In this document: positions 1 to 64,000 of the stretch, piece after piece
Layout: every line of letters begins with the position of its first letter
Numbering within the stretch: position 1 is the first letter of the stretch
Assembly: GCA_029237825.1 (NCBI GenBank)
Contig: JAQZBQ010000013.1
Coordinates: forward strand, 1-64,000
Direction: 5' to 3'
DNA: 64,000 bases
Origin: Bacteroidota bacterium
GTDB lineage: Bacteria > Bacteroidota > Bacteroidia > B-17B0 > Aurantibacillaceae
Program-made: the position numbers and the translations under genes
Notes under the pieces: generated by a model
What the model saw: the letters and a program-made list of their open reading frames with translations, nothing else
The model's database searches: none
Told to the model about the DNA's origin: nothing

Positions 1-1930
1 TCTGTGTAATATCCCTGAATGTAATGTCTGCATTCATAAATTGATTTTCATTAATCTGATGGTTGATGATCTGATCAACAAGTTCGTCGATTGCCACGGC
101 GTCGTATTTTTTAAGGCTTCGCGACGAGGCTTCTACACCGTCTGCCATCATCAGAATTGCAGTTTCTTTACTGAACGGAATTGGGCCAGGATACCTGAAG
201 AGATCTTCATTTATGATTTCTCCGGCATGCTCTCTTTTATAGTTATGTAAAAAATAACGAGTGGCTGTTGTTCCGTGATGGGTCCTGATAAAATCAATCA
301 CCGCTTCGGGAAGCTTATGTTCTTTGGCAATCTCGACTCCTTTTATAACGTGATTGATGATTATTTGAGCACTTTCCTCTGAAGAAAGGTCTTCGTGCGG
401 ACTGATTTCACCAACTTGATTTTCAATAAAGAACCGCGGATTAACCATTTTCCCAATGTCATGGTACATAGCACCTGTTCTCACAAGCAGAGGATTTCCT
501 CCTATTTTATAACAGGCTTCTTCGGCAAGGTTTGCCACTTGCAAGGAATGTTGAAATGTCCCCGGGATTTTTTGCGAAAGCTGGCGGAGTAGTGGCGAAT
601 TTAAATCACATAACTCTAAAAGTGTAAAATCAGAGGTAAACCCAAAAACTTTTTCGAAGATATAAATTAAAGGGAACGAGAACAGAACGCAGACACTGCT
701 GATTAGAAAGGGTATGTAATTTTGAATATTGCTGATGGCTAAAAAAGTATTATTCACAAGGTGGTAAGCTACGTATGCCAGAACATAAAACACAAAGGTT
801 AATAATGCCGACATAAAGAGTTTAGATCGTTTGCCCATATCTGCAACACTAAAGATTGTCCCAATTCCAGCAATCAGTTGAACGAATACAAATTCAAATT
901 TATCCGGAATAAAGAAGGCACAAATTAAAATTATGTTTAGGAAATTGAACAGCGATGTCCTGCTGTCAAAGAAAACACGGATTAAAATGGGAACAAGGCA
1001 AAACGGCACCGCATAAGCGTAATTTAGGTTATATTTTGCGACAATACTCGTAACAAAAACGATTACCAGAATAATCAGGAATATAAAGGTAACCTGAGTA
1101 TTCTGACTGAAAATAGCCTTTCTGAAAAATGCCAGGAAAAGCATCATTATTCCCATTACCAGAACGCATAGCAGGATCTGGCCGGCAACAATTGTCATGA
1201 GAGGTGATTTGGTTTCCAGATCGGCTAGTTCGGCATTATAACTTTTTAAGATGTTGCTTTGTTCTTCAGTAATAATGTCGTTTTTCCGTACCAGGATATC
1301 GCCTTTTTCAACTTTTGCCTTATAAATGTACTGCGCTTCCGCTACGTCCATAATAGCCATTTCATTTGTAAGTATCTCATCAAATACAATGTTTGGTTTT
1401 AACTGAGCGATAATTTTATTTACAGTTACCTCCTCATTGATTTCTTTCATCAGGTATTGTTTAGTCCTTTCGTAATTAAAAAGGGCACCGCGCCTGGTAA
1501 AGGTTACTTCATTTTCATCTACGATATAAACTGCTGAATCGATATAAGATGCAGGTACCGGGGAAAAATAGAGACCTGCCTGATAAATACTGTCGAGGCA
1601 AAACTTAACAGAAAGTTTTTGTTTATCCGGTAATTCACGTAAAATAGGTAACAGGGAAGAAACATCAGGTTTTTTCCTCTTAAAGTAGGCCACTTGTTTT
1701 ATCGTTTCCTGTTTTTCTTTTGCTAATTCATCATCTGTTTTCTTAACCAGAAAGTCAAAAGGCGAAACAAGATCGGTATTGAGCCATACATCACCCTCAT
1801 TTACAGTCGTTAAAAGCAATGAATTATTTTTTGGCAACAGGTAAACACAGGATAAGACACAAAAGGTAAAAATAATTCCTTTGTACCAAAGGGCATGTTT
1901 GTCTCGTATTTTCGTAAAAAGGCTATTCAC
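1..1930 (-). CDS. pgpH: PgpH-type 7TMR-HD membrane phosphodiesterase, 3' end outside window
   Basis: Likely a membrane HD-domain phosphodiesterase of the PgpH family, whose characterised members hydrolyse cyclic di-AMP. About 643 codons are present. The frame starts at GTG (1928-1930) with no ATG nearby. An N-terminal membrane segment (about residues 17-34) is followed by a roughly 220-residue extracytoplasmic 7TMR-HDED-like region and then a cluster of hydrophobic segments. The cytoplasmic HD domain carries the metal-binding motif YHDIGK at about residue 490 (positions 449-463), a later THHG motif, and the family signature AILMMADGVEASSR (about 115-165). The C-terminus runs off the left edge; compared with the usual 680-730 residues, probably only a few dozen are missing. 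Family assignment is strong, substrate is inferred from homologues, and the GTG start is provisional. Confidence 0.85.
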   Translation of the reverse strand, partial: MNSLFTKIRDKHALWYKGIIFTFCVLSCVYLLPKNNSLLLTTVNEGDVWLNTDLVSPFDFLVKKTDDELAKEKQETIKQVAYFKRKKPDVSSLLPILRELPDKQKLSVKFCLDSIYQAGLYFSPVPASYIDSAVYIVDENEVTFTRRGALFNYERTKQYLMKEINEEVTVNKIIAQLKPNIVFDEILTNEMAIMDVAEAQYIYKAKVEKGDILVRKNDIITEEQSNILKSYNAELADLETKSPLMTIVAGQILLCVLVMGIMMLFLAFFRKAIFSQNTQVTFIFLIILVIVFVTSIVAKYNLNYAYAVPFCLVPILIRVFFDSRTSLFNFLNIILICAFFIPDKFEFVFVQLIAGIGTIFSVADMGKRSKLFMSALLTFVFYVLAYVAYHLVNNTFLAISNIQNYIPFLISSVCVLFSFPLIYIFEKVFGFTSDFTLLELCDLNSPLLRQLSQKIPGTFQHSLQVANLAEEACYKIGGNPLLVRTGAMYHDIGKMVNPRFFIENQVGEISPHEDLSSEESAQIIINHVIKGVEIAKEHKLPEAVIDFIRTHHGTTATRYFLHNYKREHAGEIINEDLFRYPGPIPFSKETAILMMADGVEASSRSLKKYDAVAIDELVDQIINHQINENQFMNADITFRDITQ

Positions 1931-2013
1931 AGGGCAAATGAAAGGTTTTTTTTGTGATCATGATGAGTTTTGACGAAAGGTTTATGAACATCCAAATATC
2001 AATCCTCTAAAGG

Positions 2014-4776
2014 TCAGCGCACCAGGGTAACATGTCCAACACGCGACTCATTTTCTTTTGATACAATGTTTTTAAATTCGCATTTCCAAATATATACATC
2101 TAAGGGGCTTGGCGCGCCTTTAAAGGTGCCGTTCCATCCTTCTTCAGTATCATTTGTTTTGTAGATCAGTTCGCCCCAACGGTTGAATACCATAAACGTA
2201 TAATCTTCAACACCAAAAACAATGGGTTTAAAAACGTCATTTAATTTATCTTTATTTCCAGGCGTAAATGCATTTGGAATCCAAAACCTAAATTCTGGCA
2301 AAACCCTCACCAGAATGGTCATGGTATTAGGACAGGCATACGAATTAGTTACGGTTTGCGTGACGTAGTAATCTCCCCATGTTGAATAGGTGTGCATTGG
2401 ATTAATTTCGCTTGACCCCGAACCATCAGCGAAGTTATAATACCAAGTTATAATATCGCTTGTACCGGATGTATTGAAAAAGAAGATGTCCGGATCAAAG
2501 ATTGTAGTAACTAGTGGTGAGGCGACAAAATTTGCAATTGGCGAAGGGTTAACAGTTATACTTGACACTGATGTAATCTGACTGGTATCAATGCATTTAC
2601 TGTCAGTCATAATTGTTAATGTGTAATCGTAAACGCCGGGCGGTGAAAATATATGTAACGGATTCGCTTGGGTAGACGAAGTGCCATCGCTAAATGTCCA
2701 TAAATAGCTGAGGGGAGAATCTGAAGTACTTGTATTGATAAAGCGAACAGACATTGGGTCGCAGCCAAGATCAATTACAGGTTCGTGGGAAGCAACTGGA
2801 TTATCAAACAGTTCAATTACTTTTTTTGCCGTATCCAGGCAACCGCCTTCATTAGCCACGAGTGTTATAGTATGCGAACCTTTTGTGTTGAAAGTAATAT
2901 CCGGAACATTCTGAACTGACGAGGTTTGCGTAGAGGCAGCCGGCCCGAAGTCCCACGATGTAATGCCAGGTATTGTGAAAACCGTTGCATTTGTAAAATC
3001 AAAATTATTATTATCTAAACATTGCCCGGTAGTCGAGGCATAACTGAAGTTGGCAATTGGGCTGGGAAAAACAGTGATACTGTTTGCGGCAAGTACCTGG
3101 CTTGTGTCGATGCATTTCTGATTGGTTGTTACAGACAGGGAAAAACCGTAAACACCCGGTGGAGAAAATGTATGTGTGGGGTTTTGTAGAGTGGAGGTAG
3201 TGCCGTCGCTAAAAGTCCACAAATAGGTCATTGGCGTGCCCGCTGTACTGGTATTGGTAAATGTTATGCTCACAGGGTCGCATCCAGCCGAAGGAACAGG
3301 TTCGATAGACGCTACAGGACTTTGCCACACGCTGATGGTTTCAGTTACCGTGGCCGAGCAGCCGTTTTTAAAAACCGAAAACTTAATTGGATAATCACCC
3401 GGGGTATTAAAGGTAACATTCGTTACTGTGGGAGTAGTTGCAACCGAAGGTGTTGCGTTCGCACCAAAGGTCCATTGAATGTTGCTTGTTTTTGGAAAAG
3501 ACCCACCGCCGTTAAACGTAAAATTATTTCCTAAAAAGCATTGTGAACTGGGGACAAGGTAGTCTGGTAAAATTAAGGAGTCTACATGAAACACTTCAGT
3601 AGCTGTATCTCCACAAGGTGTTTTGGGATTAACATATAAAGTAACCGTATAATCTCCCGGACCAGGAAATGTATACGTTGGGTTAAAAAGTTTCGACGTG
3701 TCTGCCAGGGTGGTAGGGTCGCCAAAGTCCCAATGGTAGCTGTTCCCATTAAAGCTGTTGTTGGAATAGGAAATTGTAAATCCATTGCAATAGCCAGTAC
3801 CCTGACCGTTATTGGTTGTAGTTTGAGAAAGAATATCTGCCGAAACAACGTAAGGGCAGTTAATTACATTAAATTGAAAGTCGCGGTAATGAACCCCAAT
3901 CAGGTCGCCATTTCTGTATTCGCTAACACAAACGCCTACCACCCATTGACCAATAATATTGGGAACTCCATTTAAAAAACCAGTTGAAGAATTGATATTA
4001 ATTGCAGGACTGGAAGCCATTGGGTACGAAGATGAATAAGGCCCTGAAAACGGAACCGGATCGTATGGCGGAGGTGTATTTGTAGACGGGCAGGAAAAAG
4101 GCGGACTTGAACATTGGCCGCCAGGCAGTGCAGGCAAAGTACCAACTACCGGGCAACAACCATCCAGTCCATCGAAAGGCGTACATAAATTGTACACCAG
4201 TGAATCTCCGTCAGGGTCCGTCGCCACATGGTTAAATGCAATAGGAATGCCTTTGCATATATAAATTGGTGGACGGTTTGTAAAGCGTGGTGAATTATTT
4301 ATCGTTGCGGTTTCCGGGCCCGGAATGTGTTCCCAGTAGGTTGCGCCTACTCCGCCCGGGTTTGTAAGGTTTAAAATCGTTCCGTTCCTGCAACAGCGTT
4401 GATAGGCAATTATGTATCCGCCAGCACGTGGAGGTAAATTAACAATTCCTTCATAAATTGCTTCCTCAACACAAGCGTTTCCGGCGGTTGTTGGCGCGCA
4501 AGGACTGTTATTCGATGGCGGGACATTTGTATTACTGATGATGTTTAAATTCAGCGTTGTAATCACAATTCCTGACCCTTCAAATACAGTTAAAAATGCA
4601 GGGTTATCAAAAGGTGGGATGCCATTGATGCAATCCCGGTATACCTTCATGGTGATGCGGTAATTATTATTTCCCAGGTAATCATAATAGATTTCACCTC
4701 CAACAATGTGAGTCGCATTGGTCAGTTTGCAAAGGCTGAGAAATAGTATGAATAAGTATGTTTTAAACGTTTTGAT
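2014..4776 (-). CDS. PKD-repeat surface protein with type B T9SS C-terminal domain; no canonical start codon
   Basis: Secreted surface protein, probably exported by T9SS and attached outside the cell. The first in-frame ATG (4648-4650) is internal: reading continues upstream through a family-typical stretch (GGEIYYDYLGNNNYRITMK) and a hydrophobic signal peptide, back to the stop of the upstream gene. No ATG, GTG or TTG lies in that extension; ATC at 4774-4776 is the most plausible start, giving about 920 residues. Six PKD-like domains follow the N-terminal domain, with YLWTFSDGTSS-type cores and Cys pairs. The last about 95 residues are a gliding-motility-associated C-terminal domain (WIPNAFTPGNKDKLNDVF, then FNRWGELIYKT). 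It lies just behind the 4782-7946 gene and is probably cotranscribed with it. Ligand unknown; PKD repeats suggest adhesion or glycan binding. A sequencing error at the start is possible. Confidence 0.85.
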   Translation of the reverse strand: MKTFKTYLFILFLSLCKLTNATHIVGGEIYYDYLGNNNYRITMKVYRDCINGIPPFDNPAFLTVFEGSGIVITTLNLNIISNTNVPPSNNSPCAPTTAGNACVEEAIYEGIVNLPPRAGGYIIAYQRCCRNGTILNLTNPGGVGATYWEHIPGPETATINNSPRFTNRPPIYICKGIPIAFNHVATDPDGDSLVYNLCTPFDGLDGCCPVVGTLPALPGGQCSSPPFSCPSTNTPPPYDPVPFSGPYSSSYPMASSPAININSSTGFLNGVPNIIGQWVVGVCVSEYRNGDLIGVHYRDFQFNVINCPYVVSADILSQTTTNNGQGTGYCNGFTISYSNNSFNGNSYHWDFGDPTTLADTSKLFNPTYTFPGPGDYTVTLYVNPKTPCGDTATEVFHVDSLILPDYLVPSSQCFLGNNFTFNGGGSFPKTSNIQWTFGANATPSVATTPTVTNVTFNTPGDYPIKFSVFKNGCSATVTETISVWQSPVASIEPVPSAGCDPVSITFTNTSTAGTPMTYLWTFSDGTTSTLQNPTHTFSPPGVYGFSLSVTTNQKCIDTSQVLAANSITVFPSPIANFSYASTTGQCLDNNNFDFTNATVFTIPGITSWDFGPAASTQTSSVQNVPDITFNTKGSHTITLVANEGGCLDTAKKVIELFDNPVASHEPVIDLGCDPMSVRFINTSTSDSPLSYLWTFSDGTSSTQANPLHIFSPPGVYDYTLTIMTDSKCIDTSQITSVSSITVNPSPIANFVASPLVTTIFDPDIFFFNTSGTSDIITWYYNFADGSGSSEINPMHTYSTWGDYYVTQTVTNSYACPNTMTILVRVLPEFRFWIPNAFTPGNKDKLNDVFKPIVFGVEDYTFMVFNRWGELIYKTNDTEEGWNGTFKGAPSPLDVYIWKCEFKNIVSKENESRVGHVTLVR

Positions 4777-4781
4777 TTCCT

Positions 4782-7700
4782 TTATTCTTTAAAAATCTGA
4801 AAAAAACCGTTAAACGTCCGTCCATCACTTAGGTTAATGATATAAAAATAGGTTCCGGCGTTTTCATCCGGCCGCCAATCGTTTTTATAATCATCACTAC
4901 CGTAAATTTTCTTTCCCCATCTGTTATAAGCATATAAAGAAGAGCCCGGGAATCCTTCGAGGCCATTGATTTTGAAATAATCATTTACCCCGTCACCATT
5001 AGAAGTGATAACATTTGGAATGATGATAGCACAATCAACAACCTGTAAATTGATGTTAACGCTATCCTTAAACATGCATTGATCCGTCACAACAATCGTA
5101 TAGTTTTCATTCGATGGAAATCCAGGGGACGCGAAATAGTAAACGTTCCCGGCTGTATCATATGGAACCATTCCATTTACCGGTATGATCCAGCTTACAG
5201 AATAAGGTGGATTTCCATCAGATATAATAAGCCTCACTGCACCAATAGAATCCATACAGATCATATTAGGAACTACAGCCTGTAAATCTGGGTGAGCCGT
5301 AATCACATCAATAGTGTACACCGCCGTATCTGTGCAAGTAGGAATAGTTGTTCCCATCACAGTGTAAGTTGTACTGCTGGTTGGATTAACCGTGATAAAA
5401 TTTGTATTTTCTCCTGTGCTCCATGTATAAGTTGTCGCACCCGTGGCACTGATCACCCCATTTTGCCCCGGACAAATTGTGGTACCCGTTACCTGAATGA
5501 TAGGTTTAGGTGTGACACTAACGGTAAACACCGCGGGATTCGTGCACGTTGCTACGGTTACGCTAACGCTGTATGTAGTATTTACTGTTGGCGTTACAGC
5601 AATAGTGGATGATGAGGATCCGTTATCCCACAAATACGTTCCCGAACCCCCGGATGCTGTGAGGGTCACACTTTGGCCAATACAAATATTGTTTAAACCC
5701 GAAACTGTTACTGCAGGAGTGATAACCGTAACAGTGGCAACTGCCGAACTTGTACATGAACCAACAGAACCAACAACGGTGTAGTTAGTAGTAATGGTTG
5801 GCTTTACAATAATCGTGTCATTCAGTACGCCGTTTGACCATTGATACGCATTTCCACCGGCGGCAATTACTATAGCGCTATCACCTCCGCAAATTATGCT
5901 ATTACTAACCGTAATGGAGGGCGTTGGGATAACTGTAGCTTCATAGACTGCCGAACTCGTACAAGACGCAACAATCCCTGTAACAGTGTAGGTGGTATTT
6001 ACCATCGGATTAACTGTTGTGGTGTGTGTATTAGACCCTGTACTCCATAAATAAAAGGTTGCTCCCGAAGCCGTTAAAATTGAGTTCTGCCCGGGGCATG
6101 TAAGACTTCCTGTAACTGTGATCGTTGGGATTGGAGATACGCTAACTGTATAAACTGCCATGTTTGTGCATGATGCTGCAGCTGAAGTAACAGTATAAGT
6201 TGTTTGGGTCGTAGGTGTAACTACGATGGTAGCTGTTGAAGTGCCATCGTTCCAATTGTAGGCCGCACCGCCTGATGCTGTGAGGGTAGAACTTTGTCCT
6301 ATACAGAGATCGTTATTCCCTGTAATAGTAATTGCCTGTCCAATAACTGTTACAGTAGAAACAGCGTAAGAAGAACATGTTCCAACTGCGCCTACAACGG
6401 TATAATTGGTGGATACTGAAGGCGTAACTGTTATGGAACTGCTTGTGGCGCCGGTTGTCCAGCTATAGGTAGAAGCCCCCGACGCGTACAGGAAACCACT
6501 GTGGCCGGAGCATAAAATCGTATCATTTACTGTGACCGTTGGGATTGCGACAGGGGTTATGGTTATCTGTTTGGTAACTGGTTTGTTGCAGATATCATTA
6601 ACCGTAATGGTGAACACGGTTGGAGACGTAATTGGTCCGGTATTGAGTGTTGGTGTATTCACAGAAGGTGATGAAATCGAATAGGAGTACGCCGGGTAGC
6701 CAAAACTTGCGGCGGCATTTAAAATGGTAGAGGAACCGCTGCACAGGGAAACGTCGTTTTGACCAATGGAAATAGGCGTATAGTCTTTTAGATACAGGTT
6801 GAATTTGATAGAATTAGATGCCAGGCAGGAAACACTGTTGGTGGAAAAGCTCGACATTTCAAATTTCAGTGTGTCAGTACCTTCTATAATGTTATCCTGC
6901 AATGCCTGAATATTACAGAATTTAATGGTGTCCTGGTTGGCGGCAAAATGTAAAACGTTTGGCCAGCTAAATCCTGGGTTTCCGGATTGTATGTAATCAG
7001 TGCCCAAAATGGCATTTCCACTAACCTGTAAATTAAAAGAATCTGCTGCAGCTACATTCCCATTTCTAATAAAATAGGCACAGTAGGAATTGCAATCTTC
7101 CACAATTACCGAATCAGGTATGTTTGAATTTGAATTAAGTGTGAACACGTTAAGCGGTGGCAAACTACTGAATGATCCGCCTTCCAAGAAAACACCTGAA
7201 TCCCATACGCCGTCACCTCCATCGGCAATCGCGATTTTGATGTGATAGGTTTGTCCGCACACAATTTTTTCCATTGCGTACAACACTTTTGTCAAACCGT
7301 CAAATTCAACATTAATGGCGTTGGATGAGTTACTTCTGTAATAGGTTGAGTTTAAGCCCGCATTTACATTGTCAATAGAAACAGCAGTACTGGTTCCGGG
7401 TAATAAGGCAATATTTTTATTTGTATAATTACCGCCGGCAGGATTAGGACCCGTTAAGAAAAAAGCGAAAACATCATTTACACCAGCATTCACATATTCG
7501 GGATATTCTTCTGAACCGAAACAGTATCTGAACTTGACAGAATCTCCGGTAGGGACGAAGTCAAATTCTAATACGCCTGCATCGTAGGTTGTATTTCCCG
7601 AAATTGAAGTTAATAGTGGGTCACCCGCGCCCGACCAGCTCGTTCCAGTACCGCCCCCACTGGAGTTATTCGGGCCCTGCGGGCCGTTAGCGTTTGCTGT

Positions 7701-7946
7701 GGAGGCATGGCCGGTGCTGATAAAAACACCCGAAGGAATTCCAAGGTTTGTACTTGGTGTGGCAGAAAACTGGGCAATTTGCTGTGAAACACCAGTATAG
7801 GTAATGTTACTTGCAGTCACACCGCTTCCCAACAATACGGTCTGTACTAACTGTTGTGGAGTTAACGTTTGTGTTGTGGTTAACTGTCCGAAAGTTGTAA
7901 CCGCGAAAAAGATTAGCGGCAAGATGGATAAATAAATTTTTCTCAT
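4782..7946 (-). CDS. choice-of-anchor L / Ig-like repeat surface protein, type B T9SS cargo
   Basis: Predicted T9SS-exported surface protein of 1054 residues. Signal peptide 1-20 ends at TTFGQ. Residues about 22-260 match the choice-of-anchor L domain (RYCFGSEEYPEYVNAGVND, and a GGDGVWDSGVFLEGGSF end). A Calx-beta-like segment follows (about 270-390). From about 470 to 885 come six tandem Ig-like repeats of about 68-70 residues, each with the pattern C-G-S-T-L-A-S-G, W-S-TG, VTP-TTYTV and C-T. The C-terminus (972-1054) is a gliding-motility-associated sorting domain with ITSNGDGVNDYFKI and YNRWGKKIY. A Bacteroidota-type promoter lies directly upstream, with its -7 box only 5 nt from the ATG. 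The next gene begins within a few bases of its stop. Biological ligand not predictable. Confidence 0.88.
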   Translation of the reverse strand: MRKIYLSILPLIFFAVTTFGQLTTTQTLTPQQLVQTVLLGSGVTASNITYTGVSQQIAQFSATPSTNLGIPSGVFISTGHASTANANGPQGPNNSSGGGTGTSWSGAGDPLLTSISGNTTYDAGVLEFDFVPTGDSVKFRYCFGSEEYPEYVNAGVNDVFAFFLTGPNPAGGNYTNKNIALLPGTSTAVSIDNVNAGLNSTYYRSNSSNAINVEFDGLTKVLYAMEKIVCGQTYHIKIAIADGGDGVWDSGVFLEGGSFSSLPPLNVFTLNSNSNIPDSVIVEDCNSYCAYFIRNGNVAAADSFNLQVSGNAILGTDYIQSGNPGFSWPNVLHFAANQDTIKFCNIQALQDNIIEGTDTLKFEMSSFSTNSVSCLASNSIKFNLYLKDYTPISIGQNDVSLCSGSSTILNAAASFGYPAYSYSISSPSVNTPTLNTGPITSPTVFTITVNDICNKPVTKQITITPVAIPTVTVNDTILCSGHSGFLYASGASTYSWTTGATSSSITVTPSVSTNYTVVGAVGTCSSYAVSTVTVIGQAITITGNNDLCIGQSSTLTASGGAAYNWNDGTSTATIVVTPTTQTTYTVTSAAASCTNMAVYTVSVSPIPTITVTGSLTCPGQNSILTASGATFYLWSTGSNTHTTTVNPMVNTTYTVTGIVASCTSSAVYEATVIPTPSITVSNSIICGGDSAIVIAAGGNAYQWSNGVLNDTIIVKPTITTNYTVVGSVGSCTSSAVATVTVITPAVTVSGLNNICIGQSVTLTASGGSGTYLWDNGSSSSTIAVTPTVNTTYSVSVTVATCTNPAVFTVSVTPKPIIQVTGTTICPGQNGVISATGATTYTWSTGENTNFITVNPTSSTTYTVMGTTIPTCTDTAVYTIDVITAHPDLQAVVPNMICMDSIGAVRLIISDGNPPYSVSWIIPVNGMVPYDTAGNVYYFASPGFPSNENYTIVVTDQCMFKDSVNINLQVVDCAIIIPNVITSNGDGVNDYFKINGLEGFPGSSLYAYNRWGKKIYGSDDYKNDWRPDENAGTYFYIINLSDGRTFNGFFQIFKE

Positions 7947-7951
7947 ATATT

Positions 7952-7982
7952 CAAAAATATCTAAAAATCAATTAATTAACAA
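7952..7982 (-). promoter_or_regulatory. Bacteroidota-type promoter for the choice-of-anchor L gene
   Basis: On the minus strand TTG (7980-7982), a 20-nt spacer and TATTTTTG (7952-7959) match the TTTG / TAnnTTTG consensus of Bacteroidota primary sigma factor promoters. The box ends 5 nt before the ATG at 7946, so the mRNA would be almost leaderless. Confidence 0.6.
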
Positions 7983-8046
7983 CTTTTTTAATCATCCAAA
8001 TAGGTTTTTGCATAAATGAATTACATTCGCATCAAAAATTATTATC

Positions 8047-9435
8047 ATGGAACGCACTCAAATTCAAAGCTACCTGAATTTAAATAAAGAACGCTTTTTA
8101 AGTGAATTATTAGACCTGCTAAAAATTCCTTCTATCAGCGCTAAACCTGAACATAAATCAGATATGTTAAAAACGGCTGAAGCTATTAAAAAGAGCTTGA
8201 TTGATGCCGGAGCGGATAAAGTGGAAATTTGTGAAACCAAAGGGTATCCGGTGGTATATGGTGAGAAAATAATCGATCCTGATAAGCCAACGGTAGTTGT
8301 TTACGGACATTATGATGTGCAACCTGCAGATCCTTTGGATTTATGGGATTCGCCACCATTTGAACCAGTAATTAAAAAGACTGATATTCATCCCGACGGA
8401 GCAATTTTTGCCCGTGGCAGCTGCGACGATAAAGGGCAGATGTATATGCACGTGAAAGCGTTTGAAATCATGATGAAAACCGGGACCTTGCCCTGCAATG
8501 TAAAGTTTATGATTGAAGGCGAAGAAGAGGTTGGGTCTCCTAGCCTGGGACCATGGATCATTGAAAATAAGGAAAAATTAAAGGGCGACATCATACTGAT
8601 TTCCGATACGTCGATCATTGCAAATGATATTCCAAGCATTGATTCGGGCTTGCGAGGCCTTGCCTATATGGAAGTTGAAGTTACAGGTCCAAACCGTGAT
8701 TTACATAGCGGTGTTTACGGGGGTGCGGTTGCAAACCCAATAAACATCCTTTGTAAAATGATTGCATCTTGCCATGATGAAAACAACCATATTACAATCC
8801 CTGGCTTTTATGATCAGGTTCATGAATTAAGCAATGAAGAGAGGGCGGAAATGGCAAAAGCCCCCTTTGATTTAGACGTATTTAAAAAGGATTTAAGCAT
8901 TGATGAGGAAAGAGGAGAAAAAGGATATTCAACCAATGAGCGCACGGGCATCAGGCCAACATTGGATGTTAATGGCATTTGGGGAGGGTATACCGGGGAA
9001 GGGGCAAAAACAGTTTTACCTTCCAAAGCATTCGCGAAAATCTCTATGCGTTTAGTGCCCAACCAAAGCTCACAAACGATAAGCGAATTATTTAAAAAAC
9101 ATTTTGAAACGATTGCTCCAAACTCCGTAAAAGTTAAAGTCACGGCTCATCACGGTGGCGAACCCGTTGTAGTACCTATTACATCGAGGGGTTTTATTTC
9201 AGCTAGCAAAGCCATGGAAGAAACGTATGGGAAAAAGCCAATTCCAACCCGCAGCGGAGGAAGTATTCCTATTGTGGCGCTGTTTAAAAAGGAGTTAGGC
9301 ATGGATAGCATCCTGTTTGGATTTGGTCTTGACAGTGACGCACTTCATTCACCAAATGAACATTATGGTTTGTTTAATTTTTATAAAGGAATTGAGACAA
9401 TCCCTTTGTTCTATAAATATTTTACGACAAAATAA
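8047..9435 (+). CDS. M20 family dipeptidase / metallopeptidase
   Basis: Cytoplasmic zinc peptidase of the M20 family, most like the Bacteroidota dipeptidases related to carnosinase/CNDP2, which cleave dipeptides to free amino acids. The 462 residues have no signal peptide. Metal-site motifs are in the usual order: YGHYDVQPADP (His88, Asp90), RGSCDDKGQM (Asp127), and EGEEEVGSP, where catalytic and metal-binding Glu residues lie at about 159-160. The dimerisation/lid domain includes DLHSGVYGG. A late metal-ligand region, FGLDSDALHSPNEH, is near the C-terminus. Length and motif order are normal. The gene is transcribed away from the surface-protein pair at 2-7.9 kb. Exact dipeptide preference cannot be read from sequence. 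Confidence 0.92.
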   Translation: MERTQIQSYLNLNKERFLSELLDLLKIPSISAKPEHKSDMLKTAEAIKKSLIDAGADKVEICETKGYPVVYGEKIIDPDKPTVVVYGHYDVQPADPLDLWDSPPFEPVIKKTDIHPDGAIFARGSCDDKGQMYMHVKAFEIMMKTGTLPCNVKFMIEGEEEVGSPSLGPWIIENKEKLKGDIILISDTSIIANDIPSIDSGLRGLAYMEVEVTGPNRDLHSGVYGGAVANPINILCKMIASCHDENNHITIPGFYDQVHELSNEERAEMAKAPFDLDVFKKDLSIDEERGEKGYSTNERTGIRPTLDVNGIWGGYTGEGAKTVLPSKAFAKISMRLVPNQSSQTISELFKKHFETIAPNSVKVKVTAHHGGEPVVVPITSRGFISASKAMEETYGKKPIPTRSGGSIPIVALFKKELGMDSILFGFGLDSDALHSPNEHYGLFNFYKGIETIPLFYKYFTTK

Positions 9436-9467
9436 TTTTCGAATAAGTTACCAGAAATAAATCATTT

Positions 9468-10667
9468 ATACCTGCAAAGAAAAATATTGCAATAATCGGC
9501 GGCGGCCCGGCTGCATTGATGCTGGCGTGTTCGTTAGATAGTAGAAAGTATGCAGTTTCTATTTATGAGAAGAATACTGCATTGGGAAGAAAATTTCTGG
9601 TAGCGGGAAAGGGAGGATTTAATTTGACGCATTCCGAAGATGTAGGACAGTTTGCAGAACGTTATACTCCTAAGGAATTCATAGAACCTTTTCTGAAAAG
9701 TTTTTCGAATGAAGATTTTAGAAAGTGGCTGCTTTCCCTTGGAATCGAAACCTATGTCGGCAGCAGTAAACGCGTTTTTCCCATTAAAGGCATTAAACCC
9801 ATTGAAGTCTTAAAGACCATCGAATCGCGGCTTGCAGCCAATTCAGTATCTATTTATTTCAATCATGAATGGAAAGGTTGGAACGGACAAGCATTAGTAT
9901 TCAATACAAAAGATAAGCCCATTGAAATTCAACCAGACATCACGGTGTTGGCCTTAGGCGGTGCGAGCTGGAAGGTAACAGGAAGCGATGGGCAATGGGG
10001 GCAGTATTTTAAAAGTAAGGATATACATGTCGTTAATTTCCAACCGTCTAATTGTGCGTTTCATATTGAATGGCCTAAAATGCTTATTGATGCGATAAAT
10101 GGATTGCCTTTGAAAAATTGCGCGTTTTCCTGTGGCGACAAACGTGTAAGAGGCGAGGCCATACTTACGGAATTCGGAATAGAAGGAAGCGGGGTGTATC
10201 CTTTAAGTGTCAATGTGCGGAAGCAACTTGCGGAAGGATTAAATTCAATAATTTACATTGATTTTAAGCCTGATTTTACTCGCGACGAAATACATACACG
10301 TATTGAAAACAGGGGCAACAAATCGATTAAGGAGTTTCTCGAAGGAAATTTAAAATTATCGAAACAGCAAACAGCCTTGATTAAACACTTTACAACAAAA
10401 GATGATTATCATAATGCTGAAGTATTGAGCCGATCGATAAAAGGATTTGAATTAAAAGTTAGTAGCCTTGCACCTCTGGATGAGGCTATTTCAACAGTAG
10501 GTGGAATCTCCTTAAAAGAGATCGATGATAATTTGCAATTGAAAAAATTACCCAATCATTTTTGCATTGGAGAAATGCTTGATTGGGATGCGCCAACAGG
10601 AGGTTATTTGTTGCAGGCCTGTTTTAGTATGGGCAAGTACCTTGCCGATAAATTGAATCAGCAATAG
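9468..10667 (+). CDS. HI0933/YhiN-type FAD-dependent oxidoreductase (TIGR03862-like), non-canonical start
   Basis: Flavoprotein of the HI0933/YhiN family, whose physiological reaction is unsettled. A TTG/ATG at 9516-9519 would begin inside the dinucleotide-binding fold. Reading upstream in frame restores the expected N-terminus KNIAIIGGGPAALMLA with its GxGxxA Rossmann motif. That extension reaches an in-frame stop at 9444-9446 without an ATG, GTG or TTG; ATA at 9468-9470 is the likeliest initiator (about 400 residues). Other family motifs are AGKGGFNLTHSE, VLALGGASWKVTGSDG and the C-terminal FAD-contacting region STVGGISLKEID with GEMLDWDAPTGGYLLQ. It follows the dipeptidase by about 30 nt and precedes the methyltransferase-glycosyltransferase gene by 55 nt. 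The family is sure; the start is not. Confidence 0.85.
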   Translation: MPAKKNIAIIGGGPAALMLACSLDSRKYAVSIYEKNTALGRKFLVAGKGGFNLTHSEDVGQFAERYTPKEFIEPFLKSFSNEDFRKWLLSLGIETYVGSSKRVFPIKGIKPIEVLKTIESRLAANSVSIYFNHEWKGWNGQALVFNTKDKPIEIQPDITVLALGGASWKVTGSDGQWGQYFKSKDIHVVNFQPSNCAFHIEWPKMLIDAINGLPLKNCAFSCGDKRVRGEAILTEFGIEGSGVYPLSVNVRKQLAEGLNSIIYIDFKPDFTRDEIHTRIENRGNKSIKEFLEGNLKLSKQQTALIKHFTTKDDYHNAEVLSRSIKGFELKVSSLAPLDEAISTVGGISLKEIDDNLQLKKLPNHFCIGEMLDWDAPTGGYLLQACFSMGKYLADKLNQQ

Positions 10668-10722
10668 CAGCCCCAGTATCAATTTTACTTTGTATTTTTA
10701 CTCTTTTTAACTTTACCATACA

Positions 10723-12141
10723 GTGCAAAATATTAAAGAGTATTTTAACCATCTTGCTTCTAAAAGAAAGAACCGCGGCATTACAAATTATTACTGGAAC
10801 GAGATCACCAAATATTGTAATTATTTTTCGCACGAAGACAGTTCAGTTTTAGAGATCGGTTGTGGGAGCGGCGATTTATTGGCCGGTATTGCGGGAAGCA
10901 AAAAAACAGGAATTGATTTTAGCGAAGGGCAAATCGCCTGGGCAAAGGAGAAGCATGCAGGAAAAGGCATTGAATTTCTGTTAATGGATGCTAACAACAT
11001 TACCCTGGAATACAAGTATGATTTCATCATCATCAGTAACCTGATTGGTTTTGTAGACGATATTCAGGCCGTTTTTGAGGAAGTTAAGAAAGTGTCTCAT
11101 CCTAATACAAAAGTGCTGGTTCAGTACTATAATTCGTTATGGGAACCACTTCTGAAGTTTGCTGAGTTAATTGGGTTAAAGACTAAAACGCCTACCCAAA
11201 ACTGGCTTAACATAAAAGACGTTAATAATTTATTATTTGTTTCCGGATTCGATGTGTACCGCAATAGCAAAAGGTTTATTTTCCCGTTCTATATTCCATT
11301 AATTGCTGAGTTGTTTAACTTATTCCTTGCTAAGTTTCCGCCGTTCCGGTTTTTCAGCTTAAATACGTATTCGTTCGCAAAGCCTTTACCAATAAGTAAT
11401 CCTGAGGAATATAAATCAAAATATTCAACCACTGTTGTGATTCCGGCCAGAAACGAAAGTGGAAATATTGAGAATGCCATTACACGTTTGCCCAAGTTTG
11501 GAAAGCATGTTGAAATTATTTTTATCGAAGGAAACAGCACAGATGATACGTGGCAAAAAATACAGGAAATTCAGCAAAAATATGCATCTACCCATGACAT
11601 CAAAATTGGGCAACAAAAAGGAAAGGGTAAAGCCGACGCGGTGCGCGAAGGATATAAAATTGCGAGTGGTGATATTTTAATGATTTTAGATGCGGATTTA
11701 ACGGTGCCGCCTGAAGACATCCCGAAATTTTATGACGCGATTGCAGGAAGCAAGGGCGATTTTATCAATGGCACGCGCCTGGTATATCCTATGGATAAGG
11801 AAGCGATGCGGTTTTTAAATTATCTCGGGAACCATTTTTTTAGTTGGGCCTTTACCTGGCTGCTCGATCAAAGGTTTAAAGACACCTTGTGTGGCACCAA
11901 AGTAATGTTTCGGGAAGATTATATCAAACTGACAAAGAACCGAAAATATTTTGGTGAGTTCGACCCGTTTGGCGACTTTGATTTGTTATTTGGCGCTCAC
12001 AAATTAAATTTAAAAATTGTTGAGATTCCCATACGCTACCGGGAACGTACTTACGGAAGCACAAACATTTCACGTTTTAAACATGGCCTTATTCTCTTAC
12101 GTATGTGCGCTTTTGCAAGTCGTAAATGTAAATTTATATAA
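10723..12141 (+). CDS. fusion of a SAM methyltransferase and a family 2 glycosyltransferase
   Basis: Two-domain enzyme of 472 residues. Residues 1-200 form a class I SAM-dependent methyltransferase with motif I VLEIGCGSGDLLAGI (about 42-56) and an FIIISNLIGFVDD motif where substrate and cofactor meet. From about residue 235 a GT-A glycosyltransferase family 2 domain begins (VVIPARNESGNIENAI), with the nucleotide-sugar DxD-type motif ILDADLTVPP, a DTLCGTKVMFR segment and IPIRYRERTYGSTNIS, as in dolichol/polyprenol-phosphate mannose synthase-like enzymes. No membrane segments are evident. The start is GTG. The architecture suggests a protein that glycosylates a lipid or polyprenol carrier and methylates a related product, but the substrate is an inference. 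Neighbours do not form an obvious polysaccharide cluster. Confidence 0.85.
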   Translation: MQNIKEYFNHLASKRKNRGITNYYWNEITKYCNYFSHEDSSVLEIGCGSGDLLAGIAGSKKTGIDFSEGQIAWAKEKHAGKGIEFLLMDANNITLEYKYDFIIISNLIGFVDDIQAVFEEVKKVSHPNTKVLVQYYNSLWEPLLKFAELIGLKTKTPTQNWLNIKDVNNLLFVSGFDVYRNSKRFIFPFYIPLIAELFNLFLAKFPPFRFFSLNTYSFAKPLPISNPEEYKSKYSTTVVIPARNESGNIENAITRLPKFGKHVEIIFIEGNSTDDTWQKIQEIQQKYASTHDIKIGQQKGKGKADAVREGYKIASGDILMILDADLTVPPEDIPKFYDAIAGSKGDFINGTRLVYPMDKEAMRFLNYLGNHFFSWAFTWLLDQRFKDTLCGTKVMFREDYIKLTKNRKYFGEFDPFGDFDLLFGAHKLNLKIVEIPIRYRERTYGSTNISRFKHGLILLRMCAFASRKCKFI

Positions 12142-12174
12142 TACCTGGCTTACAATAATTTATACCTTTAAAGC

Positions 12175-12636
12175 ATGAACGAAAGAGTCTGGATCTATAC
12201 AATAAGTAAAGAGTTAAGCCCTGAACAGGTATTGCAATTGAAAACGCGATGTGAGCATTTTGTGGAAGGTTGGACCGCTCACGATGTTAGCCTTGACGCG
12301 TCTTTTGATTTATATGAAAACCGATTGTTAGTTTTTAAAGTAAATGAAAACAAATACAATGCTAGCGGATGCAGCATCGATAAACAATTGCGTTTTGTAA
12401 AAGAACTGGAACAGGAATTTTCAGTAGAATTGCTAAACCGGTTAATGGTTGCTTATGAACACGCTGGCAGGGTTGAAGTGGTAAAAGTTTCGCAAATAAA
12501 AGATCTGTTAGCAAGCAAAAAAATAACTGAAGACACATTGGTATTCGATAATACTATCACTCAATCTTCCGAATTGAACACACGGTGGAAACAACCATTA
12601 AAATCTACCTGGCTAAACAAATACTTAACGGTTTAG
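12175..12636 (+). CDS. conserved Bacteroidota protein of unknown function (often mislabelled ABC transporter ATPase)
   Basis: Short cytoplasmic protein of 153 residues without signal peptide or membrane segment. It resembles a widespread Bacteroidota family commonly annotated as ABC transporter ATPase, recognisable by RVWIY-type starts, a C-x-F/W-x-x-x-W-x-x-H segment (here CEHFVEGWTAH) and ASGCSID (104-110 region). No Walker A, Walker B or ABC signature motif is present, so the ATPase name is not supported. It sits 33 nt after the methyltransferase-glycosyltransferase gene and 4 nt before the P460-like lipoprotein gene, probably cotranscribed with the latter. Function unknown. Confidence 0.75.
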   Translation: MNERVWIYTISKELSPEQVLQLKTRCEHFVEGWTAHDVSLDASFDLYENRLLVFKVNENKYNASGCSIDKQLRFVKELEQEFSVELLNRLMVAYEHAGRVEVVKVSQIKDLLASKKITEDTLVFDNTITQSSELNTRWKQPLKSTWLNKYLTV

Positions 12637-12640
12637 CGAA

Positions 12641-13129
12641 ATGAAAATAAACCTGTTATATGTGGTGTTTGGTGGAATACTTTTTTCCTGTTTTTGTTTT
12701 TCCTGCACCAAGGATATTGGTTACAATCCTTTAATTGCTTATAGCGATAAAGCTTTGTATGATAGTTGCAGAAACGAAGAAGCATTTCAGTACTATAAAA
12801 ATGATCCTGCAGCAGTCTATTCAGGTAGCAATGGTCCTCACGGAGCGTTTAAATTAAAGTTTAACAAAATAGCACAGACAGCACTGACGGATAATGGCAA
12901 ACTGCCTGCTGGCAACAGCTTTCCTGATGGTTCAATGGTAGTTAAAGAAGTACAGCATAATGGAATGTACGCATTAATGTATAAACGCAGTGGTTCATGG
13001 TTATGGGCAGAAATTAACAGTGATGGTTCAGTAGCATACAGTGTGAATAAAGACGGCGGAGCCGGGTGTATCAGCTGCCACAGCCAAGGTGGCCATAGGG
13101 ATTTAGTGGTAAGTTTTAATTTTTATTAA
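12641..13129 (+). CDS. cytochrome P460-like haem c lipoprotein
   Basis: Predicted envelope lipoprotein of 162 residues. The N-terminus is a hydrophobic signal ending in a lipobox-like FSC, with lipid Cys at residue 22. The mature part resembles the cytochrome P460 family, with FPDGSMVVKEV, a MYKRSGSWLWAEI core, and a single c-type haem-binding motif C-I-S-C-H near the C-terminus (GCISCHSQGGHRDLV). Characterised P460 proteins handle hydroxylamine or nitric oxide, but many Bacteroidota homologues are uncharacterised and probably act as periplasmic electron carriers or redox enzymes. The start is 4 nt after the preceding stop. The gene is convergent with the amidohydrolase that follows. Confidence 0.8.
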   Translation: MKINLLYVVFGGILFSCFCFSCTKDIGYNPLIAYSDKALYDSCRNEEAFQYYKNDPAAVYSGSNGPHGAFKLKFNKIAQTALTDNGKLPAGNSFPDGSMVVKEVQHNGMYALMYKRSGSWLWAEINSDGSVAYSVNKDGGAGCISCHSQGGHRDLVVSFNFY

Positions 13130-13132
13130 AGA

Positions 13133-16100
13133 TTACCATCCACTGTCTTCAGTATCGCAGTGAAAATGACGCTGTTTTTTAGGCTGAGGTTTGATTACTT
13201 TTGCTCCTTTGTTTTTTTCAGCGATTAGTTTAGCAATGATGCGAGCCCGCTCTTTATGCATGTTTTCGCGCAGCTTCACATCTTGATCGGCATCATAATA
13301 TATCTGCCCATCAATAATGGTTTTACTCACCTTGGCGTAAATGCTCAAAGGGTTATCAGTCCATAAAACCAGGTCTGCTACTTTTCCAATCTTAATACTT
13401 CCTACCTTATCATCGATGCGCAACATTTTTGCAGGATTTAGGGTTACAAGCTTTAAAGCCTGAACTTCCGTTAATCCGCCGTATTTAATTGTTTTTGCTG
13501 CTTCCTGGTTTAGGCGCCGTCCCATTTCGCCATCATCCGAATTTATAGCTGTGTTAACCCCGGCATTTGTGAGCATGGCCGCATTAAAAGGAATGGCATC
13601 CATCACCTCCAGCTTGTAAGCCCACCAGTCAGCAAAAGTCGAGGCATTGGCTCCATGAGCTTTTATTTTGTCGGCTAATTTATACCCTTCTAAAATATGT
13701 GTAAAAGTGTTGATCTTGAATTTCATGCTGTCGGCTACATGCATTAGCATGTTTACTTCGCTTTGTACATAGCTATGGCAGGTGATATGGCGTTTATTAT
13801 CCAGTATTTCAGATAATGCTTCAAGATCTAAATTGCGTCGCGGTGCCGATTTTTTAGTTTGTTGAATTTGCTTTGGAGTCAACTTTGAAAATTCACTCCA
13901 TTGTTTTTTATAGTCAGTAGCTCGCATGAAATAATCATAGTACAATTGCTCCACGCCCATTCGTGTTTGTGGAAAACGGATCTGATCAGGATTTAGCCCG
14001 TTAGAATGCTTTACATTTTCACCTAACGCAAATTTGATGAACCCGGGGGCATTTTCATATTTTAGATCATCGGGACCCTTGCCCCACCTTAATTTTATGA
14101 GGCAGCTCTGTCCGCCGATTGGATTCGCGGAACCATGGAGCAACTGGGCAGTTGTAACGCCGCCAGAAAGCTGCCGGTAAATGTTTATGTCGTCGGGGTT
14201 AACCACATCACCCATTCTTACTTCAGCTGAACTGGCATCAGCTCCTTCATTCACGCTGAATAAAGCAATGTGTGAGTGTTCATCCACAATCCCAGGGGTG
14301 AGGTGCATTCCGGTTCCATCAATGATTTTAATATTCCCTGATTTCGGCGCATCAAGGTTAGTGCCAATCCGTTCTATTTTCCCTTTAACTACCAGTAGGT
14401 CATAATTAGTTAAAACAGAATCCTTTTCGTTTGTCCAGATCGTTGCATGTTTAATCAGGAGTCCATCGTAATGATTTCTGAATTTAGGCCAGCTGGTTTT
14501 AATGGGAGCATCACTTATAGATTCACCATAAGCGTTAAAAGGATAAATCACCTTACCATAATCAATAGGTTGATCTCCTTTAGCGTTTTTGTTTGTAGAA
14601 GAGTCAGAACCGGCAATTCTATTTAAATTAAACGTAAGCCAGGTTCCATCGGCATATTGACCCGTACCTGAAAAGGATTGATCGGTTTCTGAATAAGTGC
14701 CCGACAAACGGATGGTTAAAGTAGAATCATACGGGAAGCTCAGAGTAATTAGCTTATTCTTATAGGTTATGCTCGCTTTCGATTTCATACTGTCTTTCAG
14801 AAGCACAATCCCGTAATATTTTTCCTGATCTTTATGAACGGTTAATTTATACGAGTTCGCATTGTAACTCAATTGATAACTTCCTTCAATGTTGGCCCCT
14901 CCTAATTCATGGTATACATGCTTTACACCATTGCTCCATGTTTCAAAAATAATGGCATCCTCTTCAAAGATGGATTCCGACGAAATGAAAAAGTTTGCAT
15001 AACTGCCTGCTTTCAAATTTCCTGCTGAATTTTCAACGCCAATGTATTTTGCCGGGTTACTTGTGAGTGCCCTTAACGCAGCCTTTTCGCTTAAACCATG
15101 TTTAACAGCTTTACGCAGGTTCTTTAAAAAGAGCGATTTATCTTTAAGATCAGAAGCGGTTATGGCAAAGTCAACGTTATTTTTCTCAAGCAGCGCCAGG
15201 TTTGCCGGCGCCATTTCCCAGTGTTTTAAATCACTAATGGAAGCCTGCTCTGCATCATAGGGATCTTCAACGTCAATCGCTTCCGGAAAATTCACGGGAA
15301 TGATAAACCTGGAACCAGAGTTTTTAATTTCATACAAGCGCTGGTATTCATTTCCTCCGCCTTTAATAATATAGTTTACCTTAAATTCATCACCCACTTT
15401 TTTACCGCGGAGGTCATTGAATTTGTCATTCCCTTCAAAAACTGAAGGAAGTTCCTGGAGTTTATTAAACGCATCAAGGGAAATATTATACTCCGTTTTA
15501 GCCTGATTTGTTTTGTACCACATGGCGTCATAATAAGTTTGCCGTAATAACGCAACTCCTCCCATTAAAGATGATGGGTAATCCTGCGGAGAAGTACCCT
15601 TATGAAAAGAATAAAATGCCGCCGCCCTGTCTTTTACAATGCTTTCATTTTCTTTTTGAGAAGTTAAATGCACCAAAGCTCCGGTACCACGCACTATCCC
15701 GTCTTTCTGCGAAGTAACAACCATCCCAAATCCCTGTTTTCTAAGCTCGTCAGCTTTTTGCTGGTGATGATTAAAAAGTGTATGCGCTTCGGTTTCGCTT
15801 TTAATAGCCTGGTTCCAACCATAAGCACCTTTTTTTGGTATGTCGGAATTGTCAGCCCGTTTGATTTCCGGCATTCCATAATCACTGTATAAATCGATAA
15901 AGGCTGGGTAAATATGTTTTCCTTTTAAATCTACTCTAATGGCATCTGGCGGCATGTTTACATTGGCGCCACTGCTGATAATTTTTCCATCCTGAACCAC
16001 CATCACGCCAGGGTTGATTACCTGGTCTGCATCCATATGCAACACGCAATTAGTAAATGCATAAATGGTATGGCTATTATGGGGTGCACCATTCACCGGG

Positions 16101-16171
16101 AAAGTAGTTTGGCAGAAGGCCTTTATTGAAAGGAGAAGAGAAATACACAGTAGGACAGGAAGCTTATACAT
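13133..16171 (-). CDS. exported tandem amidohydrolase, N-terminal copy degenerate
   Basis: Secreted or periplasmic protein of about 1012 residues made of two amidohydrolase-superfamily domains. An in-frame TTG at 16189 is possible, but ATG at 16171 is preferred: the -7 promoter box ends only 2 nt before 16189, and ATG gives a clean signal peptide ending at IKAFCQ. The first domain (about 35-430) keeps the composite sandwich and barrel layout, but its HxH metal motif is replaced (AFIDLYSDYG). A beta-rich linker (about 430-560) follows. The second domain has intact motifs: PGIVDEHSH (metal), CHSYVQSEV, TFTHILEGY (His) and INSDDGEM (Asp), as in imidazolonepropionase-like and prolidase-like amidohydrolases. 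The tail is lysine- and histidine-rich. It is convergent with the P460 gene, 3 nt from its stop. Substrate unknown. Confidence 0.85.
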   Translation of the reverse strand: MYKLPVLLCISLLLSIKAFCQTTFPVNGAPHNSHTIYAFTNCVLHMDADQVINPGVMVVQDGKIISSGANVNMPPDAIRVDLKGKHIYPAFIDLYSDYGMPEIKRADNSDIPKKGAYGWNQAIKSETEAHTLFNHHQQKADELRKQGFGMVVTSQKDGIVRGTGALVHLTSQKENESIVKDRAAAFYSFHKGTSPQDYPSSLMGGVALLRQTYYDAMWYKTNQAKTEYNISLDAFNKLQELPSVFEGNDKFNDLRGKKVGDEFKVNYIIKGGGNEYQRLYEIKNSGSRFIIPVNFPEAIDVEDPYDAEQASISDLKHWEMAPANLALLEKNNVDFAITASDLKDKSLFLKNLRKAVKHGLSEKAALRALTSNPAKYIGVENSAGNLKAGSYANFFISSESIFEEDAIIFETWSNGVKHVYHELGGANIEGSYQLSYNANSYKLTVHKDQEKYYGIVLLKDSMKSKASITYKNKLITLSFPYDSTLTIRLSGTYSETDQSFSGTGQYADGTWLTFNLNRIAGSDSSTNKNAKGDQPIDYGKVIYPFNAYGESISDAPIKTSWPKFRNHYDGLLIKHATIWTNEKDSVLTNYDLLVVKGKIERIGTNLDAPKSGNIKIIDGTGMHLTPGIVDEHSHIALFSVNEGADASSAEVRMGDVVNPDDINIYRQLSGGVTTAQLLHGSANPIGGQSCLIKLRWGKGPDDLKYENAPGFIKFALGENVKHSNGLNPDQIRFPQTRMGVEQLYYDYFMRATDYKKQWSEFSKLTPKQIQQTKKSAPRRNLDLEALSEILDNKRHITCHSYVQSEVNMLMHVADSMKFKINTFTHILEGYKLADKIKAHGANASTFADWWAYKLEVMDAIPFNAAMLTNAGVNTAINSDDGEMGRRLNQEAAKTIKYGGLTEVQALKLVTLNPAKMLRIDDKVGSIKIGKVADLVLWTDNPLSIYAKVSKTIIDGQIYYDADQDVKLRENMHKERARIIAKLIAEKNKGAKVIKPQPKKQRHFHCDTEDSGW

Positions 16172-16190
16172 ATCAATATATTTATTCAAA

Positions 16191-16198
16191 CAAATATA
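16191..16198 (-). promoter_or_regulatory. -7 promoter box upstream of the amidohydrolase gene
   Basis: TATATTTG on the minus strand exactly matches the TAnnTTTG -7 element. The -33 element is weak (T-rich only). A start of transcription about 6 nt downstream supports ATG at 16171 as the true start. Confidence 0.45.
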
Positions 16199-16229
16199 AC
16201 ATTCTGGAAGGCTATTAAAACCACCACCT

Positions 16230-16261
16230 TTTAATTAATCAAAGATAAATTGTTAAATTTG
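16230..16261 (+). promoter_or_regulatory. putative promoter for the SirB-cytochrome c gene
   Basis: TTTA (one mismatch to TTTG), a 20-nt spacer and TAAATTTG (16254-16261) resemble a Bacteroidota promoter. The box ends 19 nt before the ATG at 16281 and is divergent from the amidohydrolase promoter. Confidence 0.4.
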
Positions 16262-16280
16262 AGGTTATTAAAATAGATCT

Positions 16281-16886
16281 ATGGCTACAGGCATGCTTCA
16301 TTCCCACTACTTATTCGTAGTGCTGTTCACGTTAATTTACATGGTGAAAACGATTCTCCTTTTAAGCGATCGTGACGAACTATTAGAAAAGTTTAAAAGG
16401 AAAACAAAGGTCGTTGAGATGATTGTAAGTTTTGGCTTTTTAGCCACTGGGATTTTTCTGATGACACAGATGCCGGTTATTCCAACGTTGATGTATGTGA
16501 AAATAGCCCTTGTAATCGCTTCTATTCCCTTAGCTATAATTGGCTATAAGAAAAAGAATAAAGTTCTGGCAACTTTTTCTTTTTTCCTGATCGTAGTTTC
16601 GTTTGGTATTGCCCAAAAAGTTAAAAAAGAAAAAGCCGGAGGCGTTAGCATTGCTACTTCCGGTAAAGCAATTTTTGAAGATAAATGTTCTTTGTGTCAT
16701 GGCAATGATGGAAAGCTTGGTTTGAGTGGCGCTAAGGATTTATCGGCCACTCAGCTCGATCATGATGGAATTGTACATATTATCACTGAAGGAAAAAACA
16801 CAATGGCACCGTACAAAGGTGTACTGTCTCCTGAACAAATTGAAGTGGTGACACAATATATTGAAACGGATTTAAAAGGTAAGTAA
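16281..16886 (+). CDS. SirB-like membrane domain fused to a cytochrome c domain
   Basis: Membrane-bound c-type cytochrome of 201 residues. The first about 115 residues resemble SirB-family membrane proteins, with an N-terminal HSHYLFVVLF segment and four predicted transmembrane helices separated by short basic loops. After a lysine-rich linker (about 112-122) comes a small class I cytochrome c domain with the haem motif C-S-L-C-H at about 137-141 and a candidate axial Met in NTMAPYKG. Such a domain would face the periplasm and carry electrons in respiration. It has its own putative promoter and ends 4 nt before hflX, so the two may be cotranscribed. Redox partner unknown. Confidence 0.82.
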   Translation: MATGMLHSHYLFVVLFTLIYMVKTILLLSDRDELLEKFKRKTKVVEMIVSFGFLATGIFLMTQMPVIPTLMYVKIALVIASIPLAIIGYKKKNKVLATFSFFLIVVSFGIAQKVKKEKAGGVSIATSGKAIFEDKCSLCHGNDGKLGLSGAKDLSATQLDHDGIVHIITEGKNTMAPYKGVLSPEQIEVVTQYIETDLKGK

Positions 16887-16890
16887 TTCA

Positions 16891-18090
16891 TTGAAACCAG
16901 ACACACATTCCACTGAACCACTGGTTCCTTCAGCTGTTTTAATTGGCGTGATCAATAAAAAGCAAAGCGAGGAACTTGCATCCGAGTACCTCGATGAGCT
17001 GGCTTTTCTTGCAGAGACTTACGGCGTTCAAACTAAAAAAGTGTTTACCCAAAAATTGGAAAAGCCCGATAAGGCTACTTTTATTGGCAAAGGAAAATTA
17101 AATGATGTAAAGACGTTCATCAAAGAGCATAAAATTACGGTGGTGATTTTCGACGATGAACTTTCGCCTTCGCAACAGCGCAACCTGGAAAAAGAACTTG
17201 GCACTAAAATCCTTGACCGAACAACCTTAATTCTCGAAATATTTTCTCAGCGCGCTCAAACTGCTCACGCCAAAACACAGGTTCAATTAGCGCAGTACCA
17301 ATACTTGTTGCCGCGTTTAACAGGAATGTGGACGCACCTCGAACGTCAGCGTGGGGGCACAGGAACCCGTGGTGGAGCAGGGGAGAAGGAAATTGAAACT
17401 GACAGGCGGATTACCCGTGATAAAATTGCCCAGTTGAAAGAAGACCTCAAAGTGATTGACAAGCAAATGGCCACGCAGCGCAAGAACCGTGGCGAATTTG
17501 TTCGCGTGGCCCTGGTGGGATATACCAATGCAGGCAAATCGACGATTATGAATATGATCAGTAAAAGTGAAGTGTTTGCTGAGAATAAATTATTTGCTAC
17601 GTTAGATACAACGGTTAGAAAAGTTACCATTGATAATTTATTTTTCCTGTTAACTGACACGGTTGGATTCATCAGGAAGCTGCCAACTCAATTAGTGGAA
17701 AGTTTTAAAAGTACGTTGGATGAAGTTCGTGAAGCCGATATTTTACTTCACGTAGTTGACATCTCGCACCCTAATTTTGAAGACCACATCAATGTGGTGC
17801 GTCAGACGTTAATTGACATTGGCGCTGGGGATAAAGAAACCATTTTGGTATTCAATAAAATTGATGCATTTAAATATGTCAAAAAAGACGAGGATGATCT
17901 TACGCCTGTTACCCGTGAGAATTTATCTCTGGAAGAATTGAAGAAAACCTGGATGAGTAACCTTGATCAAACCTGTGTTTACATCAGCGCGAAAAACAAG
18001 GAGAATATTGCCGATTTTAAAAAGCTGGTGTATGATACCGTAAAGAAAATACACGTGATCCGTTTTCCTTATAACAATTTGTTTTATTGA
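16891..18090 (+). CDS. hflX: GTPase HflX
   Basis: Ribosome-associated GTPase of the HflX family, which in other bacteria splits stalled or heat-damaged ribosomes. Its 399 residues show the HflX N-terminal domain (GKGKLNDVKTFI, FDDELSPSQQRNLE), the signature RGGTGTRGGAGEKEIETDRR (about 154-173), a helical linker and a G domain with G1 GYTNAGKST (210-218), G3 DTVGF (256-260) and G4 NKID (about 324). The start is TTG at 16891, shortly after the preceding stop; no in-frame ATG is nearer the conserved start. A C-terminal extension with charged residues is typical. All nucleotide-binding motifs are intact. Confidence 0.95.
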   Translation: MKPDTHSTEPLVPSAVLIGVINKKQSEELASEYLDELAFLAETYGVQTKKVFTQKLEKPDKATFIGKGKLNDVKTFIKEHKITVVIFDDELSPSQQRNLEKELGTKILDRTTLILEIFSQRAQTAHAKTQVQLAQYQYLLPRLTGMWTHLERQRGGTGTRGGAGEKEIETDRRITRDKIAQLKEDLKVIDKQMATQRKNRGEFVRVALVGYTNAGKSTIMNMISKSEVFAENKLFATLDTTVRKVTIDNLFFLLTDTVGFIRKLPTQLVESFKSTLDEVREADILLHVVDISHPNFEDHINVVRQTLIDIGAGDKETILVFNKIDAFKYVKKDEDDLTPVTRENLSLEELKKTWMSNLDQTCVYISAKNKENIADFKKLVYDTVKKIHVIRFPYNNLFY

Positions 18091-18179
18091 TTTTTTGGCC
18101 TAGACCTTAGCTTTTTTAAACAAAGTGCGACGAGAAATCCGGCATGAAAAAATGTTTGTATTTCTTTAATTAAATCCCC

Positions 18180-19403
18180 TTATTTCGAAAGCAACTCTTC
18201 AATCAATGCTTCGGTTTTCTGCGTGTACATGTTATACGCCTTTCCCGTGGCCGGGCCGTTAAATCCCGTATAAATGGTTTGAACCTGATGGTGTTTATCT
18301 AAAATGATTGTGGTGGGAAAAGCCATTATTTTATTTAAAAAAGGCATGCTCTCTGAGGCTTTATCTTTCCCTGTTAATCCCGTAAGCAATACTTCATAAC
18401 CAATATGAAAGCGTTTCACCAGCCGTTCAATATTGGCTTTGGCTTTCAATTTATCCTGAGTACGTTCATAAGCAAGCGCAACAATTTCGAGGCCTTTTTT
18501 CTGGTAACGTTCATATAAATCAGCAAGGTATGCGCTTTCATCCATGCAGTTAGGGCACCAGCTTCCCATGAGTTGAATGATCACTACTTTGCCTTTAAAC
18601 TTATCGTCTTTCAAACTCACCAGCGAATCACGCGTATTGTAAAACGCGAAATAAACGGTGGACATGGTATCTTTCAAATAGGTCAACCCCTCCGGGTTAG
18701 GTAGCTCGAACGTCCCGTTTCTTCTTCCTTCCCACGATTCGTATCCTGTTGCTCCGGAATAAAAATGTCCGTTGGTAATTGATTGTCCGTTATTTTCCGC
18801 TGTGAACAAAAAAGCATGCGAACCATCGAAACAACTCAGGTAGAGTTTTCCTTCGTGCTCCATTCCTTCCAGGTAACGGTAGTCTCCTGTCTCCGTTAAA
18901 AATGTCCCAAAAATAGTCGATGTTCCCTTTTCATAGGTAAATAACCCAATGGCTTTATAAGTGTCAGGTTTATTTTTGTTGAAATCCACTTCCCATTTTC
19001 CGTTATAAATTAAACCTGGTTTTTTAGGATTAAAAGGGAATCGTTTTAATTCATTATGTATCGCCGTAAATGCAATCGTATTATTCTCTTTTTTGGTATG
19101 ATTGATCCACTCGCCTTTTAATAAGGTATCACCATAGATCTTGGTACGGAATTCGGTATCAAAGACAGGCATCTTAAAATTAAAGGTCTCTTTCTCAAAA
19201 AAGGTTTCGTCTACCAAAATCCGTTCCTGCGCATTATGGATGATTAATTGCACGCGGGCATTTACCATTTTAACTTCAAAATTAAACGGGAGATCTATTC
19301 CCTTTTCTTTATTTAGATGCAGGACACCCTGCCACATTCCTGTTTTCATTTGCGCTAATAATAGGGTAGGTAATAAGGCAATAACTGATACAAATAGTCT
19401 CAT
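18180..19403 (-). CDS. exported TlpA/ResA-like thioredoxin-fold protein
   Basis: Periplasmic or membrane-associated redox protein of about 407 residues. A GTG at 19439 is in frame, but ATG at 19403 begins a better signal peptide (MRLFVSVIALLPTLLLAQ). The first about 240 residues are a beta-rich lipocalin-like region of unknown role (tests of ligand binding are not possible here). The C-terminal part is a TlpA-like thioredoxin domain with active site W-C-P-N-C (about 282-286 from the ATG) and a late cis-proline region (FPTTIILD). Such proteins reduce disulfides in cytochrome c maturation or envelope proteins. It follows the GH92 gene by only a few bases on the same strand and is probably cotranscribed with it. 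Confidence 0.85.
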   Translation of the reverse strand: MRLFVSVIALLPTLLLAQMKTGMWQGVLHLNKEKGIDLPFNFEVKMVNARVQLIIHNAQERILVDETFFEKETFNFKMPVFDTEFRTKIYGDTLLKGEWINHTKKENNTIAFTAIHNELKRFPFNPKKPGLIYNGKWEVDFNKNKPDTYKAIGLFTYEKGTSTIFGTFLTETGDYRYLEGMEHEGKLYLSCFDGSHAFLFTAENNGQSITNGHFYSGATGYESWEGRRNGTFELPNPEGLTYLKDTMSTVYFAFYNTRDSLVSLKDDKFKGKVVIIQLMGSWCPNCMDESAYLADLYERYQKKGLEIVALAYERTQDKLKAKANIERLVKRFHIGYEVLLTGLTGKDKASESMPFLNKIMAFPTTIILDKHHQVQTIYTGFNGPATGKAYNMYTQKTEALIEELLSK

Positions 19404-19445
19404 TAAACAATTTTGGTATGATTTAATCTGATACTTCACAGTAAA

Positions 19446-22391
19446 TTATCTGATTTCAATTTCATCAATAAAGATAAACGCGTCACCATTTTTTCCTGTA
19501 TGCCATTCGGGAAGTTTTCCATAATTTACGGCCTTCACTTTAACAAACCGAACAGCGTCAGATTGCGAGAGATTGTTTTGAAAGAAAGTCCGGAGCTGAG
19601 GTGAATCGTCTTCCGCAGCTACTCCATTTTCAATCGTACCTAACGGAATAAAGTTGATACCATCAGAGGAAATAAAATATTCCACCCGTTTTGGGAATAT
19701 AATCCACGAACGTGTGTCCTGTAAAAAGCTCGCATTAATGGATCGTATATTTTGTGGCTCCTTGAGATCAATTACGCATTCAAAGTCTGTTCCTTGATAG
19801 CCTTGCCAACCACCGCTTCTCCAGTTTGTAGTTCCATGTTGCCCATCAATTATTCCATCGTCACCACCCGCATCGTATTGGTGGTTATACGGGTTGGTTA
19901 ACTGAATTTTCCAATCATTGGGTTTTTTGTAGATATACGCGACCACGGTTCCGCTTTGATTTTTTTCCTGAAACGCCTTAGCTTTTAGCGTAGCGGTTGA
20001 ATTACAAACAAACGGCTGGGTGTACCGTGTTGATGTTTCGTTTGGCTCAGTGCCATCTGTGGTATAGAAGATGTTACAATTTGATTCATCATGGTCGAGT
20101 GGAATGGTTTTGGTTGAATCCGTTAGCTTACCCGGTGAAATTATACGCGGAATTGTCACAAAATTATTTTCGTTGATGGAGGTGGAAGACCGAAATGAAA
20201 CGTGTTTACCAAACCGGCTGTTTTCATTTTTTTCGGGGTTTACCATTACTTCCATATGTCCTCCATTAAGTAGGGATGTGTGTGTAAGCGTGGTACTGTT
20301 AGTTTCTTTAGCATTAACCCAAAGGTTTGTTATATAATTCGGTGAGTTTTTACTGATGTTTCCTTTTCTGCTAATCATAAAGGATTTTCCATTTTCCAGA
20401 TTAATTTTCACAGCATCAAAATCAGGACTTACAATTGTATAATGGGGCAGTCCTGGGCATACCTGATATAAACCTATTGCGCTCATTACAAACCACGCAC
20501 TCATTTGCCCGCAATCTTCGTTCCCTATTAATCCATCAGGTGAATTTTTATAAAATTCATGCAGAATGTGGTATACTTTTTCCTGTGTTTTGTGTGGCTT
20601 TCCTATATAATTGTATAGAAAGCTCATATGATGGCTTGGTTCATTCCCATGTGCATATTGCCCGATTAACCCTGAAATATCTACCTGCGTGCGACCGGTA
20701 GTTTGCTGTGAAGCTGAGAATAATTCGTCTAGTTTATCTTCCATTTTCCTATCCCCGCCCATTAATGAGACCAAGCCTGAAATATCGTGCGGTACAAAGA
20801 AGCTATATTGCCAGCTGTTAGCCTCGGTAAAATGGTTGTTCACTTCGCGAGGATCGAATGGTGATAACCAGTTCCCATTTTTCCGTGGCCGCATAAATCC
20901 GGACTTTTTATCGAACAGATTCTTATAGGCTTGTGCACGCTTCATAAATATGCTGTAATCTACTTTTTTATTGAGGGTTTTCGCTACTTGTGCAATACAC
21001 CAGTTGTCGTAAGCGTATTCCAGAGTTTTGGAAACACTTTCGGTTTCGTCTTCCATTTGTAAATGGTAGTTTCGGTTAAACACAGGCACTCCAAACCGGT
21101 GATCATTAGAGGCAGATACCATTGCTTCATAAGCCAGGTTTTTGTCAAACCCTATTACATTTTTGGTAACGGCGTCCGCGATTACCGAAACACTGTGAAA
21201 TCCGATCATGCAGTTAGTTTCGTTCGCGGAAAGTTCCCAAACGGGAAGACGACCGCTTTCTTTATATTGGCTGAGAAATGAATTTATAAAATCGGAGGTT
21301 CGATTTTGCTGAATAATAGTGAATAAGGGATGCAATGCGCGAAACGTATCCCAAAGAGAGAAAACAGTATAAGGAGTAAATCCCTTGGCTGTATGGATCT
21401 TGTTATCCCGTCCACGATACTTCCCATCCACATCACCGGCAAGTGTTGGGTGAATGAAGCAGTGATAGAGCGCGGTGTAGAAAACAATAGCTCTGTTCGT
21501 ATCTTTCGTTGAAATATCAAGCGACGATAGTTCTTTTTCCCAACTTGTTTCGGCACTTCTCTTATAGGACCCGAAATCCCAATGCGGTGCTTCTGCTGCT
21601 AAATTTTTTTTTGCGCCCTCGATCCCTGTCTGAGAAAGAGCCACTTTGATCATTAAAGGTTTTTTATCTGCATTATCGCATTGCAGAATCACGCCATCGG
21701 TTTTTTCAGTTTGTTCATTGGGCTTTTTACCGGGCAGGGTTGTTGCACTTATTTTTTTTATGTGAACCGTTTTATTGAACTTCATCACGTAGTACACATG
21801 TTGTTCGGCTGCCCAGGCTGTGCTGATCCGGATACCAACTGCAGTAACGCTATCAATAAGTTTAAAGCTACTGGATATAATTTTGTCACGGTGTAAAAGA
21901 TCGATTACAATTGCCTGGTTACTATTTTCAGGAAATGAATAGGAATGAATACCGACACGTTGTGTGGCAGTTAACTGAGCACGTATTCCATTTTTTAAGG
22001 TTACTTCATAGTACCCCGCACTTGCTTTTTCATTGGCATGTGAAAAGCTTGCCGCATAGGTTTTATGTTTAAGATCGGTATGGGGGTTTTGGGTTGGTGT
22101 AATTAAAATATCACCGTAGTCACTGACTCCTGTCCCGCTTAAATGCGTGTGAGAGAAACCATAAATGAGTGTATCAGAATAATGATAGCCGCTGCAGCCT
22201 TCCCAGCTCCCGTCCGTTCGCGTGTCCGGACTTAACTGAACCATACTAAACGGAACCACTGCTCCGGGAAATGTATGCCCGGTTCCGTCAGTCCCAATAA
22301 ACGGGTTGACGAAGCTGGCATGCGGGAGTTGCGCATGGACGTTTAATAGCAACAAAAAAGAGAAACAAATAGATATTAGTGTTCTCAACAT
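19446..22391 (-). CDS. GH92 alpha-mannosidase with extra C-terminal carbohydrate-binding modules
   Basis: Secreted glycoside hydrolase of family GH92, a family of calcium-dependent exo-alpha-mannosidases (1,2-, 1,3-, 1,4- and 1,6-active members known) acting on N-glycan or yeast-type mannan. The 981 residues begin with a signal peptide ending LNVHAQ and the family start FVNPFIGTDGTGHTFPGA. Further GH92 motifs are GFSHTHLSGTGVSDYGD, the SLWDTFRALHPL core and NEDCGQMSAWF. After the catalytic region (to about 755) come a chitobiase/hexosaminidase C-terminal-like module (about 775-855) and an F5/8-type discoidin-like module (about 865-981). These are likely sugar-binding. A TlpA-like gene follows and a FucP-type sugar transporter lies upstream, suggesting uptake of released hexose. 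No SusCD pair is nearby. Confidence 0.9.
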   Translation of the reverse strand: MLRTLISICFSFLLLLNVHAQLPHASFVNPFIGTDGTGHTFPGAVVPFSMVQLSPDTRTDGSWEGCSGYHYSDTLIYGFSHTHLSGTGVSDYGDILITPTQNPHTDLKHKTYAASFSHANEKASAGYYEVTLKNGIRAQLTATQRVGIHSYSFPENSNQAIVIDLLHRDKIISSSFKLIDSVTAVGIRISTAWAAEQHVYYVMKFNKTVHIKKISATTLPGKKPNEQTEKTDGVILQCDNADKKPLMIKVALSQTGIEGAKKNLAAEAPHWDFGSYKRSAETSWEKELSSLDISTKDTNRAIVFYTALYHCFIHPTLAGDVDGKYRGRDNKIHTAKGFTPYTVFSLWDTFRALHPLFTIIQQNRTSDFINSFLSQYKESGRLPVWELSANETNCMIGFHSVSVIADAVTKNVIGFDKNLAYEAMVSASNDHRFGVPVFNRNYHLQMEDETESVSKTLEYAYDNWCIAQVAKTLNKKVDYSIFMKRAQAYKNLFDKKSGFMRPRKNGNWLSPFDPREVNNHFTEANSWQYSFFVPHDISGLVSLMGGDRKMEDKLDELFSASQQTTGRTQVDISGLIGQYAHGNEPSHHMSFLYNYIGKPHKTQEKVYHILHEFYKNSPDGLIGNEDCGQMSAWFVMSAIGLYQVCPGLPHYTIVSPDFDAVKINLENGKSFMISRKGNISKNSPNYITNLWVNAKETNSTTLTHTSLLNGGHMEVMVNPEKNENSRFGKHVSFRSSTSINENNFVTIPRIISPGKLTDSTKTIPLDHDESNCNIFYTTDGTEPNETSTRYTQPFVCNSTATLKAKAFQEKNQSGTVVAYIYKKPNDWKIQLTNPYNHQYDAGGDDGIIDGQHGTTNWRSGGWQGYQGTDFECVIDLKEPQNIRSINASFLQDTRSWIIFPKRVEYFISSDGINFIPLGTIENGVAAEDDSPQLRTFFQNNLSQSDAVRFVKVKAVNYGKLPEWHTGKNGDAFIFIDEIEIR

Positions 22392-22467
22392 AGTTTGATC
22401 TGTCGGGTATTAAAAGGGATTCTAAGCACGAAAATTATGGGAAACAATTTTCAAAATATACCCAGCT

Positions 22468-22917
22468 CTATTCTTCTTCGTCGCTGTATAGCTTTAACAA
22501 CTCTTCCGGATAATCATCTTTCAAAATGTAAACACCTGTCATTGGATTAACTATTTCCCTGACACTTTTTAAATGAACAAAAAAAGTCATTGCGTTTTTC
22601 CCTTCTTTTTTTTCTGTTTTACTGATAGCTTTTTTTGAAAAAGGGAATAAGGTTTTTGAGCCATCATCCATGGTACATTCAAGCACTGTCATGTCCGGGA
22701 GTTCAAAGCTAAACTCATCATCGTTTGGATAAAGCCCATTCAGTAAATAGGTTGTATTATTGATGACCTTAAAATTTGAAACATTTCCTTTTATTTCAAA
22801 TTCATCTTCCCAAAGGTATTTGATATTGTCTTCCGTTTCTTCCCCTTCGTTTTCTTTGTCGGCGTACGCCTGATTAAATTTTGAGTTAACTAATTTTACG
22901 TTGATGGTGACTTTCAT
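22468..22917 (-). CDS. acidic hypothetical protein
   Basis: Protein of 149 residues with no signal peptide, membrane segment or recognised motif. It is rich in acidic residues (for example DKENEGEETEDN near residues 20-31 and YSDEEE at the C-terminus) and looks largely beta-stranded in between. It starts about 20 nt after the stop of the MFS transporter gene on the same strand and precedes the GH92 gene, so it may be part of the same transcription unit. I do not recognise the family. Confidence 0.6.
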   Translation of the reverse strand: MKVTINVKLVNSKFNQAYADKENEGEETEDNIKYLWEDEFEIKGNVSNFKVINNTTYLLNGLYPNDDEFSFELPDMTVLECTMDDGSKTLFPFSKKAISKTEKKEGKNAMTFFVHLKSVREIVNPMTGVYILKDDYPEELLKLYSDEEE

Positions 22918-22936
22918 TAATATTAAATTTGTTTTG

Positions 22937-24361
22937 TTAATGTCCTGGTTTCAGTTTTGGGTCAAAATGAATGCCCTGATTTTTTAATAGTTGCGTGATT
23001 TTATATCCATAAAATGCCAGGTAGATGAAACATACTACGCCAACAATGTAGCTTAAGTTGATTCCAATTACTCCAGGCCCCGCTAACCATCCCTGAAATA
23101 AGCTGATAAATCCACCGCCCATAATCATCATGATGAGATAACTGGATCCCTGGTTGGTTTTCTTGCCCAGCCCCGATATTGCCAATGTGTAAATGCATGG
23201 CCAGAGAGTGGAACAAAATAACCCTACACTTATAAAAGCGTATACGCTAATCAGCCCACTGGTGAGCATTCCAATGATTAATGCGGTTATTCCGCATGCC
23301 GAATAAATTAATAATTGCCGTCCCGGATTTCCTTTGCTGAGCATATCAGCACCGATCATGATTAAAATTACAAACGAATAGGGATAAAACGGTGTAAGTT
23401 CATGTCCAGCGATAATGTTGGCAAGCAAAAACACGCCAAAAGCGGCATAAGGAATAACAATTCTAAGAACCATTTGCATTTGCTTTGACAAATTAAATGC
23501 ACCAACTGAACTTGTCCAACGCCCAATCATTAAGCTTGCCCAGAACAGGGAAATATACGGAGCCGCTTCTTCGGTAGGGATACAGGCGTGTTGCTTCATG
23601 TAATCCGGTAAATTGGAAGCGGTAGAGACTTCCACTCCAACATATACAAAAATGGCAATCATACCCATCCATAGTTGCGGATAGGAGAAGATACTTTTTT
23701 GTTCGCCTGTTTCTTCCGTGTCACCCAGTGGGATGTCGATGCGGTTTGGTAAGGATGAGAATTTGAAAAGAATAGCAACAATGACGAATGCCAACCCAAG
23801 AATCAGGTAAGGAAATTTTACTGCAGAAAGATCAGTTAAAGCATTATGGTCACTTACTGAGCCGAATATGGCGTATCCAACAACGAGTGGTCCAATTGTA
23901 GTTCCCACATTATTTATTCCTCCTGCAAGACTTAAGCGCTGCGCGCCCGTAGAAGGGTTTCCTATAACAATTGCTAATGGATTGGCGGCAGTTTGCTGCA
24001 ATGAAAATCCAAGGGCAACTATAAATAGACCTGTAATCATTAAAGGGAAGGACACCAATTGGGCTGCCGGGTAAAATAAGAGTGTCCCGAATGCGGAGAT
24101 GATTAACCCAAGGAAAATGCCGTTTTTATAGCCGATTTTATTCAGAAGATCGCCGCCATAAAATTTCGACGCAAGAACATAGATAATTGAACCGACAGTG
24201 TAAGCAACATAAAACGCAAATGAAATCATCTGGCTTTGCCATTGCTCAAGATTTAAACGCTCTTTAAAAACAGGAATAAGAATGTCATTACTTGCCGCGA
24301 CAAAACCCCAGAAGAAAAAAACAGAAATGAGTGTGACAAAAGCAGATCGGTTTGTTTGCAT
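22937..24361 (-). CDS. FucP/GluP-type MFS sugar transporter
   Basis: Inner-membrane sugar:proton symporter of the FHS family (fucose, glucose and galactose permeases). An in-frame ATG at 24406 exists, but ATG at 24361 matches the family start MQTNRSAFVTLISVFFFWGF and is preferred, giving 474 residues. There are about twelve predicted membrane segments. Family features include FVAASNDILIP, SFYVAYTVGS-like helix 2 and SLQQTAANPLA. It lies upstream of the acidic protein and the GH92 mannosidase, all on the minus strand, so import of mannose or another hexose released by GH92 is a reasonable inference. Actual sugar specificity cannot be read off. Confidence 0.87.
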   Translation of the reverse strand: MQTNRSAFVTLISVFFFWGFVAASNDILIPVFKERLNLEQWQSQMISFAFYVAYTVGSIIYVLASKFYGGDLLNKIGYKNGIFLGLIISAFGTLLFYPAAQLVSFPLMITGLFIVALGFSLQQTAANPLAIVIGNPSTGAQRLSLAGGINNVGTTIGPLVVGYAIFGSVSDHNALTDLSAVKFPYLILGLAFVIVAILFKFSSLPNRIDIPLGDTEETGEQKSIFSYPQLWMGMIAIFVYVGVEVSTASNLPDYMKQHACIPTEEAAPYISLFWASLMIGRWTSSVGAFNLSKQMQMVLRIVIPYAAFGVFLLANIIAGHELTPFYPYSFVILIMIGADMLSKGNPGRQLLIYSACGITALIIGMLTSGLISVYAFISVGLFCSTLWPCIYTLAISGLGKKTNQGSSYLIMMIMGGGFISLFQGWLAGPGVIGINLSYIVGVVCFIYLAFYGYKITQLLKNQGIHFDPKLKPGH

Positions 24362-24463
24362 AAGATTGGATTGAATATCAGTCCAAGTTAGAGATAATAT
24401 CTCCATGGTTTTAAATCGTACGCCTCCAGTTTATCAACAGCATGTTTTTTACTATTTATTGGA

Positions 24464-25387
24464 ATGAAAAAGATATCTACGGTTGATTATGCATATTTTC
24501 ACCCTATGCAATTACTTACACCAACTAACTGGAAGGATTATGAATTACTGGACTGTGGTGACTTTGAAAAACTTGAACGTTTTGGCAAATTCATTACAAT
24601 CAGACCGGAGCCGCAGGCTGTCTGGAAGAAAATATATTCTGTCGCTGACTGGGAAAAGCAGGCACATGTGAGGTTTGTTCCTAAAAGCAGCTCGAGCGGT
24701 GATTGGAAGATGCTGAAAAAAATGCCTGAACAGTGGACAATAGAATATCCTTTGGGTAAGGCGCAACAGGATATCCTTACATTTCGTTTAGGGTTAACAT
24801 CGTTTAAACATGTAGGAATTTTCCCGGAACAGGCCTGTAACTGGGATGTAATCTACAATTTTCTTAAACCGCTTGAGAAGCCTAAATTTTTGAATTTATT
24901 CGCCTATACCGGCGGCGCCAGTCTTGCAGCGAGGGCGTCTGGCGCAGAAGTTACGCATGTCGATAGTATCAAACAGGTTGTAAACTGGGCCAATGAAAAT
25001 ATGCAGAAATCCAAACTGGATAACATTCGTTGGATGATAGACGATGCATTGAAATTTGCGAGGAAGGAGCAGCGACGCGGAAATCTGTATCAAGGTATCA
25101 TTTTGGATCCTCCTGCTTTTGGTCATGGACCGAACGGAGAAAAATGGAAACTGGAAGACAATATCCTTGAAATGATGGACGCGGTGTTGCAAATTGTAGA
25201 CCCCGCGCAACATTTGTTGATTCTTAATGCATACTCCTTAGGATTTTCGGCTTTAGTACCTGAAAATTTATTGAGGCCATTTGCAACAAAGCATAAATCT
25301 CAGCTGGATATTGGAGAATTGTATTTAGAAGCAACAAGCGGCGTAAAACTGCCCCTGGGCGTTTGGGGAAGATTGGAAAAAAAATAA
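24464..25387 (+). CDS. RlmI-like class I SAM-dependent RNA methyltransferase
   Basis: Cytoplasmic SAM-dependent methyltransferase of the COG1092 type (related to RlmI/RlmK-like rRNA methyltransferases). About 307 residues from the ATG at 24464; an internal ATG preceding QLLTPTNW (about 24506) is an alternative start and fits homologues. The SAM-binding site is NLFAYTGGASLAARASGAEVTHVD, split as NLFAYTGGASL and VTHVD, and the catalytic-region motif is IILDPPAFGHGPNGEKW. No PUA domain is present at the N-terminus, unlike E. coli RlmI. It is a single gene, transcribed away from the MFS gene and convergent with the next. Target nucleotide unknown. Confidence 0.85.
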   Translation: MKKISTVDYAYFHPMQLLTPTNWKDYELLDCGDFEKLERFGKFITIRPEPQAVWKKIYSVADWEKQAHVRFVPKSSSSGDWKMLKKMPEQWTIEYPLGKAQQDILTFRLGLTSFKHVGIFPEQACNWDVIYNFLKPLEKPKFLNLFAYTGGASLAARASGAEVTHVDSIKQVVNWANENMQKSKLDNIRWMIDDALKFARKEQRRGNLYQGIILDPPAFGHGPNGEKWKLEDNILEMMDAVLQIVDPAQHLLILNAYSLGFSALVPENLLRPFATKHKSQLDIGELYLEATSGVKLPLGVWGRLEKK

Positions 25388-25389
25388 TT

Positions 25390-26199
25390 CTATTTTTTTT
25401 CAGATTCTTTTATTAATTCCAGTTTTGTTGTGCCAATTGGAAGCAGCTTTGATTCGCGCAGCGTTTCGTTCCATTTGATCTGCAATCCTTTTTTCTGCAT
25501 ATCGCCTGCCCCTGGAATTTCATTAAATACCAGTGTAAAATCATCCTTTTTTCCTTTTTCTAAAATCATTGGTTGATTTTTCTTAACGTTCACATTGTCT
25601 TGTCCGCCTGGCATAATTGCTGTTGCTTTCATTGGGTTTACAATACCTACACCGTCACCCACATACACACATTCAAATTTGATGGCCGATTTATCTGTTT
25701 TCAAGTCAGCTTTTTTTAAAGTACAGGTAAAATTTTCAACGGTGAAATCATTTTTGCTTGCAGGCAATTCAAAATTTGATAATTGATGAATTTTTCCACC
25801 AGCTGAGGCCTTGTAGATTCCTTTGAATTCAATCGTAAATTTTTCTGAAAGCATATCGGCGCCCTTAAAATCGATCACTTTTGTTTCTTCTTCATTAGGG
25901 GAAACGACGTATGTTTTATCTTCCCCTAATAAGGTTTTATCCCCGGCCAGGTATTTAAACTCGGTTGGTTTTACGAGAAGATAGTCATTGGTTTTATTGA
26001 AAATTTTAATTTTAAATTTCGCCTGCTTAACACTCGCAATTACATCGATGATATATATGTTATAATCATCTGTTTCAACATTCGCTTGCTTATAAAGATA
26101 CTTTACATCCTCTTTTGGCTTTTCTTTATTCTTTTCTTTTTCCTGAGCATTAATAAAGAAGCTCATGAATAAAGTAGATAATAATAAAAGGTATTTCAT
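25390..26199 (-). CDS. exported hypothetical protein
   Basis: Protein of 269 residues with a clear signal peptide (MKYLLLLSTLFMSFFINAQ). A short lysine/glutamate-rich stretch (about 20-31) follows, then a beta-rich body with repeated 10-residue strands (for example FKIKIFNKTNDYLLVKP). No catalytic motif, lipobox or sorting domain is visible, so it is probably periplasmic. It has its own well-matched promoter and is convergent with the methyltransferase gene, whose stop is 2 nt away. I do not recognise the family. Confidence 0.7.
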   Translation of the reverse strand: MKYLLLLSTLFMSFFINAQEKEKNKEKPKEDVKYLYKQANVETDDYNIYIIDVIASVKQAKFKIKIFNKTNDYLLVKPTEFKYLAGDKTLLGEDKTYVVSPNEEETKVIDFKGADMLSEKFTIEFKGIYKASAGGKIHQLSNFELPASKNDFTVENFTCTLKKADLKTDKSAIKFECVYVGDGVGIVNPMKATAIMPGGQDNVNVKKNQPMILEKGKKDDFTLVFNEIPGAGDMQKKGLQIKWNETLRESKLLPIGTTKLELIKESEKK

Positions 26200-26215
26200 A
26201 ACGAGTTTTTATTAG

Positions 26216-26245
26216 CAAATATAAACGATAGGGTGAATTAATCAA
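26216..26245 (-). promoter_or_regulatory. promoter for the exported hypothetical gene
   Basis: On the minus strand TTG (26243-26245), a 19-nt spacer and TATATTTG (26216-26223) match the Bacteroidota consensus. The box ends 16 nt before the ATG at 26199. It lies back to back with the trmD promoter. Confidence 0.6.
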
Positions 26246-26252
26246 GGCGAAC

Positions 26253-26284
26253 TTGTCACTAATCGTGTTTTTTTAGTAATTTTG
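26253..26284 (+). promoter_or_regulatory. promoter for trmD, abutting the start codon
   Basis: TTG (26253-26255), a 21-nt spacer and TAATTTTG (26277-26284) match the TTTG / TAnnTTTG consensus. The box overlaps an in-frame TTG at 26282 and ends 3 nt before an in-frame GTG at 26288, suggesting a leaderless or nearly leaderless mRNA starting at GTG. Confidence 0.5.
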
Positions 26285-26287
26285 AAT

Positions 26288-26962
26288 GTGCACATTGACA
26301 TCATAACTGTTCATCCGCCGCTTTTGGAAAGCCCTTTCAGCCATAGCATTCTGAAACGTGCAATCCATAAAGGCCTGGTGTCGGTTAACATTATTGATCT
26401 TAGGAATTATGGAATTGAACCCCATAAAAAGGTTGATGATTATGCGTTCGGCGGAGGGGCCGGAATGGTAATGATGATTGAGCCTATTGCAAATTGTATT
26501 AATGATTTGAGGGCGAAACGTTCATACGACGAAATCATCTACATGACACCCGACGGGGAAACCCTGAAACAAGGAATGTGTAATCATTTATCTACTTTGA
26601 AAAATTTAATTATTCTCTGTGGCCATTATAAGGGAATTGATGAGCGCATCAGGGAACATTTTATTACCAAGGAAATATCCATAGGTGATTATGTTTTAAG
26701 TGGAGGAGAATTGCCAGCTGCAGTACTTTGCGATGGAATCATCCGGCTCATCCCTGGAGTTTTGAACGATGAAACATCCGCCTTGTCTGATTCCTTTCAG
26801 GATAATTTATTGTCGCCGCCCGTTTATACACGCCCGGCGGATTTTAATGGATGGAAAGTTCCTGAATTATTGACCAGCGGGAATACCAAAAAAGTTGAAG
26901 AATGGCGGCACGAACAATCAATAGAACGAACGAAATTAAGGCGACCGGATTTATTGAAGTAA
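26288..26962 (+). CDS. trmD: tRNA (guanine-37-N1)-methyltransferase
   Basis: SAM-dependent SPOUT-family methyltransferase making m1G37 next to the anticodon, which protects the reading frame. About 225 residues; the deep-knot signatures are [27 protein letters not shown] and [19 protein letters not shown]. The N-terminus [20 protein letters not shown] matches the family. Start: GTG at 26288 is preferred because the TTG at 26282 lies within the -7 promoter box; the difference is two residues. The usual neighbours rimM and rplS are not adjacent. The C-terminal helical domain ([20 protein letters not shown]) is complete. Confidence 0.95.
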
Positions 26963-27108
26963 AACTTAAACTTCCCGTCACCATCTTTTGCGCCAAATAT
27001 CTGATGCTTCCATTGTCAGGAACAAACAACTCACTGTTAATTATTCAATTTTAAAGCAGGGTTACTCAGCGATATTCCACTTATTTTAGGTGAAAATATT
27101 TACGCACC

Positions 27109-27978
27109 GTGTCTAATCGAACTACCACCCAAAAATTACAAACGTCTGCAGTGACAGTTGTTATCAGTCTTGCGCTGGTTTTGTTTATGTTAGGATTGCT
27201 TGGATTGGTTGTAATCAATGCAAAAAAATTATCCAATCACGTTAAAGAGAATATCGGTTTTCAGATTGTTTTAAAAGACACGACCACGGCAGCTGAACTC
27301 GACATTTTAAAGCAGGAAATCAGTTCCTCGGCTTATACCAAACATGTGGATTTCATCAGCAAAGACGAAGCTGCTAAAAAACTGCAGAAAGACCTCGGAG
27401 AAGATTTTATTAGTTTTTTGGGATACAATCCTTTATTGCCTTCGCTGGATGTAAAGTTAAATTCGGATTACGCCAATATTGATAGTTTATCTGGCTTTGA
27501 AAAACAAATCATGCAAAAGCATTTTGTGAAAGAAGTTATTTATCATAAGGACATGATAAAGCAAGTAAATGAAAATGCAAAAATCATCAGTATTTATATA
27601 TTGGTATTTAGCAGCTTGCTTTTAATTGTGGCAATTGCCCTAATTAACAACACCATTCGCTTGTCTATTTATTCAAAGCGGTTTTTGATTCGCACCATGT
27701 ATTTGGTGGGAGCAACGCAAGGGTTTATACGCCGGCCTTTTATTATGAAAGGTATCCGGCAAGGAATTATTGCAGGATTAGTTGCAGGATTTTTACTGGC
27801 AGGCTTCCTGATCCTAAGTACTAAATATATCCCGGATTTATTACAATTGCAGGATCCTAATTTACTGGCACTTTTGTTTGGATGCGTTGTGTTGGTTGGA
27901 ATTCTTATTTCCGGACTCAGTGCGGCCTTGGCTGTGAGCCGTTATTTAAGGCTCAAAACGGACGACTTATATTTCTAA
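27109..27978 (+). CDS. ftsX: cell division ABC permease-like protein FtsX
   Basis: Inner-membrane component of the FtsEX complex, which couples ATP hydrolysis by FtsE to septal peptidoglycan hydrolase activation. The 289 residues have one N-terminal membrane helix (about 18-40), an extracytoplasmic domain (about 45-165) and three further helices in the C-terminal FtsX domain (from about 165: IISIYILVFSSLLLIVAIALINNTIRLSIYSKR, reading as helix 2 and the RLSI motif). The start is GTG at 27109; an in-frame stop lies 16 nt upstream. No ftsE is adjacent, which is common in Bacteroidota. The DUF4846 gene starts 4 nt downstream, implying cotranscription. Confidence 0.9.
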   Translation: MSNRTTTQKLQTSAVTVVISLALVLFMLGLLGLVVINAKKLSNHVKENIGFQIVLKDTTTAAELDILKQEISSSAYTKHVDFISKDEAAKKLQKDLGEDFISFLGYNPLLPSLDVKLNSDYANIDSLSGFEKQIMQKHFVKEVIYHKDMIKQVNENAKIISIYILVFSSLLLIVAIALINNTIRLSIYSKRFLIRTMYLVGATQGFIRRPFIMKGIRQGIIAGLVAGFLLAGFLILSTKYIPDLLQLQDPNLLALLFGCVVLVGILISGLSAALAVSRYLRLKTDDLYF

Positions 27979-27982
27979 TATT

Positions 27983-28822
27983 GTGAAAAACATCCATTTC
28001 AAAAGTGGAATGCTGGCCAGCGTAAGTATGTTGGTTTTCCTTTTTGGGTTTAGAAGTCAACAAGGCTCCAGTCTTATCAATCCTGATGGGAAAACAATTA
28101 CGTCACGGTTTAATCTTCCTCCGGGTTTTGTAAGGGAAAAGGTTGAACCCAATTCATTCGGTGAATTTTTACAAAATGCTCCTTTAAAACCTGTTGAAAC
28201 TTTTGTGCGTCATTACGACGGAACGGAAAAGCCAAATAAGGTTGCTGCCGCTGTTTTAAATTATGACGTTGGAAACAGAGACCTGCAACAATGTGCCGAT
28301 GCGGTAATTCGTTTAAGAGCAGAGTATTTGTATAAGACCAAAAAATTTGATGAACTGCATTTTAATTTCACCAACGGCTTTAATGCCCGGTACGAAAATT
28401 GGCGGGCGGGATACAGGATTTTAGTAAAAGGAAATATGGTGAGTTGGGTAAAAACTGCAAAAGAAAGTCAGTCGTATGCTTCATTCAGGGAATATCTGAA
28501 TATGGTTTTTACCTATGCAGGAACAGCTTCGCTTGCCAAGGAGTTAAAACAGGTTGCCTTAGCTCAAATGGAGGTAGGCGATGTGTTTATAAAAGGAGGT
28601 TCACCGGGACATGCTGTTATTGTAGTAGATATGGCCGTAAACCCCAAGACTAAGGAGCAAATTTTTATGATTGCCCAAAGTTATATGCCGGCACAGGATA
28701 TACATATTCTGATAAATCGGTATAATACCCAAATTTCACCATGGTATAGGCTGGATGGAAAAGCTACTGGAATCAATACGCCTGAATGGATTTTTGAAAC
28801 AAATCAATTAAAGAGGTTTTAA
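27983..28822 (+). CDS. DUF4846 domain-containing exported protein
   Basis: Exported protein of 279 residues belonging to the DUF4846 family. It starts at GTG, 4 nt after ftsX. A hydrophobic N-terminal segment (about 8-24) is followed by a domain with conserved residues typical of the family: ITSRFNLPPGF, FLQNAPLKP, DLQQCADAVIRLRAEYLY and, near the end, DVFIKGGSPGHAVIVVDMA, where GSPGHA is reminiscent of a papain-like (CHAP/NlpC-type) His motif. No catalytic Cys is obvious, so an enzymatic role is only speculative. Cotranscription with ftsX suggests a role in the cell wall or division. A strong terminator follows. Confidence 0.82.
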   Translation: MKNIHFKSGMLASVSMLVFLFGFRSQQGSSLINPDGKTITSRFNLPPGFVREKVEPNSFGEFLQNAPLKPVETFVRHYDGTEKPNKVAAAVLNYDVGNRDLQQCADAVIRLRAEYLYKTKKFDELHFNFTNGFNARYENWRAGYRILVKGNMVSWVKTAKESQSYASFREYLNMVFTYAGTASLAKELKQVALAQMEVGDVFIKGGSPGHAVIVVDMAVNPKTKEQIFMIAQSYMPAQDIHILINRYNTQISPWYRLDGKATGINTPEWIFETNQLKRF

Positions 28823-28826
28823 AAAC

Positions 28827-28856
28827 AAAAGGCCGTCTTATTCAGACAGCCTTTTT
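28827..28856 (+). terminator. rho-independent terminator of the ftsX operon
   Basis: AAAAGGC-c-GTCT, a 5-nt loop, AGAC-a-GCC followed by five T form a strong hairpin just after the DUF4846 stop. The A-rich other flank lets it also act on minus-strand transcripts coming from tRNA-His. Confidence 0.8.
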
Positions 28857-28860
28857 AAAG

Positions 28861-28935
28861 GGTAAATGAAGGGGCTCGAACCCTCGACCCTCGGTACCAC
28901 AAACCGATGCTCTAACCAACTGAGCTACATCTACC
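28861..28935 (-). tRNA. tRNA-His (anticodon GUG)
   Basis: Full cloverleaf on the minus strand: acceptor GTAGATG/CATTTAC, D stem GCTC/GAGC with loop AGTTGGTTA, anticodon stem TCGGT/ACCGA with loop TTGTGGT (anticodon GTG), a 5-nt variable loop, and T arm GAGGG-TTCGAGC-CCCTT. The extra 5' G(-1) opposite C73, diagnostic of histidine tRNA, is present. CCA is not encoded. Its 5' end overlaps the last 24 nt of nadB, and a -7 box lies within nadB at 28947-28954. Confidence 0.95.
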
Positions 28936-30513
28936 ATTTGGGGCTACAAATGTAACTTTATGATAGTGCACCATATAATGCAGGCCCACCGAAGCCTTCC
29001 GAAGCCTAGCATGTTTGATAACAAGGTAACCAATGCAGATCAGGTTGCGTAATTCACACAATTTTTGGGTAACAGTGGTTTTCTCATACAAAGCTTCATT
29101 CTCTTTGTATATGATTTCTAAACGATCAAAAGCTCTTTGAAGACGCAACTCAGAACGCACGATGCCAACATAATTGCTCATGATTTGTTGTACTTCCCGT
29201 TGAGATTGGGTAATTAAAATCATCTCTTCCGCGTTTTCAGTCCCTTCAGCATCCCAGTTGGGAATACCCTCCTGAAAATGAATTGCCGCTAAATTTTTTA
29301 ATCCTGCTTCAGCGGAACGATGCGCGAAAACCACAGCTTCAAGCAGTGAGTTGCTTGCAAGGCGGTTAGCGCCATGCAATCCAGTACAGGCGCATTCACC
29401 CACAGCGTATAAATTTTCAATACTGGATTTTCCATGCCTGTCAACCTGTATGCCACCGCACAAATAATGCATAGCCGGAACTACAGGAATCATTTTAAGA
29501 AATGGATCAATGCCAAGGTTCATGCACTTTTCATAAATATTTGGAAAATGCTCAATAAATCCTTTCCGGTCAATATGGCGACAGTCGAGGTACACAAAAT
29601 CTTCACCACGGGTTTTTAGCTCATTATCAATAGCGCGGGCAACAATGTCACGTGGAGCCAGTGAAAGACGTTCATCATACTTGTGCATGAATTCTTTGCC
29701 ATCTGTTGTTTTTAAAACTGCACCAAAACCACGGATCGCTTCTGTTATTAAGAAACTGGGATGCTCTCCGGGATTATATAAAGACGTAGGATGGAACTGC
29801 ACAAATTCCATGTCTTTTACGCGGCCCTTTGCTCTATAAACCATTGCAATACCGTCACCGGTTGCTACAATCGGATTGGTGGTTGTTGCATACACATGGC
29901 CTGCGCCGCCTGTTGCCATAAGTGTTATCCGCGAAAGAATGGTTTCAATCTTCTGTGTTCTTGTGTCTAAAATATAGGCGCCGTAACATTCTACATCTTT
30001 TGACTGGGACGTAACCACCTGTCCCAGATGATGCTGGGTAATGATGTCGATTGCATAATGGTGATCGAGAATGGTGATGTTTTTATGCTTGCGAACTTTT
30101 GCAAGAAGTGCCCGTTCAATTTCGTATCCCGTAATATCTTTATGATGCAGGATTCGGTGAGCAGAATGACCGCCTTCTTTAGCAAGGTCGTAATCACCGT
30201 TTTTCTTTTTATCAAAATTTGTCCCCAGGTCAATCAGTTCTTTCACTCGTTCAGGGCCTTCTGTAACCACTATTCTTACCGATTCTTCATCACAAAGTCC
30301 TCCTCCTGCTACCAATGTGTCTTTAATATGTTTTTCAACAGAATCGGTTGTATCCCAAACAGCAGCTATTCCGCCCTGGGCGTATTTGGTATTGGATTCA
30401 TCTTCATTATTTTTAGTAACGATAAATACTGATCCATGATCTGCAACTTTAAGCGCGTAACTTAACCCAGCAATACCACTTCCAATTATTAAAAAATCTA
30501 CTTTCTGTTGCAT
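28912..30513 (-). CDS. nadB: L-aspartate oxidase
   Basis: Flavoenzyme oxidising L-aspartate to iminoaspartate, the first step of de novo NAD synthesis. The 533 residues show the FAD Rossmann motif DFLIIGSGIAGLSYALKVA (about 6-24), the family segments TKYAQGGIAAVW and VAGGGLCDEESV, the active-site region FVQFHPTSLY, and PVVPAMHYLCGGIQVD. A helical C-terminal domain with RNLICIGYLVIKHA completes the fold. The last about 13 residues (after GLHYMVHYHKV) have no family counterpart: the frame simply runs into the 5' half of tRNA-His before meeting TAG at 28912-28914. It follows ribE by 14 nt and is probably cotranscribed. nadA and nadC are not in this window. Confidence 0.95.
   Translation of the reverse strand: MQQKVDFLIIGSGIAGLSYALKVADHGSVFIVTKNNEDESNTKYAQGGIAAVWDTTDSVEKHIKDTLVAGGGLCDEESVRIVVTEGPERVKELIDLGTNFDKKKNGDYDLAKEGGHSAHRILHHKDITGYEIERALLAKVRKHKNITILDHHYAIDIITQHHLGQVVTSQSKDVECYGAYILDTRTQKIETILSRITLMATGGAGHVYATTTNPIVATGDGIAMVYRAKGRVKDMEFVQFHPTSLYNPGEHPSFLITEAIRGFGAVLKTTDGKEFMHKYDERLSLAPRDIVARAIDNELKTRGEDFVYLDCRHIDRKGFIEHFPNIYEKCMNLGIDPFLKMIPVVPAMHYLCGGIQVDRHGKSSIENLYAVGECACTGLHGANRLASNSLLEAVVFAHRSAEAGLKNLAAIHFQEGIPNWDAEGTENAEEMILITQSQREVQQIMSNYVGIVRSELRLQRAFDRLEIIYKENEALYEKTTVTQKLCELRNLICIGYLVIKHARLRKASVGLHYMVHYHKVTFVAPNGRCSSVG
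28947..28954 (-). promoter_or_regulatory. -7 box for tRNA-His inside the nadB 3' end
   Basis: TACATTTG on the minus strand matches TAnnTTTG and ends 11 nt before the G(-1) of tRNA-His. No good -33 TTTG is seen at 19-21 nt, so only half of the promoter is supported. Confidence 0.4.
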
Positions 30514-30527
30514 CCTGATTTGAAAAC

Positions 30528-31127
30528 CTATTTATTTGATTTATTATTTCCTAATAACCTCGCTACATATTTTCCAACTATGTCAAATTCAAGGTTTACA
30601 ATGTCGTCTACTTTAAGGTATTTAAAACCGGTATGTTCGTATGTATAAGGTATGATGCATACAGAGAAAGAATCTTCCCTAGAATCAACTACTGTGAGAC
30701 TGGTTCCGTTAATTGTAATGCTGCCTTTTTCAACAGTAACATTCCCTGAACGGTTATCATAAGAAATGGTGAAGGTCCAGCTGCCTTGATTATCAGTGAT
30801 TGCAGTTACTTTTCCTATTTGATCGACATGTCCCTGAACAATATGCCCATCAAAGCGTCCGTTGGCTGACATACAGCGTTCTAGATTAACAAAATCGCCA
30901 ACGTTTAAATTGCCAAGATTTGTTTTTTGAAGTGTTTCTTCAATTGCTGTAACGGTATATTGATCATCATGTAAGTTAACTACAGTTAAACAAACGCCAT
31001 TATGAGCAACACTTTGGTCAATTTTAAGTTCCCGCGAAAAGGGACAGCTAAATGTAAAATGAATGTTGGATTTTTCTTTTACAATATCTTCTAATCTCGC
31101 GAGTCCTTCAATGATTCCTGTAAACAT
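30528..31127 (-). CDS. ribE: riboflavin synthase alpha chain
   Basis: Trimeric enzyme dismutating two 6,7-dimethyl-8-ribityllumazine molecules to riboflavin. About 199 residues in two lumazine-binding repeats. The first starts MFTGIIEGLARLEDI and contains AHNGVCLTVV; the second includes GHIVQGHVDQIG and GSITINGTSLTVV. ATG at 31127 is chosen over an upstream in-frame ATG (31169) because MFTGIIE is the conserved family start. A TATCTTTG box (31133-31140) would also place the upstream codon outside the transcript. It is followed 14 nt later by nadB, giving a two-gene cofactor unit (flavin and NAD), with NadB being an FAD enzyme. Confidence 0.95.
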   Translation of the reverse strand: MFTGIIEGLARLEDIVKEKSNIHFTFSCPFSRELKIDQSVAHNGVCLTVVNLHDDQYTVTAIEETLQKTNLGNLNVGDFVNLERCMSANGRFDGHIVQGHVDQIGKVTAITDNQGSWTFTISYDNRSGNVTVEKGSITINGTSLTVVDSREDSFSVCIIPYTYEHTGFKYLKVDDIVNLEFDIVGKYVARLLGNNKSNK

Positions 31128-31216
31128 GGATTCAAAGATAGACACTTTATCATCAATTTGGGTATTCACACTGCTGAAATTATTGTACCTTTAATACTCC
31201 CCACAAAAATTCCATT

Positions 31217-32014
31217 ATGAAGTTAATTGTATTTTTTTGGCTCTTGGCTACGTCGTGTTGTTTTTCGCAACAACTATTCAAAAGTACTTTTACGTTTAAA
31301 GGCGAACATTATGCACTCTATAATAAATGCAAAGCGGCAGTAACATTTTGCGAGTTGACCCAGCAGGAATATACGTCTTGCGGTTCGGTGAAAAACTGCT
31401 ACGGTTTATATGTTTTACCAGGTGATACGTTCTTTATTACCATTGAAGATAAAACTCAAACGCAAACGATTTCAGCCGATATTTCATTTGGTGGTTATTT
31501 TCCGGCCATCAGTAGTTTTACATTTGAACCCATTGATATGAATTGTATGCCACAACAGGCGCTTCAAATAGCTATTCCCTTATTAGCCACACAAGGTTCA
31601 AGTTTTGAAATTACTGCTCAGAATACCGCCTTCGTTAGCAACCCTGCATTAGATGCTGGTGTACCACAACCTTTTACCATTTTCATTGGCGGTCAGCAAC
31701 CTGACTTTACGTTTGCTCTATCGGATTATTCAGCCTGTCCCGTGATGGAAGATGTGTCCGTTAAAGAAAATAGCATGGAAGCATCAACAGTTCTTTTCTT
31801 TCCAAATCCATCTTCGGGAATTGTATATTTCAATACTGAATTCGCAAGCCCTTTAAAGGTGAATATTTTGGATGCATTGGGCCAGATCGTTTTGGAAAAC
31901 ACATTACATAAGCATTCGTTGGATTTAATGTCTTTAAAGAACGGTATATATTTTTGCAGGATTTTTGAAGACACCAAACCACCTAAGCTTCAACGGATCA
32001 TCATTCAGAAATGA
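31217..32014 (+). CDS. secreted protein with type A T9SS sorting domain
   Basis: Predicted T9SS-secreted protein of 265 residues. A signal peptide (to about residue 18, SCCFSQ) precedes a beta-rich, cysteine-containing body (about 20-185; pairs such as C38/C46 and C54/C60) with no recognised domain. The C-terminal about 75 residues form a type A sorting domain: FFPNPSSGIVYFN, VNILDALGQIV, LKNGIYFCRI. The gene is transcribed divergently from ribE and convergently with the large protein that follows. The body is unrecognised, so no function is assigned. Confidence 0.8.
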   Translation: MKLIVFFWLLATSCCFSQQLFKSTFTFKGEHYALYNKCKAAVTFCELTQQEYTSCGSVKNCYGLYVLPGDTFFITIEDKTQTQTISADISFGGYFPAISSFTFEPIDMNCMPQQALQIAIPLLATQGSSFEITAQNTAFVSNPALDAGVPQPFTIFIGGQQPDFTFALSDYSACPVMEDVSVKENSMEASTVLFFPNPSSGIVYFNTEFASPLKVNILDALGQIVLENTLHKHSLDLMSLKNGIYFCRIFEDTKPPKLQRIIIQK

Positions 32015-32017
32015 TGT

Positions 32018-35000
32018 TTAGAAAAACGCCCTTACCTGTGCTCCGCCAATATTTACGATTTTACTGTTCGGTGATTTCCTTCCATCGTAATTAATGCTGA
32101 TTTGAATATTGTTTGAAAGATTTCGCTGATAACTCAGGCCCCAGGTATAATTGAAGCCGGTTTTCAGCGCATTAAGCATTTCATAGGCCACAGGTGTGTT
32201 TTCATTTTTAGGATCGTTGTAAATAATATTAATAAAATCAGCTTTTCCCGTTAAACTTCCCTTTTCAACCTGGTTAAATTTAAATTCAATCCCAAGGTCA
32301 TTTATTTCAGCTTTCTGATAGCCTTCAAGGAGAATGTTTTGTTTTTTGTTGTGCTTGTATAGCAAGCTAATTCTGAAAGCGGTGTTTGGTTGGTAATTGA
32401 GTTTTTGTTCAAGATCGTACCCTTCAATCAGATAGTTCCTGTTAGACAGAAATAATGATTCCGTTGACTTCCTGCTATAAATATTAATGCTATTAATGCT
32501 CCAGGCCCGCGTTGCATTCCATCGCCATCGCCATTCATGGCTTTCATTGCCCCGTGTTTCAAAGCCGTTAGTAAGAAGTTGCTTACTCAGGTTATTTTGA
32601 TAAGTGTAATCTGTTCCAAATACAGCGGCACTTTGGTTAAAAAATAAGCTTTGGCGAAATGAATAAGTAAGGGCGGTAAGGAGTGAATCATCCAGCCGGA
32701 CATCAGCAGGATTGAATGTAAATAATTTGCCGTTGTCATTTGATTTTTTATCAATCCTGTAAACTGATTGTGTAGCGAACCTGCTGATAAAACGAACGAA
32801 TCTAGCTGAACTGTCTTGTAAAAAAACAGAGGGACGTAGGTTAAGTGAAAAGCTGAATTGATCATGAAGAACTTTTACATATTGGTTGGTGGGCGTGTAA
32901 ACTTTGATGTACGTTGCCTGATCTGCAAAAGGTGAAATTTCAAATTCGCCCACTTCGGTAATTCCATTGCCGTTATAATCCTTCCAGGCGTATGTTCCCT
33001 GACCAGGCGGCACCAGGAGGTAATAATATTCTTTTTTATTTTCAAGGCCATATCCTGTTTCATAGAAAACGCTCGAGGTAATAAATCCTTTCATCAACCT
33101 TGGAGAATATTCTACCCTGCTTAAGAGCGTATTGTCGGGTTTTAAATAAAGTGGATTAGCATTTTTGAGCTTAAGTTCACGATAGGTGAAAATTACTGAA
33201 AACGGATGGTTCCTGAGAGAGTTTATATTTACTGAAAAGCCGGTATTTTGTGCAAACGTTGAATCTTTTAACGCGTCGGTATACGCCTGCATGTCTCGCC
33301 GCTCCCTGTAAAACAGTTTATATATATTTCCTGTAGTATCTTTATTGGTTATATTTCCTTCCCATTCCCAAAACTGGTAACTTCGTGAAAGTAAGTTGCC
33401 GGATGAAGACATCATAAAAAGGTTTTGTTCGAATTCATCAAGGTAAGTAATACGTAATTTATACACAGATTGCGATAGCGAAGTTTTGTGTCTGTAAAAT
33501 TTGCTTAACTGGGAATTGTAATTACTTGTAAGGTATGAACCGTTATAAACAATTTCGGTATTTTTGGTTTGATACGTACTTTGTATGCCATGTTTTAACC
33601 CTCTGTAAAATGCCCCTTCATCAAAAAAATTCAGGCCATACAATAATTTAAGTTTATTGTTTTTTTGGATTCCCACCTGGGCAAAACCGACATGCTGATC
33701 GGCGTTTACCGGTGCGGTTGTTGGCCTGTTCCAGTCACGCTCAAATTCAATAGCGCGGTAACGTTCAATCGGATTAAAAAATTGCTGAATGTGTTCGTAA
33801 CCGAAATTATAAACTGCATTTAAATGGTTCTTTTCAAGCGAATCTTTTTTTAAAATGGTTTGGTTGCTGCTGTTGATTTTTATTCCGTAACCATCATCAT
33901 TTTCGGAGTTAAACGGGCTAAACGTATTGATGTCGTTTTTTGTATATACGCCTTCCACATCGAAATTATGATGTTTATTAAATTGGTAATTAACTCCGGA
34001 TGTAAACATTTGCTTTTTCTTTGGAGTTACAAGAGGAACAACGGGTTCATAATTCCCCTGCAAAATACCGCCAATAGGAGCAACCCACTTATACACTTTA
34101 CCATTTGCGTTAGTTGATACCTGGGTATAGAATCCGTTATTTTCACCCGTGTAGCTAAATTTCACGCGGTATTGTGCGCTGTCGGCGTTGGTAGAATACA
34201 CAAATATTCCTTTATACAACTCAGCGCCAATCACTGTATCTTTTTTCCAGTAAAACACATCGCTGGTGTTAAATTCAGCCAATTCAGCACCACTGGAAAC
34301 CGCTTGGTTTAATGTATCGCCAATCTGGTACATGGTTAGCTTCTGCGATTCGGTTAGGGTTTGCTGAAGCGTTTTATTTTTGTTATCCTGTTCGCCAAAA
34401 AAGTTGAACCGTACCTTTATTTTTTCTGATTCAATTTCTTCACTAAAAAAATAGAGAGAGCGGGCGTAGTTACGTTCGGCATATTGAAATTCGGCAATAA
34501 TCCGCTTATCTTTAGTGATGATTTGCTTAGCGGTAAAGGTTAATTCCGCAGTGTTATAATCGATGATGTAATCGTTTTCCTGGCCACGCTGCATCAATCT
34601 TCCATCAATGTAGATGCGCTCGGTTCCCGACAGTACAATGATAAATTGTTCATTGTCGGCACCACGTAAGCGATAAGGCCCCTGATTATTTTCAACTCCC
34701 TGAATGATGTTTCGGGCAAATTTACCTTTACTAACGGCCCCACTCACTTGCGTTTTAAACATAACTGGCTTTTTGTTCATCGTGTCTGCATAATCGTTGG
34801 AAAGGTACGCGCCCTGTGACCGTTTATAGAAATTCATAAAATAACTGTTTGGCCGCTGTAGCTGAAAATCGCCAACAATCAGTTTTGTAGACTGATTACT
34901 TAGTTGCACAAAAACCTTGTCAAATTCCTGAAGTTGCGCAGTTGTGCCGTCAGCCTGAAACGGAATGTTATCATCGGTTGCCGCCAGCAATAAATCAACT

Positions 35001-35509
35001 TCCTGCGTTAACTTCCCGCTCACCTGTAAATTTAGACTTGAATTCACCACCACATCCTGGTTGTTACCAAAGCTGATACCCCGGCTAATGCTACCGTTTT
35101 TGTTAAGACCATCTGAAATGAAGGATTCGTTGGCTTGCGCTGAGCCTGCGAACGCCAGTGTCAGCGGATTAACAGGAAGTGATAAATCTTTTGTTAGCTG
35201 GGCAGTACTTTGATGGAAATAGTTTTTTTCAAAATTATAGGGAAAGGTCCTGTAGGATACTGAAATCGGTTCTCTGGGAACTCGCTTGAAAATTATGGCT
35301 TTTGAAGGATAATGTATTTTATAGCTTGAGGTATCGAGCGGTTCATTTCGCGTTGAAATGGTAAGGGTCCCGGGGATTAAACTTAAAGAATCCAGAAATA
35401 AGGTATCACTTTTCAGGAAGTAGTATTTCTGTTTGAGGTTCGTTTGTACCTGTGCCTGAACAACAAATCCACACAGTATTATTTTTATAAAAATTAACCT
35501 AAAACTCAC
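32018..35509 (-). CDS. large predicted outer-membrane protein, unknown function
   Basis: Exported protein of 1163 residues with a signal peptide ending FVVQAQ. The start is GTG at 35509. After an N-terminal Ig-like region (about 20-110) comes a conserved segment with RGISFGNNQD and GPYRLRGADNEQFIIVLSG (splitting at GPYRLRGADN), then YIDGRLMQRG and DYIIDYNTAELTF. The rest is long amphipathic beta-strands typical of outer-membrane barrels, and the protein ends in Phe (VRAFF), as barrel proteins recognised by BamA usually do. No plug, peptidase or sorting domain is seen. Related conserved segments occur in large Bacteroidota envelope proteins, but I cannot assign a named family. It has its own promoter and stands alone. 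Confidence 0.75.
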   Translation of the reverse strand: MSFRLIFIKIILCGFVVQAQVQTNLKQKYYFLKSDTLFLDSLSLIPGTLTISTRNEPLDTSSYKIHYPSKAIIFKRVPREPISVSYRTFPYNFEKNYFHQSTAQLTKDLSLPVNPLTLAFAGSAQANESFISDGLNKNGSISRGISFGNNQDVVVNSSLNLQVSGKLTQEVDLLLAATDDNIPFQADGTTAQLQEFDKVFVQLSNQSTKLIVGDFQLQRPNSYFMNFYKRSQGAYLSNDYADTMNKKPVMFKTQVSGAVSKGKFARNIIQGVENNQGPYRLRGADNEQFIIVLSGTERIYIDGRLMQRGQENDYIIDYNTAELTFTAKQIITKDKRIIAEFQYAERNYARSLYFFSEEIESEKIKVRFNFFGEQDNKNKTLQQTLTESQKLTMYQIGDTLNQAVSSGAELAEFNTSDVFYWKKDTVIGAELYKGIFVYSTNADSAQYRVKFSYTGENNGFYTQVSTNANGKVYKWVAPIGGILQGNYEPVVPLVTPKKKQMFTSGVNYQFNKHHNFDVEGVYTKNDINTFSPFNSENDDGYGIKINSSNQTILKKDSLEKNHLNAVYNFGYEHIQQFFNPIERYRAIEFERDWNRPTTAPVNADQHVGFAQVGIQKNNKLKLLYGLNFFDEGAFYRGLKHGIQSTYQTKNTEIVYNGSYLTSNYNSQLSKFYRHKTSLSQSVYKLRITYLDEFEQNLFMMSSSGNLLSRSYQFWEWEGNITNKDTTGNIYKLFYRERRDMQAYTDALKDSTFAQNTGFSVNINSLRNHPFSVIFTYRELKLKNANPLYLKPDNTLLSRVEYSPRLMKGFITSSVFYETGYGLENKKEYYYLLVPPGQGTYAWKDYNGNGITEVGEFEISPFADQATYIKVYTPTNQYVKVLHDQFSFSLNLRPSVFLQDSSARFVRFISRFATQSVYRIDKKSNDNGKLFTFNPADVRLDDSLLTALTYSFRQSLFFNQSAAVFGTDYTYQNNLSKQLLTNGFETRGNESHEWRWRWNATRAWSINSINIYSRKSTESLFLSNRNYLIEGYDLEQKLNYQPNTAFRISLLYKHNKKQNILLEGYQKAEINDLGIEFKFNQVEKGSLTGKADFINIIYNDPKNENTPVAYEMLNALKTGFNYTWGLSYQRNLSNNIQISINYDGRKSPNSKIVNIGGAQVRAFF

Positions 35510-35527
35510 TACGCTAATAACGGTTTA

Positions 35528-35560
35528 TAAATATAGAAATTGTATTTTTAAAGTCACAAA
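35528..35560 (-). promoter_or_regulatory. promoter for the 1163-residue protein gene
   Basis: On the minus strand TTTG (35557-35560), a 21-nt spacer and TATATTTA (35528-35535, one mismatch) lie 18 nt before the GTG start at 35509. Confidence 0.45.
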
Positions 35561-35570
35561 TTGCAAGGAC

Positions 35571-36335
35571 ATGAGGATAATAACCTATAACGTTAACGGT
35601 ATTCGCGCCGCAATGAATAAGGGATTGGTGGAATGGATGAGATCTTCCTCTCCAGACGTTTTATGTTTACAGGAGATTAAAGCAACACCTGACCAGGTTG
35701 ATGTAAATGTTTTTGAGCAAATGGGGTACCACCATTACTGGCATCCCGCGGAAAAAAAGGGCTACAGCGGCGTGGCAATTTTTACGAAAATTAAACCCAA
35801 TCATATTGAATATGGCTGTGGGATTGACACATATGATTTTGAAGGACGCGTGTTGCGTGTTGATTTTGACTCCTGTTCGGTGGCAAGTATTTATCATCCC
35901 AGCGGAAGCAGCGGGGACGAGCGCCAGGCTTTTAAAATGAAATGGCTGAGCGATTTTCAATCATACATTAACACCCTCAAATCAAATTTACCAAATCTTA
36001 TTTTATGTGGCGATTATAATATTTGCCATAAGCCTATTGATATTCATAATCCAAAGTCTAATGCTAACACCTCTGGTTTTCTTCCGGAGGAGCGCGAATG
36101 GATGGAGCAGTTTATCCAATCCGGATTTACGGATTCATTCCGGCATTTCAACCAGGATCCGCATCAATACAGTTGGTGGAGCTACCGTGCCGGATCCCGA
36201 GGTAAGAATCTGGGATGGCGTATTGATTATAACCTCGTAGCAAATCATCTAAACGACAGATTGAAACGCTCAGTGATTCTGCCTGATGCAATGCACAGTG
36301 ATCATTGTCCGGTTCTGCTTGAAATAGATCTTTAG
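35571..36335 (+). CDS. xth: exodeoxyribonuclease III
   Basis: AP endonuclease/3'-5' exonuclease of the ExoIII family (base-excision repair). The 254 residues carry the EEP-fold catalytic signatures in order: ITYNVNGIRAA (Asn), LCLQEIKATPDQV (catalytic Glu), YSGVAIFTK, LILCGDYNICH (Asp/Asn), SWWSYRAGSRGKNLGWRIDY and SDHCPVLLEI (catalytic Asp-His). All residues are present, and length is normal for the XthA/ExoA group. It is a single gene transcribed away from the 1163-residue protein. Confidence 0.95.
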   Translation: MRIITYNVNGIRAAMNKGLVEWMRSSSPDVLCLQEIKATPDQVDVNVFEQMGYHHYWHPAEKKGYSGVAIFTKIKPNHIEYGCGIDTYDFEGRVLRVDFDSCSVASIYHPSGSSGDERQAFKMKWLSDFQSYINTLKSNLPNLILCGDYNICHKPIDIHNPKSNANTSGFLPEEREWMEQFIQSGFTDSFRHFNQDPHQYSWWSYRAGSRGKNLGWRIDYNLVANHLNDRLKRSVILPDAMHSDHCPVLLEIDL

Positions 36336-36440
36336 CGACCCCTTTTTTTCTGAATTTTTCTTCTCGTTTTTTTAAGCATCAAGTGGGTTATTTACCGGTC
36401 GGCAGCTTTAATTTCCCTTTCAAGAAAATAGCCTAATTGT

Positions 36441-36472
36441 TTTAGGTTTTTTAGATATTAAGATTATATTTG
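36441..36472 (+). promoter_or_regulatory. putative promoter for the peptide-binding lipoprotein gene
   Basis: TTTA (one mismatch), a 20-nt spacer and TATATTTG (36465-36472). The box ends 16 nt before the first in-frame ATG. Confidence 0.45.
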
Positions 36473-36500
36473 TGGTTAGTAAAAACTTATGTACTTAGGT

Positions 36501-38261
36501 ATGAGAAAAATATTTATTCCACTTGTTGCCACTGTGTTTACTTTAGGCATCACATCATGTTCAGACGACAAAAAAGAAAGCCATGCCGGTGAGGAAGGTA
36601 AAGGCGGGGTGTACATGGGCGGTGTAATGCGTATGAACGAAGTTGAGGCATTCAAAAGCCTTAACCCGATTGCCGTGAATGAAATTGTAGGGTTTCATGT
36701 GGGAACTCAATTATTCGAAGGATTAGTGAAGTTTGATCAAAACGATCTATCCATACAGCCAGCCATTGCGCGTTCATGGGAAAGTAACGCAGATCAAACA
36801 GAATGGACTTTTCATATCCGCCAGGGCGTAATGTTTCATCCCGATGCGTGTTTTGCTGACGGAAAAGGAAGAACATTGACTGCAACTGATGTTAAGTTCT
36901 GTTTTGATAAATTATGTACAGCTGATCCAAACAACGCACAGTTTGACGTTACGTTTAAAGATCGTGTGATTGGCGCAAACGAGTCTTTTGAAGCTTCAAA
37001 AGGCGGTAAAAATTTACCTGTTTCCGGTGTTAAAATTGTAAATGATACAACCATTGTAATCAACCTGAAAGCTCCGTTTGCAGGATTTTTAAACATCATC
37101 GCCATGCCGGGTTGCTGGATTTATCCAAAAGAAGCTTTAGATAAATATGGTTTGGATCTTCGCATTCACCCTGTAGGAACTGGTCCTTTTCAGTTGGAAA
37201 CAGTGAAGGAAGGCGAAGTGTTGATCATGAAAAAGAATCCAAATTATTATGCCTATGATAAAGATGGAAATAAGCTCCCTTACTTAGATGGGTTGAAATA
37301 CACGTTTATCCGTGAGAAAAAAGCGGAAATTCTGGAATTTAAATCAGGAAACCTGGATATGGTTTACCGTTTACCTGTTGAAATTTTCCACGAGATCATG
37401 GGTGATTTGGAGCATGCGAAAGATCGTAAAACAGAATTTCAGATTTTAAGTTCTCCCGCATTTAATACAAATTACTTAGGATTCAACTGTGCTAGCACCG
37501 TTTTCAGTAAGAAAGAAACCCGTTTGGCATTCAATTACGCGATTGATCGCCATAAAATTGCTGATTTTACTATCCAGGGAGAAGGAACAGCCGGGGATTA
37601 CGGTATGGTTCCTTATGTTAGCGCCTTTGAAAATGATGGATATAATTTTAAAGGCCTAAAAGGGTATACGTTTGATGTCGCTAAAGCGAAAGAATATTTG
37701 AAGCAAGCCGGCTACCCGGATGGAAAAGGCTTCCCTAAAGTGACTTTGCAAATAAACAGCGGTGGTGGCGATAGAAATGGCTTAATTGCTGAGGTGGTTC
37801 AAAAAATGCTGAAGGAGAATTTAAATGTTGACATCAACATTAATATTGTTCCGTTTGCAGAACACATTGAACAAATACAATCCGGTAAGTCGGATTTCTT
37901 CCGCTTTGCATGGATTGCGGATTATCCGGATCCTGAAACTTTCCTCACATTATTTTATGGAAAGCACGTTCCTGCTAGCCCAACAGAAAAATCTTTTATT
38001 AATTATTTCCGTTTCAAGAATGCGAGATTTGATTCTTTATTTGCAGCAACATTTACCGAACCTGATAAAGCTAAACGGTATGCGTTATTATCCCAAGCGG
38101 AACAGATTGTATTAGATGAAGCGCCATTTATGCCAATCTTCTACGATGAAAACTTCCGACTAGAGCAATTAAATGTTCGTAATTTCCCTGAAAACCCGAT
38201 GAACTACATGGACTTATCAGTAGTCTACTTGATACCTAAAGATAAGATGCCTAAAAAGTAA
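36501..38261 (+). CDS. peptide-type ABC transporter substrate-binding lipoprotein
   Basis: Extracytoplasmic solute-binding protein of the SBP_bac_5 (OppA/DppA) family, 586 residues. An upstream ATG at 36489 is in frame, but MRKIFIPL at 36501 starts a better lipoprotein signal, ending in the lipobox LGITSC with lipid Cys about 20. Family motifs include QLFEGLVKFDQND, ARSWESNADQTEWTFHIRQG (as ARSWESN and TFHIRQGV), VGTGPFQLETVKEG and RLAFNYAIDRHKI. Such proteins bind peptides, though some bind nickel or other solutes. No permease or ATPase genes are adjacent, so it may serve a transporter encoded elsewhere. A terminator follows. Confidence 0.9.
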   Translation: MRKIFIPLVATVFTLGITSCSDDKKESHAGEEGKGGVYMGGVMRMNEVEAFKSLNPIAVNEIVGFHVGTQLFEGLVKFDQNDLSIQPAIARSWESNADQTEWTFHIRQGVMFHPDACFADGKGRTLTATDVKFCFDKLCTADPNNAQFDVTFKDRVIGANESFEASKGGKNLPVSGVKIVNDTTIVINLKAPFAGFLNIIAMPGCWIYPKEALDKYGLDLRIHPVGTGPFQLETVKEGEVLIMKKNPNYYAYDKDGNKLPYLDGLKYTFIREKKAEILEFKSGNLDMVYRLPVEIFHEIMGDLEHAKDRKTEFQILSSPAFNTNYLGFNCASTVFSKKETRLAFNYAIDRHKIADFTIQGEGTAGDYGMVPYVSAFENDGYNFKGLKGYTFDVAKAKEYLKQAGYPDGKGFPKVTLQINSGGGDRNGLIAEVVQKMLKENLNVDININIVPFAEHIEQIQSGKSDFFRFAWIADYPDPETFLTLFYGKHVPASPTEKSFINYFRFKNARFDSLFAATFTEPDKAKRYALLSQAEQIVLDEAPFMPIFYDENFRLEQLNVRNFPENPMNYMDLSVVYLIPKDKMPKK

Positions 38262-38279
38262 ATTACCGGCGCTATTAAA

Positions 38280-38314
38280 AAAATCCCCCTGTTAGGTATA
38301 ACAGGCGGATTTTC
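38280..38314 (+). terminator. rho-independent terminator
   Basis: AAATCC-c-CCTGTT, a 6-nt loop, AACAGG-c-GGATTT followed by a T-rich tail (TTTCTTTT). It lies about 18 nt after the peptide-binding protein stop. Confidence 0.8.
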
Positions 38315-38346
38315 TTTTCACGAACAGCTGAACCTGGTAAATTTAA

Positions 38347-38763
38347 TTAGTACAGCTTAACCTTATATTTTTCAGCCATTTTCCGGATTTGCTCTTCAGT
38401 CACGTGATGCGTGTTTTTACTGTGATGATAATTTTCAACGGTAACAACAAATACCACGTATTTAAACTCAGAAGCTAAGATGAAATAAGATTCCAGTTCC
38501 CAATCCTGGGTAAATGTATTATGAACGAATATCTTCTGAATCGACTGGCTCATTGCGTCCCTGGTAAGCGCTTCACATTCTTTATAAGCCAAATGGTTGT
38601 CCTGAAAATTGAAGATATATTCCCCGGTTTTTTCATCTGTAAAATAATCATCAACGGAGAACACCGGATAGGTATTGTTTTCAGAAAGTAATTTAGCAAG
38701 CGTTGTCTTTCCGCTGCCAGGAAGTCCGCGCAACAATATAAGTGAATTTTCAGAAGATTTCAT
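38347..38763 (-). CDS. P-loop kinase-like protein (N4BP2L1-like AAA family)
   Basis: Small cytoplasmic nucleotide-binding protein of 138 residues. Walker A is GLPGSGKTTLAK (about 13-24), followed by SVDDYFTDEKTGEY, a HLAYKECEALTRDAM helix and the conserved NTFTQDWE (about 82-89) and VTVENYHHSKNTHHV segments characteristic of the N4BP2-like kinase-related family. These are similar to polynucleotide kinase phosphate-transfer folds, but a substrate is not established. It has its own promoter and ends near the terminator of the preceding convergent gene. Confidence 0.82.
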   Translation of the reverse strand: MKSSENSLILLRGLPGSGKTTLAKLLSENNTYPVFSVDDYFTDEKTGEYIFNFQDNHLAYKECEALTRDAMSQSIQKIFVHNTFTQDWELESYFILASEFKYVVFVVTVENYHHSKNTHHVTEEQIRKMAEKYKVKLY

Positions 38764-38780
38764 AGCACCCTTGTTTGATA

Positions 38781-38812
38781 CAAAGATACAGCAATTTTAG
38801 ATAAGCTTTAAA
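38781..38812 (-). promoter_or_regulatory. promoter for the P-loop kinase gene
   Basis: On the minus strand TTTA (38809-38812, one mismatch to TTTG), a 20-nt spacer and TATCTTTG (38781-38788). It lies between the SprF-family stop and the ATG at 38763. Confidence 0.5.
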
Positions 38813-39871
38813 CTAGAAAAAACGAGACGTTGTGGCGCCTCTTCGATACGTATCAAAAGCATACCTTAGTGCAATTTCGAATCCCCCCTTGGTATTAGAA
38901 ACGGTGCGTAATTTTGATAAATTAATGTCGTAACTAAAACCAATGGCGCAACTGTTATATTCAAATTTAATTAATGCGATGGCCGCATCTTTTGCACGGT
39001 AATATCCACCCAGCGAAACTGCCATAAACTTTTTAATTCCTGTATACTTCGAATCGCCCTGTAAAATGTACTGGGCCGTCAGTCCGGGAGTGATTTCTTT
39101 TGTAGGGCCTTGTAAAAATACAATGTAAGAAGGCTTCAAGACAATATTCGTGTTTTTCAATCCGATAGCCGCATCGCCATGAAATACATATTTCATATAT
39201 AAACGCGTTGCATCACCATAAAAGGAATATGCCGGTTGATGTGGATGAAATATGGCCACCCCTAAATTCAATCGTTTGGCATTGTTTGCAGTCATATACA
39301 TTTCGTGAGATCCATAACTGTATTGGATGCCTCCTGCAAAGTCAACAAAATTGAAATTTGGAACCGTATTCACTTCTCCGCTTAAACGCGAGGCGTCATA
39401 AGCCATGCCATCATATTGATTTCCCCAGCTATATCCTGTAGCATTCACCCCCCTTTGCACATAACCGGCCATGAGACCGGCAGAAATGAGGTTACTTTTA
39501 TTTAATAAAACCATTCCCGATAAGGAAAAATTGATTTGCGTGGTTTTCATTTGCCCCGCACCTGCCTTATCCGAAAAAAAATCGAGCCCAATCCCAAGGT
39601 GATTTTTTTTCTTCTTAAAAAGACGGCCGTCCAAAGTAACAGCAATGGTTTTAAAGGGTGCGTTTACGCTTTGCCACTGAGATTTATAGTTTGCAATAAC
39701 TCTCAGTTCGTGAGGAACGCCAACATTTGCCGGATTAAGTAAAACGGGAGTTTCATCGAATTGTGAAAAATGAATGTCTTGTGAAAACGACTCACCGCTT
39801 ACTAAAACGCTCAGAAAGAGACCTGTTATTTTTAAAAATGCTGCCTTCATGTAGGGTAGTTTATTATTCAT
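38813..39871 (-). CDS. sprF: PorP/SprF family type IX secretion membrane protein
   Basis: Outer-membrane protein of the PorP/SprF family, needed in Flavobacterium for secretion of its partner SprB-type adhesin through T9SS. The 352 residues (345 from the alternative ATG at 39850) have a signal peptide ending ESFSQ and the family start DIHFSQFDETPVLLNPANVG, then KSQWQSV and a C-terminal beta-rich barrel ending in Phe (TTSRFF). Its ATG overlaps the stop of the large SprB-like gene (TAATG), so translation is probably coupled. The gene pair with type B cargo is the classical SprF-SprB arrangement, which supports the function more than sequence alone. Confidence 0.9.
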   Translation of the reverse strand: MNNKLPYMKAAFLKITGLFLSVLVSGESFSQDIHFSQFDETPVLLNPANVGVPHELRVIANYKSQWQSVNAPFKTIAVTLDGRLFKKKKNHLGIGLDFFSDKAGAGQMKTTQINFSLSGMVLLNKSNLISAGLMAGYVQRGVNATGYSWGNQYDGMAYDASRLSGEVNTVPNFNFVDFAGGIQYSYGSHEMYMTANNAKRLNLGVAIFHPHQPAYSFYGDATRLYMKYVFHGDAAIGLKNTNIVLKPSYIVFLQGPTKEITPGLTAQYILQGDSKYTGIKKFMAVSLGGYYRAKDAAIALIKFEYNSCAIGFSYDINLSKLRTVSNTKGGFEIALRYAFDTYRRGATTSRFF

Positions 39872-42800
39872 TATTTCACAATCGATATACTTCCTTTTTG
39901 AATTACATCTTCACCGTCAACAGTAGCTTTTAAATAATAAGCAAAAGCTGCCGGATCCATTTTTTTTCCGTTAAAGGTTCCGTCCCATCCAAATGCCGGG
40001 TCGTTTGAAGTAAATACTTTTTCGCCCCAACGATCGAAAATGACAAACTCCATGTTTTCGATACAATTTCCGTAAACGTATAATACATCATTCTGACCGT
40101 CGTCGTTCGGTGAAAATGCTGTAGGTACAAAGACTTCACCACACTTAATGTCCACTACAATTGTCACGGTATCAGTACCGATACAACCGCCTGAGATGGT
40201 TGTTAATGTGTAGGTAGTAGTCACATTTGGTGATGCTATTGTATTGGTGCAAGTAGAACAACTCAACGAGACGGATGGCGTCCATACAACCGTCGATCCA
40301 ACAGGCACAGTTCCATTGAGTGCTGCGCTTTCTCCGGCAAAAATGGTCGCGCCGATCCCAGCATCTACCGAAAGCACTCCTGAAGAACTTACATAGCAGG
40401 TAGACGATACTGAACAGCCTGCGCCGTCTGTAACAGTTACGGTATAAACTCCTGCGGATAGCCCTGTAACCGTATTGCTGTTACTGTTTACACTCCACAA
40501 AACTGATAGCGCGCCGGTTCCCCCGCTGGCCAACACGGATGCAGTTCCGTCATAGTTTCCACAAGTTGCCGGTGTTGTCGATAAGGAAAGTGATATCGCT
40601 GCTGGTTGAGTGATATTTAAAGTAATGGTATTGATACATCCCGATCCATATCCAACAAAAACTGTATATACACCGGCGGTTAAACCTGTTGCGGAAGGGC
40701 TACTTCCTCCGCTTGGTAACCATGTGTATGTGTAAGGCCCCGAACCGCTAGTAGCGTTGATTGATGCTCCACCGTTCGACGCACCAAAGCATGTTAAATT
40801 GGTTTGAGACGTTACAGATAATGTCGGTCCACCGGCAGCGCCATTTATAGTTGTTACGGAAGTGGTTTGGCATCCGTTTGCGTCGGTTACTTTTACCGTA
40901 TAGTTTCCGGCGGACAAATTTGAAATGACAGCGGTGTTTGCTCCTGAAGGGCTCCAGCTATATGTATACCCTGGAGTTCCTCCCGACGGAGTTACTGTTG
41001 CACTCCCAACACTTGTTCCGCACCCGGTTGGTGAGTTAAAAACCGGTGCGGATAAAGCCAATGATGGTTGCGTGATTGAAATGGTTCCTGATCCTGTACA
41101 CCCGGATCCATCCCTAACAACGATAGTATAGATCCCTGCAGCGAGGCTATTTTGAGTAGAACCTGTCAGGTTGCCGGGACTCCATGTATAGGAATAAGCG
41201 CTGCTGCCACCGGTTGCATTGATTGTTGCTGATCCTGTAGATGCACCAAAACAACTTACACTCGCTTGAGAAACAACGGATATTGTAGGCCCAGAGGTAG
41301 AATTTAAATTGAGTGTAAGTGTTACAGAACAGCCTTTGGAATCCGTTACCAAAACAGAGTTTGGCCCGGCGGTAAGATTAGATGCTGAGGATCCTGATCC
41401 ACCGTTGGGAGTCCAGCTGTAAGTATATCCGGGCGTTCCGCCATTAGCTGTAACAGTAGCTGTTCCGTTGCTTGATCCGCACCCAGGTGCCGTGGAGGCA
41501 GAGATAGCCGCAGTAAGTGCGGTTGAAGGTTGAGAAATCGATAAGGTCCCTGAGCCAATACAATTATTTGCGTCTGCAACCTGAACAGTATACACTCCTG
41601 CGCTCAAACTGGTTTGTGTCGCGCCGGTTAAATTTCCCGGTGTCCAGGTGAACGTATAAACTCCGGTTCCACCTGTACCCCCGACTGTCGCAGTTCCGGT
41701 GTTGGCCCCGAAACAATTTACATTCGTTTGCGACGTAACTGAAAGTAATGGCCCACCAGAAGAGCTAATGTTCGCGATTGCTGTTGCCGTACAGCCGTTT
41801 GCATCTGTAACGGTTACTGTATTACTGCCTGCTGTTAAGCCTGTTGCGCCTGCTGAGGTGCCTCCTGTGGGCGCCCAGTTATATGAATAGCCTGCTGTAC
41901 CACCGCTTGCAGTAACAGTTGCCCCGCCAGTTCCACCCGAGGAACCGGCACTGCTTAAAGTGATATCATCTACAGCAAAAGACGGATCAGAACCGGCGCC
42001 GTTATCATTATTTACCCATCTGTACCCGATTTTTATTGAAGCATTGTTGTTGGCGCTGGCAGGTAAGGTAATAGTGCGCAATGCCCATTCTCCCTGACTA
42101 CCGCCGCATACAACGGTTTTAGGCATATTGTCAATCTGTGCCCAGGTAGTCCCATTAAAATACCAAAGTGTGGCATCATCAACAGTTGTTTCACCACCTT
42201 CAATGTATTTAAAAGTAAGGGTGATATTACTTTTACCAGTACAATTTATTGTAGGGGATTCAGCGCGTTTGTCTGCACTCACCGCATTTGAACCTAAACC
42301 GGTATCATAAGCTGCGCCGCAATCACCCGCTGGGCAGAAAAGAAAAGCTGCCGGTGATGTCGAAACATTCCCAACATGTAAGGTTCTATTTGTGGAACCC
42401 GCACCAAGGCAACCATCACCACAAACACCTACTGCCATTCCGGATTCAGTAGCGCTGACATACCATTGGTTGGCTGACGCGTCGTTTGTTCCCGTATTTG
42501 TTACAGTCCAGGCACCGTTTGTGCCGGTAAATGCCGAAGCTAACGCGCCCTGGTTACAACCTGTGCCGAATGTTTCGGTCCAGAAAGTTGAAGTTGTGGT
42601 GCCTGACCCGCAGCTTGCAGCCGTCGTAGCTGTAATGACAGCATTTAAGGCAGAAGCCGGCTGGGTAATGGAAACTGTTCCTGTTCCGGAGCATTGATTC
42701 TGATCTTTGATAGCGATCGTATATATGCCTGCGGCGAGATTGAATTGAGTTGCTCCTGTTAAATTTCCAGGTGACCACGTATAAGAGTACGCTACAGCTC

Positions 42801-45279
42801 CACCACTTGTGTTTACACTGGCACTACCTGTACTTGCACCAAAGCAATTCACATTGGTTTGTGATGTTACAGCCATGGTTAAAGTTGGGCAAGTCGGTGT
42901 AGAACATGAAGGAATGGAAGCTAATGTAGTAAAAGTATAAGTGATACCGCTCGCCAGGTCTTTTACTTTTATTGGAAATACAGTTGAGGATGGCGCCGAA
43001 ACTGTTGTGCCGGAAGCTGTCCAAGTAGGTACCGTAACTCCGGCGCACACAAACGGAGCGCAGTTTCCGAACGGACATCCAGAACAGTCCACCGAAGTGG
43101 TTGTGCTCGACCATGTATAGGTACTGGTTCCGTTAACTACAGAAAGTGATCCTGAATTAACACATAGAGATATCGTTCCGCAGGTAGTTACAACAATACT
43201 TGTAGTTCCTGATCCACAAGCAAGACTGTATGTTATGACATGTGTGCCTGCGCCAGCAGTTGCCGGGTTAAATGTTCCATTCGTAGCATTTGTAATTCCT
43301 GTTCCACTCCACGTCCCGCCGGCCGAAGCAGCAGTTAAATTAATGGGTGCACCCGTGGTACATTGACTCGGGGGCTGGCAAATGCTAACATCACAGCATG
43401 TTAATGATAGTGTGGCCCCAGCGGTTAAAGAGCTAAATGATTGAATATATCCAGTTCTTGATGCAGTACCGGAGTTGCCGGTAGAACCACAAGCAATGAC
43501 ATCACCTGAGGTACTCACATGCACATCGTATACATTAAAAGGAACAGCAACGGTTGCGAGTTGAACCAAGGCTGAACTAAATTTTGTTACGGCATTGGTG
43601 GAACCTACATAGATATTGCCTGCAGCATCAATGTCAATGCCGCTGCAACTAACTGCCTTCTGGCCCAGACTTGTAGTAGCGGCCCCGCCCGGAATAGCAA
43701 CTGATGCAATAATAGATCCATTTGCAAGGGATCGTTTGTATAGTGTAGTTCCGTTATGGGTATACACGAAATTCATATCAGCCCGGATTGCCATAATTCC
43801 TGTATTATCATACCTGAAATTTTCACATTTATAAGAGAAGCCATGTGTACTGTTAGTTTTATAGAGACCCGAAGTCCCTCCACATGAACTAAAATTCTGA
43901 TTGATGAAACCGATAGTATCCAGAGTAAGGAAGTAATATTTTCCATTTCCGCAGGAAGTAATCGATCGTACTTCCTGAATGCTGGGTGGAAATCCAAATG
44001 CCGATCCGTATGCAACAATCTTAGTGCTTAACACGGCTCCATTTGTGGTGTTGATATCATAAATCGCCCCCCTTAAATTATCAGTTCCGCCAACAATGAG
44101 TTTGGTCTGATCGCAATTGAAAGCAATATTCCAATATTCGGCCAAGGAACTTCCGCCTACACTCCAAATTAAGCCGCCGGCTGTACTGACTTTTTGGATG
44201 CCTGCCGAGGTTCCGTTCGTAACGTAGGAAATGCCTGCATTATCGGTAGCGAAGGTCCCGAGCCATGAAGTTGTATCATAGGGCGTGTTATAGGTCCACT
44301 GTATTGCACCGGCAGCATTGTATTTTAAAAGCTGCAAAGGAGAAGTTCCACCAATCAGGTAAACATTTCCTGCGCCGTCTTTTTCACACTCCCACACGCA
44401 ATCCCAGTTATTTGTAAAGGCGGGTGTTTGCGTCCAGGGATCGATTATAACGGTTTTGCTATTATCGTAATTGCCAAGCTGGAATGAAACAGTTTTTCCC
44501 GACTTAACAAACGCTGAAGGAATGGTAGATGATTTATTATCATTCAAAAAGGTTAAAGGTGCGTGATCAATGATATCGCCCAATTTAGTACGGATGTGAA
44601 TATTGCCATTCCCTTTCAAAGATACCTGACTATCGTAAACCATTTTAATGTTGGAAGGATCTGCTCCTGGATGCAAGATCACCGAGTATTTTAAGCCTTC
44701 TTTGTCAGAGAAAATATACTCTACGTCAATTTTTGGGTAGATGCTTTTGTATGTTATTTTCCGGTATCCTTTAATATTATTTATATTCCTTATCCCGCCA
44801 CCTTCTTGCATTAGTGAATAACTATGATAATCGGAAGTGAGTTCTGCTCCTTCAATTTCAACATCAGGGTTTCCGCCATGCCAGAACATATTTACTTGAT
44901 CATCCTTAACATTTAACTGATGTTCTTCTTTTTCATGACGCATATGTTCATCCGGATTTCTGAATTCCTCCCTGCGTTCCCGTTCCATCTCCCTGGCATC
45001 CTTCTTTTTCTTTGTCGTTTCAATGAAAGTGTAGATAATACCCTTTTTTGTAAAATAAATTTTTGTTCCGCCGTGGTCTACAGCAAACAAAACCGGAGCA
45101 TCATTTCCAAAAGAAGCCGGAATCACGAACTGGCCTTTATTTTCAATGAAAGACTTTTGAAACTCGAATTTTTTGGTCCACGATGCACTACTTCCCACTT
45201 GTGCTAGAAGCGAATTTTCTCCTGAGCTAAAAAAACCAAGGGCAGCGACAAACAGATAAGAATGTAAAAAAGATCTCAT
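39871..45279 (-). CDS. SprB-like repeat surface adhesin with type B T9SS domain
   Basis: Giant predicted surface protein (about 1802 residues from ATG 45279; a longer frame starts at 45306). Numbering below is from 45306. A signal peptide ends SLLAQ. Residues about 50-290 are a DUF7948-like domain (SFIENKGQF start) with a Lys/Glu-rich loop (99-130). About 295-640 form a beta-propeller-like region (SBBP-type repeats such as DGAGNVYLIGG), then an Ig-like segment. From about 812 to 1640 are eight SprB-type repeats in four pairs, with CFGASTGSA, YSYTWSPGNLTGATQ and ITQP cores. A domain of about 220 residues (903-1124) is inserted inside repeat two. The C-terminal domain (1722-1811) has FVPTAFSPNDDGQND and FDRWGEKVF. 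The paired SprF gene overlaps its stop. In Flavobacterium, SprB drives gliding; adhesin is the safest call here. Confidence 0.87.
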   Translation of the reverse strand: MRSFLHSYLFVAALGFFSSGENSLLAQVGSSASWTKKFEFQKSFIENKGQFVIPASFGNDAPVLFAVDHGGTKIYFTKKGIIYTFIETTKKKKDAREMERERREEFRNPDEHMRHEKEEHQLNVKDDQVNMFWHGGNPDVEIEGAELTSDYHSYSLMQEGGGIRNINNIKGYRKITYKSIYPKIDVEYIFSDKEGLKYSVILHPGADPSNIKMVYDSQVSLKGNGNIHIRTKLGDIIDHAPLTFLNDNKSSTIPSAFVKSGKTVSFQLGNYDNSKTVIIDPWTQTPAFTNNWDCVWECEKDGAGNVYLIGGTSPLQLLKYNAAGAIQWTYNTPYDTTSWLGTFATDNAGISYVTNGTSAGIQKVSTAGGLIWSVGGSSLAEYWNIAFNCDQTKLIVGGTDNLRGAIYDINTTNGAVLSTKIVAYGSAFGFPPSIQEVRSITSCGNGKYYFLTLDTIGFINQNFSSCGGTSGLYKTNSTHGFSYKCENFRYDNTGIMAIRADMNFVYTHNGTTLYKRSLANGSIIASVAIPGGAATTSLGQKAVSCSGIDIDAAGNIYVGSTNAVTKFSSALVQLATVAVPFNVYDVHVSTSGDVIACGSTGNSGTASRTGYIQSFSSLTAGATLSLTCCDVSICQPPSQCTTGAPINLTAASAGGTWSGTGITNATNGTFNPATAGAGTHVITYSLACGSGTTSIVVTTCGTISLCVNSGSLSVVNGTSTYTWSSTTTSVDCSGCPFGNCAPFVCAGVTVPTWTASGTTVSAPSSTVFPIKVKDLASGITYTFTTLASIPSCSTPTCPTLTMAVTSQTNVNCFGASTGSASVNTSGGAVAYSYTWSPGNLTGATQFNLAAGIYTIAIKDQNQCSGTGTVSITQPASALNAVITATTAASCGSGTTTSTFWTETFGTGCNQGALASAFTGTNGAWTVTNTGTNDASANQWYVSATESGMAVGVCGDGCLGAGSTNRTLHVGNVSTSPAAFLFCPAGDCGAAYDTGLGSNAVSADKRAESPTINCTGKSNITLTFKYIEGGETTVDDATLWYFNGTTWAQIDNMPKTVVCGGSQGEWALRTITLPASANNNASIKIGYRWVNNDNGAGSDPSFAVDDITLSSAGSSGGTGGATVTASGGTAGYSYNWAPTGGTSAGATGLTAGSNTVTVTDANGCTATAIANISSSGGPLLSVTSQTNVNCFGANTGTATVGGTGGTGVYTFTWTPGNLTGATQTSLSAGVYTVQVADANNCIGSGTLSISQPSTALTAAISASTAPGCGSSNGTATVTANGGTPGYTYSWTPNGGSGSSASNLTAGPNSVLVTDSKGCSVTLTLNLNSTSGPTISVVSQASVSCFGASTGSATINATGGSSAYSYTWSPGNLTGSTQNSLAAGIYTIVVRDGSGCTGSGTISITQPSLALSAPVFNSPTGCGTSVGSATVTPSGGTPGYTYSWSPSGANTAVISNLSAGNYTVKVTDANGCQTTSVTTINGAAGGPTLSVTSQTNLTCFGASNGGASINATSGSGPYTYTWLPSGGSSPSATGLTAGVYTVFVGYGSGCINTITLNITQPAAISLSLSTTPATCGNYDGTASVLASGGTGALSVLWSVNSNSNTVTGLSAGVYTVTVTDGAGCSVSSTCYVSSSGVLSVDAGIGATIFAGESAALNGTVPVGSTVVWTPSVSLSCSTCTNTIASPNVTTTYTLTTISGGCIGTDTVTIVVDIKCGEVFVPTAFSPNDDGQNDVLYVYGNCIENMEFVIFDRWGEKVFTSNDPAFGWDGTFNGKKMDPAAFAYYLKATVDGEDVIQKGSISIVK

Positions 45280-45332
45280 GCTTTTAGTATTAGTTAAGAC
45301 AAACAAATATTAAAAATTCGGTGCAAGAAAAT

Positions 45333-45352
45333 TAGGGGGCTGACCCTCTAAT
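45333..45352. other. hairpin in the gap upstream of the SprB-like gene
   Basis: TTAGGGGG and CCCTCTAA flank a 4-nt loop (8-bp stem with one G-T pair). On the minus strand it is followed by TTTTCTT, so it may be a second weak terminator behind the TonB receptor gene. Otherwise I see nothing in the 45280-45531 gap besides this and the 45482-45510 terminator. Confidence 0.4.
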
Positions 45353-45481
45353 ATTTCATTTCTAAAGGACGTATGAAACCGATTATGGAGGCCATGGGTT
45401 TCGTATGGTCAAGTTCGTAAATTAATACGACAACCAGAAATTATTTTTTCATAGTGGGTTGGTAAGGATCATTTAAAACAG

Positions 45482-45510
45482 AAAAAGCACCCTTTCAAGG
45501 ATGCTTTTTT
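45482..45510 (-). terminator. rho-independent terminator after the TonB-dependent receptor
   Basis: AAAAAGCA-c-CCTT, a 2-nt loop, AAGG-a-TGCTTTTTT. It is symmetrical, with A/T tails on both sides, and lies 22 nt beyond the receptor stop (45532). Confidence 0.75.
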
Positions 45511-45531
45511 ATGTTTCATTTACAAAGCCTT

Positions 45532-47943
45532 TTAAAGTTTATACCTCAAACTTATTATGATATTCCTGCCCGGAGCATTGATGCCACTGGCAAAGGTTCT
45601 ATACCTGTTATTGGTGATGTTTTCACAGGATGCATTTAAACGGAGTGATTTTGTGATGTTAAATCCTAAGCGAATATTCAGGGTAAACCATCCGGGCATT
45701 CCATTGCTTGTGGCATAAGGTAGGTTGTCTTCGCCGCTCGGGCTGTAATCAGTCAATGCTTTCTTACCGTTATAGCGAACAAAGAATTCGCCATCCAGGT
45801 TTTTATTTTTATAAATCAGACTGGTTTGACCGAACATTGGAGCTATGTGATCAAGAGGGATAACTGTATCCTTTTTGGTATCTGTGTACCTTCCGTAATT
45901 ATAATTCATCACGCTTTTAAATGAAAGGTGTTCATTAAAATCAAACTGAACCCCACCTGAAAGACCAAGGATATAAGCATTATCAGCGTTTTGTGTTGCC
46001 TGAACTTTGCTTTTAACACCTTGGTAAGTAGCAGAGTCTTTGCAATTGAATTTATAGTCCCTTACCACAAGAGCATTTGTAAGGCTCGTGTAGTAAGCGG
46101 TAATGTCAAACTTAAATTTACTCTGAAACACCTTATTGATTCCAAGTTCAAAATTGTAAGAATATTCGGGTTTTAAATCCGGATTGGGAACAATTACAAT
46201 TCCGCCTGTTCCTTCGAAAACCTTGGTCATGTCATCGATGTTAGGGGCACGAAAACCACTGTTTGTTAAAAAGGAGACTTTGTATTCGTCGGTTGATTTC
46301 CAGGTAAATCCTAATGAACCCGTTACGGCTTGATTTTTTTGCCGCGCTTCATTAAAAGGCAGCCTTGTTGCCATAAATGTCGTGTCAACAAACCTAGCTG
46401 AAAGAGCTGTCGATGTAAAACGTATACCATCGGTAATAACAAAAGAATTGGTTACTTCCCATGCATGGGACAAGTAAACAGCGAATGAGTTCATTTGACT
46501 TCCGCCATCCGGATACCGCGTTTGCGCTTTGCCTTCAGCTCCGCTCAGGATGTTGGTAGTATCTGCTACTGACCCAATATCGTTTGCCGTGAATTCTATC
46601 CCATAGCGCAATTCGTGTTGCTCCTGTATCACTTTATACGCATCTATATTGGCTGATAATACCATTACGTCTTCTCGCTGAGAGGTACGAGCGGTTTTTT
46701 GCCAACGTCGGGTGATTCTATCCTGATCAATTTTCTGATAGGCAAGAATCACTTTCACATTATCAGTCATAATGGTTTTGCGATCAATGTTTAGTGTGTA
46801 CGATCCCAGTAAGCGTTTTTGCGGGCCATAGCCATTCTCTGCCCATCTGAATTTTCCGCCTGAATAATCGCCGTTTAGCCGATCGTATCGTGGAAGAAAA
46901 CCGGATGCTCCGTACTGGAAATTAAGATAATGCGTGATGTGCTGTCCTGTTTTAATATTGAATCGCTGCATGATGTCGAGTTGGGTGTAACCACTCCCTC
47001 TTTGAAGGTTATTGTCGGGGTTTATCATCATGGTATCACGGTTGTTCAAACGTTGCTGATAAAAATTCCTGTCCCATGTGTTTGTATATCCATTGAGCTT
47101 TGTAGAACCGCTCATCACATCGCCAAAATCAGAGTATGTGATGTTGGTAAATGAGGCGAATTTTTTCCAGCCCAGGTTAAAATCGAGATGCCCGGTTTTT
47201 TCCTGAACGGCCGAAGCATACCTCACCATAGCATTCGTTTTCACCAGCATTTTATCATCGGTGCTGAACTGCGCATTCTTTGTGTAAAAATGCATAACAC
47301 CTCCAAGGGCGTCGCTGCCATACATTGTTGAGGACGGGCCAAATATAATCTCTGTACGCTCAAGCATGTTAGGATCAATTGTCATGACATCCTGCAAATG
47401 GCCGCCACGGTAAATTGCATTATTCATACGCACGCCATCAATTACCAGTAACACCTTATTTGCTTCAAATCCCCTTATTGCAGGGCTGCCTCCACCGGCC
47501 TGACTTCTTTGAACAAAAACCTGTCCGGTGTTTTGCAGTAGGTCGCCGGTAGTTGCAGGATTGGTAAATTCAATATCTTTTTGTTTGATGATTTCCATTT
47601 GATAAGGCACATCCATTTTCGATTCCTCTTTTCGGTTAGCAGAAAAAACGATTTCATCCAGAAAGACGGATTTTGCATGGAGGTTTACCGATACATCTGA
47701 TGATGAAAGAAAAATTTTTTTCGTAGCATAGCCATGTTGGAAGACAAAAGCCGAATCATTTTTTAAAAGCGACGAGGCATCTGCCTTTCCTTTGGGATTG
47801 GTTTTAACCTGATTGTTATTCTTGTCTTGTATGATGACATTTTCTAAGAGCTCACGCGATGACTGGTCGCGAACGGTAATGGTTTGCCCATTAAATACGA
47901 AAGGAACCCCGCCTATAATAAACAGTAATAATTGTGTTTTCAT
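45532..47943 (-). CDS. TonB-dependent outer-membrane receptor, haem/haemoglobin-receptor-like
   Basis: Outer-membrane active transporter of 803 residues driven by TonB. After the signal peptide comes a short carboxypeptidase-like regulatory domain (about 20-90) and then the plug, with DLLQNTGQVFVQRSQAGGGS and IRGFEANKVLLVIDGVRMNN split motifs, and ERTEIIFGPSSTMYGSDALGG. This plug signature is typical of haem/haemoglobin receptor homologues in Bacteroidota. A barrel segment PNPDLKPEYSYNFELG resembles the NPNL-type motif of such receptors. The C-terminus ends as an OMP strand (IIISLRYKL). No haem-chaperone, haem-oxygenase or Fur box was recognised, so haem is a family-based inference. The partner 180-residue gene lies just upstream. 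Confidence 0.88.
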   Translation of the reverse strand: MKTQLLLFIIGGVPFVFNGQTITVRDQSSRELLENVIIQDKNNNQVKTNPKGKADASSLLKNDSAFVFQHGYATKKIFLSSSDVSVNLHAKSVFLDEIVFSANRKEESKMDVPYQMEIIKQKDIEFTNPATTGDLLQNTGQVFVQRSQAGGGSPAIRGFEANKVLLVIDGVRMNNAIYRGGHLQDVMTIDPNMLERTEIIFGPSSTMYGSDALGGVMHFYTKNAQFSTDDKMLVKTNAMVRYASAVQEKTGHLDFNLGWKKFASFTNITYSDFGDVMSGSTKLNGYTNTWDRNFYQQRLNNRDTMMINPDNNLQRGSGYTQLDIMQRFNIKTGQHITHYLNFQYGASGFLPRYDRLNGDYSGGKFRWAENGYGPQKRLLGSYTLNIDRKTIMTDNVKVILAYQKIDQDRITRRWQKTARTSQREDVMVLSANIDAYKVIQEQHELRYGIEFTANDIGSVADTTNILSGAEGKAQTRYPDGGSQMNSFAVYLSHAWEVTNSFVITDGIRFTSTALSARFVDTTFMATRLPFNEARQKNQAVTGSLGFTWKSTDEYKVSFLTNSGFRAPNIDDMTKVFEGTGGIVIVPNPDLKPEYSYNFELGINKVFQSKFKFDITAYYTSLTNALVVRDYKFNCKDSATYQGVKSKVQATQNADNAYILGLSGGVQFDFNEHLSFKSVMNYNYGRYTDTKKDTVIPLDHIAPMFGQTSLIYKNKNLDGEFFVRYNGKKALTDYSPSGEDNLPYATSNGMPGWFTLNIRLGFNITKSLRLNASCENITNNRYRTFASGINAPGRNIIISLRYKL

Positions 47944-48028
47944 ATTTTTTTTAAATTGAATGAGTAATTAACAGGAAGATCCTATAGATCGCCTGCCAGA
48001 CATTTAAGGGTTAAATCCCCGGAATAAT

Positions 48029-48571
48029 TCAATTTAAAAAATCGGGTGGGGGAGTTTCTGCTTGGAGAAAGATGGATGCAATTCTTAAATCTGGTTGGGT
48101 ACTAAAGAGCTCGTAGTTTTGCGCATACACATCCGGAAGCACGTACGATGAACCAAAGGTAGTTTTCAGGTTCAATAAACTTTTCAGTAAACTAAATGGT
48201 TGCTTGCCTGATTTATGGGCATCATTGGCGTAAATTTCAGAAAATACGCGTTTCATTTCCATTTCTCGAAAATCCGAAACTGCGATTAATGCTAGTCTGG
48301 TTCCCTCCGAACGGATTTCCAGAATATCATACAATACACCATCATAAACTATTTCCTTGTTCTCGTCTTCCCAAATCAGTTTATCGGTATCCGCATACAA
48401 TTCACTGGGATGAATAAATAAAATGCTTTTGAAAGATGAATGGCGTGTAGTTTTAAGATAGGTTTTAAACTCCTTTTTATAGGATTTGAGAAAATGAAGG
48501 TGAATAAAAAATGTGCCGGAAGAAAAAACCGATATCAGGAAAAAAGCGCTAATAATGGATAGACTTTTCAA
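48029..48571 (-). CDS. exported hypothetical protein with Pro-rich C-terminus
   Basis: Protein of 180 residues beginning with a hydrophobic segment (about 4-24) that could be a signal peptide or anchor, then a mostly beta-stranded body and the C-terminus LQAETPPPDFLN. The start is TTG at 48571, placed 22 nt after a promoter-like box. No motif or metal site stands out. It precedes the TonB-dependent receptor on the same strand (gap 85 nt), so a role in the same uptake system is possible but unproven. I do not recognise the family. Confidence 0.65.
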   Translation of the reverse strand: MKSLSIISAFFLISVFSSGTFFIHLHFLKSYKKEFKTYLKTTRHSSFKSILFIHPSELYADTDKLIWEDENKEIVYDGVLYDILEIRSEGTRLALIAVSDFREMEMKRVFSEIYANDAHKSGKQPFSLLKSLLNLKTTFGSSYVLPDVYAQNYELFSTQPDLRIASIFLQAETPPPDFLN

Positions 48572-48593
48572 CAGTACTTTACCTTAATGGAAT

Positions 48594-48624
48594 TAAAGAT
48601 AACGCAAATGTTCAAAAAAGCAAA
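48594..48624 (-). promoter_or_regulatory. promoter upstream of the 180-residue protein / TonB receptor unit
   Basis: On the minus strand TTTG (48621-48624), a 19-nt spacer and TATCTTTA (48594-48601, one mismatch), with the TTG start 22 nt downstream. Confidence 0.5.
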
Positions 48625-48664
48625 AGAACTGCCAAGAAGGGCAGCCCTCTATCTATTAGTAACC

Positions 48665-49297
48665 TTACTGTTTACTTTGCGTGTCGTGTTTTATTCCTGC
48701 AACGGATTGGCAATTTTGAGCATGTTCGAGGTGAATTCTTAAAGCCGGAAGTTTAGACTTAGCCCATTCTTTTATTTCGCTGTCTGATGCATTCAATGAT
48801 GCTTCGGTAAACTTTTCAATGGCATCCTGATGGCCCTTTACCATTAAATCGCAATATGCCTTGTCGAAATCAGAACCCACAAGGTTTTTCAATCGGTCGT
48901 AATCGTCAGTATCTGTACCGGTTAAGGTTTTTGGAACTGTAATTTGTTTTTTTGCCGCCAGAGACTCCACTTCTTTCATCGTTTCCATATGTTCTTTTTC
49001 CATCATTTTCCCCAGATCGTTTACATCCTTTAATGCGTAATTGCTTTGGGCTAATTGGCCGAGTTGGATTTCTTTCAGGTTAATCACATTGGCGTTTACC
49101 ATAAATTCTGCATCTGTTGTTTTAGGCGCAACATGTTGGGATTGGTTTTTTTCATCCGCAATCACATCTGAATCTTTAGCAGGAGTCTCCTTTGTTCCGC
49201 AGGATGAAAACATCACGGTAAACATAGCAATAATCAGTGCCGTTAAAAATGCTGAAAAAAATGCGGCTCTTCCAAGGGTAGCTTTTTCATTTTCCAT
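48665..49297 (-). CDS. DUF4142 domain lipoprotein
   Basis: Predicted lipoprotein of 210 residues. After a Lys-containing N-terminus and membrane signal (about 10-32), the lipobox is at FSSC (Cys about 33). The mature protein is mostly helical and matches DUF4142: VINLKEIQLGQLAQSNYALK, MMEKEHMETMKEVESLAA and HQDAIEKFTEASLNASDSEIK as helices, with LRIHLEHAQN near the end. DUF4142 proteins are ferritin-like helical bundles of unsettled function, often near stress genes. It stands alone between two other minus-strand genes; I see no promoter of the consensus type for it. Confidence 0.87.
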   Translation of the reverse strand: MENEKATLGRAAFFSAFLTALIIAMFTVMFSSCGTKETPAKDSDVIADEKNQSQHVAPKTTDAEFMVNANVINLKEIQLGQLAQSNYALKDVNDLGKMMEKEHMETMKEVESLAAKKQITVPKTLTGTDTDDYDRLKNLVGSDFDKAYCDLMVKGHQDAIEKFTEASLNASDSEIKEWAKSKLPALRIHLEHAQNCQSVAGIKHDTQSKQ

Positions 49298-49494
49298 AAA
49301 GGTTACAGTCTTAAGTTTATAGAGTTACTATAACAAATATGTAAAATGGGAAAAGGAAATATCTTATACTCTTTCCACTAAATCTTATAAAAATCAAGAA
49401 GAATGTGGAAAGAGGAAATGGTTTTGAATTTAAAGAATGCGTAAGGTGATTGTATACCTTCTATATTACATACAACTAATACGTTAGGAGTGCG

Positions 49495-51390
49495 TTATTG
49501 GATAATCACCTTGTTCGTCTTTTTTTGGTTATTGCCATCTTTTAGCAAAAGGATATAAGGACCTGCCGCCAGATTGCCTGTAGGAATAGGAAAGCGTTCC
49601 GTTTCAATGAGTTCTTTTCGCCAAACCAGCTGGCCGGTAATGGAGATTATTTCGGCTGAATAAGGTAAAACAATCCCTTTTAAAAATATAGGATCGCCAC
49701 TTCGAACCGGATTGGGATACAGTACCACCTCTTCATTTTTAAGGGAAAGGCCATCGATGCCTGTTACAATATTATTGCCTGCACCATAGGCGCCGATATT
49801 ACTTACGGCTGAAGACGAAACGGGATTCCCGAAAAAGTCACGTGTTCCGGGATTAATGGAGTAGATAGCAAGATTAATTCCGGTATGGATTGCCGGCGAA
49901 CCGGATTGAAGTTTATAGGCATTCAATTGATAGGTTTGGTTTGGATACATAACCGTTGCATTACCAGATGCATTGAAGTTAGGATTGCTTACCACGCCGG
50001 TTGCAAGAGAATTTATTTTTTCGTTATTGGTTGCATTTTGCCAGGCAGTGATACTGCCATAGGTGGTACCCTGGTATTTAATTTTAAACGCCGCACCCGA
50101 TGACCAATAAAGGTTTCCGGCAAAAAATGCGCTGTAGCCCACAGGTACATCAACTAAACTGGCACCACCGGTTGTTTGAAAAATATTATTATACACCTCC
50201 ACTCCACTTATATTTTTAGCCCAATCGATGATTGTAAATGCGCCTACATTGGCATTGGTGGGCGATGGCGATTGATGCACTGTATTATTATAAATTTTTA
50301 ATCCCGACATGCTTGATCCCGGGCCGTTAAACAGGGTAAATCCCCCACCGTTAGTTATTCCGTCGTTTTCGCTGATATTATACCGCACAATGTTGTTTGA
50401 CCAGGTACGTGCATTTTCATATTGTCCTAATAGGTAACCTGCTCCATCATTATCATGGGAATAATTATATTGCATGATGGAATTGGTTACACCGCCGTCG
50501 AGGTCAAAACCTAAACCGTCGCAACCGGTTCCGCTCGAGTTTTTATAACTCTCATTCGACTGGATGATAATATTATTGGAATCCCATGTCCAGATTCCAC
50601 CCGGGCCACCGCAATGTGTATTGGCAGCTCCGTTGTGATGAGCTGCACTTTTTTCAATTATGCCCCCATCAACCTGGCCCATGATAATTCCGCTTCCCCT
50701 ATGGGTTCCCGGGTCTGAATATCCGCTTACGCTGTGGACTTCCGCATTCCTGATCGTTACATTTTGATGCGACCATCCCACATGGGATTTCGAAGTATAG
50801 CCACTGGTAGTAATGCCATTTGTTTTGATATGATGAACCAAAACGCCTTCAATTAAAACATTTTTATAGCCAGAGTTTCCTACGGAAGAAGCAATGGTAA
50901 TTCCCGTTTTCCCGTAATTTCGCACTTCTATATTCAAAACATTGATATTACTCAGGCGTGTATTATTTGCCAGGCTGTTATAAAACATGACACCGTCAGT
51001 TGGGTTGGTTGCAGCCCCCGAACCTTCAATGATGAGGTTGGATAAAGTGATTCCCTGCGTGTTTTGAGCGTAAAAACCCATGGCGCTTCCAGAACTGATA
51101 ATGGCTTTACCGCTTCCGAAGGAGGAAAATACTACAGGATTTAATGCATTGTTGCCGTCGTTCTGATCAAGATAAATGCTTCCGTAAAACATACTCCCGC
51201 CTTCAAACAAAATGATTGTACCGGGAGGTAGCGTTTGTGAATTGATTTTACTAATGGATTTCCACGCTTGGCTCGGTGATGTTCCCGTATTAGCATCGTT
51301 CCCGGTAGAACTGATATAATAGGTTATTGCGTTTAAACGAGTGAAACTAAAAAGGCTGGCCAGTAAAAAGAAAAGAACTGTTTTTTTCAT
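49495..51390 (-). CDS. right-handed parallel beta-helix protein, type A T9SS cargo
   Basis: Secreted protein of 631 residues. A signal peptide ends TRLNA, followed by the N-terminal capping motif TYYISSTGNDANTGTSPSQAW (residues about 23-43), common to polysaccharide-lyase and adhesin beta-helices. Residues about 110-480 are parallel beta-helix repeats with Asn ladders (for example NNTRLSNINVLNIEVRNYG). The C-terminal about 75 residues are a type A sorting domain: VVLYPNPVRSGDPIF and LAAGPYILLLKDG. No clear catalytic acid or calcium site of a lyase family is visible; a polysaccharide-degrading or binding role is only an inference. A short inverted repeat lies just upstream of the start. Confidence 0.87.
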   Translation of the reverse strand: MKKTVLFFLLASLFSFTRLNAITYYISSTGNDANTGTSPSQAWKSISKINSQTLPPGTIILFEGGSMFYGSIYLDQNDGNNALNPVVFSSFGSGKAIISSGSAMGFYAQNTQGITLSNLIIEGSGAATNPTDGVMFYNSLANNTRLSNINVLNIEVRNYGKTGITIASSVGNSGYKNVLIEGVLVHHIKTNGITTSGYTSKSHVGWSHQNVTIRNAEVHSVSGYSDPGTHRGSGIIMGQVDGGIIEKSAAHHNGAANTHCGGPGGIWTWDSNNIIIQSNESYKNSSGTGCDGLGFDLDGGVTNSIMQYNYSHDNDGAGYLLGQYENARTWSNNIVRYNISENDGITNGGGFTLFNGPGSSMSGLKIYNNTVHQSPSPTNANVGAFTIIDWAKNISGVEVYNNIFQTTGGASLVDVPVGYSAFFAGNLYWSSGAAFKIKYQGTTYGSITAWQNATNNEKINSLATGVVSNPNFNASGNATVMYPNQTYQLNAYKLQSGSPAIHTGINLAIYSINPGTRDFFGNPVSSSAVSNIGAYGAGNNIVTGIDGLSLKNEEVVLYPNPVRSGDPIFLKGIVLPYSAEIISITGQLVWRKELIETERFPIPTGNLAAGPYILLLKDGNNQKKTNKVIIQ

Positions 51391-51406
51391 TACAAGGTAC
51401 TTGGTA

Positions 51407-51420
51407 CGGGATAAATCCCG
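51407..51420. promoter_or_regulatory. 14-bp inverted repeat just upstream of the beta-helix gene
   Basis: CGGGAT-aa-ATCCCG lies 17-30 nt upstream of the ATG at 51390. Position and symmetry fit an operator or short hairpin, but no regulator gene is adjacent. No promoter matching the consensus was found, and the rest of 51391-51656 shows nothing else. Confidence 0.35.
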
Positions 51421-51656
51421 ATGGATTTTTATTTTTGAAAAGGAAAGGCCAACTATGATAATATAGTTTCTGGCTATTATTTTTCCTTATTCAACGAACT
51501 TTACAGTATTACGATAATTACTGATGAAAGTTATGTAACCTTGTATGTTTTAACAGATTTTTGGAGGATTAAACAGGCTAAAAACTCACCTAAAAACTTT
51601 AAGTGCTTGATTATGAGATAAGGAGTAATTAAAACAGTTTTGGGTTCCGGTGATTT

Positions 51657-53015
51657 TTATTTTCTCTGTGTATCGGGTTCTTCAATGATCCGGGACATGA
51701 TAATAACCCCTTTGATTTTTTTACGGATAACAAGTGGGATGAAATAGGTGTCGAACATCATATTGGATTTCACAATCCCTTGAATTTTTTCATTACGTAA
51801 CGATTCGCCGGCTAAAATTTTTAAAATGCATTCATGCCCATAGGTGCCCTTAATTTGGGGGTTCACCTCAAAAAGATGTTTTCCCTTAAGATCTTCCCGC
51901 CGTACATTCATGAGCAATTCGTATTTTTTATTTACGGTCATGAATTCTAAATTTCTGTTGAGTACCGCAATAATTTCTATTGAGGAATCCAGGATTTGCT
52001 TTAAAAAGGATTTGGATTCATCCAAAGCTTTATTTTTCCTTTCAAGCGACTTATTTGCATCATACATTTCGGTTACATCACGCGCAATCATTAACGCATT
52101 ATAAGTAACGCCATTATCGTCTTTAACTGGGATGTAATAAGGTTGAAGCCATCTGTTAATAAGCGGAGACAAGTAAGGTTCGTCGTTTATAAAATTTCCC
52201 TGAAGGCAGGATTGTATATTTTGCTCGATGGCAGACCCCTTGGAGTGTGGGAATGCCTCTGTGACCTTTTTACTAATTAAATCTTTTCGGTCTAGCTTAT
52301 AAAATTCTTCTACCTTGTGGTTAAGTAAAACGTAGCGCATTTCCTGGTCATATACCGAAATAATATCGTGGGAAGAATTTAGTACCGCTTCAATGAAATC
52401 TTTTTGCCGCTGCAATTCCTTGTTTTTGTCAGTTAGTTCAGCAGTTCTTTGCTGAACCTTTGTTTCTAACTCGTCTGAAACAAGTTTCTGTTTAGAAAAT
52501 TTTTCTTCCTGCTTCTTCTTCTCAGACAAATCTGTAATGATGATTCCTATGCCTGGGAATCTGGGATAGAGACTGCTTAATGATACGTACACAGGAATGC
52601 TTTTACCATTGTATGTAAGTACAATCTCACCTTTGCTTTTTCCTGAGAAGGATTTTTGGAAGAGCCGCTTGAATTCTTTTTTGGATGCAGGGTCTATGAT
52701 GGTTTCAATATTAACCCCCATAATGGAAGTAGTACTTGAACCAATGATGGTTTCAAATGCGAAATTAGCGTAAACAATTATTCCGTCTTCAGAAATATTC
52801 AAGGCGCCTTCCGCAAAATTTTCAACTAATACCCTGTACACATAATCGGTAGACTCAAGCGTAAAAATATCCGGGGTACCATTTTTGGTAATGGCCAAGG
52901 CATCCACTTCACCATGCTTAATAGCGCTTACCAGATCTTTGTATTCTTCTAACTGACGCTTTAACGCCTCAATTTCAAGTACTAATAAATCTTCTTTAGT
53001 TAATGTTTCTCTCAC
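51657..53015 (-). CDS. three-PAS sensor protein without kinase domain, last gene of the Kai operon
   Basis: Cytoplasmic protein of 452 residues without signal peptide or membrane segments. A short coiled coil (about 10-35) and the sequence AIKHGEVDALAITKNGTP resemble the start of histidine kinases often found beside KaiBC. Three PAS domains follow (about 60-165, 210-320 and 335-445), linked by coiled coils (KLVSDELETKVQQRTAEL at about 180). Unlike those homologues, there is no HisKA/HATPase module; the protein ends IIMSRIIEEPDTQRK. It probably binds a ligand or partner through PAS and may pass a signal to KaiC, KaiB or another protein. The start is GTG at 53015, overlapping the preceding kaiB by 20 nt. 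Confidence 0.85.
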   Translation of the reverse strand: MRETLTKEDLLVLEIEALKRQLEEYKDLVSAIKHGEVDALAITKNGTPDIFTLESTDYVYRVLVENFAEGALNISEDGIIVYANFAFETIIGSSTTSIMGVNIETIIDPASKKEFKRLFQKSFSGKSKGEIVLTYNGKSIPVYVSLSSLYPRFPGIGIIITDLSEKKKQEEKFSKQKLVSDELETKVQQRTAELTDKNKELQRQKDFIEAVLNSSHDIISVYDQEMRYVLLNHKVEEFYKLDRKDLISKKVTEAFPHSKGSAIEQNIQSCLQGNFINDEPYLSPLINRWLQPYYIPVKDDNGVTYNALMIARDVTEMYDANKSLERKNKALDESKSFLKQILDSSIEIIAVLNRNLEFMTVNKKYELLMNVRREDLKGKHLFEVNPQIKGTYGHECILKILAGESLRNEKIQGIVKSNMMFDTYFIPLVIRKKIKGVIIMSRIIEEPDTQRK

Positions 53016-53301
53016 GGCCTTCCTTTAAAATACCCAATCCTGATAAAACTTTATCCTCATTTGATAAATCTCCCAGCATTTTTTTTAAATCCCCCGGGGA
53101 AAGTTTAACTAAAGTGGGGCACGCAATGATATCATATTCTGTCAAAGTGGTGGGATTTTTATGAATATCAATGATTTCTAACTCGTAGTTATTGGGGATA
53201 TATTTTTCGCAAATTCGTTTTATATTTTCTATTGCCCTCACCGAAGTAATTGACATACCCGTCACAAATAATTTAAAGCGGTAAATTCCTCCGGTTCGCA
53301 T
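52996..53301 (-). CDS. kaiB: KaiB-like protein, second copy
   Basis: KaiB-family protein of 101 residues. KaiB is a thioredoxin-like fold protein that binds the KaiC CI ring in cyanobacterial clocks. Typical features are FKLFVTGMSITSVRAIENI, a long helix, ELEIIDIHKNP and the CPTLVKL segment in place of the usual IPTLVRKLP, then MLGDLSNEDKVLSGL. It is clearly divergent from the first copy (no LP after PTL, extra N-terminal residues MRTGGIY). The start ATG lies 3 nt after the first kaiB stop. Its end overlaps the PAS gene. Specialisation, such as binding KaiC in a different state, is inference. Confidence 0.88.
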   Translation of the reverse strand: MRTGGIYRFKLFVTGMSITSVRAIENIKRICEKYIPNNYELEIIDIHKNPTTLTEYDIIACPTLVKLSPGDLKKMLGDLSNEDKVLSGLGILKEGRERNIN

Positions 53302-53304
53302 AGG

Positions 53305-53604
53305 TTACGTTTTGGGTTTAAATGGTTTAATATCCAATCCTACCAACACTTTTTCTTCGTTAGATAAATCGCCAATAATTTTACGAATGGGAACAGGCAC
53401 TTTTCTCACTAATGTTGGTATGGCTAAAATCTGGTCTCCTTCCGCTAATTGAGGGTTTTTTAAAAGGTCAATGATTTCAATTTTATATTGACCGTTTAAA
53501 TGTTCTTCACAGTATTTTTGAATGTTTGCTAAGGCTGTAACCGATTTGGGTGTTTGCCCTGCAACATATAATTTCAGTTGCCAGAATTCATTCTTTTTTG
53601 CCAT
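53305..53604 (-). CDS. kaiB: KaiB-like protein, first copy
   Basis: KaiB-family protein of 99 residues with the canonical sequence pattern: [53 protein letters not shown] and KVLVGLDI. This is the more canonical of the two copies. Start ATG at 53604 lies 1 nt after the kaiC stop, so the two are translationally linked. In cyanobacteria KaiB binds CI and helps reset KaiC; in other bacteria its role is less clear. No kaiA gene is nearby. Confidence 0.93.
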
Positions 53605-53605
53605 A

Positions 53606-55306
53606 TTACCTTTTTTTACTTTTCAAAGGAGAAGGTATTTTTTTCTTTAATTCCTGCTCTTCAATTTCCAATTTGTTTAGTTCTTCTACAACCGATTCAA
53701 ATTCTGTTTGCATGGCATGTATGTTAGCGTCCAGGATTTTACGTTTTCGTTCAATTTCGCGGTCTTTACTTTCAACCTGTTTTTGTTTGCGTAATTTTTG
53801 AACAGATTGGGTTTTCTGAAATTCTCCGCGTGCCGAACCAGTTAACATTCCCTCAGGACCAATTTCCAATTCAAGTAAATCAATACCTTCATCTTTAATC
53901 AAAAATTCGCGTACCTGGTTTGAATGGCCCATGCCACGTGCTTTTAAAATGAAGAGTCCACGGTTTCGTTCACCAATTCCTTCCACATCCCTCACTGTAA
54001 TCCAGGTATCAACCAATGAAGAAATAGACTCTTCAGTTTGTTCATTAAATGCATTTATGTTTTGTTGTGTTAAGGAAGTAAATAATGCTGTGATGTTATT
54101 AACTTTCAGTAAATCGATCAGCCTTACCAAAAAAGAACTTACTTCCCGCTCATTACCAATGGAAACAAGGTTACTGATGGGATCGATGATTACCGATTTC
54201 GGTTTAAAGTCTTTTATAAGTTTATTTAAAGTCAGTAAATGCATTTCGAGACCATATAGTGTTGGGCGCGAAGAATGAATTTGCAGAAGGCCTTTATCCA
54301 CGTAAGCTTTTAAATCGATCCCAATCGAGCTCATATTTCGGATAAGTTGATTTGGTGATTCTTCAAATGCGAAAAACAAGGTTTTGCCCCCTCTCTGACA
54401 GGTTTCCTGGGCGAAATAGCTGGCAAGCGTTGTTTTAGCAGTTCCTGCTGTGCCGGATATTAAAATACTGCTTCCCTGAAAATACCCGCCTCGGCTAAAC
54501 ATATCATCCAGTTTTTTTATACCTGTAGAAACAATTTTGTCCGACACTTCGTGATCAAGCCTTAAGGATGTGATCGGGAAAACAGAAACGCCCTGCTCAT
54601 CAATTAAAAACGGATATTCATTGGTTCCGTGGGTAGAACCTCGGTATTTAACAATACGTAAACGACGCGTCGAAATCTGGTCAATCACCCTGAAATCAAG
54701 AAGAATGACACAATCCGAGACATATTCTTCAAGCCCCTGCCGCGTAAAACTGGATTCTCCCCGTTCGCCTGTAATAATGGCTGTAACGCCTTTATGTTTT
54801 AGCCAATGAAATAATCGCCTGAGTTCTGCCCGAAGAATAGAGGTATTGGTTAACCCCGCAAATAGCGATTCGATGGTGTCCAATACCACGCGTTTTGCAC
54901 CAATGGAATCAATAGCGTGACCTAACCTTATAAACAAACCCTCGAGATCGTACTCTCCGGTTTCTTCAATTTCTGAACGCTCAACCATTACGTGGTCGAT
55001 CTTTAATTTTTTTTGAGCAGCAAGCTTCTTGATGTCAAAACCTAACGAGATCATATTTTTTTCCAGGTCTTCTGTCGGCTCTTCAAACGACATAAAAACA
55101 CCTGGTTCATTGTATTCAGTTATGCCTTTTACTAAAAATTGCATACCAAATAAGGTCTTGCCACACCCTGCGCCACCGCAGATTAACGTGGGACGCCCTT
55201 TGGGTAAACCGCCTTCGGTAATTTCATCGAGACCTGCAATTCCGGACGGACTTTTTTCTAAAACAGTTGGAGATGAAAAACGATGTTTTTCGGATTTCTT
55301 AATCAT
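53606..55306 (-). CDS. kaiC: KaiC-family double-lobed ATPase, first gene of the operon
   Basis: KaiC/RecA-superfamily protein of 566 residues with two ATPase lobes. CI: Walker A GGAGCGKT (44-51), catalytic Glu-Glu (75-76), Walker B VVLDT (Asp143). CII: Walker A GTAGTAKT (285-292; Ala replaces the usual Gly before Lys), Glu-Glu (315-316), Walker B VIIDP (Asp375). By alignment to cyanobacterial KaiC, the TEESISS segment (424-430) puts Thr at the Thr426 position and Ser-Ser (429-430) at the phosphorylation pair, so autophosphorylation is plausible. Instead of the A-loop tail that binds KaiA, residues about 495-555 are charged helical coiled coil. The promoter lies 26-57 nt upstream. kaiB follows within 1 nt. 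Function in timing, stress or metabolism cannot be told from sequence. Confidence 0.93.
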
Positions 55307-55331
55307 GAATTGATGGTAATTTCAGTAATAA

Positions 55332-55363
55332 CAAAAATAATAAATTGCCCTCTGTAGTTCAAA
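55332..55363 (-). promoter_or_regulatory. promoter of the kaiC-kaiB-kaiB-PAS operon
   Basis: On the minus strand TTTG (55360-55363), a 20-nt spacer and TATTTTTG (55332-55339): a full match to the Bacteroidota consensus, 25 nt upstream of the kaiC ATG. No other promoter is seen between the four genes. Confidence 0.7.
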
Positions 55364-55564
55364 AAAATATAGAAATATGTAACATTTTGTATGAACTTTT
55401 TTCTTATGCAGTGATTAAGGGGTTAAATTAATAATAATCTAAGAGTGGGATAGTAGTGGACGATAGAGGGTTTGTCCCGAAGCATCCGACTGTGCCCTAT
55501 AGATTAAACCTGTCAACAAACCATCCGGATTGTATAAGTAATTTTTCAATAAATATTCAAAAAG

Positions 55565-55592
55565 AAAAAGCCCCACTTTCTGTGAGGCTTTT
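55565..55592 (-). terminator. terminator after tRNA-Val
   Basis: AAAAGCC-c-CAC, loop TTTCT, GTG-a-GGCTTTT. On the minus strand the T tail follows the hairpin, 1 nt after the tRNA 3' end. It is A/T-flanked on both sides. Confidence 0.8.
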
Positions 55593-55593
55593 G

Positions 55594-55668
55594 TGGGAGA
55601 TACAGGGTTCGAACCTGTGACCCTCTGCTTGTAAGGCAGATGCTCTGAACCAGCTGAGCTAATCTCCC
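55594..55668 (-). tRNA. tRNA-Val (anticodon UAC)
   Basis: Cloverleaf on the minus strand: acceptor GGGAGAT/ATCTCCC, D stem GCTC/GAGC with loop, anticodon stem TCTGC/GCAGA with loop CTTACAA (anticodon TAC), variable loop, T arm ACAGG-TTCGAAC-CTGT. Discriminator A73 is present and CCA is not encoded. It has its own consensus promoter upstream and a terminator immediately after. Confidence 0.95.
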
Positions 55669-55679
55669 AAATCGGGTTG

Positions 55680-55710
55680 CAAATATAACCGCTTTTTTTA
55701 TATCTGCAAA
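55680..55710 (-). promoter_or_regulatory. promoter for tRNA-Val
   Basis: On the minus strand TTTG (55707-55710), a 19-nt spacer and TATATTTG (55680-55687): a full consensus match ending 11 nt before the tRNA 5' end, and downstream of the DUF4956 stop at 55738. Confidence 0.7.
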
Positions 55711-55737
55711 AAAAACTTACGTTTTTATAAAAATATT

Positions 55738-56382
55738 CTATTGGTTGTAGTAGTAGATTTTTATTTGTGCGGCATCCCGCAGAAAGTCAATTTTGTGAAC
55801 CGAATACCGATGAACATTAAAGCCGGTTCTGATTTTTAAATCAGCAAGCAATTCATCACTTTTACCCGCCTGTATCAATTCTATGTTTTCATAGAGAATG
55901 GTTTTAACGCTTTCTTTCTTCATGAAAATATTACTTTCAAGTAAATAGGTTATGATCAATACAACCACATTTATGCCAATCAGAAAAATATACTCAATGT
56001 AATCTGCAGTGTCTTTAACCTTAGTTACCGCCGACACTAAGCCTATAGCAATTACTAAAAACAGATAGGTCATATCTTTAATGGCAATTTCCTCTGTTTT
56101 GTATCGCAGCATGCTAAATACGGCAAATAATCCGAACGCCGCACCCATGCTCAAATCAACCTTGTTCAATAAAAATGAAATCAGGAAAATAATGATGTTA
56201 AAAATAAAATAGGTGAAAAACAATTCGCGGTTTTTATAAAGCGGATAGTAAATATAGCGCACCAGAATAAACACCGATGCAAGGTCAATAGTCAACCGGA
56301 AAAATATTTTGGAAGAAAGCTTTAAGAGTTCTTCATATCCCGAATAGGTTGTAGCTTCAGTGGCCATTTGTAATAGTGTCAT
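55738..56382 (-). CDS. DUF4956 membrane protein in VTC cluster
   Basis: Integral membrane protein of 214 residues with about four transmembrane helices (residues about 30-150) and a cytoplasmic C-terminal domain (about 155-214). DUF4956 proteins commonly occur beside VTC-domain polyphosphate polymerase-like genes and are thought to be their membrane partner. Conserved segments include FGLFAVFSMLRYKTEEIAIKDMTYLF, here split as GLFAVFSMLRYKTEEI and KDMTYLF. Its start overlaps the VTC gene by 4 nt, a sign of coupled translation. Exact function unknown. Confidence 0.87.
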   Translation of the reverse strand: MTLLQMATEATTYSGYEELLKLSSKIFFRLTIDLASVFILVRYIYYPLYKNRELFFTYFIFNIIIFLISFLLNKVDLSMGAAFGLFAVFSMLRYKTEEIAIKDMTYLFLVIAIGLVSAVTKVKDTADYIEYIFLIGINVVVLIITYLLESNIFMKKESVKTILYENIELIQAGKSDELLADLKIRTGFNVHRYSVHKIDFLRDAAQIKIYYYNQ

Positions 56383-57134
56383 TGACTGATAATTTTAGTA
56401 ATGTTTAGTAATTTTCTTTTAAAGTTATTTTTTTTAACCTCCGGGAAGGTGCTTGCCACCCCAAAGCAATATTTACTGATTGAACCTTCACGGATATGGC
56501 GCCGTCTCATCATGGAAATGAATGGCGAAGCTACTTTACTGTCCTGCTTCACTTCGGCAATAACTAACTGTTTTAAAACTTTGCTGAACTCTGTTTTTTC
56601 AAACTCCAGATTAATATCCAGGGTAAGACGCTCGGCTGTTAATTTATTAACTAATGTAATGCGACTGTAGTTTATCCACAATTTGGGCTCTAAAATTTCC
56701 GGGTTAAATGGAAGGGTCTTGCTTAGGAAATCGAATGCATTCCCGGTATTTAATTGGGGGACAATCCGTTCTTTGATACGTGTTTTTATTGTTCTTCCTT
56801 TGTTGGTTTTAAATTTTACTTCTAAAAAACCAAGATTACTTTCTACATAAGTTCGGTGACGGATTTTATAGCGGTTTAATTTTCCGGCGTGGTGTTGGTT
56901 GTACAGTTTAAAATTTCCTGAATCAAAATATAAGGTTTTATATCTGCTAAGCCTGTTTCCTTCAACATCCAACACACGATAAAAGGCAGAGGCTTCCTGC
57001 AAAATGGATGACAATTGATTGATATGAAACAAAAATTTTGTGTCAGTCCGATCCATCAGTTTTACGCCGTCCATTTCCCGAAGGGTAATCGGATCAAATG
57101 CTGATAGCGGTTGTAAGGAAGGGTGAAGTATCAT
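56379..57134 (-). CDS. VTC-domain protein (polyphosphate polymerase-like)
   Basis: Soluble protein of 251 residues with a VTC (TTM tunnel) domain like the catalytic core of yeast Vtc4, which makes polyphosphate from ATP. The basic substrate-tunnel residues are visible: DRTDTKFLFH (Lys at 32), SRYKTLYFDS, RYKIRHRTY, FLEVKFKTNKGRTIKTR and the acidic metal ligand region LTLDINLEFE. Length matches single-domain bacterial VTC. It overlaps the DUF4956 gene by 4 nt and the repeat-protein gene by 4 nt. Polyphosphate synthesis is inferred from the family, not shown here, and no ppk is present to compare. Confidence 0.85.
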   Translation of the reverse strand: MILHPSLQPLSAFDPITLREMDGVKLMDRTDTKFLFHINQLSSILQEASAFYRVLDVEGNRLSRYKTLYFDSGNFKLYNQHHAGKLNRYKIRHRTYVESNLGFLEVKFKTNKGRTIKTRIKERIVPQLNTGNAFDFLSKTLPFNPEILEPKLWINYSRITLVNKLTAERLTLDINLEFEKTEFSKVLKQLVIAEVKQDSKVASPFISMMRRRHIREGSISKYCFGVASTFPEVKKNNFKRKLLNITKIISQ

Positions 57135-57604
57135 TTAGTTATGTACACGTATTTTTTTACAGAAAGAATTTTTCCGGCAGGGTCCAGTGTTTTTCTTTCC
57201 ATTTTTAAACCCCTGCTATCGTACAGGTACACATTCTTTTTCGTTTCCTTTCCGGAAGCATCATAAAACACCTCTTCTGTTTTAACACCAAGTGAATTGT
57301 ATTTGGTTATTTTTTTCTCAATCAGGTTGTTGGATGCGTCATACTCTTCATCCTCAATCTCATCTCCATCACTGTTATACCGCGTTTTATGAATCACTTT
57401 TACGTTGCCGTCTTTCGTGTAATCGGTAGTTTCAATTTCATTTCCCTTTGAGTCAAAAAGTGTTTTGCTCTCGTTGATGGTTTTGCCATTTTCAATGATA
57501 GAAACTGCGGAGGCTTTAATCTTATGCTCCTTTACTTCCTTTTTGCTTTGTGAAAAAGCTTGAAAGCTAAAGGCAATGAGCAAGTAAACGATGTTGAATT
57601 TCAT
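57131..57604 (-). CDS. exported YD-like repeat protein in VTC cluster
   Basis: Secreted or periplasmic protein of 157 residues. A signal peptide (to about 19, SFQAFSQ) is followed by four or five short repeats of about 20-25 residues with the core T-x-Y-x-x-x-G-x-x-x-E (for example TRYNSDGDEIEDEEYD and TKYNSLGVKTEEVFYD), resembling YD/MORN-like or YwqK-type antitoxin-like repeats. It is lysine-rich. No lipobox is seen. It starts 10 nt after the T9SS propeller gene and overlaps the VTC gene. A scaffold role is speculative. Confidence 0.72.
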   Translation of the reverse strand: MKFNIVYLLIAFSFQAFSQSKKEVKEHKIKASAVSIIENGKTINESKTLFDSKGNEIETTDYTKDGNVKVIHKTRYNSDGDEIEDEEYDASNNLIEKKITKYNSLGVKTEEVFYDASGKETKKNVYLYDSRGLKMERKTLDPAGKILSVKKYVYITK

Positions 57605-57613
57605 AAAAAACGT

Positions 57614-59266
57614 TTAATGATGTAAAATGAAATTGCCTTTTGATACCGGTTGCTCATTTATTTTGATTTGGTAACTGTAATAACCTGGTGCATACTCACT
57701 TGAATGAATTGAAAAGGATTTTCCTTCTTTCATGATTGCTTCTCTAATTAATTCGCCGGTGAGGCTGAATACCTCAATTTTCCAGTCAGTGTACTCATCA
57801 GGTATTTGTATTTGTGATAGGCCATCAACCGGATTGGGATAGCAAACAGAGGTAAATTTCAAATTAGCGGAGTATTCTTTTATCCCAACTAACGGGGTTC
57901 CGTTAGAATATAAACGGTTACTGTAAATGTCAAAATTTGTTCCGTTGCGGTGATCTTCCCAAACAAAAATAGCACCACCGTTGCCGTCACTCACCTGTGA
58001 TGGATTTACCTGATCGTCTGGTGCGTTACTTACAATTACCCCGCCAGCTGTCCACAACAATGCTCCCGAACTGTTCAATCGTTGTGATTTAATATCCCAT
58101 CCGTTAGGTACAGAATCCTGCCAGGCAACAATAGCGCCGCCGTTTCCGTCGCTGATAACATTAGGGTTAATAGCTTTCATCGCACCCGATAAAAGAATGC
58201 CATTTGCTGCTAATTGATTTACGCCAGCCATGGAGACAATTTGAGCGAAGACAGCGTTTACACTGGAACGTTCGTCTTTCCAGGTTAGGAATAAGCCAGT
58301 GCCACTCAGGTATTTGATGTCAAGCGCGCTTTGATTATTTGCTGCCCCACAAATTAAAAGTCCGTTTCCGTTCCACTGCGAAACTCCTGATGCATTGATA
58401 TGTTGTGCGTAGATATTATTGTCGGTGGCATTTCGCTTGTCTGTCCAGGCTACAAGCGCGCCTCCTGCACCGTCAGGCTCTATGCGCGGGTTATTTTGCG
58501 TATTTACCGCAGTGCAAACAGCAAGACCGTTTGGCGTCCACATTGCAGTACCGCTATTATCCAGGCGCTGGGTATAAATATCATAATGTGAATTATTGCG
58601 TTTATCCTGCCAGGTAATAACGGCACCACCGACACCATCCACATCTATTTTAGGGTTATTCTGTTCATTTATGGCGTTACACACAGCAACTCCCCCGGTT
58701 ATCCACATTAGGCTGCCCGAAGAACTGATACGTTGCGCATAAATATCCCAATAATTGTTTACTGAATCTTCCCACACAATAATAGCGCCGCCACTATTAT
58801 CAGGAGTAATTTTTGGGTTTTTCTGATTGTTTAATTTCGCGCATACTGCAATGCCATTGAGAGTCCACAACACATTTCCCGACGAATCAATTTTTTGGGC
58901 ATAGATGTCGTAGTTTCCGGCGCGGTTGTCTTCCCAGGTGATAATTGCGCTACCATCAGCGGTATTTGTAATGGCTGAAGATTTTTGGGTAGCGCTGTTT
59001 GTACACACTGCAAGTCCGTTCAATGTCCATTTTTCAAGACCTGATCTGCGCATCCTTTGCGCATATATATCGGAGCCACTGGTAGATGAATTGCGGTTGT
59101 CGTCCCACGCAATTAAGGCACCGCCTTGCGTATCGGGGGCAACATGGCAATTGTCCTGCGATTTTGACACAACGGCAATGGGCGTACCGTTAGCTGGGTT
59201 TGTATCCCATTGTGAATAACATCCAAATGATATAATAAATGAAATTGAAAATAAAAAAGCCTTCAT
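57614..59266 (-). CDS. beta-propeller-like protein with type A T9SS domain
   Basis: Secreted protein of 550 residues. After a signal peptide (to about 20) come eight or nine repeats of about 48-55 residues with the pattern PDGAGGALVAWTDKRN and IYAQHINASG (about residues 25-460), alternating WTLNGLAVC-type segments. These form a likely beta-propeller or all-beta array. The C-terminal about 75 residues are a type A sorting domain (VCYPNPVDGLSQIQI and APGYYSYQI). It has its own promoter upstream and lies in a run of six minus-strand genes with VTC and DUF4956. Relation to polyphosphate is a genomic-context inference only. Confidence 0.82.
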   Translation of the reverse strand: MKAFLFSISFIISFGCYSQWDTNPANGTPIAVVSKSQDNCHVAPDTQGGALIAWDDNRNSSTSGSDIYAQRMRRSGLEKWTLNGLAVCTNSATQKSSAITNTADGSAIITWEDNRAGNYDIYAQKIDSSGNVLWTLNGIAVCAKLNNQKNPKITPDNSGGAIIVWEDSVNNYWDIYAQRISSSGSLMWITGGVAVCNAINEQNNPKIDVDGVGGAVITWQDKRNNSHYDIYTQRLDNSGTAMWTPNGLAVCTAVNTQNNPRIEPDGAGGALVAWTDKRNATDNNIYAQHINASGVSQWNGNGLLICGAANNQSALDIKYLSGTGLFLTWKDERSSVNAVFAQIVSMAGVNQLAANGILLSGAMKAINPNVISDGNGGAIVAWQDSVPNGWDIKSQRLNSSGALLWTAGGVIVSNAPDDQVNPSQVSDGNGGAIFVWEDHRNGTNFDIYSNRLYSNGTPLVGIKEYSANLKFTSVCYPNPVDGLSQIQIPDEYTDWKIEVFSLTGELIREAIMKEGKSFSIHSSEYAPGYYSYQIKINEQPVSKGNFILHH

Positions 59267-59301
59267 GAAAACTTAATAAAAAGATGACACCTAATTAACT
59301 T

Positions 59302-59332
59302 TAAATTTATGTAAAATTGGTGAACAGTCAAA
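59302..59332 (-). promoter_or_regulatory. promoter for the propeller gene and downstream VTC cluster
   Basis: On the minus strand TTTG (59329-59332), a 19-nt spacer and TAAATTTA (59302-59309, one mismatch), 35 nt before the ATG at 59266. Confidence 0.5.
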
Positions 59333-59349
59333 GCTACAGATTTTAAACA

Positions 59350-60045
59350 TTAAAGAGTAAGTGCATACCCGATCCCCAGAATATAAATGCTTTCAGGTGT
59401 TGAAATATTAAATTCAGACTGCACGAGATAATACAGATTCACCGAATTTTTCTTGTTCAGCTGATATTCTACTCCAAGAACGTTCCGAATTCTGTGAAAA
59501 CCATTATCATACAAGGGCCCATCTCCGCGCGGAGACCTGATTTGATACCGTAACTCACAGGAATAAAACGGTTCAAAACGCATGTTGAGTGCGTATTTAA
59601 AATCTGTTTTAAAGCGTAGGAATTGTTCTGCTAATTTACCTTTCCTGCTGGTATTAAAATCCTGTACTTCAATCTGGTAACGAATGCGTTCAGTTACAGT
59701 TATTTTTTTTATTTTTTTTCTAAAGTTTACGTCCAGCATTAAACGGTGACGGAAACTAAAAGATCCATCTAACCTTTTCTTTTGTATTGTCCGGTAGGTT
59801 GGGCTTATTTTTATCGCTTTATTGAATTTATAATCCAGCCCAAGATTTGTATAAAATAAATTTACGCGCTGATAATTTTCCCGGAGCCTGAATTCCTGGT
59901 CAATTACCAAATTCAATTTTTTTGAAATAGCGTGTTGTATTGTAAATGTCATCCACATCCCTGCGTCATTGCTTTTTTGAGCGTGTGCTTTGATGCAGAT
60001 CACGCATACAAAGTATAACGTGATACAGAAGTTAAAAGCTCTCAT
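59350..60045 (-). CDS. DUF2490 outer-membrane protein
   Basis: Exported protein of 231 residues of the DUF2490 family, predicted small outer-membrane beta-barrel. A signal peptide ends IKAHAQ. The conserved core begins DAGMWMTFTIQHAISKKL (DUF2490 start), and the rest is a series of 8-12-residue amphipathic strands ending IYILGIGYALTL. Start overlaps the preceding lipoprotein gene by 4 nt, so the two are coupled. DUF2490 proteins recur next to VTC/DUF4956 genes, so an export or outer-membrane role for the cluster product is plausible but unproven. Confidence 0.85.
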   Translation of the reverse strand: MRAFNFCITLYFVCVICIKAHAQKSNDAGMWMTFTIQHAISKKLNLVIDQEFRLRENYQRVNLFYTNLGLDYKFNKAIKISPTYRTIQKKRLDGSFSFRHRLMLDVNFRKKIKKITVTERIRYQIEVQDFNTSRKGKLAEQFLRFKTDFKYALNMRFEPFYSCELRYQIRSPRGDGPLYDNGFHRIRNVLGVEYQLNKKNSVNLYYLVQSEFNISTPESIYILGIGYALTL

Positions 60046-60440
60046 TGGTTTAGAATGACCAGGTCGTCTAATTTCTTCTTCTGTTTTTTTTCTGTGATCG
60101 TTACTTCTACCAATTCCGTTTTTGGGTTAGTTCGTGTAGCTGCCGCCGAATCTTCTCCGATGACAAAAACTTTGTATTTACCTTTCCTGAGGTAATTGAA
60201 TTTGAAAGATCCGTCATAGGAAGTTTTTACAGTGTTCCCAATTTCTGTCCCCTCGCCGTAAATGATGTAAACGGTTTCCCCTGGTAGGTAATGTTCTGAG
60301 AACAGTATGGAGAAATAAGGGTCGTAATTCTTAACATATACTTTACCTTCAATAGATGCAAATCCGCCTTCTCCAGGATCTTTTTTACAGGATAAACATG
60401 TAATACAAAATAGGGCGGTAACAATGCTTGTAAACTTCAT
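60042..60440 (-). CDS. lipoprotein with carboxypeptidase-like beta-sandwich
   Basis: Predicted lipoprotein of 132 residues. The lipobox is CLSC with lipid Cys about 18. The mature part resembles a carboxypeptidase regulatory-like (prealbumin-like) beta-sandwich: IEGKVYVKNYD, GETVYIIYGEG, TSYDGSFKFNYLRKGKYKVFV (shown in parts). The C-terminus is Lys-rich (EKKQKKKLDDLVILN). It is the first gene of the minus-strand cluster and overlaps the DUF2490 gene by 4 nt. No catalytic residues are expected; probably structural or binding. Confidence 0.75.
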   Translation of the reverse strand: MKFTSIVTALFCITCLSCKKDPGEGGFASIEGKVYVKNYDPYFSILFSEHYLPGETVYIIYGEGTEIGNTVKTSYDGSFKFNYLRKGKYKVFVIGEDSAAATRTNPKTELVEVTITEKKQKKKLDDLVILNQ

Positions 60441-60554
60441 AATAAAGGGAAGTTGAGTGTTGTTAATAATCTCTAAATTTAATTAAAATCCGGTTAATTT
60501 CATTATTTTGCGGGCTCTTTTAGAAATTCTGCCGGCAACGCTTCAATCTTTACA

Positions 60555-60878
60555 ATGACAAAACAAATAAAATACATATTCATTTTCATATGCGTTTTTA
60601 GCCTTGGATCGTTAACGATGCAGGCAAGTATTGTCAATTATTGCAAAGAGGTGAAAGCTGTTAAAATCCAGAAGCAAACCATTCCTGTTACAGAGGAGGA
60701 AGAGGAACGAAGTCATGATAATGATGAGGAAGCGAAACAGGTTCTATATTGCTTAAAAAGCGAGAGGGTAACCAGTCATAATTGCATGGAGTATATACGT
60801 TGGTGGGAATCAGAACATGATTACCTTTCCTTCACACAAAAAATTCCTATACCGCCTCCCGAACGTTTAATGTATTAG
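60555..60878 (+). CDS. small exported protein upstream of the SulP-carbonic anhydrase pair
   Basis: Protein of 107 residues with a signal peptide (about 1-24, ending MQAS), an acidic stretch (TEEEEERSHDNDEEAK, about 46-61) and a C-terminus IPIPPPERLMY. Cys residues at about 30, 66 and 77 could form disulfides. It is transcribed in the same direction 66 nt ahead of the SulP transporter. The proline-rich C-terminal shape resembles that of the 180-residue protein near the TonB receptor (TPPPDFLN). Family not recognised. Confidence 0.6.
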   Translation: MTKQIKYIFIFICVFSLGSLTMQASIVNYCKEVKAVKIQKQTIPVTEEEEERSHDNDEEAKQVLYCLKSERVTSHNCMEYIRWWESEHDYLSFTQKIPIPPPERLMY

Positions 60879-60944
60879 TAACCTGCCGAATTTCATTGGC
60901 GGGATCTTTTTCCATTTCATTAAACTAAACATTTCAAATTTCTT

Positions 60945-62468
60945 ATGTCACAAAAAAGTAAGTTTGCCGACTTAAAATCAGGCGTTGTAGTATTTTTAGT
61001 AGCCTTACCACTCTGCCTTGGTATTGCATTGGCTTGTGGTGTGCCTTTATTTTCTGGTATTATAGCAGGTGTTGTTGGCGGTATACTGGTAACCACATTC
61101 AGCGGTTCCAAGTATAGTGTTTCCGGGCCAGCAGCAGGATTAACCGCAATTGTAATTGCTGCAATTTCCCAACTTGGAAGCTTTGAAGCTTTTCTTGCAG
61201 CGGTTGTTTTTGCCGGGGTATTCCAGATTATTCTTGGTATTATGAAAGCCGGAACTATTGGGAATTACATTCCAAACGCCGTTATCAAAGGAATGCTTGC
61301 CGGTATTGGTATCATTTTAATTATTAAGCAAATTCCTCACTTATTTGGTTACGATAAGGATCCTCAAGGCGATGAGCAATTTGTGCAAATTGACGGCGAA
61401 AACTCGTTCACAGAATTAGTAAACATGATTAACTACATTACCCCGGGAGCAGTGGTAATTGCTTTAGTTTCATTTGCCGTGTTGTTCATTGCCGACATGC
61501 CTTTTTACAAAAAAAATAAGGTGCTTGTTAATATACCTGGTCCGCTGCTCGCTGTTGTTTTTGGGGTATTGCTTACGGTGATCTTCAGAGGCATGCCATC
61601 TTTTGCTATTGATCAGCAACATTTGGTGAACCTGCCGGTAATAAATTCGTTCACGGATTTACAGAACAATCTGTTTTTCCCTGATTTTAGTTTTGCTAAA
61701 ACTTCCGCGTTTTGGGTTGTAGTAGCAACGCTTGCAATTGTTGCCAGTTTAGAGACCTTGTTAGGAATTGAAGCCATTGATAAACTGGATCCGGATAAAA
61801 ACGAATCCAATACCAATAAGGAATTGATGGCGCAGGGCATAGGAAATATTGTTTGTGGTTTGGTGGGCGGATTGCCGGTGACGTCAGTAATCGTTCGGAG
61901 TTCTGCCAATATTAACGCGGGCGCCCAATCAAAAGCATCAACCATTATTCACGCAGTTCTTTTATTAATCAGTGTATTGTTGCTTCCAGGGCTTCTGGCT
62001 TTGATTCCGAACGCGTGTTTAGCGGCTATCCTAATCATGACTGGATTTAAATTAACGAAGGTTGCCATATTTAAAGAGCAATGGAAGTTCGGAACAGAAC
62101 AATTCATTCCTTTTGTTGTAACCATCGTAGTAATGCTGGTAACGGATTTATTGAAAGGTGTTTGCGCCGGGGTAATTATATCAATTATCTTTATCATAAG
62201 GGATAACATCAAATTTTCATTTGAATCGAGTACCGAAGAAATGGATGGTAAAAGGTATTATTTATTGAAATTGCCCCAGCAGGTAACATTCTTTAATAAA
62301 GGCTATTTGATCAAGTTTTTTAAATCCATCAGTAACGACAGTAAAGTTATCATCGACGGAAGTATCAATAAGAGCATAAACCGTGATGCAAAAGATGTGA
62401 TTGCGGATTTTGTTACAAACAGCAAAAAGAAAAAAATAGAAGTTGAATTTTTCAAGTATCACAAATAA
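60945..62468 (+). CDS. SulP family anion transporter, probable bicarbonate importer
   Basis: Inner-membrane SulP/SLC26-family transporter of 507 residues. About 11-12 membrane segments; family signatures are VALPLCLGIALACG, SGPAAGLTAIV and the SLETLLGIEAIDKL region with a GLVGGLPVTSVIVRSSANI segment. A short cytoplasmic C-terminal region (about 430-507) is a reduced STAS-like domain. It is followed 12 nt later by a beta-carbonic anhydrase, an arrangement common for bicarbonate transport (BicA-like), making bicarbonate the best guess over sulfate. Substrate is inferred from context. Confidence 0.88.
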   Translation: MSQKSKFADLKSGVVVFLVALPLCLGIALACGVPLFSGIIAGVVGGILVTTFSGSKYSVSGPAAGLTAIVIAAISQLGSFEAFLAAVVFAGVFQIILGIMKAGTIGNYIPNAVIKGMLAGIGIILIIKQIPHLFGYDKDPQGDEQFVQIDGENSFTELVNMINYITPGAVVIALVSFAVLFIADMPFYKKNKVLVNIPGPLLAVVFGVLLTVIFRGMPSFAIDQQHLVNLPVINSFTDLQNNLFFPDFSFAKTSAFWVVVATLAIVASLETLLGIEAIDKLDPDKNESNTNKELMAQGIGNIVCGLVGGLPVTSVIVRSSANINAGAQSKASTIIHAVLLLISVLLLPGLLALIPNACLAAILIMTGFKLTKVAIFKEQWKFGTEQFIPFVVTIVVMLVTDLLKGVCAGVIISIIFIIRDNIKFSFESSTEEMDGKRYYLLKLPQQVTFFNKGYLIKFFKSISNDSKVIIDGSINKSINRDAKDVIADFVTNSKKKKIEVEFFKYHK

Positions 62469-62480
62469 TAAAAGGAATTT

Positions 62481-63116
62481 ATGAACGAATCATATCAAAA
62501 ATTAATTGAAGGAAATAAACGTTTTGCAATGGCAAAAAAGTTTGACGATCCGGAGTATTTTAAGAAGTTGTCCCTGGGCCAGAAACCCGATTATTTATGG
62601 ATTGGTTGCAGCGATAGCCGGGTACCTGCTAACGAAGTAACTAATACCGAGAGCGGTGAAATTTTTGTACATCGCAATATTGCCAACCTCGTTGTGCATA
62701 CCGACACCAACCTCTTAAGCGTGCTGGAGTACGCTGTTAAATTCCTGGGTGTTAAACACATCATCGTGTGTGGACATTATGGCTGTGGTGGCGTGAAAGC
62801 AGCTATGGGAAATGATTTGCATGGATTTGTAGATAACTGGTTGAGAAATATCAAAGACGTTTACAATAAGAATGCGAAGGAATTGGAAGCGATCGCGGAC
62901 CTGGATAAACGTACCGATCGCCTTACCGAATTAAATGTGGTGGAACAGGTGAGAAACCTTGCGAAAACGACTATTGTACAGGAAGCCTGGAAAACAAGAC
63001 AGTTGCATTTGCACGGCTGGGTCTATGGGATCAACAGCGGTTTAATTACCGATTTAAGTGTTATTCATGACTGTACCGAAGACCTTGAGCCAATTTACCG
63101 TTTCGATACAAAATAG
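62481..63116 (+). CDS. can: beta-class carbonic anhydrase
   Basis: Zinc enzyme interconverting CO2 and bicarbonate. The 211 residues carry all catalytic and metal ligands: Cys43 and the Asp45-Arg47 dyad in IGCSDSRVPA, His99 and Cys102 in VCGHYGCGGVK. Further motifs are SGEIFVHRNIANLV and LHLHGWVYGINSG. No signal peptide, so it is cytoplasmic. It begins 12 nt after the SulP gene. A hairpin terminator lies just after the stop. Together the two could supply bicarbonate for carboxylations. Confidence 0.95.
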   Translation: MNESYQKLIEGNKRFAMAKKFDDPEYFKKLSLGQKPDYLWIGCSDSRVPANEVTNTESGEIFVHRNIANLVVHTDTNLLSVLEYAVKFLGVKHIIVCGHYGCGGVKAAMGNDLHGFVDNWLRNIKDVYNKNAKELEAIADLDKRTDRLTELNVVEQVRNLAKTTIVQEAWKTRQLHLHGWVYGINSGLITDLSVIHDCTEDLEPIYRFDTK

Positions 63117-63134
63117 AACTTAATTTTAATGATG

Positions 63135-63181
63135 CCGGAGTAAATACTTCTTCAGGAAGGCTTTATTCCGGTTTTATTTTT
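63135..63181 (+). terminator. rho-independent terminator after carbonic anhydrase
   Basis: CCGGAGTAAA (63135-63144) pairs with TTTATTCCGG (63162-63171), with an inner CTTC/GAAG stem, followed by TTTTATTTTT. It overlaps the last bases of the convergent rsmA gene. Confidence 0.75.
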
Positions 63182-63956
63182 GTGTATTAATGGCGTTCAT
63201 TATTGAATTCGTAAGCGCTTCAAAATCGCTAACAGACAATTGCTCCGCTCTTTTTTCAAGAAATTGAGAATCTATTACTGCGTTGCCACTTAAACTTTTA
63301 ATTGAATTTCTAATCGTTTTACGGCGCTGATTAAAAGAAGCTTTCACCACTTTAAAAAAAAGGTCTTCATCACAGGTAAGTCTCTCGGTTGCATTTCGTG
63401 TTAACCGGATTACGGCCGATTTAACTTTCGGCGGAGGATTAAAAACGTGCTCGCTAACGGTAAAAAGATATTCAATCTTATAAAAGGCTTGTAGTAAAAC
63501 GCTTAGGATGCCATACGTTTTTGATCCTGGTTTTTCAGCTATCCGCTGTGCCACCTCCCGTTGAAACATGCCAACAACACAAGTGATGCTGTTTCGGTTT
63601 TCTAAAACTTTAAACATAATTTGAGTGGAAATGTTGTACGGGAAATTTCCGATCAGATAAAAGGTTCCATCGGCTGCAAAAGGAGAAAGATCTGCTTCCA
63701 GGAAATCCTGGAACTGAAACTTAGGGGCATGTTGCGGGTATTTCTCCTTTAAGAAAGTAATGGATTCCATGTCAATATCAAAGGCGGTGAAATTTTCTTT
63801 TTCCACCATGTATTGAGTGATAACGCCGGTTCCGGGGCCGATCTCTAAAATTCGAGTGTCATCCTTAGGTAAAGAGTTGACAATCTTTTGCGCAATATTT
63901 AAGTCGGTAAGGAAATGCTGCCCTAAATGTTTCTTCGCTTTTACTGGTGATGCCAA
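63174..63956 (-). CDS. rsmA: 16S rRNA dimethyladenosine transferase
   Basis: KsgA/RsmA methyltransferase, which dimethylates two adjacent adenosines of helix 45 in 16S rRNA during 30S maturation. The 260 residues begin with the family signature KKHLGQHFLTDLNIAQKIV (shown as one 19-residue stretch), then the SAM site ILEIGPGTGVITQ (about 36-48), ENFTAFDID, and the catalytic IGNFPYNIST motif (Asn-Phe-Pro-Tyr). C-terminal helical domain: FNQRRKTIRNSIKSL. Length and motifs are complete. No adjacent pdxA or apaG as in enterobacteria. The start ATG is about 44 nt from the right edge, leaving its promoter region outside or at the edge of the window. Confidence 0.95.
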   Translation of the reverse strand: MASPVKAKKHLGQHFLTDLNIAQKIVNSLPKDDTRILEIGPGTGVITQYMVEKENFTAFDIDMESITFLKEKYPQHAPKFQFQDFLEADLSPFAADGTFYLIGNFPYNISTQIMFKVLENRNSITCVVGMFQREVAQRIAEKPGSKTYGILSVLLQAFYKIEYLFTVSEHVFNPPPKVKSAVIRLTRNATERLTCDEDLFFKVVKASFNQRRKTIRNSIKSLSGNAVIDSQFLEKRAEQLSVSDFEALTNSIMNAINTQK

Positions 63957-64000
63957 TGTTTATTATTTAATACGTTCAAATAGAGCTGAACTCTATCAAG

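Follow-up and report, generated by a model that had tools for sequence, protein, structure and literature searches.

The window, a 64,000-nucleotide stretch of Bacteroidota DNA, carries a four-gene operon, kaiC-kaiB1-kaiB2-PAS, which to judge from its sequence is a KaiA-independent KaiBC operon of a type found in many Bacteroidota together with a PAS histidine kinase, and whose PAS gene has most likely lost its kinase part. All four genes lie on the minus strand and all four frames are intact. An earlier sequence-only reading had placed four kai/PAS genes here without kaiA, with gaps of 1 nt and 3 nt and an overlap of 20 nt; genes, coordinates and spacing are confirmed, and the lack of kaiA is true of the operon as read. 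The evidence presented here also fits the view that the four genes are one unit and that they make up a KaiBC switch without KaiA. The features of the region are as follows.

55566..55592, minus strand: hairpin resembling a terminator, between the tRNA-Val gene and the promoter-like site of the kai operon
55332..55363, minus strand: Bacteroidota-type promoter-like site TTTG-N20-TATTTTTG, positions -57 to -26 relative to kaiC
53606..55306, minus strand: kaiC, 566 aa, double-domain KaiC of the putative R. sphaeroides (SS) type
54017..54022, minus strand: codons of Ser429-Ser430; in R. sphaeroides KaiC the aligned pair, S413/S414, is phosphorylated
53609..53818, minus strand: coiled-coil-like tail at the C-terminus of KaiC, beginning near residue 497; its alignment with the R. 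sphaeroides tail extends to residue 543
53305..53604, minus strand: kaiB1, 99 aa, 1-nt gap after kaiC, canonical-type KaiB
52996..53301, minus strand: kaiB2, 101 aa, 3-nt gap after kaiB1, divergent KaiB lineage
51657..53015, minus strand: fourth gene (PAS), 452 aa, GTG start, 20-nt overlap with kaiB2
52797..53015, minus strand: N-terminal Kai-linked module, comprising a helix that contains AIxxGxVDAL and, after it, the beginning of PAS1 (alignment A4)
52521..52829, minus strand: PAS1, common to the window and its relatives
52065..52382, minus strand: PAS2, 31% to the extra PAS of locus L032
51681..52007, minus strand: PAS3, ending about where the last PAS of L032 runs on into its kinase (end read from the sequences)

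A tRNA-Val gene lies upstream of the operon, and AAAGGAAGG, directly 5' of the GTG of the PAS gene, resembles a ribosome site. The proposal of one consensus promoter stood in part. The pattern TTTG-N20-TATTTTTG, which we take to be the Bacteroidota-type promoter consensus, is present upstream of kaiC and arose in 33 of 5000 shuffles when the intergenic stretch 5' of that gene was shuffled base by base, whereas the 13 sigma-70-like sites found are at chance level (shuffle mean 14.8, sd 3.6) and a sigma-70 promoter was rejected. A Bacteroidota-type site occurs upstream of kaiC in two of the 105 stretches examined, those of the window and of L066.

We compared the operon with 80 named loci, kept for their nearest KaiC, which were found by an alignment query of genome contigs; a single-protein KaiC query of genome contigs found no relative. 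The same gene order, which the sequence-only reading had proposed to seek in other Bacteroidota, is common: all 80 loci have at least two kaiB beside kaiC, 79 have a PAS gene, and 71 have kaiC, at least two kaiB and a PAS kinase. Exactly two kaiB adjoin kaiC in 78 of these loci (the remaining two have three and four), and of the 21 class genomes whose KaiB passes the cut-off, 16 have two kaiB next to each other; the suggestion that two KaiB paralogues are unusual is thus unsupported. KaiB itself is patchy, occurring in 11 of 87 family genomes. Elsewhere in the genome of the window, no KaiB match turned up and no other frame matched the KaiC domain twice.

Eight named loci lack a match to the kinase profile. 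L096 and L105 end at contig ends, L135 has a different kinase type, and the N-terminal module of L139, like that of L178, is fused to a sigma-54 activator that includes a DNA-binding part. In the other four (L120, L129, L134 and L138, all Bacteroidetes-titled) the fourth gene is PAS-only and encodes 235-242 aa. L137 is cut off before any PAS gene.

The window KaiC matched Pfam KaiC (E=1e-116) in two stretches, corresponding to two KaiC ATPase domains. It scored 737.7 bits against NF006799 (cut-off 408) and 350.6 bits against the cyanobacterial-type TIGR02655, under the curated cut-off of 546.25. Its best solved relative is the R. sphaeroides protein 8dba (E 8e-181, 605 bits over residues 17-543, tail included), and the remaining solved KaiCs score at most 378 bits. 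We class it on these matches as a KaiC of the KaiA-independent Rhodobacter sphaeroides type. Among 26 aligned KaiC rows, window included, the first serine of the Ser-Ser pair is kept in all 26 and the second in 25, and in the window KaiC the catalytic EE pairs and the CI Walker A are intact. The CII Walker A reads GTAGTAKT, with Ala replacing the last Gly; because the same change is present in 12 of the 26 rows, again including the window, it is no sign of a dead domain, and that possibility was ruled out. A tail of at least 40 aa is found in 20 of the 26 rows. In KaiC of the R. sphaeroides type the C-terminal coiled-coil extension characteristically forms a dodecamer, as the aligned tail of the window KaiC may.

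KaiB1 and KaiB2 score 98.7 and 75.2 bits, respectively, against Pfam KaiB (cut-off 27), 110.7 and 69.2 bits against NF006798 (cut-off 110), and 105.2 and 64.8 bits against TIGR02654 (cut-off 145.3). A quick KaiB tree of 96 columns, with long branches in the second lineage, separates first from second KaiBs with 5 and 7 label changes, compared with a shuffled mean of 68. By this tree KaiB1 and KaiB2 appear to be old, separate lineages; a local duplication as the origin of the window's pair was rejected on the same tree.

AlphaFold2, taking only the best of five models, gave KaiB2 the fold-switched thioredoxin-like fold (pLDDT 85.6; nearest structure 8fwj chain M) and KaiB1 the ground-state fold, the latter weakly (pLDDT 69.1; nearest structure 1wwj). 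The preference of AlphaFold2 between KaiB folds is disputed in the part of PMC10836070 consulted. At R. sphaeroides positions 68 and 83, one or two charges are present in none of 94 first KaiBs and in 79 of 97 second KaiBs; in the window KaiB2 these two flip positions hold the uncharged residues Leu and Ser, and the third flip position holds Gly. Mutation at positions 68 and 83 helps to flip R. sphaeroides KaiB. The two KaiB lineages could not be told apart by helix or strand propensity. The two KaiBs seem to be old specialised partners, possibly one for each KaiB fold.

KaiB2 might instead have lost the clock role and now serve in stress or redox as an ordinary thioredoxin-like protein, sharing only the operon with the Kai system, a possibility we think very improbable. 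Its lineage is divergent, it matches thioredoxins weakly, and a Legionella KaiB with the switched fold in its crystal is linked to stress in the section of PMC10808063 seen. However, the KaiB2 sequence contains no Cys-X-X-Cys, in the named loci kaiB1 is separated from the PAS gene by a kaiB, and the solved structures nearest to the KaiB2 model include the KaiC-bound KaiBs 8fwj, 5jwr and 5jwo.

The N-terminal module of the fourth protein was detected in 19 of 395 class genomes with a profile to which 8 of these 19 contributed rows, and all 19 are among the 21 genomes with KaiB over the cut-off (Fisher test, 2e-30). Every match in class genomes lies at most 260 nt after a kaiB. In a second phylum the module is absent from 8 of 17 KaiB-bearing genomes. 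The module goes with Kai genes in the class, and elsewhere carries other kinases, a sigma-54 activator or nothing. If this is true, it would offer a handle on the signal output of KaiBC systems outside cyanobacteria. In the parts consulted of the literature on kaiC-kaiB operons outside cyanobacteria and in Bacteroidetes, on paralogues in Bacteroidota and on tandem KaiBs with fold switching, neither the KaiB pair nor the module is described, and a search for KaiC with sigma-54 and PAS found no paper.

In the fourth protein of the window there are three PAS stretches and Pfam finds no kinase domain, and the kinase profile matched no frame of at least 40 aa within 49001-58500. HisKA and HATPase are present in 27 of the 28 fourth proteins of alignment A1, the window being the sole exception. 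Because all 27 aligned relatives have a PAS histidine kinase at this place, the kinase part was most probably lost in the window. The PAS-only protein is therefore unusual, as the sequence-only reading had said, yet four named loci have one as well. Recent decay, or else an assembly join where the gene ends, could account for the missing kinase.

Decay of the operon as a whole would mean that the kinase was lost recently, that the PAS protein is a useless stump and that the Kai proteins no longer signal. Although the isolated position of the window in A1, the restriction of KaiB to so few family genomes and the lack of a receiver gene after the window's PAS gene are consistent with decay, we consider it unlikely. 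The four frames and the KaiC motifs are intact, PAS1 is followed by two more PAS domains compared with one in the nearest relative, L032, and PAS-only fourth genes recur in four other loci. Moreover, identity over the N-module and PAS1 is 66% between the window and L032, 62% between the window and L058 and 60% between L032 and L058, and this shared start diverges no faster in the window than in kinase-bearing relatives.

It is similarly doubtful that the PAS protein serves as an input, sensing a ligand or redox state in order to set KaiC or KaiB, and therefore needs no kinase. Three PAS domains without an effector would suit such a role, as would the recurrence of PAS-only forms in L120 and L138, where no kinase was recognised within about 5.5 kb downstream; but the module is joined to a kinase in most relatives and to a sigma-54 activator in L139 and L178, and these are outputs. 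In L129 and L134 a separate kinase gene follows the PAS-only fourth gene, and this arrangement provides a precedent for a PAS-only protein acting in trans. The genome of the window has no second copy of the PAS protein (other matches are at most 35% identical, E 6e-8 or weaker). Its best kinase-core match, at 76128-77204 of contig C13 (226 bits, a score without a control), has its own receiver gene and no Kai module.

From the observed gene content, lineage, missing kinase domain and linkage between module and KaiB, we infer the biochemical steps of a KaiA-independent, hourglass-type KaiBC switch with divided KaiB roles that signals via a kinase encoded elsewhere, a reading to which we give about an even chance. 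By analogy with R. sphaeroides KaiC, the window KaiC would autophosphorylate its serine pair unaided, tracking the ATP/ADP ratio, and, steadied by its coiled-coil tail, would run down like an hourglass. KaiB1 would be the metamorphic member, binding KaiC slowly after a fold change. KaiB2 would be a standing thioredoxin-like KaiB that is always competent to bind, as suggested by the models, the long-kept lineage and the residues at the flip positions in that lineage. The conserved N-terminal module and PAS1 of the fourth protein may sense the state of the Kai proteins. The kinase joined to them in relatives would relay the signal, often to a receiver protein whose gene is adjacent; with the kinase part gone, the signal in the window must presumably be passed on by protein contact, the likeliest partner being a kinase from another locus.

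A bolder reading, to which we give less than an even chance, is that the KaiB folds are split over two genes, KaiB1 being a slow switcher and KaiB2 a locked binder, and that KaiB2 and the PAS module amount to a split SasA, with dock and signaller as separate proteins, whose effectors (a kinase, a sigma-54 activator or none) are freely exchanged, the signaller of the window being effector-less. SasA of the cyanobacterial clock is, like the protein in the window's relatives, a Kai-linked signalling protein with kinase output. SasA has a KaiB-like domain, whereas the fourth protein of the window has PAS domains instead, and the thioredoxin-like part of SasA may correspond to the separate KaiB2. 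If true, fold-switching, a rare and debated property, has been divided by gene duplication, and KaiB1 and KaiB2 offer a ready-made comparison for finding out what the two KaiB folds do.

The closest known systems are in Rhodobacter sphaeroides and Rhodopseudomonas palustris, where, according to the sections consulted of PMC4794148 and PMC6627678, kaiC, kaiB and a gene for a PAS protein or PAS kinase form one unit without KaiA. The window likewise combines kaiC, kaiB and a PAS gene in one unit, and among solved proteins those of R. sphaeroides are the nearest to its KaiC and KaiB1; however, those operons have one kaiB as described there, whereas the window has two KaiB lineages and is missing the kinase domain. 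In 2011, kaiB was described in clusters with kaiC that have a histidine kinase or GGDEF/EAL gene downstream (PMC3164672); section 17 of that paper, on gene contexts, does not mention two KaiB lineages, the module or kinase-less forms, all three of which are found here. The KaiB2 model also matches the fold-switched Legionella KaiB (4kun) and KaiB-TV4 (8ubh). Unlike these, the switched-type KaiB of the window is paired in tandem, within a single operon, with a KaiB of ground-state type.

The sequence-only reading described a real kai operon. Genes in this order are common and form a known kind of operon, of which the window's copy, with its missing kinase, is a variant. The four minus-strand frames lie exactly where that reading had placed them; the two gaps measure 1 and 3 nt and the overlap 20 nt. 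Pfam confirms KaiC and both KaiBs, and in the fourth protein it recognises three PAS stretches but no kinase domain. Across the whole genome (3.55 Mb, 33 contigs), the operon's two KaiBs are the only KaiB matches and there is one double-domain KaiC. KaiA is listed with the factors restricted to cyanobacteria in the available text of PMC5520375. Upstream of kaiC are these features:

55363 (start), minus strand: promoter-like site TTTG-N20-TATTTTTG, a pattern match 57 nt before kaiC, starting at the end coordinate of the operon in the sequence-only reading
55593-55710: tRNA-Val region, with its own Bacteroidota-type promoter-like site at 55710-55680

The first site resembles a Bacteroidota promoter. 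When the kaiC upstream gap is shuffled base by base, 33 of 5000 shuffles contain the pattern, but among 105 stretches upstream of kaiC only 2 have it (those of the window and of locus L066). Sigma-70-like sites upstream of kaiC do not exceed chance level. The single consensus promoter claimed earlier is partly supported, by a Bacteroidota-type site and not by a sigma-70-like one. The tRNA-Val gene and a terminator-like hairpin lie directly upstream of the operon.

The search for the same gene order in other Bacteroidota, as had been proposed, found it widely. KaiB matches occur in 11 of 87 genomes of the window's family (10 above the cut-off) and in 25 of 395 of its class, Bacteroidia (21 above it), and 16 of these 21 carry two adjacent KaiBs. 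A contig scan for KaiC relatives gave at least 590 stretches, of which the best 80 were retained; these were selected for their likeness to the window's KaiC and do not form a random sample. In these best 80 of at least 590, kaiC is adjoined by two kaiB copies in 78, three in one and four in one, and a PAS-module gene is present in 79 (one locus is cut by a contig end), with a kinase in 71 of those 79 by our own profile, built from 27 relatives. The same best 80 include Flavobacterium, Hymenobacter, Mucilaginibacter, Pedobacter, Dyadobacter, Spirosoma and Chitinophaga and, more distantly, Methanoperedens, Planctomycetota and Syntrophaceae. At least four of them share their contig, judged by identical length, with a locus of a further set of 33 loci (L064/L058, L065/L032, L081/L036, L083/L035). 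In that set 27 loci match the kaiC profile, the other six being contig ends or lone kaiB places left uncounted; 25 of the 27 have module and kinase, and L040 and L060 have neither. Clusters of kaiC and kaiB with a histidine kinase gene after them have been published before (PMC3164672; PMC4794148), the R. sphaeroides kaiBC operon includes a PAS protein (PMC6627678), and PMC5520375 notes Bacteroidetes with KaiB2/KaiC2-like proteins only, in Synechocystis-based names that differ from our KaiB1 and KaiB2 (the operon's first and second KaiB).

L040 and L060 combine kaiC with one kaiB grouping with the second lineage; the PAS gene is absent, and an unknown protein of ~150 aa without a Pfam match is encoded downstream. 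KaiB occurs at more than one place in some genomes (G031 has three: L032, L037, L042; G014 has two: L031, L039), and the window's KaiC is 74% identical to KaiCs of another genus and another family versus 68% to that of L035, from its own genus. These patterns suggest transfer between lineages.

The pairing of two KaiBs with a PAS-only protein had been called unusual, which is not supported for the pair, given the best 80 loci, and is supported for the protein: HisKA and HATPase domains occur in all 27 relatives aligned with it (picked through BLAST matches to the window's PAS protein) and are absent from the window's own. The kinase profile found no match in frames of at least 40 aa across 49001-58500. 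The near relative L032 is laid out as N-terminal module, PAS1, PAS2 and kinase, and the window's protein as module, PAS1, PAS2, PAS3 and stop. Over its first 175 residues the window's protein is 66%, 62% and 60% identical to those of L032, L058 and L037, and L032 and L058 share 60% over the same stretch, so the shared part is no more diverged without the kinase. This argues against simple decay. PAS-only fourth genes (235-242 aa) also occur in L120, L129, L134 and L138, titled Bacteroidetes or Bacteroidales, so the window's form is not unique. Many relatives encode a receiver protein next; no receiver gene follows the window's PAS gene.

The window's genome encodes many kinases and receivers. 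Among those encoded outside the operon, a kinase on contig C13 has the core that best matches the Kai-operon kinases (226 bits by our own profile, by which most operon kinases score 97-295 bits); it adjoins a receiver gene and carries no Kai module. This kinase is no more than a candidate for the fourth protein's partner in trans.

A profile of the module (the first ~75 residues of 26 aligned fourth proteins) was searched in the same 395 class genomes as KaiB. It matched in 19, all among the 21 with KaiB above the cut-off (Fisher p 2e-30, with genomes interrelated and 8 of the 19 contributing profile rows), and all 21 module matches lie at most 260 nt after a kaiB. In 11 genomes reached via loci, all of which contributed rows, 12 of 12 module copies are inside Kai operons. 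A second phylum, to which L127's genome (titled Planctomycetota) belongs, was covered with 246 genomes, and the module matched in 10 of them (7 strong, 3 weak); nine have KaiB no more than ~2.2 kb away on their contig, and the remaining one, a weak match, has none (p 3e-11). It is absent from 8 of the 17 KaiB-bearing genomes there and is thus not obligatory. The module is followed by a HisKA kinase in most proteins and by a HisKA_2 kinase in L135. Nothing follows it in the window's protein or in those of L120, L138, L129 and L134; in the last two loci a separate kinase gene is next, L134's spanning two overlapping frames. Two loci carry another fusion:

L139, 8973-10703: module with sigma-54 activator and Fis-type helix-turn-helix
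L178, 4812-7112: the same combination

These fusions suggest KaiBC systems acting directly on transcription. In our reading, the module is what faces the Kai proteins, and the remainder consists of exchangeable effectors.

The best solved relative of the window's KaiC is R. sphaeroides KaiC (8dba, 605 bits; remaining solved KaiCs at most 378 bits), and the alignment extends to residue 543, thus reaching into the coiled-coil tail. The window's KaiC falls below the cut-off of TIGR02655, the cyanobacterial-type KaiC (350.6 vs 546.25 bits), and above that of NF006799. Ser429-Ser430 align with R. sphaeroides S413/S414, and across 26 KaiC rows the catalytic EE pairs and the checked CI Walker A residues do not vary. 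The residue preceding Lys in the CII Walker A is Ala in 12 rows, Gly in 12 and Ser in 2:

54431-54454: KaiC CII Walker A, reading GTAGTAKT, with Ala replacing the usual last Gly (same in 12 of 26 rows, window counted)

According to PMC10076222, R. sphaeroides KaiC is a dodecamer that works without KaiA, in an hourglass system that takes its cue from the ATP-to-ADP ratio. By analogy, we infer that the window's KaiC may behave likewise.

Two parts of the finding deserve follow-up, the KaiB pair and the Kai-linked module. In a tree of 205 KaiBs, first and second operon genes group apart (5 and 7 label changes, where shuffled labels give 68 on average), by a quick method on 96 columns with many unresolved forks and long second-gene branches; both reference KaiBs fall on the first-gene side. 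AlphaFold2, given one 46-row alignment per subfamily (the window and 45 diverse rows from the best 80 loci), modelled the C-terminal half of KaiB1 as helix-helix-strand (pLDDT 69.1) and that of KaiB2 as strand-strand-helix (pLDDT 85.6), arrangements assigned to the ground and fold-switched states, respectively, in the available part of PMC11551320. KaiB1 is thus predicted to adopt the ground-state fold and KaiB2 the fold-switched one. Foldseek agrees, matching the KaiB1 model to the ground-state crystals 1wwj, 1vgl and 2qke and the KaiB2 model to 8fwj, 4kun and 5jwr. The available text of PMC10836070 cautions that KaiB fold predictions of this kind may mislead. A partly independent check comes from R. 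sphaeroides KaiB, in which mutating positions 68, 83 and 84 raised the fold-switched share from 11% to 86% (PMC10808063, in part). Positions 68 and 83 are hydrophobic in 94 of 94 first KaiBs; of 97 second KaiBs, 33 have two charges there, 46 one and 18 none, the window's KaiB2 (Leu, Ser; Gly at 84) being among the uncharged 18. Both-fold predictions cluster across the KaiB tree in the accessible portion of PMC10808063, which reports up to four KaiBs in some bacteria and, in that portion, does not mention both types paired within one operon. The predicted division of the pair into two folds is open to direct test. Propensity scores gave no useful difference between the lineages. By NCBIfam, KaiB1 and KaiB2 resemble the SasA N-domain equally (25.6 and 26.2 bits); among solved structures, KaiB1 has no SasA N-domain match and KaiB2 has one at E 0.0016.
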